From NCBI RefSeq assembly GCF_007833275.1, contig NZ_CP042241.1, positions 1,550,001 through 1,614,000 on the forward strand: a DNA stretch of 64,000 nucleotides, given 5' to 3'. Position numbers and translations under genes: made by a program. Source of the DNA: Salarchaeum sp. JOR-1. GTDB taxonomy: Archaea > Halobacteriota > Halobacteria > Halobacteriales > Halobacteriaceae. The number at the start of each line of letters is the position of its first letter. Positions within the stretch are counted from its first letter, which is position 1. Below, piece by piece: positions 1 through 64,000 of the stretch. The notes under the pieces are model-generated. The model was given only the letters and a program-made list of their open reading frames with translations, did no database searches and had not been told where the DNA came from.

Positions 1-56
1 TCCCGATCCACCGGCTCGTCGCCCGCACCGAACACGCCTACGAGAACGCGCGCTAA
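1..56 (+). CDS. C-terminal end of an unidentified gene
   Basis: The reading frame open from the left edge ends with TAA at 54-56. Its last codons read PIHRLVARTEHAYENAR. This is too little to assign a family. The psmB promoter begins about 18 bases after the stop, so psmB probably has its own transcript. Confidence 0.5.
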   Translation, partial: PIHRLVARTEHAYENAR

Positions 57-73
57 CAGACCACCGCAAAGAC

Positions 74-82
74 TGGTTTTAT
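74..82 (+). promoter_or_regulatory. TATA element of psmB
   Basis: TTTTATAAG is centred about 30 bases before the psmB ATG at 109. This is the usual haloarchaeal spacing for a leaderless or nearly leaderless mRNA and supports the chosen start. Confidence 0.6.
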
Positions 83-108
83 AAGTCGCCCGCGTCTACA
101 AACTGGTA

Positions 109-840
109 ATGTATAACCCGAGCAGAGGCTCCGACTTCGCGCAGAACAACGCGAAATTCGAGGACGCCATCCAGAACCCCTACGAACCCCAGGTCGGGGA
201 ACTCCCCCAGAACGACATGACCGAAAAAGAGGTCAACCAGATCGAATCCGAGACCACCATCGTCGGCATCGCCGCCGACGACGGCGTCATCATGGCGTCC
301 GACCAGCGCGCGAGCCTGGGCGGCCGCGTCATCTACAACAAGGACGTCCAGAAGGTCGAGGAGATCCAGGAGAACGCCGCGCTCGCCATCTCCGGGAGCG
401 TCGGCGGCGCGCAGTCCTTCATCCGCAGCCTCCGCGCGGAAGCGAACCTCTACGAGGCCCGCCGCGGCGAGAAGATGAGCATCAGCGCGCTCGCCACCAT
501 CTCCGCGAACATGCTCCGCGGCGGCCCCTTCTTCGTCGTCGTCCCCATCCTCGGCGGCGTCGACGAAGAGGGCTCCCACGTCTACAGCCTCGACCCCGGC
601 GGAAGCAGCATGCAGGACGACTACACCGCACAGGGCAGCGGCATGCCGTACGCCCTCGGCAGCCTCGAGAACAACTACGAGGACGGCCTCACCATGGACG
701 AAGCCGAAACCGTCGCCGCCAAGGCCGTCAAGGCCGCCAGCGAACGCGACGCCGCCTCCGGAAACGGCATCCACATCACCCGCATCACCGAGAACAACGT
801 CGACATCGTCGGCCACGAAGACTTCGACGCGCTACTCTAA
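109..840 (+). CDS. psmB: Proteasome subunit beta
   Basis: Catalytic beta subunit of the archaeal 20S proteasome, an N-terminal threonine peptidase in the cytoplasm. The 243-residue precursor has an acidic propeptide of about 48 residues, followed by the expected mature start TTIVGIAADDG with Thr49 as nucleophile. The Asp of ASDQR (mature position 17), the Lys of DVQK and a C-terminal RDAASGNG segment with the conserved Asp and Ser are present, so it should be active. One oddity is that the residue before Thr49 is Glu, where beta subunits normally have Gly; the segment before the catalytic Lys is also one residue longer than I expect. It may be a second, divergent beta subunit; no alpha subunit lies nearby. 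A T-run and hairpins follow the stop. Confidence 0.93.
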   Translation: MYNPSRGSDFAQNNAKFEDAIQNPYEPQVGELPQNDMTEKEVNQIESETTIVGIAADDGVIMASDQRASLGGRVIYNKDVQKVEEIQENAALAISGSVGGAQSFIRSLRAEANLYEARRGEKMSISALATISANMLRGGPFFVVVPILGGVDEEGSHVYSLDPGGSSMQDDYTAQGSGMPYALGSLENNYEDGLTMDEAETVAAKAVKAASERDAASGNGIHITRITENNVDIVGHEDFDALL

Positions 841-847
841 GCCCACC

Positions 848-852
848 TTTTT
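848..852 (+). terminator. T-run after psmB
   Basis: Five T residues lie eight bases after the psmB stop. Archaeal termination commonly uses short T-rich stretches. It sits just before the hairpin array at 861-950. Confidence 0.4.
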
Positions 853-860
853 CCTCTGCG

Positions 861-950
861 GGTCGCCTCCGGCGACCGCTTGAGCAAAAACCTGGAGGGA
901 AAAACGCCGGTCGGCGAAGCCGACCGGGGAACCTCGCGCTTCGCGCGAGG
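861..950 (+). repeat. Three-hairpin 3' element, copy A
   Basis: Three perfect stems with three-base loops follow psmB: 861-877 (7 bp, loop TCC), 907-927 (9 bp, loop GAA) and 932-950 (8 bp, loop TTC). Between the first and second lies GAGCAAAAACCTGG. The same order (stop codon, hairpin, CAAAAACCT-like box, hairpins) occurs after top6A and the NDH gene on the minus strand. The element lies between the converging 3' ends of psmB and the ligase-like gene. A role in termination or RNA stability is inferred. Confidence 0.6.
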
Positions 951-993
951 ATGCATTCTGCAACACCCTATACTGACAGCACCGCGTGACTGT

Positions 994-2523
994 TCAGTTG
1001 AGGCCGTCGCCGCGGCCGACCCAGTCCGCGAAACTGCCTTCAAGGATGGTTTCGCGCTGGTTCTCGATGTACTCGCACTGCATCGCGTAGACGGCGTTCT
1101 GGAAGGTGTCGCCGTCGCCGAGCTGGTCGCGGACGCGGTCTCGCTTCCACGCGGCGGGGGTGACGCCGTGGCGCGCGCGCTGGCGGAGCGGCCAGAGGTA
1201 CTTCGCGGCGGCTTCCTCGTCGAGGCCGCAGTCCAGCAGGCCGCGCTCGGCGTGCGTGAACAGATCCTCGTAGATGGCGCGGGAGTCCGTGGTTTCGTCG
1301 CCGTCGGCGGTGACGTACGTGAAGTCGGCGTCCAGTCCGTCCTCGACGGCGGCGTAGAAGTTGTCCTGAGCGTCCTGCCAGTCGAGCGTGTAGAGGTCGT
1401 GGTCGCGGCGCACCATCGACTGCAGGAGCCCCGCGAACATCGCCTGGAACGCGACGGTGTCCCGGACGGTCGGCTGCCCGGGGAGCGGCCGGAACTCGAT
1501 GCGGGCGTTCGCGGATTCTTTACTGCTCCCGCCGAGCACGGGGCGCACCCACCGCCAGTACGTCCCGTGTTTCATCCGGAAGTGCGCGAACTCGTCGTCG
1601 AACCGCCCGCTCTTCTCGACGGGCATCGGGACGATAGTGTTGTCCTCGACGATGCGATCCACCGCCGCCTCGATGCTCTCGACGTCCCGCGGGAACCGCA
1701 CCTTCTCCTGTTCGCCGGGAACGTTCAGGACGGACTCGAACACGCCGACGCGGTGCTCGTCGTGGCCGTCCGCGAGTATCTCCTCGGGCGTCGCGTCGTC
1801 GTCGTAGAGGTCAGGCGGATAGAAGGGTGAGTTCACGCCGAGCGCGACCAGCGGGCCGGCGAACCGGAGCGCGTACCGGAAGTAGGTCGGGAGGTCGACG
1901 GCCTGCGGCACCTGGTAGTGCGGCTGGATCGACGTGATGAGCGCCTCCGGCATCACCGTGTCCGCTTCGAGCGAGACGTGGGGCGCGTCGAGCGTCATCC
2001 CCGCCGGCTGGGCGGTGTTCGCCATCGCGTGGTACCGCGTCGACGCGCTCATGTTCGTCGCGAGGTCGATGCCGGCGTCCGAGACGCTGTCCGTGAGGTA
2101 CTGCTCCGCGGTCTCGCCCTCCGGCGGAATCGTCCACATCCCGTCGCTGACGAGATGCAATCCCTCGGCGTCCATCGGCTCGTAGGCGGCCTTCAGGCGC
2201 GCCTGCACCTCGGACTCCTGCGCGTCGAGTCCGTACTCGTTCAGGGGCTGGGGGCTGGTCGTCATCTCCGCGTTGTGCAGGCCGAGTTCCTTCTCGAACC
2301 CAACGAACTCGAGGAGCCTTCGGGGGAGGCGGGCGAGCGACCCCTCGTCGCTCACCGCGTAGAACTCGTACTCCAGGCCGACGATTGCCTGGGGGTTGTC
2401 GAACGTCCCGGCCGCGAGTTCCTCCTTGATGACGTCCGCGTCCTCCCGGACGTGCGACTGGAACGCCTCGGCGTCCACGTCGAGGACGTCGTCCACCGCG
2501 GCTGCGAGGTTCGAGCGAGTCAT
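994..2523 (-). CDS. Glutamate-cysteine ligase-like (GCS2-type) protein
   Basis: A 509-residue protein resembling the carboxylate-amine ligase/GCS2 group. It has an early VGLEYEFYAV segment like the GxExE metal/ATP motif of these enzymes and a later NARIEFRPLPGQPT segment typical of the same fold. Haloarchaea use gamma-glutamylcysteine as their main low-molecular-weight thiol, so thiol synthesis is one possible role. It is clearly longer than the roughly 360-residue haloarchaeal GshA I know of, so a paralogue with another amine substrate is equally likely. ATG 2523 is supported by a TATA element centred 27 bases upstream. It diverges from lig. Confidence 0.6.
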   Translation of the reverse strand: MTRSNLAAAVDDVLDVDAEAFQSHVREDADVIKEELAAGTFDNPQAIVGLEYEFYAVSDEGSLARLPRRLLEFVGFEKELGLHNAEMTTSPQPLNEYGLDAQESEVQARLKAAYEPMDAEGLHLVSDGMWTIPPEGETAEQYLTDSVSDAGIDLATNMSASTRYHAMANTAQPAGMTLDAPHVSLEADTVMPEALITSIQPHYQVPQAVDLPTYFRYALRFAGPLVALGVNSPFYPPDLYDDDATPEEILADGHDEHRVGVFESVLNVPGEQEKVRFPRDVESIEAAVDRIVEDNTIVPMPVEKSGRFDDEFAHFRMKHGTYWRWVRPVLGGSSKESANARIEFRPLPGQPTVRDTVAFQAMFAGLLQSMVRRDHDLYTLDWQDAQDNFYAAVEDGLDADFTYVTADGDETTDSRAIYEDLFTHAERGLLDCGLDEEAAAKYLWPLRQRARHGVTPAAWKRDRVRDQLGDGDTFQNAVYAMQCEYIENQRETILEGSFADWVGRGDGLN

Positions 2524-2545
2524 GAGCGAGGGTTCGTGAGCGAGC

Positions 2546-2554
2546 GTATAAAAG
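2546..2554 (-). promoter_or_regulatory. TATA element of the GCS2-like gene
   Basis: On the minus strand CTTTTATAC is centred 27 bases before ATG 2523, giving a leaderless transcript. The lig promoter (TTTAAG near 2573) is divergent and about 25 bases away. Confidence 0.5.
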
Positions 2555-2604
2555 GCGGTGGGCCTTCGGTCGGTTTAAGCACGAACCCCGTGAACGAACG
2601 CGTA

Positions 2605-4260
2605 ATGGAGTTCGCGGAGTTCGCCGAGCGCGCGTCCGCCATCGAGGCCGAACCCGCAGACCTCGACGTGGTCTCCCTCGTCGCCGACCTGTTCGCGGCG
2701 GCGGGCGACGACCTCGCGGTGGTCGCGCGGTTCGTGCAGGGGCGCGTCTTCCCCGCGTACAGCGAGACGAAACTCGACATCGGCCCGAACTACTGCTACG
2801 CGGCCATCGCGCGCGCCGCCGGCCCGAACACCGACAGCGAGGACGTGGAGGCCGCGCTCGCCGAGGAGGGCGACATCGGCGCTGTCGCGGCGTCCTACGA
2901 CCTCGGCGGCCAGCAGGGACTGGGCGCGTTCACGAGCGGAGGCGGCCGCGACGCGCTGACCGTCCGCGAGGTGTACGACGAACTCGCGGCGCTCGCGGCG
3001 GCCGCGGGCGCGGGCAGTCAGGACGAGAAGATAACCGTCCTCTTCGGCCTCTTCAATCGGTGTTCGAGCGAGGAGGCGCGCTACCTCGCCCGCCTCGTGC
3101 TCTCCGAGATGCGTATCGGCGTCGGCGAAGGAACCGTGCGGGACGGCATCGCCGAGGCGTTCGACGTGCCCGTCGAGTCGGTGGAGCGCGCGCTCCAGGT
3201 GTCGAACGACTACGGCCTCGTCGCGGAGACCGCGCGCGACGACGGCGAGGCGGGGTTGGACGACAGCCACCTGGAAGTCGGGCGGCCCGTGCAGGCGATG
3301 CTCGCGCAGGCCGGCACCGTCACCGACGCCGTCGCGGAGTGGGGGACGGTCGCGGTGGAGACGAAGTTCGACGGCGCGCGCGTCCAACTCCACTACGACG
3401 AGGAGGTGGCGCTCTACTCGCGGAACATGGAGGACGTGACCGACGCGCTCCCCGAGGTCGTGGAGTTCGCCGAGGACGAACTCGCCGCGCCCGCCATTCT
3501 GGACGGCGAAGTCATCGCCACCGACGAGGACGGCGATCCCCTGCCGTTCCAGGAGATACTGCGGCGGTTCCGCCGGAAGCACGACGTCGACCGGATGCGC
3601 GAGGAGGTCGAGGTCGAACTGCGGGCGTTCGACTGCCTCCACCACGACGGCGTCGACCTGCTCGATAAGCCGCTCACCGAGCGCCACGACCGACTCGCGG
3701 ACGTGCTCTCGACCGGCGTCTCCGCCCTCTCGCTCACCGACGACCCCGACGAAATCGGCGACATCGAAGCCCGCGCGCTCGAAGCCGGCCACGAGGGCAT
3801 CATGCTCAAGAACCCCGACTCCGCGTACTCGCCCGGAAAACGCGGGAAGAACTGGCTGAAGCGCAAGCCCGACGTGGAGACCCTCGACCTCGTCGTCACC
3901 GGCGCGGAGTGGGGTGAAGGCCGCAGGGCCTCCTTCCTCGGAACCTTCCTGCTGTCCGCGTGGAACAGCGAGACCGAGGCGTACGAGACGCTCGGGAAGG
4001 TCGCGACCGGCATCACGGACGCGGAACTCGCGGATCTCACCGACCGCCTCGAACCCCACATCCGGAGTCAGGACGGCCAGGACGTCGACCTCGAACCCGC
4101 GGTCGTCTTCGAGGTCGGATACGAGGAGATTCAGGAATCCCCGACGTACTCCGCGGGCTACGCGCTGCGCTTCCCCCGCTTTCTCGGCGTGCGCGGCGAC
4201 AAGGATCCCGCGGACGCGGACACCATCGAGCGCGTCCGCCGACTCGCGCAGACCCAGTAG
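2605..4260 (+). CDS. lig: ATP-dependent DNA ligase
   Basis: Replicative and repair DNA ligase of 551 residues, which joins nicked DNA through an AMP-lysine intermediate. The nucleotidyltransferase motif ETKFDGARVQ places the adenylated lysine at about residue 254. DGEVIA, EGIMLKNPDSAYSPG and NWLKRKP are the later motifs, ahead of an OB-fold C-terminus. The N-terminal roughly 200 residues match the DNA-binding domain of archaeal/eukaryotic ligase I. The frame stays open far upstream, but ATG 2605 is chosen because a weak TATA (TTTAAG) lies about 31 bases before it. GTG 2590 is an in-frame alternative. Confidence 0.95.
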   Translation: MEFAEFAERASAIEAEPADLDVVSLVADLFAAAGDDLAVVARFVQGRVFPAYSETKLDIGPNYCYAAIARAAGPNTDSEDVEAALAEEGDIGAVAASYDLGGQQGLGAFTSGGGRDALTVREVYDELAALAAAAGAGSQDEKITVLFGLFNRCSSEEARYLARLVLSEMRIGVGEGTVRDGIAEAFDVPVESVERALQVSNDYGLVAETARDDGEAGLDDSHLEVGRPVQAMLAQAGTVTDAVAEWGTVAVETKFDGARVQLHYDEEVALYSRNMEDVTDALPEVVEFAEDELAAPAILDGEVIATDEDGDPLPFQEILRRFRRKHDVDRMREEVEVELRAFDCLHHDGVDLLDKPLTERHDRLADVLSTGVSALSLTDDPDEIGDIEARALEAGHEGIMLKNPDSAYSPGKRGKNWLKRKPDVETLDLVVTGAEWGEGRRASFLGTFLLSAWNSETEAYETLGKVATGITDAELADLTDRLEPHIRSQDGQDVDLEPAVVFEVGYEEIQESPTYSAGYALRFPRFLGVRGDKDPADADTIERVRRLAQTQ

Positions 4261-4297
4261 CCGGGAGAGTTACCCGGGCGGCTCCCGACGTGCTCGT

Positions 4298-4324
4298 ATG
4301 AACGGAAGTGAGCGCGAGTGGTGA
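4298..4324 (+). CDS. Candidate 8-codon upstream ORF of mscS
   Basis: ATG 4298 opens MNGSEREW and stops at TGA 4322-4324, overlapping the GTG start of the channel gene at 4321 (GTGA). A weak TATA-like GAGTTACC lies about 27 bases before ATG 4298, so the transcript could begin at this ATG. Translation of the short ORF could then be coupled to mscS. It is short enough to arise by chance. Confidence 0.3.
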   Translation: MNGSEREW

Positions 4325-5166
4325 CGTTCGAGTCCCTGCTCGCGCAGTACGGCGCGTGGTTCGAGAGCGTCGGCGTCTTCCTCGTGACGCTGCTCGCCGT
4401 CTCCCTCCTCGGCCACCTGACCGTCCGGCCAGCCGTGAGCCGCGTCCTCACCGCGCGCAACCCGAACAACCCCACGCTCGTCAACGCGCTCGAACAGTAC
4501 ACGACCGTCCTCTTCGTCATCGTCGCGATCCCGTTGGCCACCACCGCCGCCGGGTTCGGCGGACTCGTCGCCGGCTCCACGATGATCGTCGCCGCCGGCA
4601 CGCTCGCCGTCGGCGTCGCCGGCCAGGACGTCATCGGGAACCTCGTCAGCGGACTGTTCCTCGTCGCCGACCCCGACTTCAACGTCGGCGACTACATCGA
4701 GTGGAACGGCGAGGCAGGGACTGTCGAACGCATCGACCTCCGCGTCACCCGCGTCCGCACGCCCGCCGACGAAGTCCTCACCGTCCCGAACACCCAGTTA
4801 TCGACGAACGCCATCCGCACCCCCTTCTCTCGGGGGAAGTACCGGCTCACCGAACGCGTGCTCGTCGGGTACGACACCGACCTCGACACCGCCACCGAGG
4901 TTCTGCTCGACGCCGCCGACGCGGACGACCGCCTCGCCAGCGACCCCGAACCGGTCGTGCACGTCACGTCGCTCGGCGAGAACGCGATAGAGCTCTCGGC
5001 GCGCGTCTGGGTTGACGACCCCCGCACCGCGGACGTCCCGAACGTGGACAGCGCGTTCGCGACCCGCGTGAAACGCCGGCTACAGGCGGCCGACGTGTCG
5101 CTCGCGCCCGCGAGCGCCCAGCGCGTCGACGGCCGCCTCGACGTGTCGATGGAGGGCGAGCGATGA
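4321..5166 (+). CDS. MscS-family mechanosensitive ion channel
   Basis: About 281 residues: hydrophobic helices in the first 110 residues, then the MscS pore-helix and beta domain (GQDVIGNLVSGLFL, then GDYIEWNGEAGTVERIDLR), and a C-terminal alpha/beta domain. It should be a membrane channel that opens on hypo-osmotic shock. There is no in-frame ATG, so the start is GTG at 4321 (or the adjacent GTG at 4318). The 3' end overlaps the HAD gene by ATGA, which implies translational coupling. Confidence 0.88.
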   Translation: MTFESLLAQYGAWFESVGVFLVTLLAVSLLGHLTVRPAVSRVLTARNPNNPTLVNALEQYTTVLFVIVAIPLATTAAGFGGLVAGSTMIVAAGTLAVGVAGQDVIGNLVSGLFLVADPDFNVGDYIEWNGEAGTVERIDLRVTRVRTPADEVLTVPNTQLSTNAIRTPFSRGKYRLTERVLVGYDTDLDTATEVLLDAADADDRLASDPEPVVHVTSLGENAIELSARVWVDDPRTADVPNVDSAFATRVKRRLQAADVSLAPASAQRVDGRLDVSMEGER

Positions 5167-5939
5167 CTCGGGGCGTCGTCGTCGACCTCGACGGAACCGT
5201 CGTCTCCGGGGACGCGCTGCTCGACGGCGCGGCGGACGCGCTCGCCGACGTCCGCGACGCGGGCCGGGACGTGCTCTTCCTGACGAACAACCCCACGCGC
5301 TCCCCGGCCGAGTACGCCCAGCGCCTCGCGCGCCTCGGCGTGGACGCCCGGCCCGAGGAGGTGCTCACGGCGACGAGCGCGACCGTCGACTACCTCCGCG
5401 AGCACCACCTCGACGAGTCCGTGTTCGCCATCGCCGAGGAGTCCGTGACCGACCAGCTCCGGGACGCCGGCGTCTCACTCGTCGCGGACGCACGCAGGGC
5501 CGACACCGTCGTCGTCGGCTACGACCGCGAGTTCGCGTACGCCGACATGGTCGCGGCCCTCCGCGCGTTCGGCGCAGGCGCTGACGCGCTCGTCGGCACC
5601 GACCCCGACATCACGGTGCCGACGCCCGACGGCCCCGTCCCCGGGTCGGGAGCCATCATCGACGCCGTCGCGAACGTCGTGGAACGCGACCCCGACGCCG
5701 TCCTCGGGAAGCCATCGGACGTGACCGCGCGCCTCGCGCTCGACCGCCTCGACCGCTCGCCCGCCGAGTGCGTGCTCGTCGGCGACCGCCTCGACACCGA
5801 CATCGCGATGGGGAACCGGGTGGGGATGACGACAGTGCTCGTCCGGACCGGCGTCACCGACGACGAGACGCTCGCCGCGAGCACCGTTCAGCCCGACTAC
5901 GTCCGGGACTCGCTCGCGGACGCCCGCGACCTCCTCTAA
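5163..5939 (+). CDS. HAD-family hydrolase, NagD type
   Basis: 258 residues with the HAD motifs in order: DLDGTVVSGD near the N-terminus (nucleophile Asp and acid Asp), FLTNNPTRS, the Lys of LGKPSDV, and GDRLDTDIAMGNRVG. The cap insertion and the TNN motif place it with NagD/4-nitrophenylphosphatase-like sugar or nucleotide phosphatases. The substrate cannot be read from sequence. It is coupled to mscS by ATGA. A T-run at 5941-5945 follows the stop. Confidence 0.85.
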   Translation: MTRGVVVDLDGTVVSGDALLDGAADALADVRDAGRDVLFLTNNPTRSPAEYAQRLARLGVDARPEEVLTATSATVDYLREHHLDESVFAIAEESVTDQLRDAGVSLVADARRADTVVVGYDREFAYADMVAALRAFGAGADALVGTDPDITVPTPDGPVPGSGAIIDAVANVVERDPDAVLGKPSDVTARLALDRLDRSPAECVLVGDRLDTDIAMGNRVGMTTVLVRTGVTDDETLAASTVQPDYVRDSLADARDLL

Positions 5940-5970
5940 CTTTTTCCGACAGTCGCCCCCAGTCCCGGGT

Positions 5971-6654
5971 ATGGTTCGCTACCGCGACAGCGACCTCTCG
6001 TGGCTCGGGTACGCGACGATACGGCTCGCCGGCGACCGAACGGTCTACCTCGACCCCGGCCGGTACGGCGTGCTCGACGGCTACGACGCGCGGGACGGCG
6101 ACGTGGTCTGCGTCACCCACGACCACCACTACGATCCGGACGGCATCCGACGGGTCGCCGAGCCGGACGCGACAATCGTCGTCTACGAGGGCGTGGACGC
6201 CGCGAACATCGACCGGGACGTGACGCCCGTCGCCGACCTCGACTACGACGTGGTGCGCGTCGGCGAGGACGCGACCGTCACGGTGGACGGCGTGCGCGTG
6301 CGGTCGCTGCCCGTCTACAACCGGCCCGACGGCCCCCGCGACACCCACCCGCCAGGGTTCGGCGTCGGCTACCTCGTCACCGTGGGCGACGCGCGCGTGC
6401 TCTGGACGGGCGACTCGGACGCGCTCCCACACCACGACGACCTCGACGTCGACGTGCTCTGTCCGCCCGTCGGCGGGTCGTTCACGATGAACCGCGAGGA
6501 CGCCGCCGCGCTCGCCGAACGCATGAAACCCGACCTCGTCGTACCCGTCCACTACGACACGTTCGCCGCGCTCGAAACCGACGCGGACGCGTTCGTCACC
6601 GACGTGGCGCGACGCGGAATCGGCGTCGCGCTCAACGACTCTCGCGACCAGTAG
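5971..6654 (+). CDS. Metallo-beta-lactamase-fold hydrolase
   Basis: 227 residues with the metal-binding motif THDHHYD near residue 50, a WTGDSD segment and a late VPVHYDTF histidine. These are features of the UlaG-like/L-ascorbate-6-P-lactonase branch of the MBL fold. It is probably cytoplasmic and binds one or two metal ions; the substrate is unknown. It is the last ordinary core gene before the AT-richer island. Confidence 0.82.
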   Translation: MVRYRDSDLSWLGYATIRLAGDRTVYLDPGRYGVLDGYDARDGDVVCVTHDHHYDPDGIRRVAEPDATIVVYEGVDAANIDRDVTPVADLDYDVVRVGEDATVTVDGVRVRSLPVYNRPDGPRDTHPPGFGVGYLVTVGDARVLWTGDSDALPHHDDLDVDVLCPPVGGSFTMNREDAAALAERMKPDLVVPVHYDTFAALETDADAFVTDVARRGIGVALNDSRDQ

Positions 6655-6826
6655 ACGTCCGTTCGGCCCGCGTGCCCCTCACCCTTGACGGACGACTACG
6701 GTAGCTCGCCAGCAATAGCTGAGAATACGATTTATTCATCCAGAGTACCGACCGGAAGAGAACGGAAGATCTGCTAAGTGCAGAGAGTGAGTTCCACAAT
6801 AATGCAAGAGGCTGTTTTGCGTTAAC
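6655..6826. other. Left edge of the accessory island, no gene seen
   Basis: Base composition falls visibly toward AT after about 6710. No open frame with haloarchaeal codon usage is present. The segment from about 6750 to 6815 looks like neither flank and could be an old mobile-element scar, but I cannot assign it. Confidence 0.4.
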
Positions 6827-7050
6827 TCAGCTCACCGTGAAGTGGACACCAGAGTCAGCTGATACGTAGACGTGAAATTTACCACCTTCTGGAAGCGCTT
6901 CCTCTACGTAGTCAATTTCTAGGATATCTTCAATTTCTAAACCCGCACTCGGGATATGCACGTCACGGTCTTACTGCCGCTAGCGTCGGGGCTCTCACTT
7001 TTATCTGAGAACTCAGCTTTAATTCGGGATCTTGCACGCTCTCTAGACAT
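6827..7050 (-). pseudogene. Small gene apparently broken by a frameshift
   Basis: On the minus strand ATG 7050 opens MSRERARSRIKAEFSDK and runs to ...GSKTVT, then ends quickly at 6937 as CISRVRV. One base out of phase, the frame from about 6963 continues as HIPSAGLEIEDILEID, then YVEEALPEGGKFHVYVSAD and ends at TGA 6827-6829. Joined, the two parts make a plausible acidic protein of about 74 residues, consistent with loss of one base near 6961. No family is recognised. It lies downstream of the membrane gene at 7112-7501 on the same strand, so it may once have been a third gene of that cassette. Confidence 0.4.
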
Positions 7051-7111
7051 ACTCGTGGGAAGTTGTACAGGACTCTTTGGTTCATACAGCTCACTTCGCT
7101 CGACAAAGAAA

Positions 7112-7501
7112 TCAATTTTTTGATGGGTCCGACTCCGACAGGGTATCGCGGAGGACGAGGAGTGCCGTAAGCACGGTGACGACGAGAACTCCGATTGCTT
7201 CAGGAGTGTCGGGGACATAGTAGAGTACTACCAGATTCCCTACGATAACAATAGTAGTCAACGATAATAGGGCAAAATTGCTCTGTACGTCATTGAGCCG
7301 TCCGCGTTCCCGTGCCCAACTAATGGTCTGTATGCCGAATATGAGGGCCAACGCGAGAGCTCCGAAAGCGACTATCGATATACCGTCTCCGATCGATTCA
7401 CCCTCAATAACCTGTGCTAACTCCGGATAGATATAGACAAGAATCGCAACTGTGCTGAGAAGTGTTAGGATCGCCGAATTTTTATGCAATAATTTTTTCA
7501 T
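7112..7501 (-). CDS. Four-helix small membrane protein, possible immunity protein
   Basis: 129 residues. The N-terminus is MKKLLHKNS, followed by four predicted membrane helices: near ILTLLSTVAILVYIYPELA, IVAFGALALALIFGIQ, LLSLTTIVIVGNLVVLYYV and IGVLVVTVLTALLVL. A short charged tail ends SESDPSKN. It starts 63 bases after the stop of the Tat-exported halocin-like gene on the same strand and is probably co-transcribed. Small multi-helix proteins beside bacteriocin genes are often immunity factors; that role is inferred only from position and topology. Codon use is AT-richer than in the flanking core genes. Confidence 0.65.
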   Translation of the reverse strand: MKKLLHKNSAILTLLSTVAILVYIYPELAQVIEGESIGDGISIVAFGALALALIFGIQTISWARERGRLNDVQSNFALLSLTTIVIVGNLVVLYYVPDTPEAIGVLVVTVLTALLVLRDTLSESDPSKN

Positions 7502-7564
7502 TAAACTATGTCCTACGTGCAGTCATATATATTTTTCTAAAGATACAGTCACGTAGAGTGTGGC

Positions 7565-8332
7565 TTACTGCGGCTCTACCGTTGGTAAGACGTACGTAGG
7601 GTTGACAGGGCTGTATCCAGTTTCGATCTTCACACCACAGCCATTGTTCTCCAGCATAATCCAGGTCCATTCGGCCGCCATTGCAACCGTAATTGCTACG
7701 ACAGCAGAGGCGGAAAGTGCTCCGGCGGCCAGAATTCCTCGGCTGACGAGGAGCCTTTTCAGATGCGGTCCAGTCACGCCTCCACCGAAAGCAAGAGCAC
7801 TGACATCGTTGATGAAACCGTCGCTCAGGTAAAAGTCCACCCAATACTCACCAGGTACGATAGTACCGGGGTCTGTGATGACCATATCCTGCCGGTTACA
7901 CGAAGTTGCGGATATGGATATCCCCCTATTGTCGGGTTTAGCGGAGGGAGCTGTCTTCTCACTGGATAAGAGCACGTACTGGCTGGCCCTATCGACCATC
8001 GACTTTGCCTGTCCACCCCTCATACTATCCTCAGAAGCGGCCAGCTGGCTGGCAGTCTTCACGAGACGAAGACGCCCTGCTTCGATTTCTTTGTTGAACT
8101 TTTCAATTCCCTCGCGATACATTTGGTACTCCGATTCACCAATCTCCTCTGCAGTAGTATTAAGAACAAATCGGTCGTTCTCAACCGCGATCCAGTTAGC
8201 CGCTGTCCCCGCCTGATTAGATCCTCCTTTTTCTGCGGCTGCAAGCCCGCTACCACCAATAGCGACGGCTAGTCCTGCGCCTATACCTCGTAGTACGTTT
8301 CTTCGCGTTGGGATGTTATCTTCTGACATCAT
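7565..8332 (-). CDS. Tat-exported halocin-like (bacteriocin-like) precursor
   Basis: 255 residues. It has a twin-arginine signal (PTRRNVLRGIGAG, hydrophobic stretch, likely cleavage after AAA near residue 34). A middle region contains IGESEYQMYREGIEKFN. The C-terminal domain of about 90 residues begins GEYWVDFYLSDGFINDV, continues through a Gly-rich stretch and an Ala/Val-rich hydrophobic helix, and closes with NNGCGVKIETGY. The pattern (aromatic-xLS segment, Gly/Ala helix, NGxGVxI) resembles C-terminal domains of some secreted bacteriocin-like peptides as I remember them; this is analogy, not a database hit. Mature Cys are few, unlike halocin C8. Two adjacent ATGs (8332, 8329) are possible; TATA spacing slightly favours 8329. 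It is followed by a candidate immunity gene. Confidence 0.55.
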   Translation of the reverse strand: MMSEDNIPTRRNVLRGIGAGLAVAIGGSGLAAAEKGGSNQAGTAANWIAVENDRFVLNTTAEEIGESEYQMYREGIEKFNKEIEAGRLRLVKTASQLAASEDSMRGGQAKSMVDRASQYVLLSSEKTAPSAKPDNRGISISATSCNRQDMVITDPGTIVPGEYWVDFYLSDGFINDVSALAFGGGVTGPHLKRLLVSRGILAAGALSASAVVAITVAMAAEWTWIMLENNGCGVKIETGYSPVNPTYVLPTVEPQ

Positions 8333-8352
8333 CTATGAAATTCAACCACCTA

Positions 8353-8360
8353 ATTATAAA
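8353..8360 (-). promoter_or_regulatory. TATA element of the halocin-like gene
   Basis: On the minus strand TTTATAAT is centred about 24-27 bases upstream of the tandem ATGs at 8332/8329, so the mRNA should be leaderless. Confidence 0.55.
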
Positions 8361-8494
8361 TCCCTCTATATGAATTTTTTACTTACTATCTCTAAAGTTT
8401 GCTAATTTACTTCAAGCAGGATACGGCTACATCAGGTAACTGCGTGGCTGCAGGAGTATCGGAGAGCATTCCATGAGTTCACTGTATCTACCGA

Positions 8495-9035
8495 TTAGAG
8501 TGATCGGTCGAGATTGTGAGTGAGGCAGGCGATAGTGAGCTCTCGAAACTGTTTCCACCAGTGCCGTGATCGGACAAACGCACCACACTTGCGTTTGAGC
8601 CGAGAGTTAATCGTCTCATTCTGACTACGCTGGCCATAGAGATCACCATCCAGTCGAGCATTCCACGCCTTGTGGAGCGATGAAAACTCTCTGGGTTTGC
8701 TGAGTGAGCGAACGTCCGAATTACGAGCTAATGCACGTATTTTCTGGTCGTCGTATCCCTTGTCGCCAAGCAGAATCGCTACTTTGCTGGTATTCCGCTT
8801 GATGAGCGATGGCGCAATCTTGGAGTCGTGTTTTCGTGTCTACGAGAAGTGTGATCTTCAACTGCCGAATCGTTAGCTTCGTCCGCTTCGTGTAGTGCTT
8901 CGAGGCGTAGCGAGCGACAGCTCGTCCAGCCAAGTGATACGTCTGCTCAACAAACCGGAGCAACCGCGACTTCGAGAGGGCCTGCATCCGGTTAACGTAC
9001 TGTTCGATCCTGCAACTCCCTGAAAATTTCAACAA
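8495..9035 (-). pseudogene. Decayed IS5/IS4-type transposase remnant
   Basis: Reading the minus strand, the first part contains ALSKSRLLRFVEQTYHLA, then jumps to ASKHYTKRTKLTIRQLK and LLVDTK, which in related haloarchaeal transposases are separated by roughly 100 residues. After LLVDTK near 8832 the frame changes and continues DSKIAPSLIKRNTSK, LLGDKGYDDQK and YGQRSQNETINSRLKRK to a TAA at 8495-8497. The last segment carries the YREK signature exactly (Y-2-R-3-E-6-K). The outer left end reads GGCTTTGTTGAAAT from 9039, which looks like a terminal repeat; I found no matching right end. The element has at least one internal deletion and one frameshift and is dead. Confidence 0.75.
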
Positions 9036-9039
9036 AGCC

Positions 9040-9237
9040 GACTATTTCTAAACCGAGCCGGCCAATTTGTACATGGACCTACCGTCGTATTCACACAGCG
9101 TTTCAATCGAAAAACCACGAGGGTAGCGTCCGAGGACCGAGCGGCCCGTAGGGTTCGGTGGGTCGCCGGTTCACTCGCCGTAGGCGAGGCCGACGACTGA
9201 GGGGAGCGAACGTAGTGAGCGAACCGAAGGAGGAGTG
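9040..9237. other. Non-coding stretch between IS remnant and 3' element
   Basis: No supported gene. It contains a small stem CTCGCC-GTA-GGCGAG (9175-9189) and a direct repeat GAGCGAAC (about 9204 and 9217). GC content rises again here, marking the right edge of the island. Confidence 0.4.
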
Positions 9238-9337
9238 CTTTTATCGCCAGAAAGCAGAGCTTTCTGGCTGAACGGCGGGAAATCGAAGATTTCCCGCAGT
9301 AGTGCAGGTTTTACAGAGCGCGGCCGGAGGCCGCGCC
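9238..9337 (-). repeat. Three-hairpin 3' element, copy B (after top6A)
   Basis: Read in the sense of top6A, whose stop lies at 9350, the stems come in order at 9336-9318 (8 bp, loop TCC), 9297-9275 (10 bp, loop TTC) and 9267-9247 (9 bp, loop TCT), with TAAAACCTGCA between the first and second. The plus-strand context CTTTTATCGCCAGAA...TTCTGGCTG is shared with copy C, while the stem bases differ in a paired manner. Confidence 0.65.
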
Positions 9338-9349
9338 CAGCAAAACGTG

Positions 9350-10441
9350 CTAGATGACGCCCATCGTGTTCAGGCGCTCGGGGAGGTAGGTGTCGGTGAC
9401 GAAGTCCAGGCCGCGGGAGGCGAGCGCCTGCTGTTCGGCCTTCTTGTCGATGTCGAGCTGGAGTTCGATCTGTTCGGTCCAGTACTCCGTCTGGAATCGG
9501 GGGTCTTCGAGCTCGCTCTCCAGGGCGTTCACGTCCGAGTCGCTGAGCGGGTCGGTCGGGAGGTCGTACTCCACGATGTCCTCGGGGCGGATGCCGACGA
9601 ACTGCGCGTCCGGCGTCGCGAGGTACTCGGAGAGGTGCGCGGACTTGATGGATCCATATGCTACAGACCCGAAGATGCGGTAACTCCAGGGGTCGCCGTC
9701 AGTGAACACCACGACGGGGAGGTCGAGTTCGTCGTGCAGGCGCTTCGTGAGCCGGCGGGTCGCGCGCGCCGGCTGGCCGCCGAGGTGGACGACGAGCGCG
9801 TCGTACTCGTCGTCGAACCCGTTCTCCACGAGGCGGTCGCGCATCCCGCCGGTCTCCACGCACAGCACGAACTCGGCGTCGTTGTCGAGGAACTCGATGG
9901 TGTCCGGGTCGTTCGGAATCTGGTAGCCGCCCTGGCCCACGTCCTCCTGACAGTGGATGTCGCGGTCGCCCCGCCGGGTCTGCTCGCGGAGGCGGAGCGG
10001 ACCCATCACCTTCGCGCCGGACTCCTCCGGCCGCATGTGGAAGTCCTCGCGCTTCACGCCCGAAACGATTTCGAGGTCTTCGACGAGCTTGTTCGACTCC
10101 GACTGCGTGCTGAACTGCGCCTCCTCTTCGTCCCAGGACTCGCTGAGGTAGTAGAGTTCACGCAGCGTCGACGACCGGTTCTCCTCTAGCTGCTGGGCGA
10201 GGAACTCCATCGTGTACACCGCTTTGAGGAGTTTCCGCGCGCCCCGCACGCTGTTCGCGCTGCGCGTGCTCGTGCGGTCGCCGTACACCCAGACGCCGGC
10301 GTCCTCGTCGAACACGATGTTCGACTTCGAGCGCGTCGGCACGTCCATGTGGGGGATGTCGCCGTCCGCGAACTGGTCGTAGAACTCCGCCGCCATGTCG
10401 ATGAGGCGCTCTCGCGCCTTCGCGTCAGTGATGTCGCTCAT
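9350..10441 (-). CDS. top6A: DNA topoisomerase VI subunit A
   Basis: Catalytic subunit of the type IIB topoisomerase (Spo11/TopVI-A), 363 residues. The cleavage tyrosine lies in [13 protein letters not shown] (Tyr97/Tyr98; family comparison favours the second). A Toprim domain follows: the glutamate of [10 protein letters not shown] near residue 190 and [16 protein letters not shown] near 245 with metal-binding acids. It pairs with TopVI-B to pass DNA duplexes and relax or decatenate DNA. Its ATG overlaps the top6B stop (ATGA), so the two subunits are translationally coupled. Copy B of the hairpin element follows the stop. Confidence 0.95.
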
Positions 10442-12855
10442 TGATTCACCGTGAGTTTCTCCGCCTCCATGCCGTCGACGCTCAGTTCACAGTCGGCTCC
10501 GTCGGGAACGCTCGCCGTCAACGTCGCGTCCTCGCCGCCCGACACCGTCGGCTCCCACGTCACGAAGTACTCGCCGTCCATCTCCACGACGCTCCCCGCC
10601 GAGAGGTCGGTGGGTTCGGCGTCCACGATGGCGGTCACGTCGAGGTCGGCGTTCGCGTCCGCGTGGTTCTCCACCGACACCGTCAGCGTGCCGTCCTCGA
10701 CTTCGGACTCGACGAGGACGTTGTTCATGATGCGCGCGAGCGAGTCCTCGATGACGAGGTCGTCGCGCTCGGTCATCTCGCTCACCTTCTGCGCCATCTT
10801 CGGGAGGATGTCGGCGATGACGTTCTGCTTCTCCCGGCGCTTCTGCATCGAGCGCTTCTTGTTCAGGTAGGACTTGAGGTCGCGGGCGGCCTCCCGAACC
10901 GCGAGTTCGATTTCGTCCTCGATTTCGGGGACGGACGCGAGCGCGTCCTTCGACTCGCTCGTAAATGGCACGTTCGTGGACGCGACGTGCACCAGAATCA
11001 CGCACGGCCCGCTCGGCAGGCCGCTCCCCCCGGGCTGGTCGAGCCCGTAGTTCCGCCAGCCGATCTGCTTGAGCGTCTGGGTCGTCGCGCACGCGCCGCG
11101 CTGGTAGACGAGCGGCACGCGGTTCGCGAACCGCATCAGGTCTACGGTGCCGTCCGCGGGGATGTCGCCGCCGTACGCGATACCGGCCTCGACGACGAAC
11201 GGGTCGCCGCCGTGTACGTCCGCGTCCCGCGTCGCCGCCGCGTAGAAGTCCGCATCCACCTCCTTTCGGAGGCCGGCTTCGATGAGGTCGGGCGTGATGG
11301 GCGCGAGGCAGTTCGTCGGCGGCGCGATGACGTCCACCGCGGTCATCGCGTCGAGGAGGTCGCGCGCGGCGTCCCGGTTCGACGCGACTTCGCGCGCGAG
11401 CGGCACGTCGTCTTCGACGCGCCGCATCGCGTCCCACAGCCGCTCGGTGATGTTCTCTCGCGAGGTCTCGCCGACGGTGGCGTCGTCGACGTCCTCGGTG
11501 GTCTCGGCGGCCCGAACGACGAACCGCCGGAGGTCGCCGCGGACGAGCCTGTCCCGCGGCGTCTCGTCGCCGAACTTCTCCCCGATTCGTCGCGCCAGCC
11601 CGGTAACCGTGGCGTCGTCCTTCTGGACGCTCGTCGCGTCGTCCACGAACCCGTACAGGTCGCCGTCCCGGTCTGCCGTCACGACAGTCCAGACCGCGTC
11701 CACGACGTTCTCTCGGACGGTATCGCCGAACGTCGTGCCCGTCTCTTCGCTCGCGTCCTCAGCGGCCGCCGCGACCGCGTTCTCGATGTCGGTAAAGGAG
11801 ACGCGGTCGAACTCCGCGAGTTCCTCGCTCAGCGCGTCCGCGAACGCCTCGGTGTCAGCGCCCGACTTGTTCGAAACGGCGTCCGTGACCGCGTCCCGCA
11901 GACCGCTCGCTCCGGCGGCGTCGCCGCCTCCGTCACGCGACGCCTCCGTCGTCGCGACGCTCCACGTCATCTCGCGGCCGTAGTAGCGGTCGCGGAACGC
12001 GTCCAATATCGAGTCCGCGGTCTTCGCGCCGACCCGTGTGAACTCCTCCTGCAGAAACCCCCGTAGGCTGTGCGAGTCCGTCGCGTTCAGCATCTTGATG
12101 AGCGCGCCGAGTTCCACGCCGTGCGGGTGCGGCCGGATCTCTTCGGTCTCCGCGGGGAGCGTCGCTCCCTCCGCGCGCTCGTACTTGAAGTGGCCGTTCG
12201 GCTCCCGCAGCTCCAGGCGGGCGTGCGGGTTCACGACCGCCGTGTGCTGCACGTAGTCGTGGAGCTGGCTGCGCGCACGCATGTTCGCCTCCATCTCCAG
12301 CTCGATGCGCGTCCCCTGCGAGCGCTCCCACGTCGTCTCCGCCTCGTCCTGAATCACGGGCTCGTTCGAGTCCGTGTCGATGGTGAGTTCGAAGTACTTC
12401 GCCGTCTCGCTCCCCTTCGTCCGACTCGTGATTTTCGCGGGCGTCCCGGACGTGAGCTGGCTGTAGAGAACGGCTGCGGAGATACCGATACCCTGCTGGC
12501 CGCGCGACTGCTCGCGCGCGTGAAACCGACTCCCGTAGAGGAGTTTTCCGAACACTTTCGGCACCTGTTCCTTCGTGATGCCGGGGCCGTTGTCCTCCAC
12601 GACGAGCCGATAGTAGTCCCCGGACTCCTGGATTTCGACGTAGATGTCGGGGAGGATGCCGGCCTCCTCGGTCGCGTCGAGCGCGTTGTCCACGGCCTCC
12701 TTCACGGCCGTGACCAGCCCGCGAGCGCCCGAGTCGAACCCGAGCATGTGTTTGTTCTTCTCGAAGAACTCGGCGATGGAGATCTCCCGCTGGCTCTCCG
12801 CCAGCTCCTCCGCGATGCCCTCCTCCTCGCCGAGCGTAGACTGGAAGGACGTCAT
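10438..12855 (-). CDS. top6B: DNA topoisomerase VI subunit B
   Basis: ATPase subunit of Topo VI, 805 residues. The GHKL fold is clear at the N-terminus: [17 protein letters not shown] (N-box, Mg2+ Asn), [14 protein letters not shown] and [15 protein letters not shown]. An H2TH-like region ([18 protein letters not shown]) and the transducer domain follow ([28 protein letters not shown]). It is much longer than the roughly 530-residue crenarchaeal subunit because of an acidic insert around residues 300-500 and a C-terminal beta-sandwich-like extension ending [10 protein letters not shown]. It is first in the top6BA operon and divergent from gyrBA. Confidence 0.95.
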
Positions 12856-12932
12856 TCAGTGCCCGACCCTATCCCCTTCGCGGATAAAACACTCCCGGTG
12901 GCACGGTGAAAGTGAAACCGGGGCGGTGTCGA

Positions 12933-17474
<4,542 letters not shown>

Positions 17475-17518
17475 CCCCTCGGCGGTAGTTTTCGTCTTCT
17501 AAACAGTCTCGTTCCGCC

Positions 17519-17716
17519 ATGGGACTGTTCGAGAAAATAGCCGTCTACGACTTCAAACTCGGCCTGTCGATGGCCGCAGGTGGCGTCGTGTACGCCTGTT
17601 TCATGCTCGGTGGCTACTGGTGGGCCGGCGAACAGGGAATGCTGTACGGCATAGCGGTCGGCGTGCTCGTCGGACTCGCCACTGCTGTCGTGACGTGGCG
17701 ACGCCTCCCGAACTGA
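17519..17716 (+). CDS. Small two-helix membrane protein
   Basis: 65 residues. The amphipathic N-terminus MGLFEKIAVYDFKLG leads into two membrane helices (SMAAGGVVYACFMLGGYWW and MLYGIAVGVLVGLATAVVTW), ending in a basic RRLPN tail. No family is recognised. It lies 44 bases after gyrA and may be read from the same transcript. Hydrophobic organisation and coding-like third positions support it as real. Confidence 0.65.
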   Translation: MGLFEKIAVYDFKLGLSMAAGGVVYACFMLGGYWWAGEQGMLYGIAVGVLVGLATAVVTWRRLPN

Positions 17717-17761
17717 CGGGAGTCGGCGCGGAGGCGGGGCGGAAGTCACACCGAGACTCTA

Positions 17762-17893
17762 CCGCGAGCGCCGGCGGCGCTCGCGGCCTTTTTATCGCCA
17801 GAACGCACGGCGTTCTGGCTGTATAGCGAGAAGCAACGCTTCTCGCGATTAGTGGAGGTTTTTGCGGCGAGCGGTGAGCGCGAAGCGCTCACC
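17762..17893 (-). repeat. Three-hairpin 3' element, copy C (after the NDH gene)
   Basis: In the sense of the minus-strand NDH gene (stop at 17911) stems occur at 17893-17873 (9 bp, loop TTC), 17846-17826 (9 bp, loop GTT) and 17818-17798 (9 bp, loop CGT), plus an extra stem at 17786-17762 (11 bp, loop GCC). CAAAAACCTCC lies between the first and second. The fixed framing words CGCCAGAA/TTCTGGCTG and AGTGNAGGTTTT match copy B, and the stem bases co-vary. Confidence 0.65.
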
Positions 17894-17910
17894 CGAGTCG
17901 GAAAAAAGTC

Positions 17911-19080
17911 CTAGAGCGCGTCCCAGGCTTTGATGGCGCGGGTGGGACTCGTGATTTTGGCGATCCAGCGGGCGGCGGCGCCTTTCTTCAGCATCTTGGC
18001 GGAGAGGCCGTTGAAGGTGCGGACGGGGGCGTCGATGCCGTAGACGGTGACCTCGTGGGCGACGGCGGTGTCGCCGATGCTGATGAGGGTGCCTTCGTCG
18101 TGGTACGTCCAGGTTTCGAGGGGGTGGTCGTCGATGGCGTTCGCGACGTTCTTCGCCGCGACTTCGGCGGCCTGCCAGGCGGCGAGCGCGGTGGGGGGTG
18201 CGGGGTTCTCGCCGGGCTGCTCTATGATGGCGGAGTCGCCGATGGCGAACACGCGGTCGTCGCTGGTCTGGAAGTCCTGGCCGGTGTTGAGGCGGTTGTG
18301 TTCGTTCTCCAGGCTGGTGTCGTCGAGGGCGTCGCGGCCGGTGATGCCGCCGGTCCAGACGAACACGTCGTAGTCGAGGCTGTCGCGCTCGTCGAAGTGG
18401 ATTTCCTCGTCGTCCGCCGAGGTGATGGGGTCGTCGGTGAGGATGTTCACGTCGGCTTCTTCGAGGTGGTGGCGGAGCGCGCCCTGGACTTCGGCGTCCC
18501 CGGGCGGGAAGATTTCGGGGAGGGCTTCGACGAGGTAGACCTCGACGGGTGCGTTGTGTTTGTCGCGGAACTCGGCGACTTCGCCGGCGCTCTGAATGCC
18601 GGAGAGGCCCGCGCCGCCGATGACGACCGTCGCGGGGTCCTCGCGCGTCGCTTCGCGCGCGGCGTCCTTCACGCGTTCGTGGATGTCGAGCGCGTCGTCG
18701 AGGCTCTTCAGGGTGAGCGCGTTCTCAGCCATCCCCTCGATGCCGTAGTACGCGGTCTGGGAGCCGAGCGCGACGAGCACGTAATCGTACGCCACGTCGT
18801 CCGCGCCGTCGAGTTCGACGACCCGGTCGTCCGTGTCGAGGCCGGTGACTTCGGCCTGCACGAACTGCGTGCGCGGCGACTTGATGTCCGTGACGGGAAT
18901 CGTTATCTTCTCCCGGACTCCGGGGTCGCGGATGCAGCGGTGGGCCTCGTGGAGCACGAGGTGGTAGTCGGTGTCGGAGATCCAGACGATGTCGGCATCG
19001 TCCCCGAGGCGGTCTTCGAGTTCGGGGATCGCGCCGGCGCCGGCGTACCCGGCACCGAGAACAGCGACAGTCGGTGACAT
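17911..19080 (-). CDS. NAD(P)/FAD-dependent oxidoreductase, NDH-2 type
   Basis: 389-residue two-dinucleotide-binding flavoprotein. It has an N-terminal FAD site VAVLGAGYAGAGAIPEL, an NAD(P) site VVIGGAGLSGIQSAGEVAEF near residue 155, and the FAD-closing motif RVFAIGDSAII near residue 285. The C-terminal part (VYGIDAPVRTFNGLSAKML) suits membrane association, as in type II NADH:quinone dehydrogenases or sulfide:quinone reductases. The active-site Cys pair of sulfide:quinone reductases is not seen, so an NADH dehydrogenase role is preferred. It starts 38 bases after the HTH regulator gene on the same strand and is probably co-transcribed and regulated with it. Confidence 0.88.
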   Translation of the reverse strand: MSPTVAVLGAGYAGAGAIPELEDRLGDDADIVWISDTDYHLVLHEAHRCIRDPGVREKITIPVTDIKSPRTQFVQAEVTGLDTDDRVVELDGADDVAYDYVLVALGSQTAYYGIEGMAENALTLKSLDDALDIHERVKDAAREATREDPATVVIGGAGLSGIQSAGEVAEFRDKHNAPVEVYLVEALPEIFPPGDAEVQGALRHHLEEADVNILTDDPITSADDEEIHFDERDSLDYDVFVWTGGITGRDALDDTSLENEHNRLNTGQDFQTSDDRVFAIGDSAIIEQPGENPAPPTALAAWQAAEVAAKNVANAIDDHPLETWTYHDEGTLISIGDTAVAHEVTVYGIDAPVRTFNGLSAKMLKKGAAARWIAKITSPTRAIKAWDAL

Positions 19081-19118
19081 GTCGGAGACTCCGGCACCCA
19101 CCGATACAAAGCCTTTGA

Positions 19119-19652
19119 TTAGTGGTCGGGCGTCTCCGCGGGCGCTTCCATCGACTCGATTTTGAGGATGAGCACGTTGTTCGTGTCGTCGACGCCGTCG
19201 ACGACGCCTTCGATGACGAGTTTGGAGAGCGGGGTAGGACCGACGACGACGCGGTCGCCCTCGTGGAACTCGCGGAGACTGCCGCGCATGTGGATTTCCG
19301 CCCGGCAGAGGTCGGGGTGGTGAACGCTCGATAAGTCGATTTCCTGGACGTTCGCGTCCGCGACGCTCTCGCCCTCGTGCGTGACGGGGACTTCGGCCGC
19401 GCTCTCTATCTCCTGTACGTCGAGCGCGTTGTACGCGTTCGACGTCGGCTTGTAGCCGCCCTTCGGACCGGGGACGCCCTCGACGAGCTGGAGGGCTTTC
19501 AGGGACTGCATCTGGTTCCGGATGGTGCCCGCGTTCCGGTTTACCTCCTCGGCGATGGCCTCCCCCTTGATGGCTTCCTCGCGCTCCGAGTAGAGGTTCA
19601 CGAGCGCCGTCAGGATGGTTTTCTGGCTGGGTGTCAGTTCGATACTCGACAT
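19119..19652 (-). CDS. HTH transcriptional regulator (Rrf2-like, haloarchaeal)
   Basis: 177 residues. A winged-helix domain covers about residues 1-70 (LTPSQKTILTALVNLY; recognition region NAGTIRNQMQSLKALQLVEG; wing GPKGGYKPT). The C-terminal half (DLSSVHHPDLCRAEIH to LILKIESM) looks like a small beta domain. Haloarchaeal relatives are commonly annotated as Rrf2-family regulators; I see no three-Cys Fe-S cluster, only one Cys. ATG 19652 fits a TATA element 28 bases upstream. A perfect palindrome sits between that TATA and the start, suggesting autoregulation together with the downstream NDH gene. Confidence 0.8.
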   Translation of the reverse strand: MSSIELTPSQKTILTALVNLYSEREEAIKGEAIAEEVNRNAGTIRNQMQSLKALQLVEGVPGPKGGYKPTSNAYNALDVQEIESAAEVPVTHEGESVADANVQEIDLSSVHHPDLCRAEIHMRGSLREFHEGDRVVVGPTPLSKLVIEGVVDGVDDTNNVLILKIESMEAPAETPDH

Positions 19653-19653
19653 G

Positions 19654-19664
19654 GAAACTGTTTC
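19654..19664 (-). promoter_or_regulatory. Palindromic operator candidate upstream of the HTH gene
   Basis: GAAAC-T-GTTTC is a perfect 11-bp palindrome ending two bases before the HTH gene ATG and downstream of its TATA box (19677-19684). Archaeal repressors often bind between TATA and the transcription start. It probably controls this regulator and the downstream NDH gene. Confidence 0.45.
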
Positions 19665-19676
19665 GCACAGCCCGCG

Positions 19677-19684
19677 CATAAAAC
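19677..19684 (-). promoter_or_regulatory. TATA element of the HTH-NDH operon
   Basis: On the minus strand GTTTTATG is centred about 28 bases before ATG 19652, placing the transcription start at or next to the start codon. Confidence 0.5.
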
Positions 19685-19746
19685 CCGCGACCCACGTACG
19701 TCCGGAAATCGACGGGCTTTATCCGCCCGGTCGGGTGGCTTCGCGT

Positions 19747-20664
19747 ATGCAGGGAAAGCGGGTTCTCGTGACGGGTGGCGCGGGCTTCATCGGGTCGAAC
19801 CTCGCGAACCACCTCGCCGAGAACAACGACGTGGTCGCGCTCGACAACGAGTACCTCGGGACGCCCGAGAATCTCACCGACGACGTGGAGTACGTCGAGG
19901 CGGACGTGCTCGACGACGACCTCCCGACCGACGTGGACGTCGTGTTCTTCCTCGCGGCGCTCTCCAGCCGACAGATGCTCGAGGAGAACCCCCGCGAGGG
20001 CGCTCGCGTGAACATCGAGGGGTTCGTGAACACCATAGAGCAGGCGCGCGACGACGGCTGCGAGACGTTCGTCTACGCCTCCACGTCCTCCATCTACGGC
20101 AGCCAGCAGGAGCCGTGTCCCGAAGACATGGAGATCGAGGCCTCCACGGGCTACGACGCGTCGATGCTCGGCCGGGAGCGCTACGCCGAGTACTTCTCGA
20201 ACTTCCACGACCTCACGCTCGCCGGCATGCGCTTCTTCTCGGTCTATCAGGGCTACGGCGGGAACGAGGCGCACAAGGGCGAGTACGCGAACACCATCAG
20301 CCAGTTCGCGGACAAGATTGCGGACGGCGAATCCCCGGTTCTCTGGGGCGACGGCAGCCAGACCCGCGACTTCACGCACGTCCGTGACATCGTGCGCGGC
20401 CTCGAACTCGCCGCGGAGAACGAACTCGACGGCGTCTACAACCTCGGCACCGGCGACGCCTACTCGTTCAACGAGATGGTGGAGCTGATCAACGACGCGC
20501 TCGGCACGGACGTCGAACCCGAGTACGAACCCGTCCCAATCGAGAACTACGTCTACCACACGAAGGCCGACCCCTCGAAGTTCAAGCACGCCACGGGCTG
20601 GGAGCCCGAGGTCGACTTCACCGAGGGCGTGGGGCTGGTGTGCGAGCCGTACAAGAACGACTAA
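19747..20664 (+). CDS. NAD-dependent sugar epimerase/dehydratase
   Basis: 305-residue extended short-chain dehydrogenase. The NAD site is VLVTGGAGFIGSNLA at the N-terminus. A DNEYLG acidic stretch follows the second strand, and the substrate domain contains RDFTHVRDIVRGLELA and NLGTGDAYSFNEM, as in UDP-glucose 4-epimerase-like enzymes. The usual YxxxK catalytic pair is not obvious: the stretch after ASTSSIYG reads YDASMLGRERYAEY, with Arg where Lys would be expected. Substrate and even catalytic type are therefore open. A TATA (TTTATC, 19718-19723) 26 bases before ATG 19747 supports the start. Confidence 0.8.
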   Translation: MQGKRVLVTGGAGFIGSNLANHLAENNDVVALDNEYLGTPENLTDDVEYVEADVLDDDLPTDVDVVFFLAALSSRQMLEENPREGARVNIEGFVNTIEQARDDGCETFVYASTSSIYGSQQEPCPEDMEIEASTGYDASMLGRERYAEYFSNFHDLTLAGMRFFSVYQGYGGNEAHKGEYANTISQFADKIADGESPVLWGDGSQTRDFTHVRDIVRGLELAAENELDGVYNLGTGDAYSFNEMVELINDALGTDVEPEYEPVPIENYVYHTKADPSKFKHATGWEPEVDFTEGVGLVCEPYKND

Positions 20665-20678
20665 ACCCGCGCCCGGCG

Positions 20679-20684
20679 TTTTTT
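20679..20684 (+). terminator. T6 run after the epimerase gene
   Basis: Six T residues lie 14 bases after the epimerase stop and just before the arginase ATG. This may end the epimerase transcript, or be read through into the arginase gene. Confidence 0.4.
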
Positions 20685-20689
20685 GCCGT

Positions 20690-21610
20690 ATGTCTCGTTC
20701 AGTTCGCATCATCGGCGCGCCCTCCGACTACGGCGCGAACCGACGCGGCGTCGACATGGGCCCGTCCGCCATCCGGTACGCGGGACTCGCCGACCAGATA
20801 GCGTCGACCGGCGCGAGAACGACCGACGCGGGCGACCTCGCCGTCCCGCGGGCCGAGGAGCGCGACCCCGACCGGGAACGCCCCGCCTCGGGCCGCGCGA
20901 AGTTCCTCCGGGAGACCCGGGAGGTCGCGGAGGAACTCGCGGACGAGGTCGCGGACTCCATCGCGGACGGCGACCTCCCGCTCGCGCTCGGCGGCGACCA
21001 CTCCATCGCCATCGGCAGCCTCGTCGGGAGCGCGCGCGACGCCGAGGTCGGCGCCATCTGGTTCGACGCGCACGGCGACTTCAACACGCCCGAGACCAGT
21101 CCGTCCGGGAACGTCCACGGGATGCCGCTCGCGGCCGCGCTCGGCAAGGACGGGTTCGCGGACATGGAGTGGGCGAACGCCACCGGATTGCGCGAGGAGA
21201 ACGTCGCGCTCGTCGGCCTGCGGTCGCTCGACGCGGACGAGCGCGCGGACATCCGGGACAGCGAGATGACGGCGTTCACGATGAGCGACATCGACGAGCG
21301 CGGCCTGCTCACCGTCGTGGACGAAGCCATCGACATCGCCAGCCGGGGGGTCGAGGGCGTGCACGTCAGCCTCGACCTCGACTGGCTCGACCCGAACGAA
21401 GCGCCCGGCGTCGGAACGCCCGTCCGCGGCGGCGTCACGTACCGGGAGGCGCACGCGGCGCTCGAACGCCTCGCCGACCGCGACCGGGCGGACGGCGTGC
21501 TGCGCAGCCTCGAACTCGTGGAAGTGAACCCGATTCTGGACGAGCGCAACCAGACCGCGGAGATGGCGGCCGAACTCGCGGCGAGCGCGCTCGGCAAACG
21601 CATCCTCTAG
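20690..21610 (+). CDS. rocF: Arginase (ureohydrolase family)
   Basis: 306 residues of the Mn2+-dependent arginase/agmatinase family. Metal motifs are GGDHSIAIGS, WFDAHGDFNT and SLDLDWLDP. The segment TSPSGNVHGMPLAAALG is the arginase rather than agmatinase version of the substrate loop, so hydrolysis of arginine to ornithine and urea is preferred. It sits 25 bases after the epimerase gene and just ahead of proCBA, which may link arginine breakdown to the glutamate/proline pool. An inverted repeat GCGCTT-N5-AAGCGC at 21623-21639 follows the stop. Confidence 0.88.
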   Translation: MSRSVRIIGAPSDYGANRRGVDMGPSAIRYAGLADQIASTGARTTDAGDLAVPRAEERDPDRERPASGRAKFLRETREVAEELADEVADSIADGDLPLALGGDHSIAIGSLVGSARDAEVGAIWFDAHGDFNTPETSPSGNVHGMPLAAALGKDGFADMEWANATGLREENVALVGLRSLDADERADIRDSEMTAFTMSDIDERGLLTVVDEAIDIASRGVEGVHVSLDLDWLDPNEAPGVGTPVRGGVTYREAHAALERLADRDRADGVLRSLELVEVNPILDERNQTAEMAAELAASALGKRIL

Positions 21611-21644
21611 GCAGGCCGTCACGCGCTTGCGCTAAGCGCAGTCC

Positions 21645-21650
21645 CTATAC
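21645..21650 (+). promoter_or_regulatory. TATA-like element of proCBA
   Basis: CTATAC is centred about 27 bases before the proC ATG at 21674, consistent with a leaderless transcript separate from the arginase mRNA. Confidence 0.45.
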
Positions 21651-21673
21651 TCGTCTATCCCGTCTCCCCACGT

Positions 21674-22447
21674 ATGACACGCGTGAGTGTGATCGGCTGC
21701 GGGAACATGGGCGGGGCGTTCGTCCGCGGACTCGCACGGACGGACGGCTACCACGTGACGGCTATCGACCTCGACGAGGACGCGCTCGCCGAGGTCGCGC
21801 CGTTCGCGGCCGAGACGACCACCGACATCGAGGCGGCCCGGGACGCGGACGTCGTGGTTATCGCGGTGAAGCCCGACGTCGTCCCGCACGTCCTCGACGA
21901 CCTCGACCTCCGCGCGGGCCAGACGCTCGTCACGGTCGCCGCGGGCGTCTCCCGCGGGTTCGTGGACGCGCGAACGGACGCGGACGTGGTGCGGGTGATG
22001 CCGAACCTCGCGGCCGCCAGCCGCGACATGGCCGCGGCGGTCACCGAGGAAGGCGTGACGGACGATGTCCGCGACATCCTGGACGCGCTCGGCGAGTACG
22101 TCGAGGTGCCCGAGGAACAGATGGACACGGCGACCGCGGTGAACGGGAGCGGGCCGGCGTTCGCGTTCTACCTCATCGAGGCGGTGAAGGACGCGGGCGT
22201 GGACGGCGGCCTCGACCCCGAGCAGGCCGAGGTGCTGGCGGCGCAGACGTTCAAGGGCGCGGCGGAGACCGTGCTGCGCGACGACCGGACCGTCGACGAA
22301 CTCATCGACGCCGTCTGCTCGCCGAACGGCACCACCATCGAGGGGATGGACGTCCTCTGGGACAGCGACGCCGACGCGGCCGTCCGGGCGGCGGTCGACG
22401 CGGCCGAGAAGCGCTCTCGGGAACTCGCAGACGACTACGATGAGTGA
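21674..22447 (+). CDS. proC: Pyrroline-5-carboxylate reductase
   Basis: 257 residues. Last step of proline synthesis, reducing pyrroline-5-carboxylate with NAD(P)H. The Rossmann motif [16 protein letters not shown] is at the N-terminus, and the C-terminal signature region includes [16 protein letters not shown] and [14 protein letters not shown]. It is first of the three-gene operon proC-proB-proA and overlaps proB by 8 bases. Confidence 0.95.
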
Positions 22448-23300
22448 GGAACGAACCGTCGCGCGCGTCAGCCCCGAGCGCGTCGAGCGGGCGCGCGAGC
22501 GGGCGGCGAGCGCCGAGCGCGTCGTCGTGAAGGCGGGCACGAACTCGCTCACGGACGAGCGCTCGCGGCTCGACCGCGAGAAGCTCGACAAGCTCGTGGA
22601 CGACATCGTCGACCTCCGCGAGCGCGGGAGGGACGTCCTCCTGGTGTCGTCGGGCGCGGTCGGCGCGGGTATCGGCCGCATCGACGCCATCGAAGACCTC
22701 GACCGGGAGAGTCACACGCTGGAGGAGAGCCAGGCGCTCTCGACGGTGGGGCAGAGCCACCTGATGCGGCACTACACGCGGAGTTTCGAGCGCTACGACC
22801 AGAAGATAGCCCAGCTCCTCCTCACCGAGCACGACCTCTCGAACCCCGAGCGGTTCACGAACGTCCGGAACACCGTCGACACGCTGCTCGACTGGGGCGT
22901 CGTCCCCATCATCAACGAGAACGACGCGGTCGCCACCGAGGAGATCCGCATCGGCGACAACGACATGCTCTCTTCGTCCGTCGCTATCGGCGTCGGCGTC
23001 GACCTCCTCGTCACGCTGACCGACGTGGACGGGGTGTACACGGGGAATCCGAAGCACGACGCGGACGCCCACCGCATCGAGGCGGTCGGCGAGAACTACG
23101 ACGAGGTTCAGCGCGTCATCGAGGAGACGGCGACCGGGTCGTTCGGCGGCATCCTGACGAAGGTCGAACGGGCGCGCGCCGCCGCCGAGCACGGCATCCC
23201 CGCGGTCATCGCGGGCTCGGCGACGCCGGACGTCCTCGACAGAATCGCCACCGGGAAGCCCGCGGGCACCGTATTCGTCCCCATCGAGAACGATGACTGA
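22440..23300 (+). CDS. proB: Glutamate 5-kinase
   Basis: 286 residues. First step of proline synthesis, phosphorylating glutamate. The amino-acid-kinase domain shows [39 protein letters not shown] and GDNDMLSS. The C-terminal PUA domain of many bacterial ProB proteins is absent, as in other short forms. A long charged N-terminus precedes the first strand. It overlaps proC and proA by 8 bases each. Confidence 0.95.
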
Positions 23301-24615
23301 GAGCACACGCGAGAAGGTCGACGCGGCGGAGCGCGCGGCGCTCGACCTCGCGAACGTCTCTGAAGCGGAACGCAACGACGCCCTCTACGACCTCGCGGAC
23401 GCGCTCCGCGAGCGCACCGACGAGATACTGGACGCGAACGAACTCGACGTGGACGCGGCCGAGGCGGCGCACGAGCGCGGCGAGTACTCCGCGGCGCTCG
23501 TCGACCGCCTCCGCCTCGACGAGTCGAAGGTCGAGGACATCGCGGGGATGGTGGAGTCCGTCGCGGGCCAGGACGACCCGCTCGGTCGCACGCTCTCCGC
23601 GCGGGAACTCGACGACGGCCTCGACCTCTACAAGGTCTCCGTGCCCATCGGCGTCGTCGCCACCGTCTTCGAGTCGCGGCCGGACGCGCTCGTCCAGATC
23701 GCGGCGCTCGCCCTCAAATCCGGGAACGCCGTCATCCTGAAGGGCGGGAGCGAGGCGAGCGAGTCGAACCGCGTCCTCTACGACATCATCACCGAGGTCG
23801 CCGACGACGTGTCCCCGGGCTGGGCGCAGCTCATCGAGGCCCGCGAGGACGTGGACAGACTCCTCGACATGGACGACAGCGTCGACCTCGTGATGCCGCG
23901 CGGCTCCTCGGAGTTCGTCTCCTACATCCAGGACAACACCCAGATTCCCGTGCTCGGCCACACCGAGGGCGTCTGTCACGTGTTCGTGGACGACGACGCC
24001 GACCTCGACATGGCCGCGGACGTGGCGTTCGACGCGAAAGTCCAGTACCCCGCGGTGTGTAACGCCGTCGAGACCCTGCTCGTCCACGAGTCGATCGCCC
24101 CCGAGTTCCTGCCCGGGATGGTGGAGCGCTACCGGGAGGCGGGCGTGACGCTCCGCGGCGACGAACAGACGCGCGACATCGTGGACGTCGATCCCGTGAC
24201 GGCGGACGACTGGGACAGCGAGTACGGCGACCTCGAACTCGCCGTTAAGGTCGTCGCGGACGTGTACGACGCCGTCGACCACGTGAACGCGCACGGGTCG
24301 AAGCACACCGAGTCCATCCTCACGGAGAACGACGAGCACGCCGCGGTGTTCATGCAGGGCATCGACGCGGCGAGCGTCTTCCACAACGCCTCCACGCGGT
24401 TCGCGGACGGCTACCGGTACGGCCTCGGCGCGGAGGTCGGCATCAGCACCGGGAAGACCCACGCCCGCGGCCCCGTCGGTCTGGACGGCCTCACCACCTA
24501 CAAGTACTACCTGGAGGGCGACGGCCACCTCGTCGCCACGTACTCCGGCGAGGACGCCCGCCAGTTCACGCACGAGGAGTTCGACGGCGAGTGGACGCCC
24601 GGCCGCGGCCGGTAG
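23293..24615 (+). CDS. proA: Glutamate-5-semialdehyde dehydrogenase
   Basis: 440 residues. Reduces glutamyl phosphate to the semialdehyde in proline synthesis. It has the aldehyde-dehydrogenase fold with the substrate-anchoring [30 protein letters not shown], and the catalytic Cys in [17 protein letters not shown] (about residue 256). The C-terminal signature is [18 protein letters not shown]. Its start overlaps proB. Carrying all three genes implies proline prototrophy by the glutamate route. Confidence 0.95.
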
Positions 24616-24655
24616 CGACGCAACCCCTCAACGGCGCGTTCCCGAACTGGTGGGT

Positions 24656-24742
24656 ATGGATCGTCGCCCCGCCCGCCGACTGTTCTGGCTGGAACCGGAG
24701 ACGCTCACCGGCCGCCGCTTCGACCAATTCTCGATAGGGTAG
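24656..24742 (+). CDS. Possible 28-residue ORF after proA
   Basis: ATG 24656 opens MDRRPARRLFWLEPETL and stops at TAG 24740-24742, three bases before the convergent exporter gene stop. There is no clear TATA and no known family. It fills the gap neatly but is short enough to be chance. Confidence 0.2.
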   Translation: MDRRPARRLFWLEPETLTGRRFDQFSIG

Positions 24743-24745
24743 CGC

Positions 24746-27262
24746 TCACTCGGCGACCGCGGCGTCCGTGTACCGCGTCCAGGCGACGAGGAGGCTTGGG
24801 AGGACGAGCACGCTCGCGAGGAACGCGTACGCGATGGCGACGCTCGTCACGAACCCGAAGCGCTGGAGCGAGGGGACGAGCGCGAGCGCGAGCACGCCGA
24901 ACCCGGCGACGGTGGTGGCCGCGCTGGCGAGGAGCGCGCCGCCCGTTCCCGTCAGGGTTCGGGAGAGCGCGTCCGGGGCGTTCTCGCCGTCGTACTCGTC
25001 CACGAACCGCTCGCCGATGTGGATGGCGTAGTCCACGCCGATGCCGATGCCGATGGCGGCGATGATGGCGGTCTCGGTGGTGTACGCGAGTCCGGCGAGG
25101 TACATCGTGCCGAACAGCCACGCCTGCGCGGCGACGACGGGTGCGAGCACGACCGCGCCGAGCGTCAACGAGCGATAGCGCGTCCAGAAGATGACGGTGA
25201 GGAACGCGAGGATGACGCCCGCGGTGATGAGGAATCCCTCGACGAGCGTCCGGAGCACGCTCTGCTGGACGACGTAGCTCACGATGGGCTGGCCGGTCGC
25301 GATGGTCGAGACGCCGCTCTCGGACTCGACGGTTTCGGCGACCGCGCGCAGGCCGCCCGCCACTGTCTCGGGTTCGGCGCTCCCGGAGACGGAGACGGCG
25401 ACGCGGAGCGCGCGGTAGTCGCCGTTTTCGCGGGCGATCACGGCGGCCGCGTCGTCCGGTGCTGCGCTGTAGATGGCGTCGTAGACCGAGGCGAGGTTCC
25501 GGTCGGGAACGCCGTCGCCGTCGGTGTCGGCGTCCGCGACGACGGCGGCGACGGTGTCGTTGCGGGCGGCGACGGCCTCGATGGTTTCGAGCGGGCCGGT
25601 CGCGGCGAGACGTCCGTCAGCGAGCGTGACGGTGGCCCTGGCGTCCCGGAGGTCGGCGCGGCCCGCCGCGATCGCGTCGAGCGTTCCCGGCTTCGTCACG
25701 TCTCCCCGTAAGAGCAGGATGGCCGTGGACTGCGCGCGATCTTGAACGAACGCGTTCTGGAGGTACTGGGCGTGCTCGACGAGGCTGTAGTCGCTCGGCT
25801 GGAACGCCTCAGGCAGAGAATCCATCCACTCGGGGGAGTCACGGGGGAGGAAGTCGGTTCGGTCGGTGGAGGTGTCGATGTCCGTGACCACCGCGCCGCC
25901 GGCGACGGTGAGGACGAGCGCGACGGAGAGAATCGCGCGCGGGGAGCGCCGCGCGGCGGTCGCGCCGACGCCGAGCAGTCGGCCCGCGAGGCCGCCGCGG
26001 CCGAACGGGGACGCCCTGCGGTCGAGGCCCACGCGGGCGAGGAGGCCGTCGAGTTCGAGTTTGAGCGCGGGCAGGAGCAGGGCGAACACGATGAAGGCGG
26101 CGGCGATACCGGCGGCGCTCACGAGGCCGAAGTCCCGGATCGACCCGACGGGGCTGACGGCGTTCGAGAGGAAGCCGACGGCGGTGGTGAACGTCGCCGC
26201 GCCGATGGCGACGACGACGCCGGCGAGGCCGCGGCGCATCGCCTCGCGGCGGGAGCGCGAGGGGTCGTCCGCGCGGGCTTCCCGGTAGCGCATCACGACG
26301 TGGAGCGCGTAGTCGATGGAGAGGCCGACGAGGAGGAACGGGACGGCGATGAGGATCTGGGTGAGGCCGATGCCCGCCCAGCCCATGAACCCGAACATCC
26401 AGACGAGCGTGAGCGCGACGCCGAGCAGGCCGTACAGCACGTCCGCCACGTCGCGGTACGCGAACCCGAGGACGGCGATGATGAGGAGGAACGCGACGGG
26501 CGAGATGATGGCGAAGCTCTCGCCGGTAGCCTGCGTGCTCTCCTCGCTCACGATGCCCGCGCCGAACACGAAGCTCTCGCCGGGGAGGGTGTCGGCGGCG
26601 ATAGCCTTGAGGTCGAGTTGGGCGGCGGCGACGGCGTCGGGGAGGCCGTCGCCCGTCGCGCCGGTGGTGTCCTGGAAGACGTAGACGACCCGGGCGTCGG
26701 CGGTCGTCGCGCCCGGCGTGTAGTCGGTCGGGAGGAGCGAGTACGGGTCGATTCCGTGGATCGAGGCGTCGGGGTCGAGCACGCGCGCGACCGTGGTCTC
26801 GACTTCGCTCGCAGTCATCGCCTCCAGCTGGGCGATCTGGGCGTCGAGCGGGGGCGTTGCGGTGGCGTTCGCGCCGTCCTCCGCGCGGATTGCGGCGGTC
26901 GCGACGACCGAGGCGAGGTCGACGAACGCCCGGTCGTCGCGGAGGGTCTGGTTCACGCTCGCGGTGGCTCTCGCCTCCCGCTGGAAGCGGAGGCTGGCGA
27001 GCAGACTCTCTTTCGAGAGCGCGTTCTCGCCGCGCACGACGACCTGTGCGACGGTCGTGTTCTCGCCGCCGGTTCGGAAGTTCTCCTGGGCGTAGTCGTA
27101 CGCGTCGGCCTCCGGGGAGTCGCTGGTGAACCCCGCGATGGTGAGGCCGCCGTCGACGTTCGCCGCGCCCGCGCCGACCGCGAGCGTGGCGACGAGGAGG
27201 ACGGCGACGACGACCTTGCTGTGGGTCGTGACGAACCCCGCGAACCGCGATGCCGGTGACAT
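24746..27262 (-). CDS. RND-superfamily (MMPL/SSD) membrane transporter
   Basis: 838 residues with the duplicated RND layout: one N-terminal helix (VVVAVLLVATLAVGAGA), a large extracytoplasmic loop, a block of five to six helices including GLSIDYALHVVMRYREA, then a second copy with GIGVDYAIHIGERFVDEYDG. The two GxxxDYxxH segments are the sterol-sensing/MMPL signature. It probably exports a lipid or hydrophobic compound using the ion gradient. ATG 27262 is chosen over an in-frame ATG at 27280 because of TATA spacing (27 bases). It shares an AT-rich promoter region with the divergent trmB-type regulator, a likely controller. Confidence 0.87.
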   Translation of the reverse strand: MSPASRFAGFVTTHSKVVVAVLLVATLAVGAGAANVDGGLTIAGFTSDSPEADAYDYAQENFRTGGENTTVAQVVVRGENALSKESLLASLRFQREARATASVNQTLRDDRAFVDLASVVATAAIRAEDGANATATPPLDAQIAQLEAMTASEVETTVARVLDPDASIHGIDPYSLLPTDYTPGATTADARVVYVFQDTTGATGDGLPDAVAAAQLDLKAIAADTLPGESFVFGAGIVSEESTQATGESFAIISPVAFLLIIAVLGFAYRDVADVLYGLLGVALTLVWMFGFMGWAGIGLTQILIAVPFLLVGLSIDYALHVVMRYREARADDPSRSRREAMRRGLAGVVVAIGAATFTTAVGFLSNAVSPVGSIRDFGLVSAAGIAAAFIVFALLLPALKLELDGLLARVGLDRRASPFGRGGLAGRLLGVGATAARRSPRAILSVALVLTVAGGAVVTDIDTSTDRTDFLPRDSPEWMDSLPEAFQPSDYSLVEHAQYLQNAFVQDRAQSTAILLLRGDVTKPGTLDAIAAGRADLRDARATVTLADGRLAATGPLETIEAVAARNDTVAAVVADADTDGDGVPDRNLASVYDAIYSAAPDDAAAVIARENGDYRALRVAVSVSGSAEPETVAGGLRAVAETVESESGVSTIATGQPIVSYVVQQSVLRTLVEGFLITAGVILAFLTVIFWTRYRSLTLGAVVLAPVVAAQAWLFGTMYLAGLAYTTETAIIAAIGIGIGVDYAIHIGERFVDEYDGENAPDALSRTLTGTGGALLASAATTVAGFGVLALALVPSLQRFGFVTSVAIAYAFLASVLVLPSLLVAWTRYTDAAVAE

Positions 27263-27283
27263 ACCGCCGTCTACTCTCACCTA

Positions 27284-27294
27284 CGATATAAATT
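27284..27294. promoter_or_regulatory. Bidirectional TATA element, exporter and trmB-type gene
   Basis: CGATATAAATT reads as ATTTATATCG on the other strand. It is centred about 27 bases from the exporter ATG (27262) and about 24 bases from ATG 27314 of the upstream ORF on the plus strand, so one element could serve both directions. Confidence 0.45.
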
Positions 27295-27313
27295 TTGTAT
27301 TATACTACAACAT

Positions 27314-27385
27314 ATGTCGATCGCGGAGCGGGGTACTGAAGAACCCGCCCGGCGAACACCCGGTACCTGCCGCGAGACACAATGA
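27314..27385 (+). CDS. Candidate 23-codon upstream ORF of the trmB-type gene
   Basis: ATG 27314 opens MSIAERGTEEPARRTP and stops at TGA 27383-27385, which overlaps the regulator ATG at 27382 (ATGA). The only good TATA lies about 24 bases before this ATG, not before the regulator ATG, so the mRNA may begin at the short ORF and the regulator may be translated by coupling. Confidence 0.35.
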   Translation: MSIAERGTEEPARRTPGTCRETQ

Positions 27386-28134
27386 GCACACGAGACGCGG
27401 TCGCCGCCCTGAAACGACTCGGCCTCCCGAACTACCAGGCGCGGGTGTTCGTCGCCCTCCAGGAACTCGGCACGGCCACCGCTCAAGAAGTGAGCGACGC
27501 CTCCGAGGTGCCGCGCTCGCAGGTGTACGGCGCGGCCGACGCCCTCGTCGAACGCGGCCTCGCGGAACTCGTCGAGTCCTCGCCGAAACAGTACCGCGCG
27601 GTGAGCCTCGACGCCGCCCGCACCCAACTCACGGAGCGCCTCGAACGCGAACGCGACGCGGCCTTCGACCACCTCGAAGACCTCCGCACCACCGCGACGA
27701 ACCGCGAGACGACCGGTGCGGTCGCCACCCTCCGCGGCCGCCAACCCATCAGCGACCGCATCGCCGACCTCGTCGCGGACGCCGCGGAGAGCGTGTTCCT
27801 CGTCGCGCCCGCCGAACGCTCCATCACCGACGGCATCGCGGCCGCGCTCCGCGACCGCGCCGCCGACGGCCTCGCCGTCACCGTGTTGAGCGCGGAACCG
27901 AGCGCGCGCGAGCGGTTCGCGAACGCCCCGATTCGCGTGCTCGTGATGGACGACGACCACCCCGCCGACTTCGCGGGGCGCGCGCTGATGGTGGACGACG
28001 AAACCGTCCTGCTCGCCGCCGCCACCGACGGCGGGAGCGGCGAGGAGGCGATGTGGACCGAGCACAGCAGCATCGGCCGCATCCTCGCGCGGTTCATGCA
28101 GTCCGGCGTGGACTCCGGGATGAACCGAACCTAA
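27382..28134 (+). CDS. TrmB-family transcriptional regulator
   Basis: 250 residues. A winged-helix domain (residues 1-80: ALKRLGLPNYQARVFVALQ, ATAQEVSDASEVPRSQVYGA, LVERGLAELVE) is followed by a short coiled coil (ERLERERDAAFDHLEDLR) and a phospholipase-D-like sensor domain (VFLVAPAERSITDGIAAALR, VLVMDDDHPAD). This is the TrmB layout. In haloarchaea such proteins respond to metabolites. Divergent orientation to the RND exporter suggests it controls that gene. There is no TATA at the right distance from its own ATG. Confidence 0.85.
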   Translation: MSTRDAVAALKRLGLPNYQARVFVALQELGTATAQEVSDASEVPRSQVYGAADALVERGLAELVESSPKQYRAVSLDAARTQLTERLERERDAAFDHLEDLRTTATNRETTGAVATLRGRQPISDRIADLVADAAESVFLVAPAERSITDGIAAALRDRAADGLAVTVLSAEPSARERFANAPIRVLVMDDDHPADFAGRALMVDDETVLLAAATDGGSGEEAMWTEHSSIGRILARFMQSGVDSGMNRT

Positions 28135-28187
28135 GTCGTGTTCGCCCCTTGCCGAACCGTTATTCCCGCGAAGGCCCGACTGCGGGT

Positions 28188-29201
28188 ATGAAGCTCTCCG
28201 TCGTCGACCTCTCGCCCGTCCCGCGCGGCGGCACCGCGACCGACGCCTACGCGAACACCATCGAGGCCGCCCAGCAGGCCGAGGAGCTGGGCTTCGAGCG
28301 GTTCTGGGTGGCGGAACACCACGGGCGCGCCGACCGGCTCGCGGGCACGACGCCCGAAGTCCTCCTCGGCCACCTCGCCGCGCACACCGACCGCATCCGC
28401 CTCGGGTCGGGCGCCGTGCTCTTGAACCACTACAGTCCGTTCAAGGTCGCAGAAGAGTTCGGCGCCATCGACGCGCTCGCCCCCGGCCGGGTCGATATCG
28501 GCCTCGGTCGCGCGAACGGGTCGCCGGCCGCCGACCGCGCGCTCGGCACCGAGCGCCACGTCGAGAACCCCGACGACGACCACCGCGAGAAGATCGAGGC
28601 CGTCCTCAGCCACCTCTACGACGACTACCCGCCGGGTCACGCGTACGCCGATCTCCAGGTGCCGCGCTCGGGCGAACGACCGCCGGAGCCGTGGGTGCTC
28701 GGCTCGAGCACCGCGAGCGCGACCATCGCGGGCGAACTCGGCCTTCCCTTCTGCTTCGCGTCCTTCATCCGTCCGCAGTGGGCGCCCGATGCGCTCGACG
28801 CCTACCGCGAGAACTTCGAGCCCTCGTCGCTCGCCGCCGGTATCGACAGCCCGCGGTCGATGGTCGCCGTGAACGCCGTCGCCGCCGACACGAACGACGA
28901 GGCCGCCCGCCTGCGCGCCGTGTCGATGGCCGCCCGCAAACGCCTGCGCCGCGGCGACCTCACGGCCACGCCGACCGTCCCCGACGCCATCGACGAACTC
29001 GGCGGCCTCCCTGACCCGACGCCCGAGACGCTCCCCGAGGACGAGTGGCCGCGCGCGCTCGCCGGTACCCCCGACCGCCTCGACGCCGTCTTCTCCCAGC
29101 TCACCGAGCGTCTCGGCGTCGAAGAAATCATGATTCAGCACACGGTCCCCGACCACGAGACCGGGCTGCGCTCGCACGAACTCCTCGCCGACCTCCTCTA
29201 G
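28188..29201 (+). CDS. LLM-class flavin-dependent oxidoreductase
   Basis: 337 residues of the luciferase-like monooxygenase fold. It starts MKLSVVDLSPVPRGGTA, with FERFWVAEHHG and RIRLGSGAVLLNHYSPFKVAEEF, the pattern of the LLM group with FMN or F420 as cofactor. Its substrate is unknown. It starts 54 bases after the TrmB-type gene and converges with the acyl-CoA synthetase, only four bases separating the stops. Confidence 0.87.
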   Translation: MKLSVVDLSPVPRGGTATDAYANTIEAAQQAEELGFERFWVAEHHGRADRLAGTTPEVLLGHLAAHTDRIRLGSGAVLLNHYSPFKVAEEFGAIDALAPGRVDIGLGRANGSPAADRALGTERHVENPDDDHREKIEAVLSHLYDDYPPGHAYADLQVPRSGERPPEPWVLGSSTASATIAGELGLPFCFASFIRPQWAPDALDAYRENFEPSSLAAGIDSPRSMVAVNAVAADTNDEAARLRAVSMAARKRLRRGDLTATPTVPDAIDELGGLPDPTPETLPEDEWPRALAGTPDRLDAVFSQLTERLGVEEIMIQHTVPDHETGLRSHELLADLL

Positions 29202-29205
29202 CTCG

Positions 29206-30816
29206 CTAGCCCTCGCCAACCATGCCGTCCTCGTCGTCCCACTCGCGCTCCCTGAGTTCGTACTTCTGAATCTTTCCGGTCGCCGTCATCGGAATCGACT
29301 CCACGAACTCCACCTCGCGGACGGTCTTGTAGCTCGCGAGGTTCTCTCTCGTGTACTCGGTGAGTTCCTCCGCGGTGACGCCCGGGTCTTCGGGCGTGCC
29401 GTCCGCGGGTACGACGAACGCCTTCGGCGTCTCCCCCCACTTCTCCGAGGGCGACGGAATCACCGCCACCTCGCCCACCGCGTCGTGACCGAACAGCGTG
29501 TCCTCCAGCTCCACGGAGGAAATGTTCTCGCCGCCCGAGATGATGATGTCCTTCTTCCGGTCTTTGATGGAGATGAGGCCGTTCTCGTCCACGGTCGCGA
29601 GGTCGCCCGTGTGGAAGAACCCCTCCAACCGACCGCTGAACGCCTCCTCGGTCTGTTCTGGCTTGTTCCAGTAGCGCTCCATCACCTGGTTCCCGCGCAC
29701 CACCACTTCGCCGATGGTGCTGTCGTCCCGGGGGACGCGCTCGCCGTCCTCGTCCACGACACGGAGGTCGGTCGCGAGCGGCGCGACGCCCTGGCGCTGC
29801 TGGGCATCGTAGCGCGCCTCGCCCGACTCGGGCAGGAGGCGTTCGGCGTCCGAGGTGGCGATGAGCGGCCCGGTCTCGGTCGCGCCGTACAGCTGGAGGA
29901 ACTCCCAGCCGAACTCCTCCTGCACGGCGCGAATCGTCGCGGTCGGCGGCGCGCTCCCCGCCGCAGTCACGCGAACCGGATTCGCGCCCGTGAAGTCGGG
30001 GTCGTTCTCCTCGGCGTACTCCTGGAGGAGGGTGAGGACGGTCGGCGCACAGCAGAGGAAGGACACGTCCTCCGTCGCGATGGCGTCGAACACCGTCTCG
30101 GCGTCCACGCCGCGCGTGCAGACGTGCGTCGCGCCCCGGCCCGTGACGGCGTAGATGTGCCCCCAGCCGTTGACGTGGAACATCGGGAGCGTCCACAGGT
30201 AGGTGTCGTCGTCCGCGAGGTGGTGGTGAATCGTCGCCAACTGCGCGTGCAGGGACTCCGTGCGGTGGGTGCGACAGACGCCCTTCGGGTCGCCCGTCGT
30301 GCCCGAGGTGTAGTTGATCGTCGCGAGGTCGTCCTCGTGCAGTTCGGGGCGCTCGTAGTCGTCGGGGTCGCCGAGGAACGCCTCGAAGTCCAGCCACTCG
30401 CCGTCGACCGCGTCCGGGTCGTTCGTCACGAAGGTTTCGGCGGGCACGTCGTCGCGCACGGCCTCGACCTTCTCCGCGTACTCGTAGTCCGCGAACACCA
30501 CGTCCGCGCCCGAATCAGTGAGGAGGTACTCGTAGTCGTCGGGCGTGAGGCGGTAGTTCAGGGGGACGTGAATCGCGCCCGCGCTCATCGCGCCGTAGGC
30601 GGCTTCGAGGTGGTAGTGCGTGTTCGGGTCGACGACGGCGACCCGGTCGCCAGACTCGACGCCGCGGTCTTGGAGCGCGGCGGCGAACGCGTCGACGCGC
30701 TCGCCGAACTCACCGTACGTGAACCGCGTCCCGTCCGCGCCGACGACGCCCTCGCAGTCGCCGTAGTAGTCGCGTGCGCGATCGAGGAAGTCGGTCACGA
30801 GTAACTGTTTCTTCAT
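29206..30816 (-). CDS. Acyl-CoA synthetase (AMP-forming)
   Basis: 536-residue class I adenylate-forming enzyme, probably activating a carboxylic or fatty acid to its CoA thioester. Motifs in order are TINYTSGTTGDPKGVCRTH (phosphate-binding loop), LQLYGATETGP, FFHTGDLATVDENG, RKKDIIISGGENIS (hinge) and the C-terminal lysine in PMTATGKIQKYELRE. ATG 30816 (MKKQLLVTDFLDRA) is preferred to the upstream in-frame ATG, which lacks family similarity. It lies 63 bases after the phoU-like gene on the same strand; a separate promoter is likely but not clear. Confidence 0.9.
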   Translation of the reverse strand: MKKQLLVTDFLDRARDYYGDCEGVVGADGTRFTYGEFGERVDAFAAALQDRGVESGDRVAVVDPNTHYHLEAAYGAMSAGAIHVPLNYRLTPDDYEYLLTDSGADVVFADYEYAEKVEAVRDDVPAETFVTNDPDAVDGEWLDFEAFLGDPDDYERPELHEDDLATINYTSGTTGDPKGVCRTHRTESLHAQLATIHHHLADDDTYLWTLPMFHVNGWGHIYAVTGRGATHVCTRGVDAETVFDAIATEDVSFLCCAPTVLTLLQEYAEENDPDFTGANPVRVTAAGSAPPTATIRAVQEEFGWEFLQLYGATETGPLIATSDAERLLPESGEARYDAQQRQGVAPLATDLRVVDEDGERVPRDDSTIGEVVVRGNQVMERYWNKPEQTEEAFSGRLEGFFHTGDLATVDENGLISIKDRKKDIIISGGENISSVELEDTLFGHDAVGEVAVIPSPSEKWGETPKAFVVPADGTPEDPGVTAEELTEYTRENLASYKTVREVEFVESIPMTATGKIQKYELREREWDDEDGMVGEG

Positions 30817-30879
30817 TCGTGATGAATCCGACAGGGGGCGTACAGGTAAGCCCACGAATTCCGGCAAAAATACCGGCGG

Positions 30880-31896
30880 CTACTGCGGCGTCTCGGGGCC
30901 GTCCTCTGCGGCGACGTACGCGCCGTTCCGGAGGCCGCGCTGCACGCCGACCGTCGCGATGCGCTCCGCGCGGCCCGCCATCGCCCGGACGGCGTCCGCC
31001 GCGCGGACGAGCCGGTAGTCCGCGTCCGACGCCTCGAACAACCGCCGGTCGAGGTCGTCGAGGCTGTCCCGCAGGCCGCGAACGGCCGTGAGCGCGTCGT
31101 GCGCGCCGTCCACGCCCGCGTCCCCGAGCACGCTCCGGGTCGCGCCGTCCACCGCCTCGCGCGCCGTCCCCGCGAGCGCCGCGACCTCGTCTGCGAACTC
31201 GCTCTCCGCGTCCACGTCGCCGGCGACGGACGCGAGTCGGGCGGCGTCCCCAGTGGCCGCGCGGAGTTCGTGCGCGGCCGTCCGGAGCGCCGCCAGCCGC
31301 GGCCGCGTCAGGCCGAGCGCGTCCACCTCGTCCAGCCGGGAGAGCGCGCGCGAGAAGTGCCGGTCGACCATCGCGCGCAACCGACTCGCCTGACTCGCCT
31401 GGTCGTCGAACGCGACCTCGCGGCCGTCCGCGAGCGCGTCCGCGGCGTCCCGCCCTACGCTCCGCGCGACGAACGCCAGCTGGCGAACCGACTGCGGCAC
31501 CGACACCTCCGCCGGGTCGAGCACGTACCGCAACCGAACCTCGTCGCCGCCCTCCTCCACGACGTTCAGGCCGGGGAGGCCGCGCACCGCGCGGTCGAGC
31601 GCGCGCCGCTGGCCCGTCGTCACGCCCCCGGGCGCGTCGAGCGCTATCGACCGATACCCGGCGGTGTACGCCGCGCGCACGACCGTCCCGATGCGGTCTT
31701 CGCCGACCGCGCGAACGGTGACGTGACTGGTGTCGTCGTCCTCGCTCGCGCCCTGTTGGAGGACGAGCACGCCGTCGAGGTGCGCGTGCAGGTCGACGGA
31801 GTCGCCCGCGGACACCCCGGTCGCGTCCGCCCACTCCCGGGGAAGCGAGACGGTAAGCGTGCCGCCGCCGACGGACTGGACTTTCCGGGACTCCAT
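30880..31896 (-). CDS. PhoU-domain protein with N-terminal AbrB-like domain
   Basis: 338 residues. Residues 1-50 (RKVQSVGGGTLTVSLPREWA, GVSAGDSVDLH) form an AbrB/SpoVT-type DNA-binding swapped-hairpin domain. The rest contains PhoU-like three-helix bundles (QSVRQLAFVARSVGRDAADAL and two further helical segments). This fusion is the usual archaeal phosphate-uptake regulator and may act on pst transcription. It overlaps the upstream phoU by TGATG, so it is the last gene of the pst operon. Confidence 0.85.
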   Translation of the reverse strand: MESRKVQSVGGGTLTVSLPREWADATGVSAGDSVDLHAHLDGVLVLQQGASEDDDTSHVTVRAVGEDRIGTVVRAAYTAGYRSIALDAPGGVTTGQRRALDRAVRGLPGLNVVEEGGDEVRLRYVLDPAEVSVPQSVRQLAFVARSVGRDAADALADGREVAFDDQASQASRLRAMVDRHFSRALSRLDEVDALGLTRPRLAALRTAAHELRAATGDAARLASVAGDVDAESEFADEVAALAGTAREAVDGATRSVLGDAGVDGAHDALTAVRGLRDSLDDLDRRLFEASDADYRLVRAADAVRAMAGRAERIATVGVQRGLRNGAYVAAEDGPETPQ

Positions 31897-32573
31897 CAGT
31901 AGATGAGCGCGGGGTCGTTCTCGGTCATGTACAGCGTGCGCGCCGCGACGTTCACGGCGTGGTCGCCGACGCGTTCGAGATCCCGGACGGTGAGCAGGAC
32001 GCGGGACACGTCGTCCAGCAGGCTCTCGACCGTCCACGCGTCCGCGTCGGCCTCCCGCTCGATGAGGTCGCGGACGACGGTCTCGTTCGCCCGCGCGCAC
32101 AGCGCGTCGATTTCGTCGTCCGCGTCCCCGATGGCGCGGCACTCGTCCGGATCGGCGTCGGCGTACGCGTCGAGCGCTCGCTCCACGAGACCGCGCGCCC
32201 GCTCGCCGATTGCCTCCAGGTCGCCCGTCGGAACCGCCGCGCTCGACGCGGCGAGCGAGTACTCCGCGAGGTTCACGGCGAGGTCGGCGACGCGCTCGAG
32301 GTCGGTGAGTATCTTGAACGACGCGACCACGAACCGGAGGTCGCCGGCGACGGGCTGCTGGAGCGCGATGAGGTCGACGCAGTCGTCTTCCAGCGCGAGG
32401 TAGCGCTCGTTCACCTCGTCGTCGCCCGCGATGACCTCGCGCGCCAGGCCGTCGTCAGCGTCCCCCGCGAGACACGCCAGCCCGTCGTCCAACCGCCCGA
32501 GGACGAGGTCGCCCATCTCCCGCACGTCCCGCCGGAGGTCGGCGAGGTCGTCCTGGTAGTTCTCCCGCGTCAT
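31896..32573 (-). CDS. phoU: Phosphate uptake regulator PhoU
   Basis: 225 residues with two PhoU three-helix repeats: [17 protein letters not shown] with [17 protein letters not shown], and later [18 protein letters not shown] with [18 protein letters not shown], whose E/D-rich motifs bind metal clusters in this family. It modulates Pst transport and phosphate signalling. It overlaps pstB (ATGA) and the second PhoU-type gene (TGATG). Confidence 0.92.
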
Positions 32574-33466
32574 CCGAACTTTCCGCTGATGTAGTCTTCG
32601 ACGCGCTGGCTCTCGGGGTTCTCGAAGATCTGGTCGGTGTCGCCGTACTCCACGAGCTCGCCGCCCGTGAGGAAGACCGCGGTCTGATCCGAGATCCGCG
32701 CCGCCTGCTGCATGTTGTGGGTAACGATGACGACCGTGTAGTCCTCCGCGAGTTCGTCGATGAGGTCTTCGATTTTGGCGGTGGCGATGGGGTCGAGGGC
32801 GCTCGCCGGCTCGTCCATCAGAATCACCTCCGGGTCGGTCGCCAGCGTCCGCGCGATGCAGAGGCGCTGTTGTTGGCCGCCCGAGAGGCCGAGCGCGTTG
32901 TCGTCGAGGCGGTCGTTCACCTCGTCCCAGAGCGCCGCCTGCCGGAGCGCGCGCTCCACCAGCTCCGCCTCCGTCTCCTCGTCGCTCCGCCCGAGTAACC
33001 GGGAGAACAGGCTCGTGTCCAGGTCGCCGTGTTTGCGGGGGCCGTAGCTGACGTTGTCGCGGATGGATTTCGGGAACGGGTTCGGTTGCTGGAACACCAT
33101 CCCGACGCGCTTACGGAGCTCGACCAGGTTGACGCCGTCCTGGTAGATCTCCTCGCCGTCGAGTTCGACCGACCCGTCGATGTCAGCCACCCTAATGCGG
33201 TCGTTCATTCGGTTGAGACACCGGAGGAACGTCGACTTCCCGCAGCCCGACGGCCCGATGAGGGCGGTGACGGACTGTTCGGGGATGTCGATGGAGATGT
33301 CCGTGAGCGCGTGCTCCTCGCCGTAGTGGACGTCGAGGTCTTCGACGGCGAGCTTGGCCGCGCCGTCGAAACTGTGGTTGCGCCACTCGTCCTGTACTGA
33401 TTCGGTGGTTTCGCCGCTCGTGGTTTCGAGGGACTGGTCGGTCGTGGTCTGTGTGGTTTCGCTCAT
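32570..33466 (-). CDS. pstB: Phosphate ABC transporter ATP-binding protein
   Basis: 298 residues. Walker [12 protein letters not shown], the PstB-typical [11 protein letters not shown]-loop [20 protein letters not shown], signature [16 protein letters not shown], Walker [14 protein letters not shown] and H-loop [14 protein letters not shown]. An acidic, Thr-rich N-terminal stretch of about 45 residues precedes the ABC domain. ATG 33466 overlaps the pstA stop. It energises phosphate import through PstC/PstA. Confidence 0.95.
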
Positions 33467-35124
33467 GCGTTGATTTTCCGCCGGAAGTACTGTCGCATCG
33501 CGATGCCGATCGCGTAGAAGCCGAGGACGACGACGAGAAGTATCAGCGCGGTCGCCCACTTGAACGCCTCGCCGTCGCCGACGTTACTGGAGACGCCGAC
33601 GCCCGCGGCGATGAGCGCCCAGAGCTGGTAGGGGAGCGCGCTCGTCGCCTGCAGGAGTTCGGGGTTCGTGACGAACGGCGGCGTCGCCTGGAACGCGAAC
33701 CCGCCGATGACGTCGACGGTCTGGCCGCCGGGGACGAACGTGCCCCCCGCCATCGTCAACAGCAGGGGTGCGGTCTCGCCGGCGATGCGGCCGACGCCGA
33801 GGATGACGCCGGTGACGATGCCGGGTATCGAGGCCGGGATGACGACGCTCTTGATGGTCTGCCACTGGGAGACGCCGAGCGCGGCGCTCGCGTCCCGGTA
33901 CTCGTCCGGGACGGCGAGCATCGCCTCGCGGCTCGTGATGAGGACGAGCGGGAGGAGCATGAACCCGAGCGTGAGCATGCCCGCGAGCAGGCTCTTGTTC
34001 CCGCCGAACCGCGGGACGAGGAACGCGAACCCGAACAGGCCGAACACGATGCTGGGCGTGCTCCAGAGGCCGTTCGTCGCTATCTCCACTACCTGGGTGA
34101 ACCGGCCGCGTTCCGCGTACTCGGTGAGGAAGACGGCGGCGCCGACGCCGAGCGGGATGGCGAACAACGAGGCGCCGACCACCAGCCAGACCGTGCCGAC
34201 GATGGCGGGGAGGACGCCGTTGAAGTCGTTGAGGAGTCCGACGCCGTTCATCGCGAACGGGAGGTAGAACGGCCAGTCGAAACTGAACGAGAACCCGGGC
34301 GCGACGTCGACGAACGGGAGGTGGAGGAAGAACGCGATGGTCGTCGTCGGCCCGACGCCGAGTCCGACCTCGAACCCGCGCGCGAGCCCGGGGAAGCCCT
34401 TGAACGCGGTGAACGCGACGAGGCCGAACAGGACGGCGATGATGGCGAGTGCGTTCAGGTAGATGAGGAGGTAGGCGCCGGCGTGCCGGCCGCGCGCACC
34501 GAACCCGCCGTAGGCTTTCGCGGACGCCCAGCCGGAGACGAGCGCGCAGAACAGCGTCAGCCCGGGAATCACGACCGCCGCGGTGAAGGACGCCTTCTGC
34601 TCCCACTGGAGGTTCCACGCCCACGAGGCGTCGATGACGCCGAGGAGGAACACGACGCCCGCGAGGAGGGTTATCGCACCGGCGGGGAGCGTCGACCCGA
34701 TGTCCTCCCGAGTGAGGGTGGTGACGGCGAACGCGACCGCGCCGACGCCGACCGCGACGAGCAGCCACCCGACGGTGCCGAGGCCGAGCGTCTGGGAGGC
34801 GACGAGGCCGCCCGTGACGAACCAGATGACGGTGAACGCGATGCCGGCGACGAGGCCCGCGCTCGGCCGCGGCTGGGTCTCGACGTACCCGAGTCGGGAG
34901 CCGACGCCGAACGCGATAACCGCGACGCCGAGCGCGACGAGCAGGCCGCCGAGAACGACGAGGACGTCGATCCCGAGAACGGTGTCAGTGAGGCTAACGA
35001 CGCCGAACATCGCGGCCGCGGCGGTCGCGAACACCACGGCGGCGATGCCGACAGCGAGCCCGGCGACGGCGTCCGTGCGCGAGGTGTCGCCCGCGACGAG
35101 CGCCGTCCGGGATTCGGCCGCCAT
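33463..35124 (-). CDS. pstA: Phosphate ABC transporter permease, long form
   Basis: 553 residues, nearly twice the usual PstA length of about 290. The C-terminal 250 residues hold the permease core, with the coupling motif [20 protein letters not shown] and [14 protein letters not shown]. The first 280 residues add several membrane helices ([40 protein letters not shown] and others) with no transporter motif I recognise. It overlaps pstC by TGATG and pstB by ATGA. Confidence 0.92.
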
Positions 35125-36254
35125 CAGGCGTCACCCCCGAGCTCGTGCCGCATCCGCGCCTCGATGTACTGCGAGACGACGGAGATGGCGAGCACGGTCA
35201 CGAAGAGGATGACGCCCGCGACGAACAGCGCGTCCATCTGGAGGCCGTCCGCCTCCCCGTAGTTCCGCGCGATGAGCGACGTGAGCGTCTCCTGGCCGTA
35301 GAAGACGTTGTAGATCGGCTCGGTGAGCCGCGGGACGCCGCGGAGCATCACGGTCGCCGCCATCGTCTCGCCGATGGCGCGCCCGACGCCGAGCAACACG
35401 GCCGCCGAGACGCCGGAAATCGCCGCGGGGAGCGTGATGCTGGTCATGGTCTGCCAGTCGGTCGTGCCGATGGCGAGCGACCCGGACTTCATCGACTCCG
35501 GAACCGCCGCGAGCGCGTCCTCGGCCACCGAGACGACCGTTGGGAGCGCCATCATCCCGACGACGATGCCGACGAACAGGTAGGTGCCTTGTCCGAGGAT
35601 GTCGAACTTATCGGACGCCCACGGCCCGAGGAGCGTGAACCCGATGAAGCCGTACACGATAGAGGGGATGCCGGCGAGGATTTCCACGCCGGGCTTTACG
35701 GTCTCGCGGACGGCCGGGGGCGCGATCTCGGAGAGGAAGAGCGCCGCGGCGACGCCGAGCGGGCCGGCGACCGCGGTGGCTATCAGCGTGACCATCACGG
35801 TGCCGTGAATCATCGGCACCATCGAGTACCGGATCGGCGGCGAAACCGCGTCCCAGTTCGGCTGAATGAACAGCCGGAGGCCGGGGACGCTCACGCCGAA
35901 CACGGTCGCGCTCTCGTACCGAATCACCGGAACCGATTCGGCGAAGATGAACACGATGATGAGCAGCAGTATCAGTATCGTCGAGACGGTCATCGCGAGC
36001 GTCAGCGCGCGCGCCGTGAGTTCCTGGTGGAACACCCAGCCGTACGCCGCGCTCGCGAGGAACACGACGAACGGCACCGCGGTCAACGCGGAGACGAGGA
36101 GGAACCCGGCGAGCGCGCCGAGCAGCGAAACGGTCATGACACCGACGACGGCCAGCGCGACGGGGTCGGTGTCCGCGACGAACTCCCGGCTGCGTCGGAG
36201 CGCGCGAGACACCGCCGCTGAGACGGCCGCCGAACGGTCTTGTAATGATGGCAT
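35124..36254 (-). CDS. pstC: Phosphate ABC transporter permease
   Basis: 376 residues. N-terminal helices (VALAVVGVMTVSLLGALAGF) precede the permease core: MVPMIHGTVMVTLIATAVAG, IPSIVYGFIGFTLLG, the coupling motif PESMKSGSLAIGTTDWQTMTS and GVGRAIGETMAATVML. ATG 36254 is preferred to the TTG one codon upstream. The gap to pstS is 33 bases. Confidence 0.94.
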   Translation of the reverse strand: MPSLQDRSAAVSAAVSRALRRSREFVADTDPVALAVVGVMTVSLLGALAGFLLVSALTAVPFVVFLASAAYGWVFHQELTARALTLAMTVSTILILLLIIVFIFAESVPVIRYESATVFGVSVPGLRLFIQPNWDAVSPPIRYSMVPMIHGTVMVTLIATAVAGPLGVAAALFLSEIAPPAVRETVKPGVEILAGIPSIVYGFIGFTLLGPWASDKFDILGQGTYLFVGIVVGMMALPTVVSVAEDALAAVPESMKSGSLAIGTTDWQTMTSITLPAAISGVSAAVLLGVGRAIGETMAATVMLRGVPRLTEPIYNVFYGQETLTSLIARNYGEADGLQMDALFVAGVILFVTVLAISVVSQYIEARMRHELGGDA

Positions 36255-36287
36255 CAATGAATGAAATAGGGCTGGTTGGGTGCCGCG

Positions 36288-37469
36288 TCAGGCCTGCTCG
36301 GGCAGCTTCGCCTTCTGCGCCTCGATGTCCTTCGTCGGGAGCGGGATGTAGTTCTGGCCCTCGACGAACAGCGTCTGTCCGAACGTCGTCAGGAACATGT
36401 TGACGAACGCGGCCTCCCGCTTGTCGGTGCCGCTCGGCGTCTCGTCAGTAATCTTCGTGTACTGGTGGAGGTCGCGGTTCAGCGGGTAGTCGCTGTCGTA
36501 GATGGTGTGCTGTGCGTCCTTGTCGGGCTTGTACACCGTGCCCTCGAAGTTGATGGCGATGGGCTTGACCTGCGGGCCGGTGAACGCGAGCGCCATGTAC
36601 GCGATCGCGCCCTCGTTCTGCTGGACGGCCTGCGCGACCTGCTGGTTCTGCCCGAACCGGGTGTTCACGCCGGGCATCGGCGCGTTCGCGCTCCCGAGCA
36701 TGTTCAGGCGGAACGACGTGTCCGTCCCCGAGCCCTCGGCGCGACCGATGACGTAGATCTCCTGGTCGGGGCCGCCGATCTCGCTCCAGTTCGTGATTTC
36801 GTCCTGGTAGATTTTGCGAACCTCTTCGCCCGTGAGCTGAGTGACGCCAGCCTCGTAGATGTCGCTGCTGACGACGACCGGCTGGCCGTCGCGGCCGACG
36901 ACGTGGTCGACGACGCGCTGGTTCGCCTGGGACTCGCTCCAGCCGAGTTCGGCCGTGATGGGGCCGGAGGAGTTCCCGATGTCGACGAGCCCGTCCCAGA
37001 CCGCCTTACAGCCGGTGCCGGAGTGGCTCAGTCCGACGCTCGTCGGGTACGGCGGCGTCGCCGACTTGCCCGTCGGCTCGAAGCCGTAGAGGCTCGCGAA
37101 GTAGTCCGCGAGGCGCATGTCGGGGCTTCCGAGTTCCTCCCAGCCGGGGACGGTCGACTCGTCGCTCGACCCCCAGTACTCGCCGTCGGTCGGCGGCGCG
37201 TTCGAGTTCCAATACGCACTGCCCGTGTTCGCGATGGGGTACACCGTCGACGACCCCTCCGCGGTCAGCATCGTCGGGCCGCTGCTCTCGGACTGCGTCG
37301 CCTGCTGCGTGTTCTGGTTGGCGTTGCCGCTCTCCGGCGCCTCCGTCGGCTCGCCGCTCGAACTCTCCGTCTGACAGCCCGCGAGGCCGGCCGCGCCGAC
37401 CGCGCCCGTCGCCGCGATGAACTTACGCCGTGATACACCCGCTCCCGTGCCCGTGTCGTCCTGAGGCAT
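36288..37469 (-). CDS. pstS: Phosphate-binding lipoprotein of the Pst system
   Basis: 393-residue periplasmic-type phosphate-binding protein anchored outside the cell. It has a twin-arginine signal SRRKFIAATGAVGAAGLAGC with lipobox LAGC, then a Gln/Asn/Ser-rich spacer. The binding fold begins LTAEGSSTVYPIANT and contains IGNSSGPITAEL and GRAEGSGTDTSFRL, the Ser/Thr/Arg groups that hold phosphate. ATG 37469 gives the Tat signal its normal position; the frame is open further upstream without coding character. It is the first gene of pstS-C-A-B-phoU-phoU2. Confidence 0.94.
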   Translation of the reverse strand: MPQDDTGTGAGVSRRKFIAATGAVGAAGLAGCQTESSSGEPTEAPESGNANQNTQQATQSESSGPTMLTAEGSSTVYPIANTGSAYWNSNAPPTDGEYWGSSDESTVPGWEELGSPDMRLADYFASLYGFEPTGKSATPPYPTSVGLSHSGTGCKAVWDGLVDIGNSSGPITAELGWSESQANQRVVDHVVGRDGQPVVVSSDIYEAGVTQLTGEEVRKIYQDEITNWSEIGGPDQEIYVIGRAEGSGTDTSFRLNMLGSANAPMPGVNTRFGQNQQVAQAVQQNEGAIAYMALAFTGPQVKPIAINFEGTVYKPDKDAQHTIYDSDYPLNRDLHQYTKITDETPSGTDKREAAFVNMFLTTFGQTLFVEGQNYIPLPTKDIEAQKAKLPEQA

Positions 37470-37490
37470 CAACTGAGTGGTTGCGGTTTC

Positions 37491-37509
37491 GTATAAAGAC
37501 CCTTTATAA
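37491..37509 (-). promoter_or_regulatory. Two TATA elements of the pst operon
   Basis: On the minus strand CTTTATAC (37491-37498, about 25 bases before the ATG) and ATTATAAAGG (37501-37509) lie side by side. They would give a leaderless start and a start about 11 bases further up. Dual TATA boxes have been described for Halobacterium pst promoters, as I recall. Confidence 0.5.
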
Positions 37510-37526
37510 TAGTATACTGTTCGGGG

Positions 37527-37544
37527 CCGTACGCCCCCGTACGG
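37527..37544. promoter_or_regulatory. Inverted repeat upstream of pstS
   Basis: CCGTAC-N6-GTACGG is a perfect 6-6-6 inverted repeat, about 30 bases upstream of the outer pst TATA. TACGTCC occurs twice more nearby, at 37573-37579 and 37592-37598, flanking CTATATAG. It is a candidate binding site for a phosphate regulator. Confidence 0.4.
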
Positions 37545-37677
37545 CTCCGGACGCTCCGTTCCCGAATTACTCGTACGTCCACCTATATAGCCATACGTCC
37601 GCCACAATCGGCGTAAACAGTTGATAGAGAGCGTGTGCGTCGAAAATTATATCCTCGCGCGTCCGCTGGCCTCCAGT

Positions 37678-38589
37678 ATGCGTGAACGCGCGGACACCGA
37701 GGGTATCGACGGGCTTGCGGTCGACGCGGCGGTCGACGCGGTCGTCGACGCAGTCGACCGCGATCCGGCCGTCGTTCGGGCGGCGCTCGGCGGTATCGCG
37801 GACGAGGACGGCCGCATGACCTGGGACGGCGTGGACGCCGAACTCGCCGAGGCGTCGAAGGTCGTCGCCACCCCGGAGACGCGTGTCGAACTCGCCGCGA
37901 TGGCGGTCTCGAACGCCCGCGACGCCGCCGCGGACGCCCCCGACCTCGACACCGTGGACGCTCGCGTGGGCACACACGAGAACCGCCTCGCCGCGCTCGA
38001 AGCCACCGTCGACGACCTCGGCACGCGCCTTCAGGACATCGCCGAGCAAGCCAGCGACCGCGATGCGCTCGCCGACGTCGCGCTCTCCCTCCACGACCTC
38101 CGGGAGGACGCGAGCGCCGCGCAGTGGAACGCCGACGAACTCGCCGACGACGCCGAGTCCTTCGAGGACTGGCTCACCGACCCCGAGACCCGCCGCAGCG
38201 AGTTCGCCGCCGACCTCGACGACACCGCGGAGTCGGTGGACGCGCTCGCGTCCGCCGCCGACCGCCTCGAAGACAACGATGCGGACGCGACGACCTGGGC
38301 TGGGGCCGCCCTTCAGGCGCGCGTGCTCTCGCTCGTCGTCGCCGACCTCCACGCCGACCTCGGTGACCTCCGGGCGTGGGACGGCGACTACGACGACGAG
38401 GCCGACCGCCTCGACGCCCTCGAAGAGCGCCGCGTCGAGGCCGCCGAGCGAATCGACGCGAGCGCGACCGCCGACTGGTGGGACGCGCACGGCGACCGCG
38501 TCGAGCGCTTCGAGTCCGGGGTGCGCGATCTCGAACCGCCGATCGACTGGGGGGTCGTGCAGGCGGAACTCGACGCCGCCCGCCCGTGA
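37678..38589 (+). CDS. Acidic helical (coiled-coil) protein, unknown function
   Basis: 303 residues, almost entirely helix-forming and rich in Ala, Asp and Glu. Heptad-like stretches include ENRLAALEATVDDLGTRLQ and a middle region around ADRLEDNDADATTWAGAA. There are no membrane helices or Cys. Similar haloarchaeal proteins are sometimes named halo transducer proteins, but I see no receptor or methylation domain here. A TATA-like TTATAT near 37649 lies about 29 bases before ATG 37678. It diverges from the pst operon. Confidence 0.7.
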   Translation: MRERADTEGIDGLAVDAAVDAVVDAVDRDPAVVRAALGGIADEDGRMTWDGVDAELAEASKVVATPETRVELAAMAVSNARDAAADAPDLDTVDARVGTHENRLAALEATVDDLGTRLQDIAEQASDRDALADVALSLHDLREDASAAQWNADELADDAESFEDWLTDPETRRSEFAADLDDTAESVDALASAADRLEDNDADATTWAGAALQARVLSLVVADLHADLGDLRAWDGDYDDEADRLDALEERRVEAAERIDASATADWWDAHGDRVERFESGVRDLEPPIDWGVVQAELDAARP

Positions 38590-38647
38590 CCCGGCGGGCG
38601 TCGCCCCTGCCCGAGACGCTTACGTGCTTGCTGGCCTACGTGTCCAC

Positions 38648-39025
38648 ATGAGCGACTACGTCCCCGGGACGTGCAACATCGGCGAGCGCGAGCGCCGCCG
38701 CCGCTACCGAGTGGCGTACGCCGCGTTCGCGCTCGCCGCCGCGTACGTCCTCGTCGTCGCCGTGGCGTCCGTCCCCGCGATCCTCGTTATCGGCGCGTTC
38801 GCACCGCTCTCGCTCGGCGTCGAGTGGTACGTTCAGGGCCGCGAAGCGTTCTGCGTGCGCCTCGCGTGGCGGGGCGCGTTCTCCTTCGGCGGCGACCGCG
38901 GCAGCGTGAGCCGCGTGGATGCGCGGCGACGCGACCGGCGGCACGCCGCCGAACTCACCGTCATCTCCCTCGCCGCCGCGGCTGTCCTCACCGGTCTCGT
39001 GTACGCCGCTGTCGCCACGGTTTAG
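38648..39025 (+). CDS. Small membrane protein with N-terminal CNIG motif
   Basis: 125 residues. It begins MSDYVPGTCNIGERERRRR, followed by two close helices (FALAAAYVLVVAVASVPAI, LVIGAFAPLSLGVEW), a central QGREAFCVRLAWRGAFSF segment and a last helix (ISLAAAAVLTGLVYAAVATV). The CNIG motif next to a basic patch recurs in haloarchaeal membrane proteins as I recall; function is unknown. Its stop overlaps that of the convergent protease gene. Confidence 0.72.
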   Translation: MSDYVPGTCNIGERERRRRYRVAYAAFALAAAYVLVVAVASVPAILVIGAFAPLSLGVEWYVQGREAFCVRLAWRGAFSFGGDRGSVSRVDARRRDRRHAAELTVISLAAAAVLTGLVYAAVATV

Positions 39026-41037
39026 CGCCGTCGGGACGCGACAGCGAGCGCGACCAGCACGCTCACCAGCGCCACGGCGATCCCGAACCCGGGCGTGCTC
39101 CCCGTCGGTTCGCCCGCCGCCTGCGTCTCCTCCACCGAGACGGTGAACGCTCGGTCGCCCACCTCGATGGTGTACGCGCCCGGTTCCTCGAGCGTCACCG
39201 ATGTCTCGAACGACGCGGTCTCGGCGGGGCCGAGCGCGGCCGTCCACGTCTCGACGGTCTCGCCGTCCACGACCACCGGGTACGTCCCGGTCGCCGGATA
39301 CTCGGCGGGGTTCGACGCCGTCAGGGAGACGCGAACCGCGTCACCCACCGCGGCCGTGGTCGCGTTGACTTCGACGGTCGCGTTCGGCGTCGCCGGCGCA
39401 CGAACTCGAATCGTCCGCGTCTCGTAGCCGTACGTCAGCGTGTACGCGCCCGGTTCGCTGAACGTCCCGGCGACCGTCACCCGCCGCGTCTCGCCCGGCG
39501 GGACGGACACCGCCGCCGTGTCGAGCGTGCGCTCCGGCCCGGTGAGCGCCGCGGCGAACGACCCGGTCGCCCCGCCCTCATTCGTCACCGCGACGGACAC
39601 GTTCGCGGTCTCGCCCGTCACGAGCGTCGGCGCGCGCCCCGTCGTCGTGTTCCGGTACGGCCCGGTGACGCGCACGCCCTCCGGCGGCACCGACGCGACC
39701 AGGCGCGCGACCTCCCCCGCGAACGCCGCCGCGTGCGCCGCCCGGCTCCACATGTCGGGGACGGCGGGGGTCTGCGTGTACCGCTGCGCGTACGACGCCA
39801 CGTCGTCCGACCCCGCCGCCGCGACGGCGGACAGGAACTCCGACTGCGTCACCCGCCCGTCCGTGTCCACGTTCAGCCGTCCGAGCACGTCCTCTGCGGT
39901 GTGCTCGCCGTCGGACGCGAGTCGAATCGCGCGGTCGACGTTCCCGTAGACGAGCGGTCCCTTCACGTAGTTCGCGTACGTCCACGTGTAGGGGTTCGCG
40001 AGCACCGCGCTCGCGTACGGCGACCGCGTCCCTCGACGGAGGTGGTCGGCGAACGCGTCGAACCCGATGCGGTCTTGCTGGAGGGTGAGGAGCGCCGCGT
40101 AGTACTCGGCGGTCGCCTCCGTCACCCACTGTGTCGCGCTCGTCGTCGAGAAGTCCTGGCGGGTGTGCACGTACTCGTGCAGCCAGACGTTCCCCGCCGT
40201 GTCGAGGCGGCTATCGGCGAGCACCCAGGAGTCACTCCCGCCGTACTCCAGCCCCGCCGGCCCCCAGTTCACGCTCGTCGGCGCGGCGACCGTCAGCACG
40301 TGTTCGTCGCGCGCGCCGACCTGCAGGAACGCCGAGGCGTTCGTGAGCGAAGCCAGGATCTCGTCCGGCGACTCGGCGAGCGACGCGGCCGCCGGAACGA
40401 CGAGCCGGAACTCCTGTCCGCTCCCGGTCGCCGAGTACGTCGCGCCCGGTCCGAGGTAGGCGATTGTACCGCCGACAGCGCCCTCACCCGCGACGGTCAC
40501 GTCCGAGGACAACGTCACGCTCCCGCTCCCGTACCACGTCCACTGCGAGGAGAACTGGGGGACGGGCAGTATCGCCCACGATCCCACGTCGACGAACGAG
40601 TACCCGCCGGACTCCTGCGCCGCGTCGGGTCGCGGCGTCGCGTGCACGTCGCCGGGGAGCGCCCGCGACCCCGAGATAGTCTGGTTCACCTCGACGGAGA
40701 GCGTGAACGACGGGTTCTCGGTGTCCTCGTCCCACTGGAGGCCGTTCTCCGTCTCCGTGAACCCGTCCGTCGAAACGACCGTCCCCGACCGCGCGCGAAC
40801 CGCGAGCGACGCGAGGTTCGACGGCGTGTCGTACTCCACCACCGCCGCCACCGCCCCGGGGTCGTCCGGCGTCAGACGGAGCGTCGTCGTCCGAACGAGG
40901 TCGCCCGTCGACTGCTGGGTCGCGTTCGAGGCCGCCGCGGCCCCTCCCGCCCCGGCGGCACCAGCGACGCCACCGACCGCGGCGGGCGCGACCGCCGCGA
41001 CGAACAGCACGGCGACGAGAATCGTAGCGCGTTTCAT
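39022..41037 (-). CDS. Surface metalloprotease (gluzincin-like) with PGF-CTERM tail
   Basis: 671 residues. A Sec-type signal at the N-terminus (MKRATILVAVLFVAAVAPAA) leads to an extracellular region. The zinc site HEYVHTRQ is followed about 18 residues later by WVTEATAEYYAAL, giving the His, His and Glu ligands of gluzincins, in the manner of M61-like aminopeptidases. Several beta-sandwich repeats follow (GETANVSVAVTNEGG; EPGAYTLTYGYET; EPGAYTIEVGDRA). The C-terminus is the archaeosortase signal STPGFGIAVALVSV, a hydrophobic stretch and a final SRRR, so it should be lipid-anchored to the cell surface. Confidence 0.8.
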   Translation of the reverse strand: MKRATILVAVLFVAAVAPAAVGGVAGAAGAGGAAAASNATQQSTGDLVRTTTLRLTPDDPGAVAAVVEYDTPSNLASLAVRARSGTVVSTDGFTETENGLQWDEDTENPSFTLSVEVNQTISGSRALPGDVHATPRPDAAQESGGYSFVDVGSWAILPVPQFSSQWTWYGSGSVTLSSDVTVAGEGAVGGTIAYLGPGATYSATGSGQEFRLVVPAAASLAESPDEILASLTNASAFLQVGARDEHVLTVAAPTSVNWGPAGLEYGGSDSWVLADSRLDTAGNVWLHEYVHTRQDFSTTSATQWVTEATAEYYAALLTLQQDRIGFDAFADHLRRGTRSPYASAVLANPYTWTYANYVKGPLVYGNVDRAIRLASDGEHTAEDVLGRLNVDTDGRVTQSEFLSAVAAAGSDDVASYAQRYTQTPAVPDMWSRAAHAAAFAGEVARLVASVPPEGVRVTGPYRNTTTGRAPTLVTGETANVSVAVTNEGGATGSFAAALTGPERTLDTAAVSVPPGETRRVTVAGTFSEPGAYTLTYGYETRTIRVRAPATPNATVEVNATTAAVGDAVRVSLTASNPAEYPATGTYPVVVDGETVETWTAALGPAETASFETSVTLEEPGAYTIEVGDRAFTVSVEETQAAGEPTGSTPGFGIAVALVSVLVALAVASRRR

Positions 41038-41122
41038 ATCCGCCCTGCGGACGCCGACCGCTTTACTCTGTGGGAAGATGAAAACCCCCATACCGCACGG
41101 ACGCCCCTCCAACGAGTAACGA

Positions 41123-41935
41123 ATGCTCGCACTCTCGCCCGTTGACGAGTACATGCTCGCCGTCACCGCCGCGACCGTCCTCGGCCTCCTCGCGTCCGCG
41201 GCCGTCTTCCTCCCCCGGTCGCCCGCGTGGTACGTTCGCGAGTTCCTCCGAACGGACTGGAAGTACCTCGGCGCCGCGTGGCTGGTCGCCGAGAACCTCC
41301 CGTCGCTCGCGGAGGCGAACAACGTCGAGCAGACGTTCACGGACGCCGTGTACGCCGTCGAGGGCGGAACCGTCGCCGCCGTCCAGTCTGTCGCCAGCCC
41401 CCCGCTCACGTGGGCGTTCGTGGCGTTCTACCTCGTCGTCTTCCCCGTGCTCGTTCCGCTCACGTACTTCGCGCTGAAGTCGTACGCGTCTGAACTGGAC
41501 GCTCGGCGGTACGCCGTCTCCTACGTCCTCGTCGTCCTGCTCGCGACTCCCTTCTTCGTCCGGACGCCGGTCTCCATCCCCGCGCTCTACCCGCCCGCTG
41601 GCGTCGACCCGCTCGTGTTCGTCACGCCCGAAGTCGAGGCGGGGATGCTCGCGACGGACTCGATGCTGAAGGCGTTCCCGAGCCTCCACACCGGCCTCTC
41701 CGTGCTCGCGGCGCTGTACGCGCGGAAGACGATCCGGCTGTACGCGCTCTCCGCGGGCGTTTCCGCCGCCGTCATCGTCGTCTCGACGTTCTACCTCGGG
41801 ATGCACTGGCTCGTGGACGCCGCCGCGGCCATCGTCCTCGCCGGTCTCGCGTACGCGCTCGCGCATCGCATCCCGCCGGAAGCGGTGCTTCCCTTCCCCG
41901 GGTATCGACGGCTCGCCGGCCGGCTCCGCGATTAG
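41123..41935 (+). CDS. PAP2-superfamily membrane phosphatase/transferase
   Basis: 270 residues with about six membrane helices. The catalytic segments are AFPSLHTGLSVLAAL (PSxH motif) and STFYLGMHWLVDAAAAI (HxxxD motif). The Arg of the classical SRxxxxxHxxxD motif is Thr, as in the inositol-phosphotransferase (Aur1/Ipt1-like) branch rather than in plain phosphatidate phosphatases. It probably acts on phospho-polar lipids at the membrane. Its stop overlaps the convergent btuD stop. Confidence 0.82.
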   Translation: MLALSPVDEYMLAVTAATVLGLLASAAVFLPRSPAWYVREFLRTDWKYLGAAWLVAENLPSLAEANNVEQTFTDAVYAVEGGTVAAVQSVASPPLTWAFVAFYLVVFPVLVPLTYFALKSYASELDARRYAVSYVLVVLLATPFFVRTPVSIPALYPPAGVDPLVFVTPEVEAGMLATDSMLKAFPSLHTGLSVLAALYARKTIRLYALSAGVSAAVIVVSTFYLGMHWLVDAAAAIVLAGLAYALAHRIPPEAVLPFPGYRRLAGRLRD

Positions 41936-43119
41936 TCCGTGCTGGCGCCGGCGGCGCCGGGCCGGCTGGGTTCGCCCTCGTGCACGGCGGCCGCAACCCG
42001 CTCCGCGGGGGCGTGCGGCGCGTCGAGCGCCGTCTGGTCGCCCGCGACGAGCACGCGGCCAGTCAGGAGTTCGCGGTTCCGCCCGAGGGCGAGCGCGTCG
42101 CTCGCGACGACGGTCGTGTCGGCGTCCGCGACGAGCGCCCGGGCGGCGTCGAACGTCTCGCCGTCCACGCCCGCGAACGGTTCGGCGGTCACGCAGTCGG
42201 CGGCGAGCGCGCGCGCCGCCCGATGGTCGGCGTCGCCCGCGACGACGGGTCCGACCGTCACCCGGAACCCGCCGTCCGCGAGCCGTCGGACGAGCGGCGC
42301 CGCGGTTCCGCCGCCGCCGAGCACGTGCACGGTCTCGGGGCGGTCGTCCACCCGCTCGGAGAGCGGCGTCACCGCCGGCGACCCCGTGACGGGGTTCTCG
42401 CTCACCGCAGTGCGGGCGTCGAACGCCTCCCGGAGCGTGCTCGTCGTCAACACCTGGTCGGGCGGGCCGTACGCGAGCACGCCGCCGTCGGAGAGCACGA
42501 GCAGGGCGTCGCAGTAGCGCGCGGCGAGGTCGAGGTCGTGGATGGCGGCGAGCGCGGTGCGGCCCTCGGAGACGAGGTCGCGGACGAGGTCGAGCGTCCG
42601 GATCTGGTGGTTCACGTCGAGGCCCGCTGTCGGCTCGTCCAAGAGGAGTATCGGGGCGTCCTGCGCGAGCGCGCGGGCGAGGAGCACGCGCTTTCGCTCC
42701 CCGCCGCTCACCGCGGTGATGGAGCGCTCCGCGAACTGCGCGACCTCGGTTCGCTCCATCGCCTCGGTCACGATGTCCGGATCCGGGTCGGCGCCGAAGC
42801 GCGCCTGATGGGGGTGGCGCCCCATCTCCACCACGTCGCGGACGGTGAAGTCGAAGGAGATGGTGGTCTCCTGGGGGACGACGGCGATGCGCCTGCTCGC
42901 CGCCCGCGAGGAGAGGTCGTGGACGGCGGCGTCGCCCGCGGACACGGTTCCGGCGTCGGGACTCAGCCCGCCCGTGATGGTGCGGAGGAGCGTGGTCTTC
43001 CCCGCGCCGTTCGGGCCGACGAGGCCGACGAGCGACCCCTCCTCGACGGTGGCGCTCACGCCGTCGAGCACGCGGAGGCTGCCGAACGACTGTTCGAGGT
43101 TCCGGATGTCGAGTTTCAC
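41932..43119 (-). CDS. btuD: Cobalamin ABC transporter ATP-binding protein with extra domain
   Basis: 395 residues. Residues 1-250 are a FecCD/BtuD-type ATPase: GPNGAGKTTLLRTITGG (Walker A), VVPQETTISFDFTVRDVV (Q-loop), VSGGERKRVLLARALA (signature), ILLLDEPTAGLD (Walker B) and the AIHD H-loop. About 145 further residues form a second Rossmann-like domain (HVLGGGGTAAPLVRRL; VVASDALALGRNREL), absent from bacterial BtuD but known in Halobacterium. Start is GTG 43119, overlapping the btuC stop (GTGA). Energises corrinoid uptake. Confidence 0.88.
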   Translation of the reverse strand: MKLDIRNLEQSFGSLRVLDGVSATVEEGSLVGLVGPNGAGKTTLLRTITGGLSPDAGTVSAGDAAVHDLSSRAASRRIAVVPQETTISFDFTVRDVVEMGRHPHQARFGADPDPDIVTEAMERTEVAQFAERSITAVSGGERKRVLLARALAQDAPILLLDEPTAGLDVNHQIRTLDLVRDLVSEGRTALAAIHDLDLAARYCDALLVLSDGGVLAYGPPDQVLTTSTLREAFDARTAVSENPVTGSPAVTPLSERVDDRPETVHVLGGGGTAAPLVRRLADGGFRVTVGPVVAGDADHRAARALAADCVTAEPFAGVDGETFDAARALVADADTTVVASDALALGRNRELLTGRVLVAGDQTALDAPHAPAERVAAAVHEGEPSRPGAAGASTD

Positions 43120-44237
43120 AGGTCGTGCACCTCGCGTTTCCGGAGGAGGTAGAGGAAAAAGGGCGCGCCGAGGAAGGAGGTGATGACGCCGACGGGGAGG
43201 CCGCCGCCGAACACGCCGGTGACGCCGAGCGCGCCGAGCGGGAGGCCGTCCACGCCGACCCGCGCGAGGGTGTCCGCGAGCACGAGGAAGGTCGCGCCGG
43301 CGAACGCGCTCGTCGGGAGCAGGATGCGGTGGTCGGGGCCGACGACGAGGCGGAGGACGTGCGGGACGATAAGTCCTACAAAGCCGATGACGCCGGCGTA
43401 CATCACGGCCGCGCCGGTGACGACGCTGGCGACGGCGAGCAGGAGGCGCTTGGTGCGTTCGACCTCCACGCCGAGGGCGTGCGCGTCCTCCTCGCTGAGG
43501 AGGAGGAGGTTGAGTTCGCGGCTGTACCCGTAGAGGACGAGGCCGCCGAGCAGGGCGATGGGGAGGACGAGCTGGACTTCCGCCCAGTCGGTGTCGGCGA
43601 GGCTGCCCATCAGCCAGTGGATGGCGCGCTGGAGGCTGTGCTGGTCGGAGCGCACCATCAGGAGGCTCACGACGGAGCCGAGGAAGGTCTGGACGGCGAC
43701 GCCGGCGAGGAGCAGCGTGGCGACGGGCGTGTGGCCGTTCTGGGTGGCGATGAGGTAGACGAAGAACGCGGCGGCGAGCGCGCCGACGAACGCCGCGGCG
43801 GGGATGCCGCCGGGGACGGTGACGGGGAGGACGATGAGGGCGACGGCGGCGGCGGCCGCGCCGGAGGAGACGCCGATGATGGACGGGTCGGCCATGGGGT
43901 TCCGGAAGAACCCCTGCATGACGGTGCCGGCGACGGCGAGCGCGAACCCGACCGCCGCGCCGAGGACGATGCGGGGGAGGCGGAGGTTCACGACGACGAA
44001 CGGGTAGGGCGCGGGCACGTCGAAGCGGAAGACGTGCGCCCACGCGACGTCGAGGTAGGGGAAGGCGGCGGAGGTAGAGACGCCGGCGGGGACGACGACC
44101 GCGTTCAGAATCGCCTGTGCGACCTCGGCGGGCGGGATGGAGATGGGGCCGAGGGTCGCGCTCGCGACGACGCTCGCCACTGTGAGGGCGGCGAGGGCGA
44201 GCGTGGCAGAGACGACTCTGACGCGGGCGGCGGGCAT
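43116..44237 (-). CDS. btuC: Cobalamin ABC transporter permease
   Basis: 373 residues, FecCD/BtuC fold with about ten helices. Characteristic segments are LPRIVLGAAVGFALAVAGTVMQGFF with NPMADPSIIGVSSGAA, and GFVGLIVPHVLRLVVGPDHR near the coupling helix. It begins the btuCD operon. TATA and a palindrome sit upstream, divergent from btuF. The family also includes iron-siderophore permeases; the cobalamin call rests on the haloarchaeal btuF-btuC-btuD arrangement and the BtuD extension. Confidence 0.88.
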   Translation of the reverse strand: MPAARVRVVSATLALAALTVASVVASATLGPISIPPAEVAQAILNAVVVPAGVSTSAAFPYLDVAWAHVFRFDVPAPYPFVVVNLRLPRIVLGAAVGFALAVAGTVMQGFFRNPMADPSIIGVSSGAAAAAVALIVLPVTVPGGIPAAAFVGALAAAFFVYLIATQNGHTPVATLLLAGVAVQTFLGSVVSLLMVRSDQHSLQRAIHWLMGSLADTDWAEVQLVLPIALLGGLVLYGYSRELNLLLLSEEDAHALGVEVERTKRLLLAVASVVTGAAVMYAGVIGFVGLIVPHVLRLVVGPDHRILLPTSAFAGATFLVLADTLARVGVDGLPLGALGVTGVFGGGLPVGVITSFLGAPFFLYLLRKREVHDL

Positions 44238-44244
44238 ACGGGAA

Positions 44245-44256
44245 CAACCAGGGTTG
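44245..44256. promoter_or_regulatory. Palindrome in the btuC-btuF divergent promoter
   Basis: CAACC-AG-GGTTG is a perfect inverted repeat lying between the btuC start (44237) and its TATA element (about 44264-44272). This is the usual repressor position, so cobalamin-dependent control is possible. Confidence 0.4.
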
Positions 44257-44263
44257 GGTTAGG

Positions 44264-44276
44264 TAAATATTTATTG
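44264..44276. promoter_or_regulatory. Overlapping TATA elements of btuC and btuF
   Basis: TAAATATTTATTG contains TATA-like sequence in both orientations, centred about 28 bases from the btuC ATG and about 25 bases from the btuF GTG. Both mRNAs would be leaderless. Confidence 0.45.
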
Positions 44277-44297
44277 AATAAGCGTGGACGGGGAGAC

Positions 44298-45428
44298 GTG
44301 CACAGACGCCTCGTCACCGTACTGATGGTCGCACTGCTCGCAACCGCGGGCGTTCCGGCCCTCGGCGGCACTGTCGCCGCCCAGGACGACGCCGGAACCG
44401 CCACGTGTAGCTATCCGTTCACCGCGACGGACGCCACCGGAACCGAAGTCACCGTCTCCGACGAACCCGAACGCGTCGTCGTCGTCGGCGCCAGCGGCAC
44501 CCAGACGATGTGGGAGATCGGCGCACAGGACAAGGTCGTCGGCATCTGGAAGAGCCCCTCCACGACGTATCTCGACGGCGCGGCGAACGTCACCGGCGTC
44601 GCGACCCAGTTCGGGTACGCGAACGTCGAGGAAGTGCTCGCGCAGAACCCCGACCTCGTCCTGCTCGCGAACATCCAGAAGAACTCCACCGCGGAGAAAC
44701 TCCGGCAGAACGGCACGACCGTCTTCAAGTTCCACGCCGCATCGAGCATTCAGGACGTCTACGAGAAAACCCGGCTCACCGGCAAACTCGTGGGGAACTG
44801 CGAGGGCGCCGAGGAGACGGTGACGTGGATGCAGAATCAGGTGCAGAAGGTGCAGGCCGCGACCGCGAACGTCGAGGACGAATCGATGCTGTACCCGATG
44901 AGCGCCAGTTACTCGCCCGGCGCGAACACGTTCATCACGGACATCATGCGCACGGCCGGCGCACACAACGTCGTACTCGACGGCGACTTCGGGGGCGGCT
45001 ACGTCCAGCTATCTGGCGAGTTCGTCGTCCAGCAGAACCCCGAGTGGCTGCTCGCGAGCTACACGCCCGCGCTCGTGAACGGGACGCCGTCGGGAACCGA
45101 AGCGCTCGAATCCGTCGCGACGGACGCACTCAAGCAGACGCAGGCCTACCAGAACGGGAACATCGTCGTCGTGAACTCGAACTACCTCAGCCAGCCCGCG
45201 CCCCGCCTCGTCTACCCCCTCCTGAACATCACGAAAGCCCTCCACCCCGACGCGTGGGCGGCCGTGAACGCCACGACGACCACCACCACGACGAGTGCGT
45301 CCGGTACGACCACCACGACAACGACCGCCGCGACCACCACGAGCGCCGAGGGTAGCACCCCCGGATTCGGCGTGCTCGCCGCGCTCGCCGCGCTCGCCGG
45401 CGCGCTCGTCGTCGCGCGGCGTCGCTAG
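44298..45428 (+). CDS. btuF: Cobalamin-binding substrate-binding protein
   Basis: 376 residues starting at GTG 44298, which gives a full Sec signal (RRLVTVLMVALLATAGVPAL) and fits the TATA spacing. The helical-backbone (BtuF/FepB) fold starts DATGTEVTVSDEPERVVVV; typical parts are VGIWKSPSTTYLD and EEVLAQNPDLVLLAN. After a Thr-rich linker, likely O-glycosylated, the tail STPGFGVLAALAALAG ends in ARRR: a PGF-CTERM archaeosortase signal instead of a lipobox. It captures corrinoid outside the cell for BtuCD. Confidence 0.88.
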   Translation: MHRRLVTVLMVALLATAGVPALGGTVAAQDDAGTATCSYPFTATDATGTEVTVSDEPERVVVVGASGTQTMWEIGAQDKVVGIWKSPSTTYLDGAANVTGVATQFGYANVEEVLAQNPDLVLLANIQKNSTAEKLRQNGTTVFKFHAASSIQDVYEKTRLTGKLVGNCEGAEETVTWMQNQVQKVQAATANVEDESMLYPMSASYSPGANTFITDIMRTAGAHNVVLDGDFGGGYVQLSGEFVVQQNPEWLLASYTPALVNGTPSGTEALESVATDALKQTQAYQNGNIVVVNSNYLSQPAPRLVYPLLNITKALHPDAWAAVNATTTTTTTSASGTTTTTTTAATTTSAEGSTPGFGVLAALAALAGALVVARRR

Positions 45429-45468
45429 GTCCAACAGGGTTTAACCGTCCCGTCGATTCTTTTCGCGT

Positions 45469-45750
45469 ATGGTCGAGAACGTCATCTATCCCGCCTACCT
45501 CGACAGCGAGTGCTCGCGGACGGAGGGGCGGCGGGTGCCCGAGAGCCTCGCGGTCGCGGATCCGACCGTAGACGAGATAGCGAAAGCGGTCGGACAGGTC
45601 GGGTACGACGCCGTCATCGAACGCGACAAATCGTACAGCCGGGAGAGCTGGCGCGAGCGCGGCCGCGTGCTCGTCGAGAACGCCGACGACGCCGGGAAGT
45701 CCGACCTCCTGCAGGCCGTCGGCGCGTACGTCACGGCCCTCCGCGAGTAA
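45469..45750 (+). CDS. srp19: Signal recognition particle protein SRP19
   Basis: 93 residues. It binds 7S RNA and helps SRP54 load. The family start [18 protein letters not shown] and the conserved [18 protein letters not shown] are clear. It overlaps gar1 by TAATG, an arrangement I recall as common in haloarchaea. No SRP RNA gene is seen nearby. Confidence 0.93.
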
Positions 45751-45977
45751 TGCGGCGCGCAGGCACCGTCGCCCGAACCGCGCAAGGCCTCGCCATCGTC
45801 CGCTGCGAGGACGAGACCCATCCCGACATCGGCGCGGCCGTCGTCGATTCCTCGCTGGACGACGTCGGCCGCGTCGTGGACGTGTTCGGCCCCACCAGTC
45901 GTCCCTACCTCGCGGTCACCCCCGAGAACGGCGTGCACCTCCCCGCGATCCTCGGGGAGACGCTCTACTTGCGATAA
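45750..45977 (+). CDS. gar1: H/ACA RNA-protein complex subunit Gar1
   Basis: 75 residues. Small six-strand beta-barrel protein that works with Cbf5, Nop10 and L7Ae in RNA-guided pseudouridylation. It has the typical VGRVVDVFGPTSRPYLAV segment near residues 38-55. ATG 45750 overlaps the srp19 stop, so the two are co-translated. Confidence 0.9.
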   Translation: MRRAGTVARTAQGLAIVRCEDETHPDIGAAVVDSSLDDVGRVVDVFGPTSRPYLAVTPENGVHLPAILGETLYLR

Positions 45978-46016
45978 GTCGGAACGACGAAAACCCCCGG
46001 TCGTCTCTGTGCCGAC

Positions 46017-46919
46017 ATGAAGCAGCGCACGCGTGCCCTCCTCGCGGGTGCAGCCACCGTCCTCCTCTTCTTCCTCGTGCAGGTCGGTGCGCTCGCGCTC
46101 GTCGAACCGTTCGAACGCTATCAGACCATCGAGGATCCCACCAACCCCCTCAACAGCGTCCTCTACATCGCATTGCTGCTCGTCGCGACCGCCGTGATGC
46201 TCGGCGTCATCAAGTACGGCAAAGAGCAGGCCATCCGGTACGTCATCATCGCCACCGGTGCGGTCGTCACCTACTATGTGTTCAGCGTCGTCGGCGGGCC
46301 GGTCGTCGGCGGCGGCGCGGCCGTGCTCGTCGTGCTCGGTCTGCTCGTCCACCCCGAGTGGTACGTCATCGACGCCGCCGGCGTCGTGATGGGTATGGGC
46401 GCCGCCGCGCTCTTCGGCGTGAGCTTCGGCGTGCTCCCCGCGCTGATACTGCTCGTCGGCCTCGCCGTCTACGACGCCATCAGCGTCTACCGCACCAAGC
46501 ACATGCTCACGCTCGCGGAGGGCGTGATGGATCTCAACGTCCCCATACTCTTCGTCGTCCCCACTCGGCTCGACTACTCCTTCCGCGACGACAGCACGCC
46601 CGGCGCCGCCGGCGACGACGACGGCGAGCGAGACGCGCTCTTCATCGGACTGGGCGACGCCGTCATGCCCACCATCCTCGTCGCGAGCGCGGCGTTCTTC
46701 CTCGACGCCGACGCCATCCTCGGCGTCCCCATCCCCGCGCTCACCGCCGCAGCCGGCACGCTCGCCGGCCTCGTCGCCCTCCTCAACGAAGTCATGAAGG
46801 GCGAAGCGCACGCCGGCCTCCCCCTGCTCAACGGCGGCGCCATCCTCGGGTACCTCGTCGGCGCGCTGTTCGCCGGCGTCCCCCTCGACGTGGCGCTCGG
46901 CATCGCCGACTACCTCTAG
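46017..46919 (+). CDS. Presenilin-like A22-family intramembrane aspartyl protease
   Basis: 300 residues, about nine membrane helices. The two catalytic aspartates are in AVYDAISVYRTKHML (YD motif) and FIGLGDAVMPTIL (GLGD motif), with a C-terminal AGLPLLNGG in the place of the PAL motif. It belongs to the archaeal presenilin homologues (PSH) that cleave peptides within the membrane. Between the catalytic helices lies an acidic loop around DDDGERDAL. The substrate is unknown. It starts 39 bases after gar1. Confidence 0.9.
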   Translation: MKQRTRALLAGAATVLLFFLVQVGALALVEPFERYQTIEDPTNPLNSVLYIALLLVATAVMLGVIKYGKEQAIRYVIIATGAVVTYYVFSVVGGPVVGGGAAVLVVLGLLVHPEWYVIDAAGVVMGMGAAALFGVSFGVLPALILLVGLAVYDAISVYRTKHMLTLAEGVMDLNVPILFVVPTRLDYSFRDDSTPGAAGDDDGERDALFIGLGDAVMPTILVASAAFFLDADAILGVPIPALTAAAGTLAGLVALLNEVMKGEAHAGLPLLNGGAILGYLVGALFAGVPLDVALGIADYL

Positions 46920-46961
46920 TCGGCGGCGAAGCTTTTGTGTCGGGGGCGCCTACGTAGGCGT

Positions 46962-47168
46962 ATGAAGTCCCGACTCATCAGGGCCGCGAATCGCGCGAAG
47001 TACGCAGCCATCGGCGCAGCCATCGGTGCCGCGGCCGGCGGCCTCTTCGGCCGGAACACCGCGAGCACGGGCGGCGCGATCGGCGGCCTCGTGGGCGCTA
47101 TCGTCGGCGAGAAGAGCGTCGGCGTGAAGGAGCGCGTCGACCGCGTCCGCCGCCGCAGCGAAGAGTGA
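46962..47168 (+). CDS. Small glycine-zipper protein
   Basis: 68 residues. The basic N-terminus MKSRLIRAANRAKYA is followed by a glycine-zipper helix pair (AIGAAIGAAAGGLFG and GGAIGGLVGAIVGE) and a charged C-terminus (VKERVDRVRRRSEE). Glycine-zipper segments pack in membranes. Function unknown. Its stop abuts the convergent cyclodeaminase-family gene. Confidence 0.7.
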   Translation: MKSRLIRAANRAKYAAIGAAIGAAAGGLFGRNTASTGGAIGGLVGAIVGEKSVGVKERVDRVRRRSEE

Positions 47169-48167
47169 CTACTCGCCCGTCAGCGCCTCGCTCGCGGGCG
47201 AGATATCGATAGTGGTGCCGCGACCCGCTTCTTCGGCGCGCTCGTACAGCAGGTAGGCAGCGGCGGCCGTCTCGATGCCGGTGCCGCCGGAGTCGAACAC
47301 CGTGATGTCGTCGTCGCTCGTCCGTCCCGCCGCTTCGCCGACGAGCACGTCCCCGAGTTCGGCGTGGATGTGGTCTTCGGTGACGACGCCCTCGTCGAGC
47401 GCGTGCAGGAACGAGCCGGCGTCCGTCGTGGCGCGGGCGCGGAGGTCGGGAACGTAAATGGAGCGCTCGATGGTCGTCGCGTCGAGCTCGCGCTTCTCCG
47501 GGTTGTACTGCCCCATCGCGGTGACGTGCGTCCCGGGTTCGAGGTGGTCGCCGTCGAACACCGGTTCCGAGGCGTTCGTCGCAGTGATGACGATGTCCGC
47601 GTCCTCGATGGCGGCGTCCGGGGACGCGACCGCCGCGACGGACGCGTCGAGCGCGGTGTTCATCTCGCCCGCGAACGACTCTCGATGGCCTTTTGTCGGG
47701 GAGTACACCCAGACGGTTTCGAGGTCGCGGACCTCCGCCGTGCAGCGCAACTGGCCTCTCGCTTGCGCGCCGCTTCCGATGACGGCCACGGAGGTGGCGT
47801 CGTGGCGCGCGAGGGCGTCCACGCCCACTGCGCCCGCCGCGCCGGTCTTGAACGGGTTCATGCTCGCGCCGTCGATGAGCGCGAGCGGTTCGCCGGAGTC
47901 CGCGTCGAACAGCGGCGTCATGAACCACGCGTCGCGCCCGCCGAACCCCGCGCTGTACATGTAGCCGCCCATCGCGCCCGTGTCCGGGAGGATCGCGGCG
48001 TACGACGTGAACATTCCGGGCGGGTCGTCGTTCACGAGCTTCGTGCGCGGTTCGGCGGGCGCGCCCTCGCCGCGCTGGCGGTAGGCGTCCCGCACGGCCT
48101 CGACGTAGTCTGCGGGTGTCGCGAGGTCGGAGACGTCGTCGCTCGCGAGGTAGCGTGCGTCAGTCAC
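47169..48167 (-). CDS. Ornithine cyclodeaminase / alanine dehydrogenase family protein
   Basis: 332 residues of the mu-crystallin family. The early substrate-binding stretch is FTSYAAILPDTGAMGGYMYS, Lys-containing MNPFKTGAAGAVG follows, and the NAD site is VAVIGSGAQARGQLRC near residue 125. The C-terminal region FDSGGTGIETAAAAYLL is typical. Activity could be ornithine to proline plus ammonia, alanine dehydrogenase or an imine reductase; sequence alone does not decide. Ornithine chemistry would connect it with the arginase at 20690, but the two genes are far apart. Confidence 0.83.
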   Translation of the reverse strand: MTDARYLASDDVSDLATPADYVEAVRDAYRQRGEGAPAEPRTKLVNDDPPGMFTSYAAILPDTGAMGGYMYSAGFGGRDAWFMTPLFDADSGEPLALIDGASMNPFKTGAAGAVGVDALARHDATSVAVIGSGAQARGQLRCTAEVRDLETVWVYSPTKGHRESFAGEMNTALDASVAAVASPDAAIEDADIVITATNASEPVFDGDHLEPGTHVTAMGQYNPEKRELDATTIERSIYVPDLRARATTDAGSFLHALDEGVVTEDHIHAELGDVLVGEAAGRTSDDDITVFDSGGTGIETAAAAYLLYERAEEAGRGTTIDISPASEALTGE

Positions 48168-48217
48168 GTCCGAGGATTCGCGGGGCGAGAGGAAAAGCGT
48201 TGAGGGAGCGTAGCGGG

Positions 48218-48460
48218 TTATTCCGCGTCGACGGGCGCGTTCATCGCGCCGGAGACGTTCTGCGCGGCGGTCGGGGTCGCGTCGGGCGTGCGGTCGACGG
48301 GGCCGTTGACGAAGAGGGCGTGGCCGACGAGTGAGACACCGACGAGTCCCGCGGCGAGGACGGCAGTCGTCGTGGAGAAACCGGTGGCGAAGAGGCCGCC
48401 GGTGATACCGAAGAATGCGAGGGGAATGATGCCGAGGATGACGTCGTAATACTCACTCAT
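48218..48460 (-). CDS. Small two-helix membrane protein
   Basis: 80 residues. MSEYYDVILGIIPLAFFGITGG forms the first helix, TTAVLAAGLVGVSLVGHALFV the second, and an acidic tail ends APVDAE. ATG 48460 is chosen over an in-frame upstream ATG because a TATA-like TTATAT lies about 30 bases before it (near 48490). No family recognised. Confidence 0.65.
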   Translation of the reverse strand: MSEYYDVILGIIPLAFFGITGGLFATGFSTTTAVLAAGLVGVSLVGHALFVNGPVDRTPDATPTAAQNVSGAMNAPVDAE

Positions 48461-48534
48461 AATACAATACATACTATGCGAGATAGTCATATAAGTGTTT
48501 CCCAAAGGTGAGGGGTTGCTGAAGGGTACCTAAC

Positions 48535-48954
48535 TCATAACTTATGGAGCGAGGTGGTCGTCGCGACCGTCCGCCACGCCAGCAAGAATATCGCCCCGAA
48601 CACCGCTGCGACGGCGAAGAACACCGGTGACGCGTCGCCCGGGAAGAACGCGGTACGCCGCAGTAGCTGCCCCAGAACGTCCGCGACCAGCCACCCGCCG
48701 ACCGTCGCGCCGCCGAGGCGGAGCCAGGAGTCGCTCACGCCGTCGGCGTACGCGCCGAACGCCCACGCCCCCACCAGCCATCCCACGAGGAACGGCACCG
48801 CCGCACCAGCGAGCTGCACCGCGAGGTCGGCCGCCTGCGACGGCCGGAACAAGAACGGACTGTGCTGGTACTCGCCCACCGTGACGAACGCGAGAATCGC
48901 GACGACGTCGCCCGCGGTGAACCGTCGAACCGCCCGCCTATCGAACTCGAACAT
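48535..48954 (-). CDS. DUF3054-like membrane protein
   Basis: 139 residues with four membrane helices: near AGDVVAILAFVTVGEYQHSP, VPFLVGWLVGAWAFGAYADG, GGATVGGWLVADVLGQLLRR and FFAVAAVFGAIFLLAWR. The GDxxAxxxFVxxGExxH-like start and layout match the DUF3054 family of haloarchaea and actinobacteria; function unknown. It begins 21 bases after the methyltransferase gene and is probably co-transcribed with it. Confidence 0.78.
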   Translation of the reverse strand: MFEFDRRAVRRFTAGDVVAILAFVTVGEYQHSPFLFRPSQAADLAVQLAGAAVPFLVGWLVGAWAFGAYADGVSDSWLRLGGATVGGWLVADVLGQLLRRTAFFPGDASPVFFAVAAVFGAIFLLAWRTVATTTSLHKL

Positions 48955-48975
48955 ACCGGGGGTTCGCTCGCCTCC

Positions 48976-49548
48976 CTATTCGCTTCTCTGCTCTCGAACG
49001 CCCGCGACCGTGTACGCGAACCCGCGCTCGACGACCTGCGGCGCGAACCCCGCGTCCGCCAGCAGCCCTCGCAGGGCGTCCGGCGTGTAGAACGTCGATT
49101 CGAACCGGATCGCGTGCTCGGCGGCTTCGAGCAGGCGCCCCCGAACTGTCGACGGGTCGAACTCCCGCACGACGAGCACGCCGCCCGGCCGGAGGACGCG
49201 CGCGGCCTCGTCCAGGGCCGCGGGAACGTCCGGGAAGTGGTGGAGCGCGTCCACGATGACCGCGGCGTCCGCGGACGCCGACTGGATCGGAAGCCCACCC
49301 ACGTCGCCCTGCACCACTGGCAGGCCGGCGTCCGCGGCGCGTTCGAGCATCCCCCGCGAAGCGTCCAGCACGGTCGCGCCCCCCTCGAGCGCGCGGGCCG
49401 CCCGTCCCGTCCCGCCGCCGAGGTCGAGCACGCGCTCCACGTCCCGCTGCGCGTTCCCGAGGCCAGCCGCGAGCGGCGCGCGCTCCGTCGCCGGCATCAC
49501 GAAATCGTAGACGGGCGCGAACGCGTCGAAGTACGGGACGTCGTGCAT
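48976..49548 (-). CDS. Class I SAM-dependent methyltransferase
   Basis: 190 residues. SAM motif I is RVLDLGGGTGRAARAL near residue 45, followed by VVQGDVGGLPIQSASADAAV and the post-motif DALHHFPDVPAALDEAARVLRPGG, a UbiE/methyltransf_11 layout. The C-terminus (YTPDALRGLLADAGF) resembles small-molecule or lipid-quinone methyltransferases. Substrate unknown. ATG 49548 (MHDVPYFDAFAPVYD) is preferred to the upstream in-frame ATG because the family begins there. Confidence 0.85.
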   Translation of the reverse strand: MHDVPYFDAFAPVYDFVMPATERAPLAAGLGNAQRDVERVLDLGGGTGRAARALEGGATVLDASRGMLERAADAGLPVVQGDVGGLPIQSASADAAVIVDALHHFPDVPAALDEAARVLRPGGVLVVREFDPSTVRGRLLEAAEHAIRFESTFYTPDALRGLLADAGFAPQVVERGFAYTVAGVREQRSE

Positions 49549-49601
49549 ACCCGAAGAGTCGCGGGCGTGCCACATAAGCCTCCGTCGACCCAGATGCCGG
49601 T

Positions 49602-50123
49602 ATGGAGTTCGACGTGCTCGGCTGGCCCGACGACGACCCGACCGTGCGCCTCGACTGGACGCGCTTCGCGTACGCGGGGAAGTTCGTGATGTCGAACACG
49701 GGGAAAGCGCTCGCGCGCGACGACGGCGACATCGTAGGCGCGGTGTCGTTCAACGCCGACCGCACCGACGACGCGGTGGGCTGGCTGCGATACGTCACCG
49801 TCCGCGAGGACTACCGCGGGGAGGGCGTCGGCCCGCGGCTCTGCGCGCACGCCACCGACCGCCTCCACGAACGCTACGACACCGTGAAAATCGCCGTCAA
49901 CAACCCGTTCGCGTATCACGCGCTCCACAAGGCCGGATTCGGGTGGACGGGCGACACCACGGGTCTCGCGGAACTCGTGCTCGCCCACCCCGCGCCCGCG
50001 GACGCCGACTACGAGACCGGCCTCGGCCGGTACCGCGAACGCGACCTGTCTGAGGCGGAAGCAGCGTTCGTCGCGGAGAAACTCGACGCCGGCGCGCCCG
50101 CAGCCCGGGAACCGCCAGCCTGA
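49602..50123 (+). CDS. GNAT-family N-acetyltransferase
   Basis: 173 residues. The acetyl-CoA site is VTVREDYRGEGVGPRLCAHA (R/Q-x-x-G-x-G motif), followed by VKIAVNNPFAYHALHKAGFG, as in GNAT enzymes. An N-terminal beta part and an acidic C-terminal tail complete the protein. Acceptor unknown. It diverges from the methyltransferase gene with a 53-base gap. Confidence 0.82.
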   Translation: MEFDVLGWPDDDPTVRLDWTRFAYAGKFVMSNTGKALARDDGDIVGAVSFNADRTDDAVGWLRYVTVREDYRGEGVGPRLCAHATDRLHERYDTVKIAVNNPFAYHALHKAGFGWTGDTTGLAELVLAHPAPADADYETGLGRYRERDLSEAEAAFVAEKLDAGAPAAREPPA

Positions 50124-50149
50124 AGCGCGCGCTCACCCCACAGCCAGAC

Positions 50150-50359
50150 ATGTCCCCGGTATTCGTCGTGCTCGGCCTGCTCGCGCTCGTCACGGGCACC
50201 GCCGCGCTCGCGAAACCCGGCCTCGTCTTCCGCCCCGAGAACGCGATGTACGACGGCGACGACGACCTCACCGACCGCGAAGCGGCCCTCGTCCAGCGCG
50301 GTGCGGGCGCGGCCACCGTCCTCCTCGGCCTCGCGCTCCTCTTCGTCGGCCTCGCGTGA
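50150..50359 (+). CDS. Small two-helix membrane protein
   Basis: 69 residues. Helix 1 is [19 protein letters not shown] and helix 2 [19 protein letters not shown], separated by an acidic loop ([11 protein letters not shown]). Function unknown. It follows the acetyltransferase by 26 bases and precedes fen by 37. Confidence 0.65.
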
Positions 50360-50396
50360 CGAAGCCTTAACGTCGAACACGCCCAATTACGGGGTG

Positions 50397-51380
50397 ATGG
50401 GACTCTCGGACCTCCGGCAGCTCGCCGTCATCGAGGAGGTCGCGTTCAGCGACCTCGACGGGGACGCGGTCGCCGTGGACGCGCACAACTGGCTCTACAA
50501 GTACCTCACGACGACCGTGAAGTGGACGAGCGACTCCGTCTACACCACGAGCGAGGGCACTGAGGTCGCGAACCTCCTCGGCGTCGTGAAGGGCCTCCCG
50601 AAGTTCTTCGAGAACGACCTCACGCCCGTGTTCGTCTGGGACGGCGGCGTCACCGAACTCAAGGACGACGAAATCGCGGAGCGCCGCGAGCAACGCGAGA
50701 AGTACGAGGAACAACTCGAAGAGGCGCGCGAGGAGGGGGACGCGGTCGCGGTCGCCCGACTGGAGTCGCGGACGCAGCGCCTCACCGACACCATCCACGA
50801 GACGACGCGCGAGCTCCTCGACATCCTCGGCGTGCCGCAGGTCGAAGCGCCCGCGGAGGGCGAGGCGCAGGCCGCGTACATGGCGCGCGTGGACGACGCC
50901 ATCGACTACGCGGGGAGCGACGACTACGACACGGTGCTGTTCGGCGCGCCGTACACGCTCCGCCAGCTCACCTCGAAGGGCGACCCCGAACTCATGGACT
51001 TCCAGGCGACGCTGGACGAACACGACATCACGTGGGAGCAGCTCGTGGACATCGCCATCCTCTGCGGCACGGACTTCAACGACGGCATCAGCGGCTACGG
51101 CCCGAAAACCGCGCTGAAATCGGTGAAACAGCACGGCGACCTCTGGGGCGTCCTCGACGCCGACGACGAGTACGTCGAGCACGCAGACCGCATCCGCGCG
51201 CTCTTCCTCGACCCGGACGTGACCGACGACTACGCGCTCGACCTCGCGGTCGACCCGGACGTGAGCGCCGCGCGCGACTACGTCTGCGGAGAGTGGGGGA
51301 TACCCGCGAGCGAGGTCGAAACCGCGTTCGACCGCATCGAGGAGTCGATGGTGCAGACCGGCCTCGACCAGTGGACGTAG
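50397..51380 (+). CDS. fen: Flap endonuclease 1
   Basis: 327 residues. Structure-specific nuclease that removes 5' flaps during Okazaki-fragment maturation and repair. The N-domain begins [15 protein letters not shown] with [13 protein letters not shown] (metal Asp). The I-domain acidic cluster [15 protein letters not shown] and the later [19 protein letters not shown] (second metal site and helix-hairpin-helix) follow. The last residues QTGLDQWT form a PCNA-binding (PIP-box-like) tail. The frame is open upstream, but ATG 50397 is the family start. A T-run (51398-51402) follows the stop. Confidence 0.95.
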
Positions 51381-51397
51381 GTTCTCCGACCGGGCGG

Positions 51398-51402
51398 TTT
51401 TT
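51398..51402 (+). terminator. T-run after fen
   Basis: Five T residues lie 17 bases after the fen stop and ahead of bolA, a candidate archaeal intrinsic terminator. Confidence 0.3.
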
Positions 51403-51427
51403 CCTCGCCGCACTCCCTCACTCGTGT

Positions 51428-51673
51428 ATGGACCTCTCCGAAATCGAGAACCTCATCGAGTCGAACATCGAGGACGCGGACGCCGAGGTGTCGCGCACGC
51501 GCGGCCCGCACGACGACGACCACCTCGGCGCGGTCGTGGTGTCGCCCGCGTTCGAGGGGCTCTCCTTGGTCGACCAGCACCAGCTCGTGTACGACGCGCT
51601 GGAGGGGAAGATGACCACGGACATCCATGCGCTCGAACTGAAGACGTACACGCCCGAGGAGTACGACGGATAG
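51428..51673 (+). CDS. BolA-family protein
   Basis: 81 residues. Short alpha/beta BolA fold: MDLSEIENLIESNIEDAD, then HLGAVVVSPAFEGLSLVDQH (the invariant His before Q is present) and HALELKTYTPEEY. Bacterial and eukaryotic BolA proteins work with monothiol glutaredoxins in Fe-S handling; the haloarchaeal role is not established. It stands alone between fen and an uncharacterised gene. Confidence 0.85.
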   Translation: MDLSEIENLIESNIEDADAEVSRTRGPHDDDHLGAVVVSPAFEGLSLVDQHQLVYDALEGKMTTDIHALELKTYTPEEYDG

Positions 51674-51711
51674 CCGACAGGTCTTTTCCACGCCGCGTGA
51701 TAGGGTATCGC

Positions 51712-52140
51712 ATGGCATCCGAAGCGTACGTGCACCGGGACGACTTCGGGGAGCAACTCGTCTCGCGCCTCCACGACCAGGTCGGCGAGACGCTGCGTTC
51801 GGTCGTCGCGTACACCACGGACGAGTACGCGCTCTGGTACCTCCGCGACGACGTGGAACACCGATACACGCCCGAGGACGTGGCGGCCGCCGTGGACGAG
51901 ATGCGTCTCGAAACTCTCCACCGCGAGTACATCAACGACGTGTTCGCGGAGCGCTGCGGCGACCTCCGGTGCAGCATCACGTACTTCACGGAGTCCGTCG
52001 AGATGAACTTCCCAATCTCGTCCGGCGAAGGCCTCGCCATCTCCGTTGACGAACACCACTTTGAGGAGCAGACCGACCTCGTGAAGAACGTCACCACGTT
52101 CCTCGACGAGGAAGCAAGCCCCGAGTTCTTCGAACCGTAG
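51712..52140 (+). CDS. Conserved haloarchaeal protein of unknown function
   Basis: 142 residues, soluble and acidic. It starts MASEAYVHRDDFGEQLVSRL, with a mixed alpha/beta pattern and a central CGDLRCSITYFTESVEMNF segment containing two Cys. I do not recognise a named function; similar small proteins are widespread in haloarchaea as I remember. It begins 38 bases after bolA and has its own likely promoter. Confidence 0.72.
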   Translation: MASEAYVHRDDFGEQLVSRLHDQVGETLRSVVAYTTDEYALWYLRDDVEHRYTPEDVAAAVDEMRLETLHREYINDVFAERCGDLRCSITYFTESVEMNFPISSGEGLAISVDEHHFEEQTDLVKNVTTFLDEEASPEFFEP

Positions 52141-52200
52141 GTCGCGGCGAGCGCGCGTCGTTCCGGTGGCTTTTACGCTGTCCGCGACGACGTCCCGCGT

Positions 52201-53607
52201 ATGGCAGACGATTACCGAGTCGAGGAGGACAGCCTCGGAGAGATGGAGGTTCCGGCGGACGCGTACTGGGGCGCGCAGACCCAGCGCGCGGTGGAGAACT
52301 TCCCGATCAGCGGGGAGACGTTCAAGCCGCGGTTCGTGCACGCGCTCGGCGTCGTGAAGAAGGCGGCGGCGCAGGCGAACCGCGACCTCGAAACCATCCC
52401 CGCGGACAAGGCGGACGCCATCGTCGAAGCCGCAGAGGAGGTCATCGCCGGCGAGCACGACGACCAGTTCCCCGTCGACGTGTTCCAGACGGGGTCGGGC
52501 ACGTCCTCGAACATGAACGCGAACGAGGTCATCGCGAACCGCGCGACCGAGATTTACGGCGGCGAAATCGGCACGCGGGAGATCCACCCGAACGACCACG
52601 TGAACTTCGGGCAGTCCTCGAACGACGTGATTCCGACGGCGATGCACGTCGCGTCCCTGTCGGCGCTCGTGGAGGACGTCCAGCCCGCGCTCGAAACGCT
52701 CGCGGCCGAGTTGGAGGCGAAGGAAGACGAGTTCGACGGCATCGTGAAGACGGGCCGCACGCACCTGCAGGACGCCACGCCGGTCCGTCTGGGCCAGGAG
52801 TTCGGCGGGTACCGCGCGCAGATAAAGAAGGGCCTGGCGCGCGTGGAGAACGTGAAGCCGCACCTGCGCGAACTCGCCCTCGGCGGCACCGCCGTGGGAA
52901 CGGGCCTGAACACGCACCCCGACTTCCCGCCGAAGGCCGCGGACTACATCAGCGAGGAGACGGGCATCCAGTTCCGCGAGGCGGACAACCACTTCGAGGC
53001 GCAGGCCGCCCACGACGCGATGAGCGAGGCGCACGGCGCGCTCAAGACCGTCGCCGGCAGCCTGAACAAGATCGCGAACGACCTCCGTCTGCTCGCGAGC
53101 GGCCCGCGAAACGGCCTCGGTGAACTCGAACAGCCGGAGAACCAGCCCGGGTCCTCGATCATGCCCGGGAAGATCAATCCGGTCGTCGCGGAGGCGGTGA
53201 ATCAGGTGCACAAGCAGGTCGTCGGGAACGACGCCGCCGTCGGCGCGGGCGCGGCGGAGGGCCAGATCGACCTGAACCTCTACAAGCCCATCCTCGCGCA
53301 GAACTTCCTCGACTCCGCGACCCTCGTCGCGAACGGGAGCGAGACGTTCGCGAACAAGTTCGTCGCGAAACTCGAAGCGAACGAGGAGCACTGCGAGACC
53401 CAGGTCGAGCAGTCGATGGCGCTCGCCACCGCGCTCAACCCCGCAATCGGCTACGACAAGGCGAGCGAGGTCGCGAAAGCCGCGCTCAAGGAGGACAAGA
53501 CGGTGCGGGAGGTCGTGCTCGAACGCGGCTACCTCACCGAAGAGGAGGCGGACGAAGTGCTCGACCCCGAGGCGATGACGCACCGCGTCATCCTCGGCGA
53601 CGACTAG
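52201..53607 (+). CDS. fumC: Fumarate hydratase, class II
   Basis: 468 residues. Iron-independent TCA-cycle fumarase, a tetramer in the cytoplasm. Family signatures are TGSGTSSNMNANEVIANRA, HVNFGQSSNDVIPTAMH, the catalytic-His region GRTHLQDATPVRLGQEFGG, and GSSIMPGKINPVVAEAVNQV with the mobile-loop Ser. The length matches bacterial FumC. A T-run (53612-53616) follows the stop. Confidence 0.95.
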   Translation: MADDYRVEEDSLGEMEVPADAYWGAQTQRAVENFPISGETFKPRFVHALGVVKKAAAQANRDLETIPADKADAIVEAAEEVIAGEHDDQFPVDVFQTGSGTSSNMNANEVIANRATEIYGGEIGTREIHPNDHVNFGQSSNDVIPTAMHVASLSALVEDVQPALETLAAELEAKEDEFDGIVKTGRTHLQDATPVRLGQEFGGYRAQIKKGLARVENVKPHLRELALGGTAVGTGLNTHPDFPPKAADYISEETGIQFREADNHFEAQAAHDAMSEAHGALKTVAGSLNKIANDLRLLASGPRNGLGELEQPENQPGSSIMPGKINPVVAEAVNQVHKQVVGNDAAVGAGAAEGQIDLNLYKPILAQNFLDSATLVANGSETFANKFVAKLEANEEHCETQVEQSMALATALNPAIGYDKASEVAKAALKEDKTVREVVLERGYLTEEEADEVLDPEAMTHRVILGDD

Positions 53608-53641
53608 AGGGTTTTTCACCGCAGGCGTTCCCTCCCCTCAC

Positions 53642-54118
53642 ATGGAACGCCTGAATCCCCGCGTCCGAATCGTCTGGGCGGTCGGCGCGCTCGTCACCGC
53701 GCTCGTCCTCGGCGGTATCGTCGCCGGCGTCGCGCTGTTCGCCGACACCAGCGCTCTCCCGTGGTTCACGCCGGTCTACGGCGTCGCCGCCTCCCTCCTC
53801 GTCGGTATCATCGGCGTGGTGTTCGCCGTCCGCAGGTACCGAGTATTCCGGTTCGAGGTTCGCGAGGACACGCTGTTCCTCCAGCGCGGCGTCGTCACGC
53901 GCGTCAGAACCGTGGTTCCGTACGTCCGCGTCCAGCACGTCGACACCCAGCGCGGCCCCCTCGAACGCCTCGTCGGCCTCTCCTCCGTCGTCGTCTACAC
54001 GGCCGGAAGCCGGGGAGCCGACGTGTCGATACCCGGACTGACGCCGGAGCGCGCCGACGAACTGCAGGCGTCGCTGCGCGAACTCGCAATCGAGAGCGAA
54101 CCCGAGGACGCCGTATGA
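53642..54118 (+). CDS. PH-domain (DUF304/bPH2) membrane protein
   Basis: 158 residues. Two membrane helices (VWAVGALVTALVLGGIVAGV and VYGVAASLLVGIIGVVF) precede one bacterial PH-like domain (FEVREDTLFLQRGVVTRVRT, PYVRVQHVDTQRGPLERLVG, VVVYTAGS). This is the YdbS layout. It overlaps the larger three-domain partner by ATGA, so the pair is one operon, as with bacterial ydbS-ydbT. Function is not known. Confidence 0.83.
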   Translation: MERLNPRVRIVWAVGALVTALVLGGIVAGVALFADTSALPWFTPVYGVAASLLVGIIGVVFAVRRYRVFRFEVREDTLFLQRGVVTRVRTVVPYVRVQHVDTQRGPLERLVGLSSVVVYTAGSRGADVSIPGLTPERADELQASLRELAIESEPEDAV

Positions 54119-55563
54119 GGCTTCACCCGTTCAGCGTCCCGTACCGCGTGGTGGACAGGGGGCTGCGGTTCGGGTGGGCGGCCGTCATCGGCGTCGCCGC
54201 GACCTCCGGCGGCGCGTTCGCGGCGTTCTGGCCGTTCATCCTCGCCGGCGTGGTCGCGCTCGCCGTCCTCGGACTGGCGTACGAGTACGCCTACTACCAG
54301 CGGTTCGCGTACGAACTCGCGGGCGACACGCTCGACATCAACTCCGGCGTGCTCAGCCGCCGCGAGCGCGAGATACCGCTGCGTCGCGTGCAGAACGTGG
54401 ACGTGACGCGGAACGTCCTCCAGCGCGCGCTCGGCATCGCCACCGTCAGCGTCGAGACCGCGGGCGGCGGGAGCACCGAGGCGAAACTGGAGTGCGTGAG
54501 CGCGGAAGAAGCGGAACGCCTCCAGTCCGAGATACGCCGCCTCAAGGCCGGTGAAACAACCGACTCCGAGGGAGTCGAATCGGAGGACGTGCTGTACGAA
54601 CTCGACGACCGCTCGCTGCTCGCGTACAGTTTCCTCTCCTTCGACCCCCGAGTCGCGTCCGGCCTCGCCGTGCTCTTCCCCTTGCTCGGCCCGGTCGTCG
54701 CGACGCTCGGGTTCACCGACGCCGCGAACGGCCTCGGCGCCGCGCTCCTCGTCTTCCTCGTCGGCGTCGCCGTCCTCCTGCTCGTCGCCGCGCTCTGGGT
54801 GGCGAGCGCGGCGATTCGGTTCGTGCGGTTCTACGGCTTCCGCCTGCGCCGCGAGGGCGACGACCTCCGGTACGAGCGCGGCCTCCTCAAGCGCTACACG
54901 GGCACGATTCCGCTCGACAAACTCCAGTCCGTCTCCCTCACCGAGAACCTCCTGATGCGTCGCGTCGGCTACGCCACGCTCGCCGTCGAGACCGCGGGGT
55001 ACGCGCCCGGCGACACGCCGTCCGGGGGTTCCGAAGCCGCCGTCCCCTTCGCGCCTCGCGGGGACGCGCTCGCGCTCGCCCGAACCCTCGAACCGTTCGA
55101 CGACGTTGCGGTCGAACGCCCGCCGCCGCGGGCGCGCCGCCGGTACGTCGGGCGGTACTCCATCCTCGCCGGCGTCGTCGCCGCGGGCGCGTTCAGCGCG
55201 AACGCCGTCTGGGGCCTGCCCTACTGGTGGCTCTCTCTCCTCCTGTTCCCGGTCGCGGTCGCGGGCGGCCACTACCGCTGGCTCCACCTCGGACACGCCG
55301 AGGGCGACGAGTACGCCGTCACCCGGAGCGGGTTCTGGTCGCGCTCCACCACCGTCGTCCCCTACTACCGCCTCCAGACCGTCATCGAATCCCAGTCAGT
55401 CTTCCAGCGCCGCTGGGGGCTCGCGTCCGTCGTCTACGACACCGCCGGAAGCCGACGGCTCGCGGGCGGCGACGCCACCGCGCACGACATCGAGGAGGAC
55501 ACCGCGAGCAGTCTCGTCGAACGAGCGATAGACAGACTCCGCGCGACGCTCGGCCGCCAGTAA
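54115..55563 (+). CDS. Membrane protein with three PH-like (DUF304) repeats
   Basis: 482 residues, YdbT-like. Three repeats, each preceded by a helix pair, share the pattern xxLxxRxGxxSRxxxxIPxxRxQxVxxxxxxxQRxxGxAxVxxxTAG: LDINSGVLSRREREIPLRRV, then LRYERGLLKRYTGTIPLDKL, then YAVTRSGFWSRSTTVVPYYR. The repeats face the same side of the membrane. The start at 54115 overlaps the YdbS-like gene. Function unknown; a cell-envelope role is suggested by analogy. Confidence 0.85.
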   Translation: MRLHPFSVPYRVVDRGLRFGWAAVIGVAATSGGAFAAFWPFILAGVVALAVLGLAYEYAYYQRFAYELAGDTLDINSGVLSRREREIPLRRVQNVDVTRNVLQRALGIATVSVETAGGGSTEAKLECVSAEEAERLQSEIRRLKAGETTDSEGVESEDVLYELDDRSLLAYSFLSFDPRVASGLAVLFPLLGPVVATLGFTDAANGLGAALLVFLVGVAVLLLVAALWVASAAIRFVRFYGFRLRREGDDLRYERGLLKRYTGTIPLDKLQSVSLTENLLMRRVGYATLAVETAGYAPGDTPSGGSEAAVPFAPRGDALALARTLEPFDDVAVERPPPRARRRYVGRYSILAGVVAAGAFSANAVWGLPYWWLSLLLFPVAVAGGHYRWLHLGHAEGDEYAVTRSGFWSRSTTVVPYYRLQTVIESQSVFQRRWGLASVVYDTAGSRRLAGGDATAHDIEEDTASSLVERAIDRLRATLGRQ

Positions 55564-55757
55564 GAGGACACGCGCGTCCTGGGGCCGACGTGGGTACGCC
55601 GACCCCGCGACGGTACCGTCACAGGTCGACGGACCGTGTGCGGGCGTGTGAACCCGCAGCGGAGTGTGCACCGCACACGACAAAAAATTACTCCCTTCGA
55701 CCCGCGGGAACTCGCGCCGAGCGCCACGACTGCGGACAAGCAGGCCTCTCGGCGGCC
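55564..55757. other. Intergenic region with small hairpins
   Basis: Between two converging genes. It holds AGGAC-N6-GTCCT (about 55565-55580) and a triloop stem GTGTGC-ACC-GCACAC (about 55664-55678). They lie at 3' ends like the three-hairpin elements but share no sequence with them. Confidence 0.35.
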
Positions 55758-56981
55758 CTATCGAGCGCCGAGACGCTGGAAGCAGACCGCGGCGCACGCG
55801 GTGAGAACGCCGAGGACGACGAAGGCCTCGTCGAACAGGTCGGCGTCCGCCATCGCGCCGACGAACGCGGATCCGGTCGCGCTCACGAGGAAGAAACACG
55901 TCCGCAGGAACCCCCAGGACGCGCCCTGCGCGTCCGTCGGGAGCGCCGCGATGACGGAGGAGTTCGCGACGGGCGCGATGCCCATTCGAGTCCCGAGCAG
56001 GAAAGCGAGCACCGCCCAGACGGCGGTCGAGTCCACGAACGGCACCGCGAACAGCGTGAGCGCCCCGAATCCGGCGGCCGTGACGAGCACCGGAACGGTT
56101 CCGTATCGGTCGGAGAGCGATCCCGCCGCTAACTGCGTGAGACCGCCGCCGACGAACAACAATGCGAACACGCCGGACGCGACGCCCTGACCGATGTGCT
56201 CCACGTCCACGAGGTACGTCGGGAGGAACGCCGTCAGCCCCTGGAACGCGAACAGGTAGAACGTCAATCCCGTGACCGCGAGCAGGACGTCGCGGTCGCG
56301 CACCGCGTCCGGGACGCGTTCGATGGCTTCGCGGAGCGTGAACGTCGGGCCGGTGTCGATGGTGGTCTCCGCGTACTCGTCGATCGGGTCGGGGAGGACG
56401 CGATAGGCGAGCGCGGCGACCGCGAGGAACAGCGGGGTCGCGCCGCCGACGAGGACGCGCCAGCCGAGTTCGTCCACCGCGACGCCCGCGATCAGCGGGA
56501 GGACGGCGGAGCCGAAACTCCCCGCGGCGAGCGTGATGCCGAACGCCGCACCGGCGCGCGTCGGGAACGCCCGGGAGAGCGCGGTGCCGCGCGCCGGCCC
56601 GTAGAACCCGGAGCCGATGCCGAACGCCGCCGCGCCGACGAGGAACACCGCGAACACCGGCGCGCTCGCGAGGAAGACGAGGCTCGCCGCGCTCATCGCG
56701 AGACTCCCCGCGAGCGCCGTCCGCTCCCCGATGCGGTCAGTGATGAGGCCGGCCGGGAACTGCGTGAGCGCGTAGAACGCCCACACGACCGTCACCGCGA
56801 CGCCTGCCGTCGCGTTGTCCACGACGAACGTCTCCTTCACCTGCGGAATCACCGCCGGAACCAGGAATCGCAGGCCGAGCGTGAGCAGCCACCCGGACGC
56901 GATACTCAACAGGATCCAGCCGCGGCCGTCGCCGCGCAACCCCTGCACGGACTCCGTGAGCCGGCGACGACTCTCTGACAC
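55758..56981 (-). CDS. MFS transporter
   Basis: 407 residues with 12 predicted helices. The intracellular motif after helix 2 is AGLITDRIGERTALAG (DRxGRR-like), and its repeat after helix 8 is GSLSDRYGTVPVL, as in drug:H+ or organic-anion MFS proteins. Start is GTG 56981 (MSESRRRLTESV); a weak TATA-like TTCTTACC lies about 27 bases upstream. Substrate unknown. Confidence 0.85.
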   Translation of the reverse strand: MSESRRRLTESVQGLRGDGRGWILLSIASGWLLTLGLRFLVPAVIPQVKETFVVDNATAGVAVTVVWAFYALTQFPAGLITDRIGERTALAGSLAMSAASLVFLASAPVFAVFLVGAAAFGIGSGFYGPARGTALSRAFPTRAGAAFGITLAAGSFGSAVLPLIAGVAVDELGWRVLVGGATPLFLAVAALAYRVLPDPIDEYAETTIDTGPTFTLREAIERVPDAVRDRDVLLAVTGLTFYLFAFQGLTAFLPTYLVDVEHIGQGVASGVFALLFVGGGLTQLAAGSLSDRYGTVPVLVTAAGFGALTLFAVPFVDSTAVWAVLAFLLGTRMGIAPVANSSVIAALPTDAQGASWGFLRTCFFLVSATGSAFVGAMADADLFDEAFVVLGVLTACAAVCFQRLGAR

Positions 56982-57053
56982 GACTAGGGAGACGTAGACC
57001 GCAGGTAAGAAGCCCCTGAAAGGCGGCGGGGTTGCCGTTACTCGGATCGCGGG

Positions 57054-59306
<2,253 letters not shown>

Positions 59307-59324
59307 TCAATACTGAACAGATAT

Positions 59325-59334
59325 CTTGATAAAT
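59325..59334 (-). promoter_or_regulatory. TATA-like element of the katG transcript
   Basis: ATTTATCAAG on the minus strand. It is the only good TATA upstream of katG. Its position predicts a start near 59302-59304, about 86 bases upstream of the katG ATG. Confidence 0.4.
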
Positions 59335-59530
59335 CCACCGATGGTATTCTCGTTTACAATCTTTGAGTTGGCGAACAGCGCACAAATTTTCCCGGTATGC
59401 GAAATACTGGGGTGTTCTCGTCGCACGGAGCACCGCCCCACACCGTCGACCGACCCGGACTCTCGCCCGCCACGACCGACGCCCGGAACCGTCGCGGTAA
59501 CGGTCTCCGTCACCGCTTCTGCGGCGGCGC

Positions 59531-60298
59531 TCACTCGACAGCGACCCCGTCCCCGACCGCGAGCGTCCGCCCCCGTGCGTCCTCGGGGACGTCGGCGATG
59601 AGCATCAGCGCGTAGTAGTGGTCGAACGCCTCGCGGTCGACCCAGTCGGGGAGCGTCGCCTCGCGGCGCTCCACGAACCGCTCGCGGAATCCGGGGTCGC
59701 GCTCGCCCGTGTCCGGGTCGCGCTCCGGGACGACGCAGCGCCCGCAGGGCTGAACGCCCTCGAAGCGCACGTCGCCGGCGCGGAACGCGGGCGCGTCCGG
59801 CCCGACGAATCGGTCCTCCCAGAACGCCGGGACGCCCGCGACCTCGACGTTCGCGCGCATCCGCCGCCGCACGCTCTGGACGGTGAGGTCGTCGAACCAG
59901 TCCGCGACGGCTTCGAGCGTCGCCGTACTGATGACTGAGGGACCGGCGGACCGTCGGTCCACGAATCCGAGTTCGGTGTCGCGCTCCACAGTGAGGTCGC
60001 AGTCGAAGAAGCCGCCGAGCCACGCCGCCGCCTCCGACGGCCGGTCTCGGAGCGGGAGCGTCGCCGTCTCCCCCGAGCTCGTCTCGACCGCTAGCGTCCC
60101 CGAATCGCTGTCGTACGCGGTGTCGAGGTCGTGAACCCGCGGCGTGCGCTTGCCGTTCACGGGGTCGCCGTCCGCGTCCACGAGCCTGTACTCGCGGTCG
60201 CCCGCGAGCGTCCCGCCCTCGGTCACCCGAACCGTCTCGACGTCCGCTCCGGAGAGTGCTTTCACGGGGTACCGCGTGAGCCGCGCGACCCGAGCCAT
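59531..60298 (-). CDS. MOSC-domain protein
   Basis: 255 residues. An N-terminal beta-barrel domain (RLTRYPVKALSGADVETVRV) is followed by the MOSC domain (RRRMRANVEVAGVPAFWEDR; FEGVQPCGRCVVPERDPDTG with the conserved Cys). This is the MOSC_N + MOSC layout of YcbX/mARC-type molybdenum-cofactor enzymes, lacking a ferredoxin domain. It may reduce N-hydroxylated compounds or carry sulfur; the substrate is unknown. ATG 60298 is preferred to an in-frame upstream ATG, where similarity ends. Confidence 0.85.
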   Translation of the reverse strand: MARVARLTRYPVKALSGADVETVRVTEGGTLAGDREYRLVDADGDPVNGKRTPRVHDLDTAYDSDSGTLAVETSSGETATLPLRDRPSEAAAWLGGFFDCDLTVERDTELGFVDRRSAGPSVISTATLEAVADWFDDLTVQSVRRRMRANVEVAGVPAFWEDRFVGPDAPAFRAGDVRFEGVQPCGRCVVPERDPDTGERDPGFRERFVERREATLPDWVDREAFDHYYALMLIADVPEDARGRTLAVGDGVAVE

Positions 60299-60399
60299 AC
60301 CGGAGAACGCGCCGGCCGCCGGCAAAGACCTGCCGGTCACACCGTTTCACTCCGCCTCGCGTGCACAACGCCTATGGCCCCCTCGCGTCGACTCCGAAT

Positions 60400-61830
60400 G
60401 TGTCCGCCGCAGGCCGCCTCCGCCGATTCGTCGCCGCCCGCGTCGCCGTCGACGCGCGCGCGCTCGCCGCGTTCCGCATCGGCCTCGGGAGCCTAATCCT
60501 CCTCGACCTCCTCCTCCGCCTGCGGCACGTCCGCGCGTTCTACACCGACTTCGGCGTCCTCCCCCGCGAGGCGCTCCGCGAGGAGTTCCCGAAGTTCGCG
60601 GCCGTCTCGCTCCACGCGCTCTCCGGCGGCCTCGCGCTCCAACTCGTTCTGTTCGCGCTCGCCGCCGTCCTCGCGATCTGCCTGCTCGTCGGCTACCGCA
60701 GCCGGCTCGCGGCCCTGCTCTCCCTCCTCTTCCTCGTCTCCCTGCAGGCGCGCAACCCCGTCGTCCTGAACGGCGGCGACATCCTCCTGCGCCGCCTGCT
60801 CATCTGGAGCGTCCTCCTCCCGATCGGCCGCGCGTGGAGCGTGGACGCCGCCCGCGAGCGCGCCCACAACCGCACGTTCGGCCCAATCGCGAGCATCGCC
60901 ACCGCCGGCCTGCTCGTGCAGGTCGTCGCCGTCTACGCCGTGAACGCCGCGCTCAAGTCCCGCGGGGACGCCTGGCTCGCCGGCACCGCCGTCCGGTACG
61001 TGTTCAGCCTCGACCAGTTCCTCCGCCCGCTCGGCGAACTCCTCGCCGGCTCCCCCGCGCTCCTCACCGCCGCGGACTACGCGTGGGTCGCGCTCTTGCT
61101 CGCGTCCCCGCTCCTCCTGCTCACCGCGGGCCGCGTCCGCGGCGCGCTCGCCGCCCTGCTCTCGGCCGGCCACCTTGGGATGCTCGCGACGATGACGCTC
61201 GGCGTCTTCCCGCTCGTCACGGTCGTCGCGCTCCTCGTCTTCCAGCCTCCCGGGGTGTGGGATCGCGTGCCCGACCCCCAGCCGTGGTTCGACCGCCTCG
61301 CCCGCCGGCTGCCCGAACTCCCCCGGCCGAGCGCGCCCTGGGCGCTCGGCCGCCGCGGCACTCGCGTCCTCTCGATCCTCCTCCTCGCCTTCGTGCTCGT
61401 CTGGAACGCCGCCGCGGTCGGCGTCGTCCAGCCCCCCGAGAGCGCGCCCGTCCAGCCGAGCGAGCGCAGCTGGGACATGTTCGCGCCCGAACCCCTGGGA
61501 GTCGACGGCTGGTACGTCGCGCCCGCGGTCACGACGGCGGGCGAGACCGTCGACGCGTGGAACGGCGGCACGGTCTCCTACGCGAAACCACCGGACGTGT
61601 CGAAGACGTACCCGAGCGCGCGCTGGCGGAAGTACCTCGTCACGGTCGCCGTCTTCGACGGCCGGTCGCTCGCGGACGAGTTCGCCGCCTCCCTCTGCCG
61701 GGAGTGGGACGCCACCCACGGCTCGGAACTGGCTCGCGTGTCCGTCGTGTTCGTCGCGCAACCGACGCGACTCGACGGCCCAGAGCCGACGGAGAACTGG
61801 ACGCTCGCGACCCACTCGTGCGGGCGGTGA
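60400..61830 (+). CDS. HTTM-domain membrane protein
   Basis: About 476 residues. The N-terminal four-helix HTTM region (LAAFRIGLGSLILLDLLLR, FYTDFGVLPREALREEFPKF, LLVGYRSRLAALLSLLFLVS, RNPVVLNGGDILLRRLLIW) is the vitamin-K-dependent gamma-carboxylase-related membrane module of bacteria and haloarchaea. A soluble C-terminal part carries NWTLATHSC. There is no in-frame ATG; GTG 60400 (MSAAGRLRRF) fits the family better than GTG 60361. A carboxylase function is unproven for this family. Confidence 0.82.
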   Translation: MSAAGRLRRFVAARVAVDARALAAFRIGLGSLILLDLLLRLRHVRAFYTDFGVLPREALREEFPKFAAVSLHALSGGLALQLVLFALAAVLAICLLVGYRSRLAALLSLLFLVSLQARNPVVLNGGDILLRRLLIWSVLLPIGRAWSVDAARERAHNRTFGPIASIATAGLLVQVVAVYAVNAALKSRGDAWLAGTAVRYVFSLDQFLRPLGELLAGSPALLTAADYAWVALLLASPLLLLTAGRVRGALAALLSAGHLGMLATMTLGVFPLVTVVALLVFQPPGVWDRVPDPQPWFDRLARRLPELPRPSAPWALGRRGTRVLSILLLAFVLVWNAAAVGVVQPPESAPVQPSERSWDMFAPEPLGVDGWYVAPAVTTAGETVDAWNGGTVSYAKPPDVSKTYPSARWRKYLVTVAVFDGRSLADEFAASLCREWDATHGSELARVSVVFVAQPTRLDGPEPTENWTLATHSCGR

Positions 61831-61885
61831 CAACTCTCCGCGGATACCTGTGCGTTTATACTCGTCCGCCTACTCCCCACACCTA

Positions 61886-63403
61886 ATGGCAAATCGAGCC
61901 CGGACTCGCTACACCGCGGACGACTTCCCGGACCCGGCATCGACGGATCACATCACCCACAATCCGAGCCTCGACGACCTCCGCGCCTTCTCCGAGCCCC
62001 TCGAAACGACCACGGAATACGGGTCGCCCTCCTACGTCAGCGACTACCGCTCCCGGAGTTCCGAGCGGACTCGGAACGCCGTCGACCACGAGTTCGACGA
62101 CGACGATTACGTCGCGTTCGAGAGCGCGCTCGACTTCGTGGAGGACGCGTCGAACGACGTGGTCGCCGTCGACCGCGTCGTCGGCCGCCACCCCGACACG
62201 TCGTTCGTCTGCCGGCTGTTCGTCCCGAAGGCGTACGGCCGCATCGCGCTCGCCTGGGCGAAACTCCTCGAACCCGCGCCCGCGGACGCCGACCCCGACT
62301 TCGTGACGGTGCAGGTGCCCGAGCGCGACGAGACGACTATCCGCGTCCTCCCCGAGGAAGGCGTCACCGCCGTCCTGGGGAGCGACTACACGGGCGAGGC
62401 GAAGAAGTCCTTCCTCCGGCTCTACATGTACCGCGCGAAACAGCAGGGCGGCCTCGGCCTGCACGCGGGATCGAAGCGCGTCCACCTCGACGACGACGCG
62501 GGCGAGCGCGACGTCGGCCAGCTCTTCCTCGGCCTGTCCGGGACGGGGAAGTCCACGCTGACGAGCCACGGGCTCTGGCTCGACGACCCCGAGGGCGCGG
62601 AGATGCTGCAGGACGACGTGTGCGCGCTCCTCCCGAACGGCACCGTCACCGGCAGCGAGGGTGCGGGCCTCTACATCAAGACCATCGGCCTCGAAGCCGA
62701 CGAACAGCCCGAACTGTACGACGCCGCCACCTCCGAGACCGCCGTGCTGGAGAACGTCGCGGTGGACGACGACGGCGCCGTCCACTTCGACGAACCCCGG
62801 TACGGGTCGAACAGCCGAGCCGTCGTCCTGCGCGACGAACTGGAGAGCGCCGCGGACGACATCGACCTCCCTTCGGTCGACCAGGTGTTCTTCATCACCC
62901 GGAACCCCCTGATGCCGCCGGTCGCGAAGCTCGACGAGGCCCAGGCGGCGGCCGCGTTCATGCTCGGCGAGTCCGTCGAGACGAGCGCGGGCGACCCCTC
63001 GCGGGCGGGCGAGTCCATCCGCGTCGTCGGCACCAACCCGTTCATCATGGGCTCTGCGGGCGAGGAGGGCAACCGCTTTCGCGACCTCATCAGCGACCTC
63101 GGCGTCGACTGCTTCGTCCTGAACACGGGCGTCGTCGGCACGGACACGCCCGCCGACGTGGGCGTCGAGGAGACCGTCGCATTGCTCGAAGCCGTCGCGC
63201 GCGGCACCGTCTCCTGGACCCAGGACGACGACCTCGGCCTCACCGTCCCGAGCCAGGTTCCCGGCATGGACGTCTCGAAGTTCTCCGTCCCCGAGCGCAC
63301 CAGCGACTTCGCCGACGCGCACCGGTCGCTCGCGCAGGAACGCCGCGAGTACCTCGAATCCTTCCCCGAACTGGACGACGACATCGTCGACGCGACCTAC
63401 TGA
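61886..63403 (+). CDS. pckA: Phosphoenolpyruvate carboxykinase (ATP)
   Basis: 505 residues. It converts oxaloacetate plus ATP to PEP in gluconeogenesis. The P-loop is FLGLSGTGKSTLTSHG, preceded by AKKSFLRLYMYRAKQQGGLG. Metal and substrate residues lie in EMLQDDVCALLPNGTV, and GAGLYIKTIGLEADEQPELY and FFITRNPLMPPVAKL are typical. It is acidic in the haloarchaeal manner. ATG 61886 gives the expected start. Confidence 0.93.
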   Translation: MANRARTRYTADDFPDPASTDHITHNPSLDDLRAFSEPLETTTEYGSPSYVSDYRSRSSERTRNAVDHEFDDDDYVAFESALDFVEDASNDVVAVDRVVGRHPDTSFVCRLFVPKAYGRIALAWAKLLEPAPADADPDFVTVQVPERDETTIRVLPEEGVTAVLGSDYTGEAKKSFLRLYMYRAKQQGGLGLHAGSKRVHLDDDAGERDVGQLFLGLSGTGKSTLTSHGLWLDDPEGAEMLQDDVCALLPNGTVTGSEGAGLYIKTIGLEADEQPELYDAATSETAVLENVAVDDDGAVHFDEPRYGSNSRAVVLRDELESAADDIDLPSVDQVFFITRNPLMPPVAKLDEAQAAAAFMLGESVETSAGDPSRAGESIRVVGTNPFIMGSAGEEGNRFRDLISDLGVDCFVLNTGVVGTDTPADVGVEETVALLEAVARGTVSWTQDDDLGLTVPSQVPGMDVSKFSVPERTSDFADAHRSLAQERREYLESFPELDDDIVDATY

Positions 63404-63537
63404 GGCCTCCCGAGAGTTATTTTCGCGAACGCCGAATAGAGTTATAGTCTCGCGAGCGCTCCGAACGAGTAGGTGCACGCGGGCACCTGCTCCCGTTTGT
63501 CATCCACATAGTCCGGCCCGCTCCCGGGCCGCTTTCG
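63404..63537. other. Intergenic region with inverted repeats after pckA
   Basis: Two inverted repeats lie between converging genes: AGGTGC-N6-GCACCT (63471-63488) and CGGCCCG-N4-CGGGCCG (63512-63529). The T-rich stretch TTATTTTCG (63418-63426) may end pckA transcripts. Confidence 0.4.
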
Positions 63538-64000
63538 CTACTCCTCGACCAGCGGGAAGCGCGCGAGCCGCGCCGCCGCGATGGACGTGAGTCCGCGCGA
63601 GGTCGTGGAGTCGCCGCCGCGGACGTTGTGCGCGAGTTCCATGCCGGTGGTGTCCGCCACGGGAACCAGGCGGACTTCGGTGCCGTCGGGGCCGACCTCG
63701 AAGAGGAGGTAGGACTGCGGGAACGAACACGTCGTCGGCGACATCACCTCGCGAACCCCGTCGATTGTCGCGACCGCGGGCAGGTGGAGGTGGCCGGTGA
63801 GGACGACCGGGTCGGTGCCGGTGGCGAGCGCGTCCACCAGGTCGTCCGTGTTCCGCGTGATCGGCGGTATCGCCATCTCCGCCTCGACCTCGTCACGGTG
63901 CGAGCGCAACTGGTCGTACGTCGGCGGGAGGTTGTGGTGCATAAGCACGAAGACGGGCCCCTCCTCGGCGAGCGCGTCCCGGAGGAAGTCGAGTTGCTCG
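63538..64000 (-). CDS. Calcineurin-like metallophosphoesterase, C-terminal part
   Basis: The gene enters from the right edge. About 154 residues are visible, including EQLDFLRDALAEEGPVFVLM directly before HHNLPPT (metal-binding HH/HN motif) and VVLTGHLHLPAVATI (GHxH motif). These are the third and fourth motifs of the calcineurin-like phosphoesterase fold; the D-x-H and GDxxD motifs lie outside the window. ATG codons inside this stretch are not the true start. Substrate unknown. Confidence 0.82.
   Translation of the reverse strand, partial: EQLDFLRDALAEEGPVFVLMHHNLPPTYDQLRSHRDEVEAEMAIPPITRNTDDLVDALATGTDPVVLTGHLHLPAVATIDGVREVMSPTTCSFPQSYLLFEVGPDGTEVRLVPVADTTGMELAHNVRGGDSTTSRGLTSIAAARLARFPLVEE

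What the first reader, a model, noticed from the sequence alone, without database searches (positions are those of the whole stretch)
7112..8332. Candidate halocin plus immunity cassette in an AT-rich island
A Tat-exported precursor (PTRRNVLRG signal) ends in a hydrophobic domain of about 90 residues patterned as aromatic-xLS, Gly/Ala helix, NGCGVKI. It is followed 63 bases later by a four-helix membrane protein, the layout expected of a halocin and its immunity protein. It does not match halocin C8 (too few Cys). The family analogy is from memory.
Basis: partly seen in the sequence, partly recalled or inferred. Interest (0 to 1): 0.7.

Follow-up and report, generated by a model that had tools for sequence, protein, structure and literature searches.

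The report
Haloarchaeal secreted toxin with membrane immunity partner
A salt-loving archaeon carries, on a small foreign DNA island, a gene for an exported protein whose end looks like a membrane-attacking peptide, beside a gene for a small membrane protein that probably protects the producer; about 40 related genes in other salt-loving archaea show this is a widespread, apparently undescribed family of probable archaeal antibiotics.

Summary
A 255-aa Tat-signal precursor (7565-8332, minus strand) is followed after 63 bases by a 129-aa four-helix membrane protein (7112-7501), in a 2.7-kb AT-rich island. A sister species has the two flanking genes about 20 bases apart. Neither protein meaningfully matches Pfam, NCBIfam, PHROGs, PADLOC or the PDB. 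Profile searches found about 40 related loci in roughly 30 of 392 haloarchaeal genomes. They share a Tat signal, a small conserved N-domain and a C-domain of Gly/Ala-rich hydrophobic helices ending in N-x-G-C-G-V-x-I and a terminal Gln. Its two cysteines are present or absent together, pointing to a disulfide. Most loci have a small membrane gene beside them. Several unrelated partner families track the toxin clades, in changing order and orientation, and orphan copies of the four-helix partner survive where no toxin is found. In some genomes the precursor is split into two genes just before the first cysteine. Best reading: an exported halocin-like membrane-active toxin with membrane-protein immunity. 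It is not a halocin C8 member. No activity has been shown; killing is inferred from genomics alone, and both AlphaFold models were poor. Judged a new variant of a known kind.

The parts
7565..8332 (-). Tat-exported precursor of the presumed toxin, 255 aa
   Evidence: ORF; homologues in several haloarchaeal genera
8234..8332 (-). Twin-arginine signal peptide, residues 1-33 (PTRRNVLRG ... LAAAE)
   Evidence: read from the sequence; RR conserved in the family alignment
8048..8197 (-). Conserved N-terminal domain, about residues 46-95 (DG...FNxAIExG)
   Evidence: alignment; N-domain profile hits lie at toxin loci
7568..7921 (-). C-terminal (presumed mature toxin) domain, residues 138-255, with Cys145 and Cys232, helices, NNGCGVKI, terminal Gln
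   Evidence: alignments; split-gene homologues begin at the first Cys
7898..7900 (-). Cys145, first of the co-varying pair
7637..7639 (-). Cys232 in NNGCGVKI, second of the pair
7112..7501 (-). Four-helix membrane protein, 129 aa, presumed immunity protein
   Evidence: ORF and hydropathy; homologues beside related precursors
7502..7564 (-). 63-nt spacer between the two genes
8351..8360 (-). TATA-like element (TTTATAATTA) about 24 nt before the start codon, compatible with a leaderless haloarchaeal transcript
   Evidence: read by eye from the sequence; not tested
8482..9041 (.). Deleted IS5-family transposase remnant in the same island
   Evidence: DNA matches to annotated IS5 transposases; partial second copy in the genome
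6634..9351 (.). AT-rich island between a metallo-beta-lactamase-fold hydrolase gene and the TopVI-A-like gene; absent from sister species G117

Best explanation
The pair is an exported halocin-like toxin and its dedicated immunity gene. Shown by sequence: a Tat signal, a small N-domain and a C-domain with hydrophobic helix-like segments and two co-varying Cys, linked to a four-helix membrane gene. Inferred: the precursor is exported by the Tat route. The N-domain keeps the hydrophobic C-domain soluble and inactive. Cleavage near residue 140 releases a peptide of about 110 residues closed by a Cys145-Cys232 disulfide. The peptide enters the membrane of related haloarchaea and breaks its barrier. 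The four-helix protein sits in the producer's membrane and blocks this.
For: About 40 related loci in about 30 of 392 genomes, patchy across families. Membrane gene beside most of them. The four-helix partner family is adjacent to a toxin or remnant in 7 of the 12 genomes where it is found, and intact without one in G383 and G197. A three-helix partner family accompanies related toxins in three orientations (L106, L107, L108) and a six-helix family in two gene orders. Partner labels follow the toxin tree: 16 changes, the minimum, against 21.9 shuffled, 0 of 200 as low. Both Cys present or both absent in 30 of 30 rows, counting DHC as the alternative second Cys. In L095, L096 and L098/L099 the gene is split by a Shine-Dalgarno-TAATG junction right before the first Cys. 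The N-domain was not found as an orphan while the membrane partner was. Island insertion. Halocin C8-like precursors in Halobacterium sp. GN101 and Haloferax larsenii are also followed by a small membrane gene.
Against: No activity, processing or immunity data. No known toxin family matches by profile. L116 lacks a nearby membrane gene and L123 has one only about 1.1 kb away. Several two-helix partners (L098/L099, L101, L104, L105, L130) rest on hydropathy alone without homologues at unrelated loci. The background rate of a nearby membrane ORF is not negligible: 14 of 112 control ORFs against 18 of 38 toxins within 150 nt. AlphaFold models have mean pLDDT 37. The mature domain is net negative (-5), unlike most cationic antimicrobial peptides.
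Confidence: 0.72

Rival explanations
1. Halocin C8-like single-gene design: the N-terminal part of the precursor is itself the immunity protein, and the membrane gene is an exporter, processing factor or accessory.
For: ProC8 matures into HalI (immunity) and halocin C8 from one Tat-exported precursor (PMC11509114), and the architecture here is alike. Two halocin C8-like precursors also have a downstream membrane gene.
Against: The N-domain does not match Hac8_like_N and was found only at toxin loci, never alone. The membrane gene is found alone in G383 and G197 and its family changes with the toxin clade, as expected of immunity genes.
Confidence: 0.12
2. A two-protein membrane complex of the same cell (exported subunit plus membrane subunit, for example envelope sensing or signalling), with no role in killing.
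For: Linkage and a hydrophobic segment in the exported protein are also compatible with a complex.
Against: Patchy occurrence, island location, decayed copies (L063, L125, L126) and several unrelated partner families for one exported fold fit conflict genes better than housekeeping.
Confidence: 0.12
3. A selfish toxin-antitoxin (addiction) pair acting in the producer, the membrane protein being the antitoxin.
For: Small two-gene cassette on a mobile-looking island; remnants of both genes together in G055.
Against: The conserved Tat signal and co-varying Cys point to action outside the cell.
Confidence: 0.04

Closest known systems
Halocin C8 family (TIGR04449 halocin_C8_dom with PF22862 Hac8_like_N)
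   Same: Tat-exported precursor, N-domain followed by a hydrophobic C-terminal module with a GCG motif; haloarchaeal; a small membrane gene follows directly in two of the three loci inspected
   Different: Neither domain matches; 2 instead of 10 Cys; hhalign of the C-domains gives probability 0.4%
Geobacillin 26 / alicyclobacillin 24 (NF035925, class III bacteriocins)
   Same: Secreted protein of about 240 aa with a helical core and a C-terminal hydrophobic helix; membrane-associated killing reported (PMC13176240)
   Different: Sec signal, bacterial; the family's best score at any member of our family is far below the cut-off, and similar scores occur elsewhere in the same genomes and in control genomes
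SdpC/SdpI of Bacillus subtilis (from general knowledge)
   Same: Secreted precursor releasing a hydrophobic disulfide peptide, with a multi-helix membrane immunity protein
   Different: No NCBIfam or Pfam match at E up to 1; different length, export route and immunity family
HmHapP (HFX_0892) protease-activated precursor of Haloferax mediterranei (PMC12893001)
   Same: Haloarchaeal secreted precursor activated by an extracellular protease
   Different: There the active fragment is the N-terminal 45 residues; sequence relation not tested

Membership tests
Halocin C8 family | Halocin C8-like domain (TIGR04449) | tested here: not met
   No match at E up to 1, while L060 matches at 8.7e-13; hhalign probability 0.4%
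Halocin C8 family | Hac8_like_N domain (PF22862) | tested here: not met
   No match for the window; L060 matches at 8.1e-51
Halocin C8 family | Ten Cys in the mature peptide | tested here: not met
   Two Cys
Halocins in the broad sense | Haloarchaeal exported precursor protein or peptide | tested here: met
   Twin-arginine signal conserved in homologues; all members found are haloarchaeal. Export itself was not measured
Halocins in the broad sense | Secreted product inhibits other haloarchaea | not testable with these tools
   needs culture assays
Toxin-immunity gene pair | Cognate partner gene linked and co-inherited | tested here: met
Toxin-immunity gene pair | Orphan immunity genes in genomes without a detected toxin | tested here: met
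   G383 and G197
Toxin-immunity gene pair | Partner protects against the toxin | not testable with these tools
   needs expression tests
Geobacillin 26 family (NF035925) | Score above curated cut-off of 40 bits | tested here: not met
   12.9-13.3 bits for the best member of our family, equal to background
SdpC family | Match to a curated SdpC model | tested here: not met
   No such NCBIfam or Pfam match at E up to 1

The most novel reading that the evidence does not exclude
An undescribed haloarchaeal exotoxin family with a common pro-domain and a disulfide-closed hydrophobic C-domain, protected by many unrelated families of membrane immunity proteins. In the split-gene members the toxin chain has no signal of its own and would leave the cell through the Tat pore by riding on the separately made, signal-bearing pro-domain.
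Probability: 0.35. Interest if true: 0.75.

Novelty: new variant of a known kind. Interest (0 to 1): 0.58.

Why it matters
Few halocins are known at sequence level. This family gives about 40 loci for testing archaeal toxin-immunity biology, including named strains (Natrinema mahii, Halomicrobium katesii, Natrinema versiforme). The split-gene members make a specific question testable: whether a hydrophobic toxin can be co-exported through the Tat pore by a separate chaperone-like partner. The paired Cys losses, some to His, would let a disulfide be tested against other ways of closing the fold.

Tried and rejected
Family libraries and PDB: no significant relative; the FosX hit at E 0.00028 scores 21 bits against a cut-off of 270 and was set aside. 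Halocin C8 membership: rejected. Geobacillin 26: weak hit not above background. AlphaFold of the C-domain and of the whole precursor: pLDDT 37, so no fold search was made. Viral contigs: nothing. Plasmid records: nothing with the window protein or one other member; one Natrinema record with each of two divergent members. Programmed frameshift in the split genes: set aside because all three junctions have a Shine-Dalgarno-like sequence and a TAATG overlap. N-domain with other toxin modules (polymorphic design): not found; N-domain hits coincide with C-domain loci, apart from a truncated one and a weak last hit. L127, L129 and L131 were treated as chance hits and excluded. Makarova et al. 2019 on archaeal toxins, recalled from memory, is not in the library, so prior mention of this family there could not be checked.

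Full report
What is there. On the minus strand, 7565-8332 encodes a 255-residue protein with a twin-arginine signal, and 63 bases downstream 7112-7501 encodes a 129-residue protein with four hydrophobic segments. The precursor has two Cys, at 145 and 232. The pair lies in an AT-rich stretch (GC3 about 0.5, against 0.93 in the flanking genes). In a sister species of the same genus the flanking hydrolase and TopVI-A-like genes lie about 20 bases apart, so 6634-9351 is an inserted or lost island. The island also holds a deleted IS5-family transposase. The TopVI-A name is my reading of the protein sequence; the hydrolase is a Pfam match.

Relatives. Neither protein has a meaningful match in Pfam, NCBIfam, PHROGs, PADLOC or PDB sequences. 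A search of 392 genomes of the order with the precursor gave true homologues in several genera. Profiles built from these reached about 40 loci in about 30 genomes. A scan of 84,980 species genomes for one tight motif found Halostagnicola sp. A56, Natrinema mahii H13 and Halomicrobium katesii; this scan is not sensitive to divergent members. No viral contig matched.

Anatomy. The full-length members share a Tat signal, an N-domain with the pattern DG...N-x-A-x-x-G and a C-domain. The C-domain starts at C-[GN]-x-[ND], runs through a D-D-x stretch and two Gly/Ala-rich hydrophobic helix-like segments, and ends in N-x-G-C-G-[VI]-x-I and nearly always a Gln close to the C-terminus. The first Cys and its partner (GCG, or DHC in one subfamily) are both present in 25 rows and both absent in 5, with none mixed. 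Three of the five losses are His/His, one Ser/His, one Ala/Ser. The tree gives five changes, though only one independent pair lies on strongly supported branches, and DHC was accepted as an alternative after looking. A disulfide is the simplest reading.

Split genes. In L095 (first seen as L005), L096 (L006) and L098/L099 (L008) the N-part ends in TAA overlapping the ATG of the C-part (TAATG), with GGAGG-type Shine-Dalgarno sequences just upstream. The C-part begins MPCNKND, MCNRDD or MGCNEDK. This places the boundary of the functional module at the first Cys and suggests that the toxin chain may be made without its own signal. These forms are close relatives of each other, so this may be one event. 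L096 also has an in-frame stop and is probably decayed. In L092 the two halves lie in different frames at a run of six G, which may be a mutation or a sequencing error. In L063 the N-part and partner are degraded.

Partner genes. Most members have a small membrane gene within about 500 bases. Homology-supported groups are: four-helix (window, L092, L095, L096, L097, divergent L125, remnant L126), three-helix (L106, L107, L108), six-helix (L109-L113, L117, L118), a second four-helix group (L114, L121) and two-helix groups (L119/L120/L194; L122/L128; L093/L094, the last near-identical). The three-helix family lies downstream on the same strand, downstream on the opposite strand and upstream on the opposite strand of three related toxins. 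The six-helix family lies downstream in six cases and upstream in one. Partner labels sit on the toxin tree with the fewest possible changes, 16 against 21.9 when shuffled. Several further two-helix partners have no homologue at another kind of locus and could be chance ORFs. A rough control found a membrane ORF starting within 150 nt after 14 of 112 other ORFs, against 18 of 38 toxins. The four-helix family occurs in 12 genomes. In seven it is next to a toxin or remnant. In G383 and G197 it is intact and no toxin was found; in the remaining three genomes it is degraded.

Mechanism. The most likely mechanism is export by Tat, proteolytic release of the C-domain, membrane attack on relatives and protection by the membrane partner. 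Linkage, architecture and covariation are shown; export, cleavage, killing and immunity are inferred. Halocin C8, from one Tat-exported precursor that yields HalI and the peptide (PMC11509114), is the best functional precedent. The membrane gene rather than the N-domain is the better immunity candidate, because it is found as an orphan and changes family with the toxin, while the N-domain occurs only with the C-domain.

Comparison. Membership in the halocin C8 family was tested and not met. The reference peptide used to find halocin C8-like genes was recalled from memory and checked only by its matches to records annotated as halocin C8-like. Two halocin C8-like precursors (L060, L061) are also followed by a 68-residue membrane gene. 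Geobacillin 26 shows a similar layout but no sequence relation beyond background.

Verdict. The cassette is a probable halocin-like toxin and immunity pair of an apparently undescribed haloarchaeal family; confidence 0.72. Activity is untested, and an earlier description in literature I could not read is possible.

Noticed in passing
L060 2804-3010, L061 2799-3005: Halocin C8-like precursors of Halobacterium sp. GN101 and Haloferax larsenii plasmids are followed within 25 nt by a 68-residue small membrane gene, although halocin C8 immunity is described as residing in the precursor itself.
   Followed up: partly
L125 (G003) between about 2505 and 4306 on the minus strand: A TnpB-like (IS200/IS605-type) gene, named by eye from its protein sequence, interrupts a member of the family between its two halves.
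   Followed up: partly
L126 (G055) about 2563-2800 and L005/L095 (G150): Remnants of toxin and partner lie together beside the same phosphoribosyltransferase-like gene that flanks the pair in G150: a decayed cassette at a shared site.
   Followed up: partly
L017 1462-2139: A separate Tat-signal precursor ends in a Cys-rich tail (CSGFRWCTTCVACC...CC), possibly another microhalocin-like peptide.
   Followed up: no
window 8482-9041 and G000:C1:110450-110681: Deleted IS5-family transposase in the island; a second partial copy (80% identity) lies on the other contig.
   Followed up: partly
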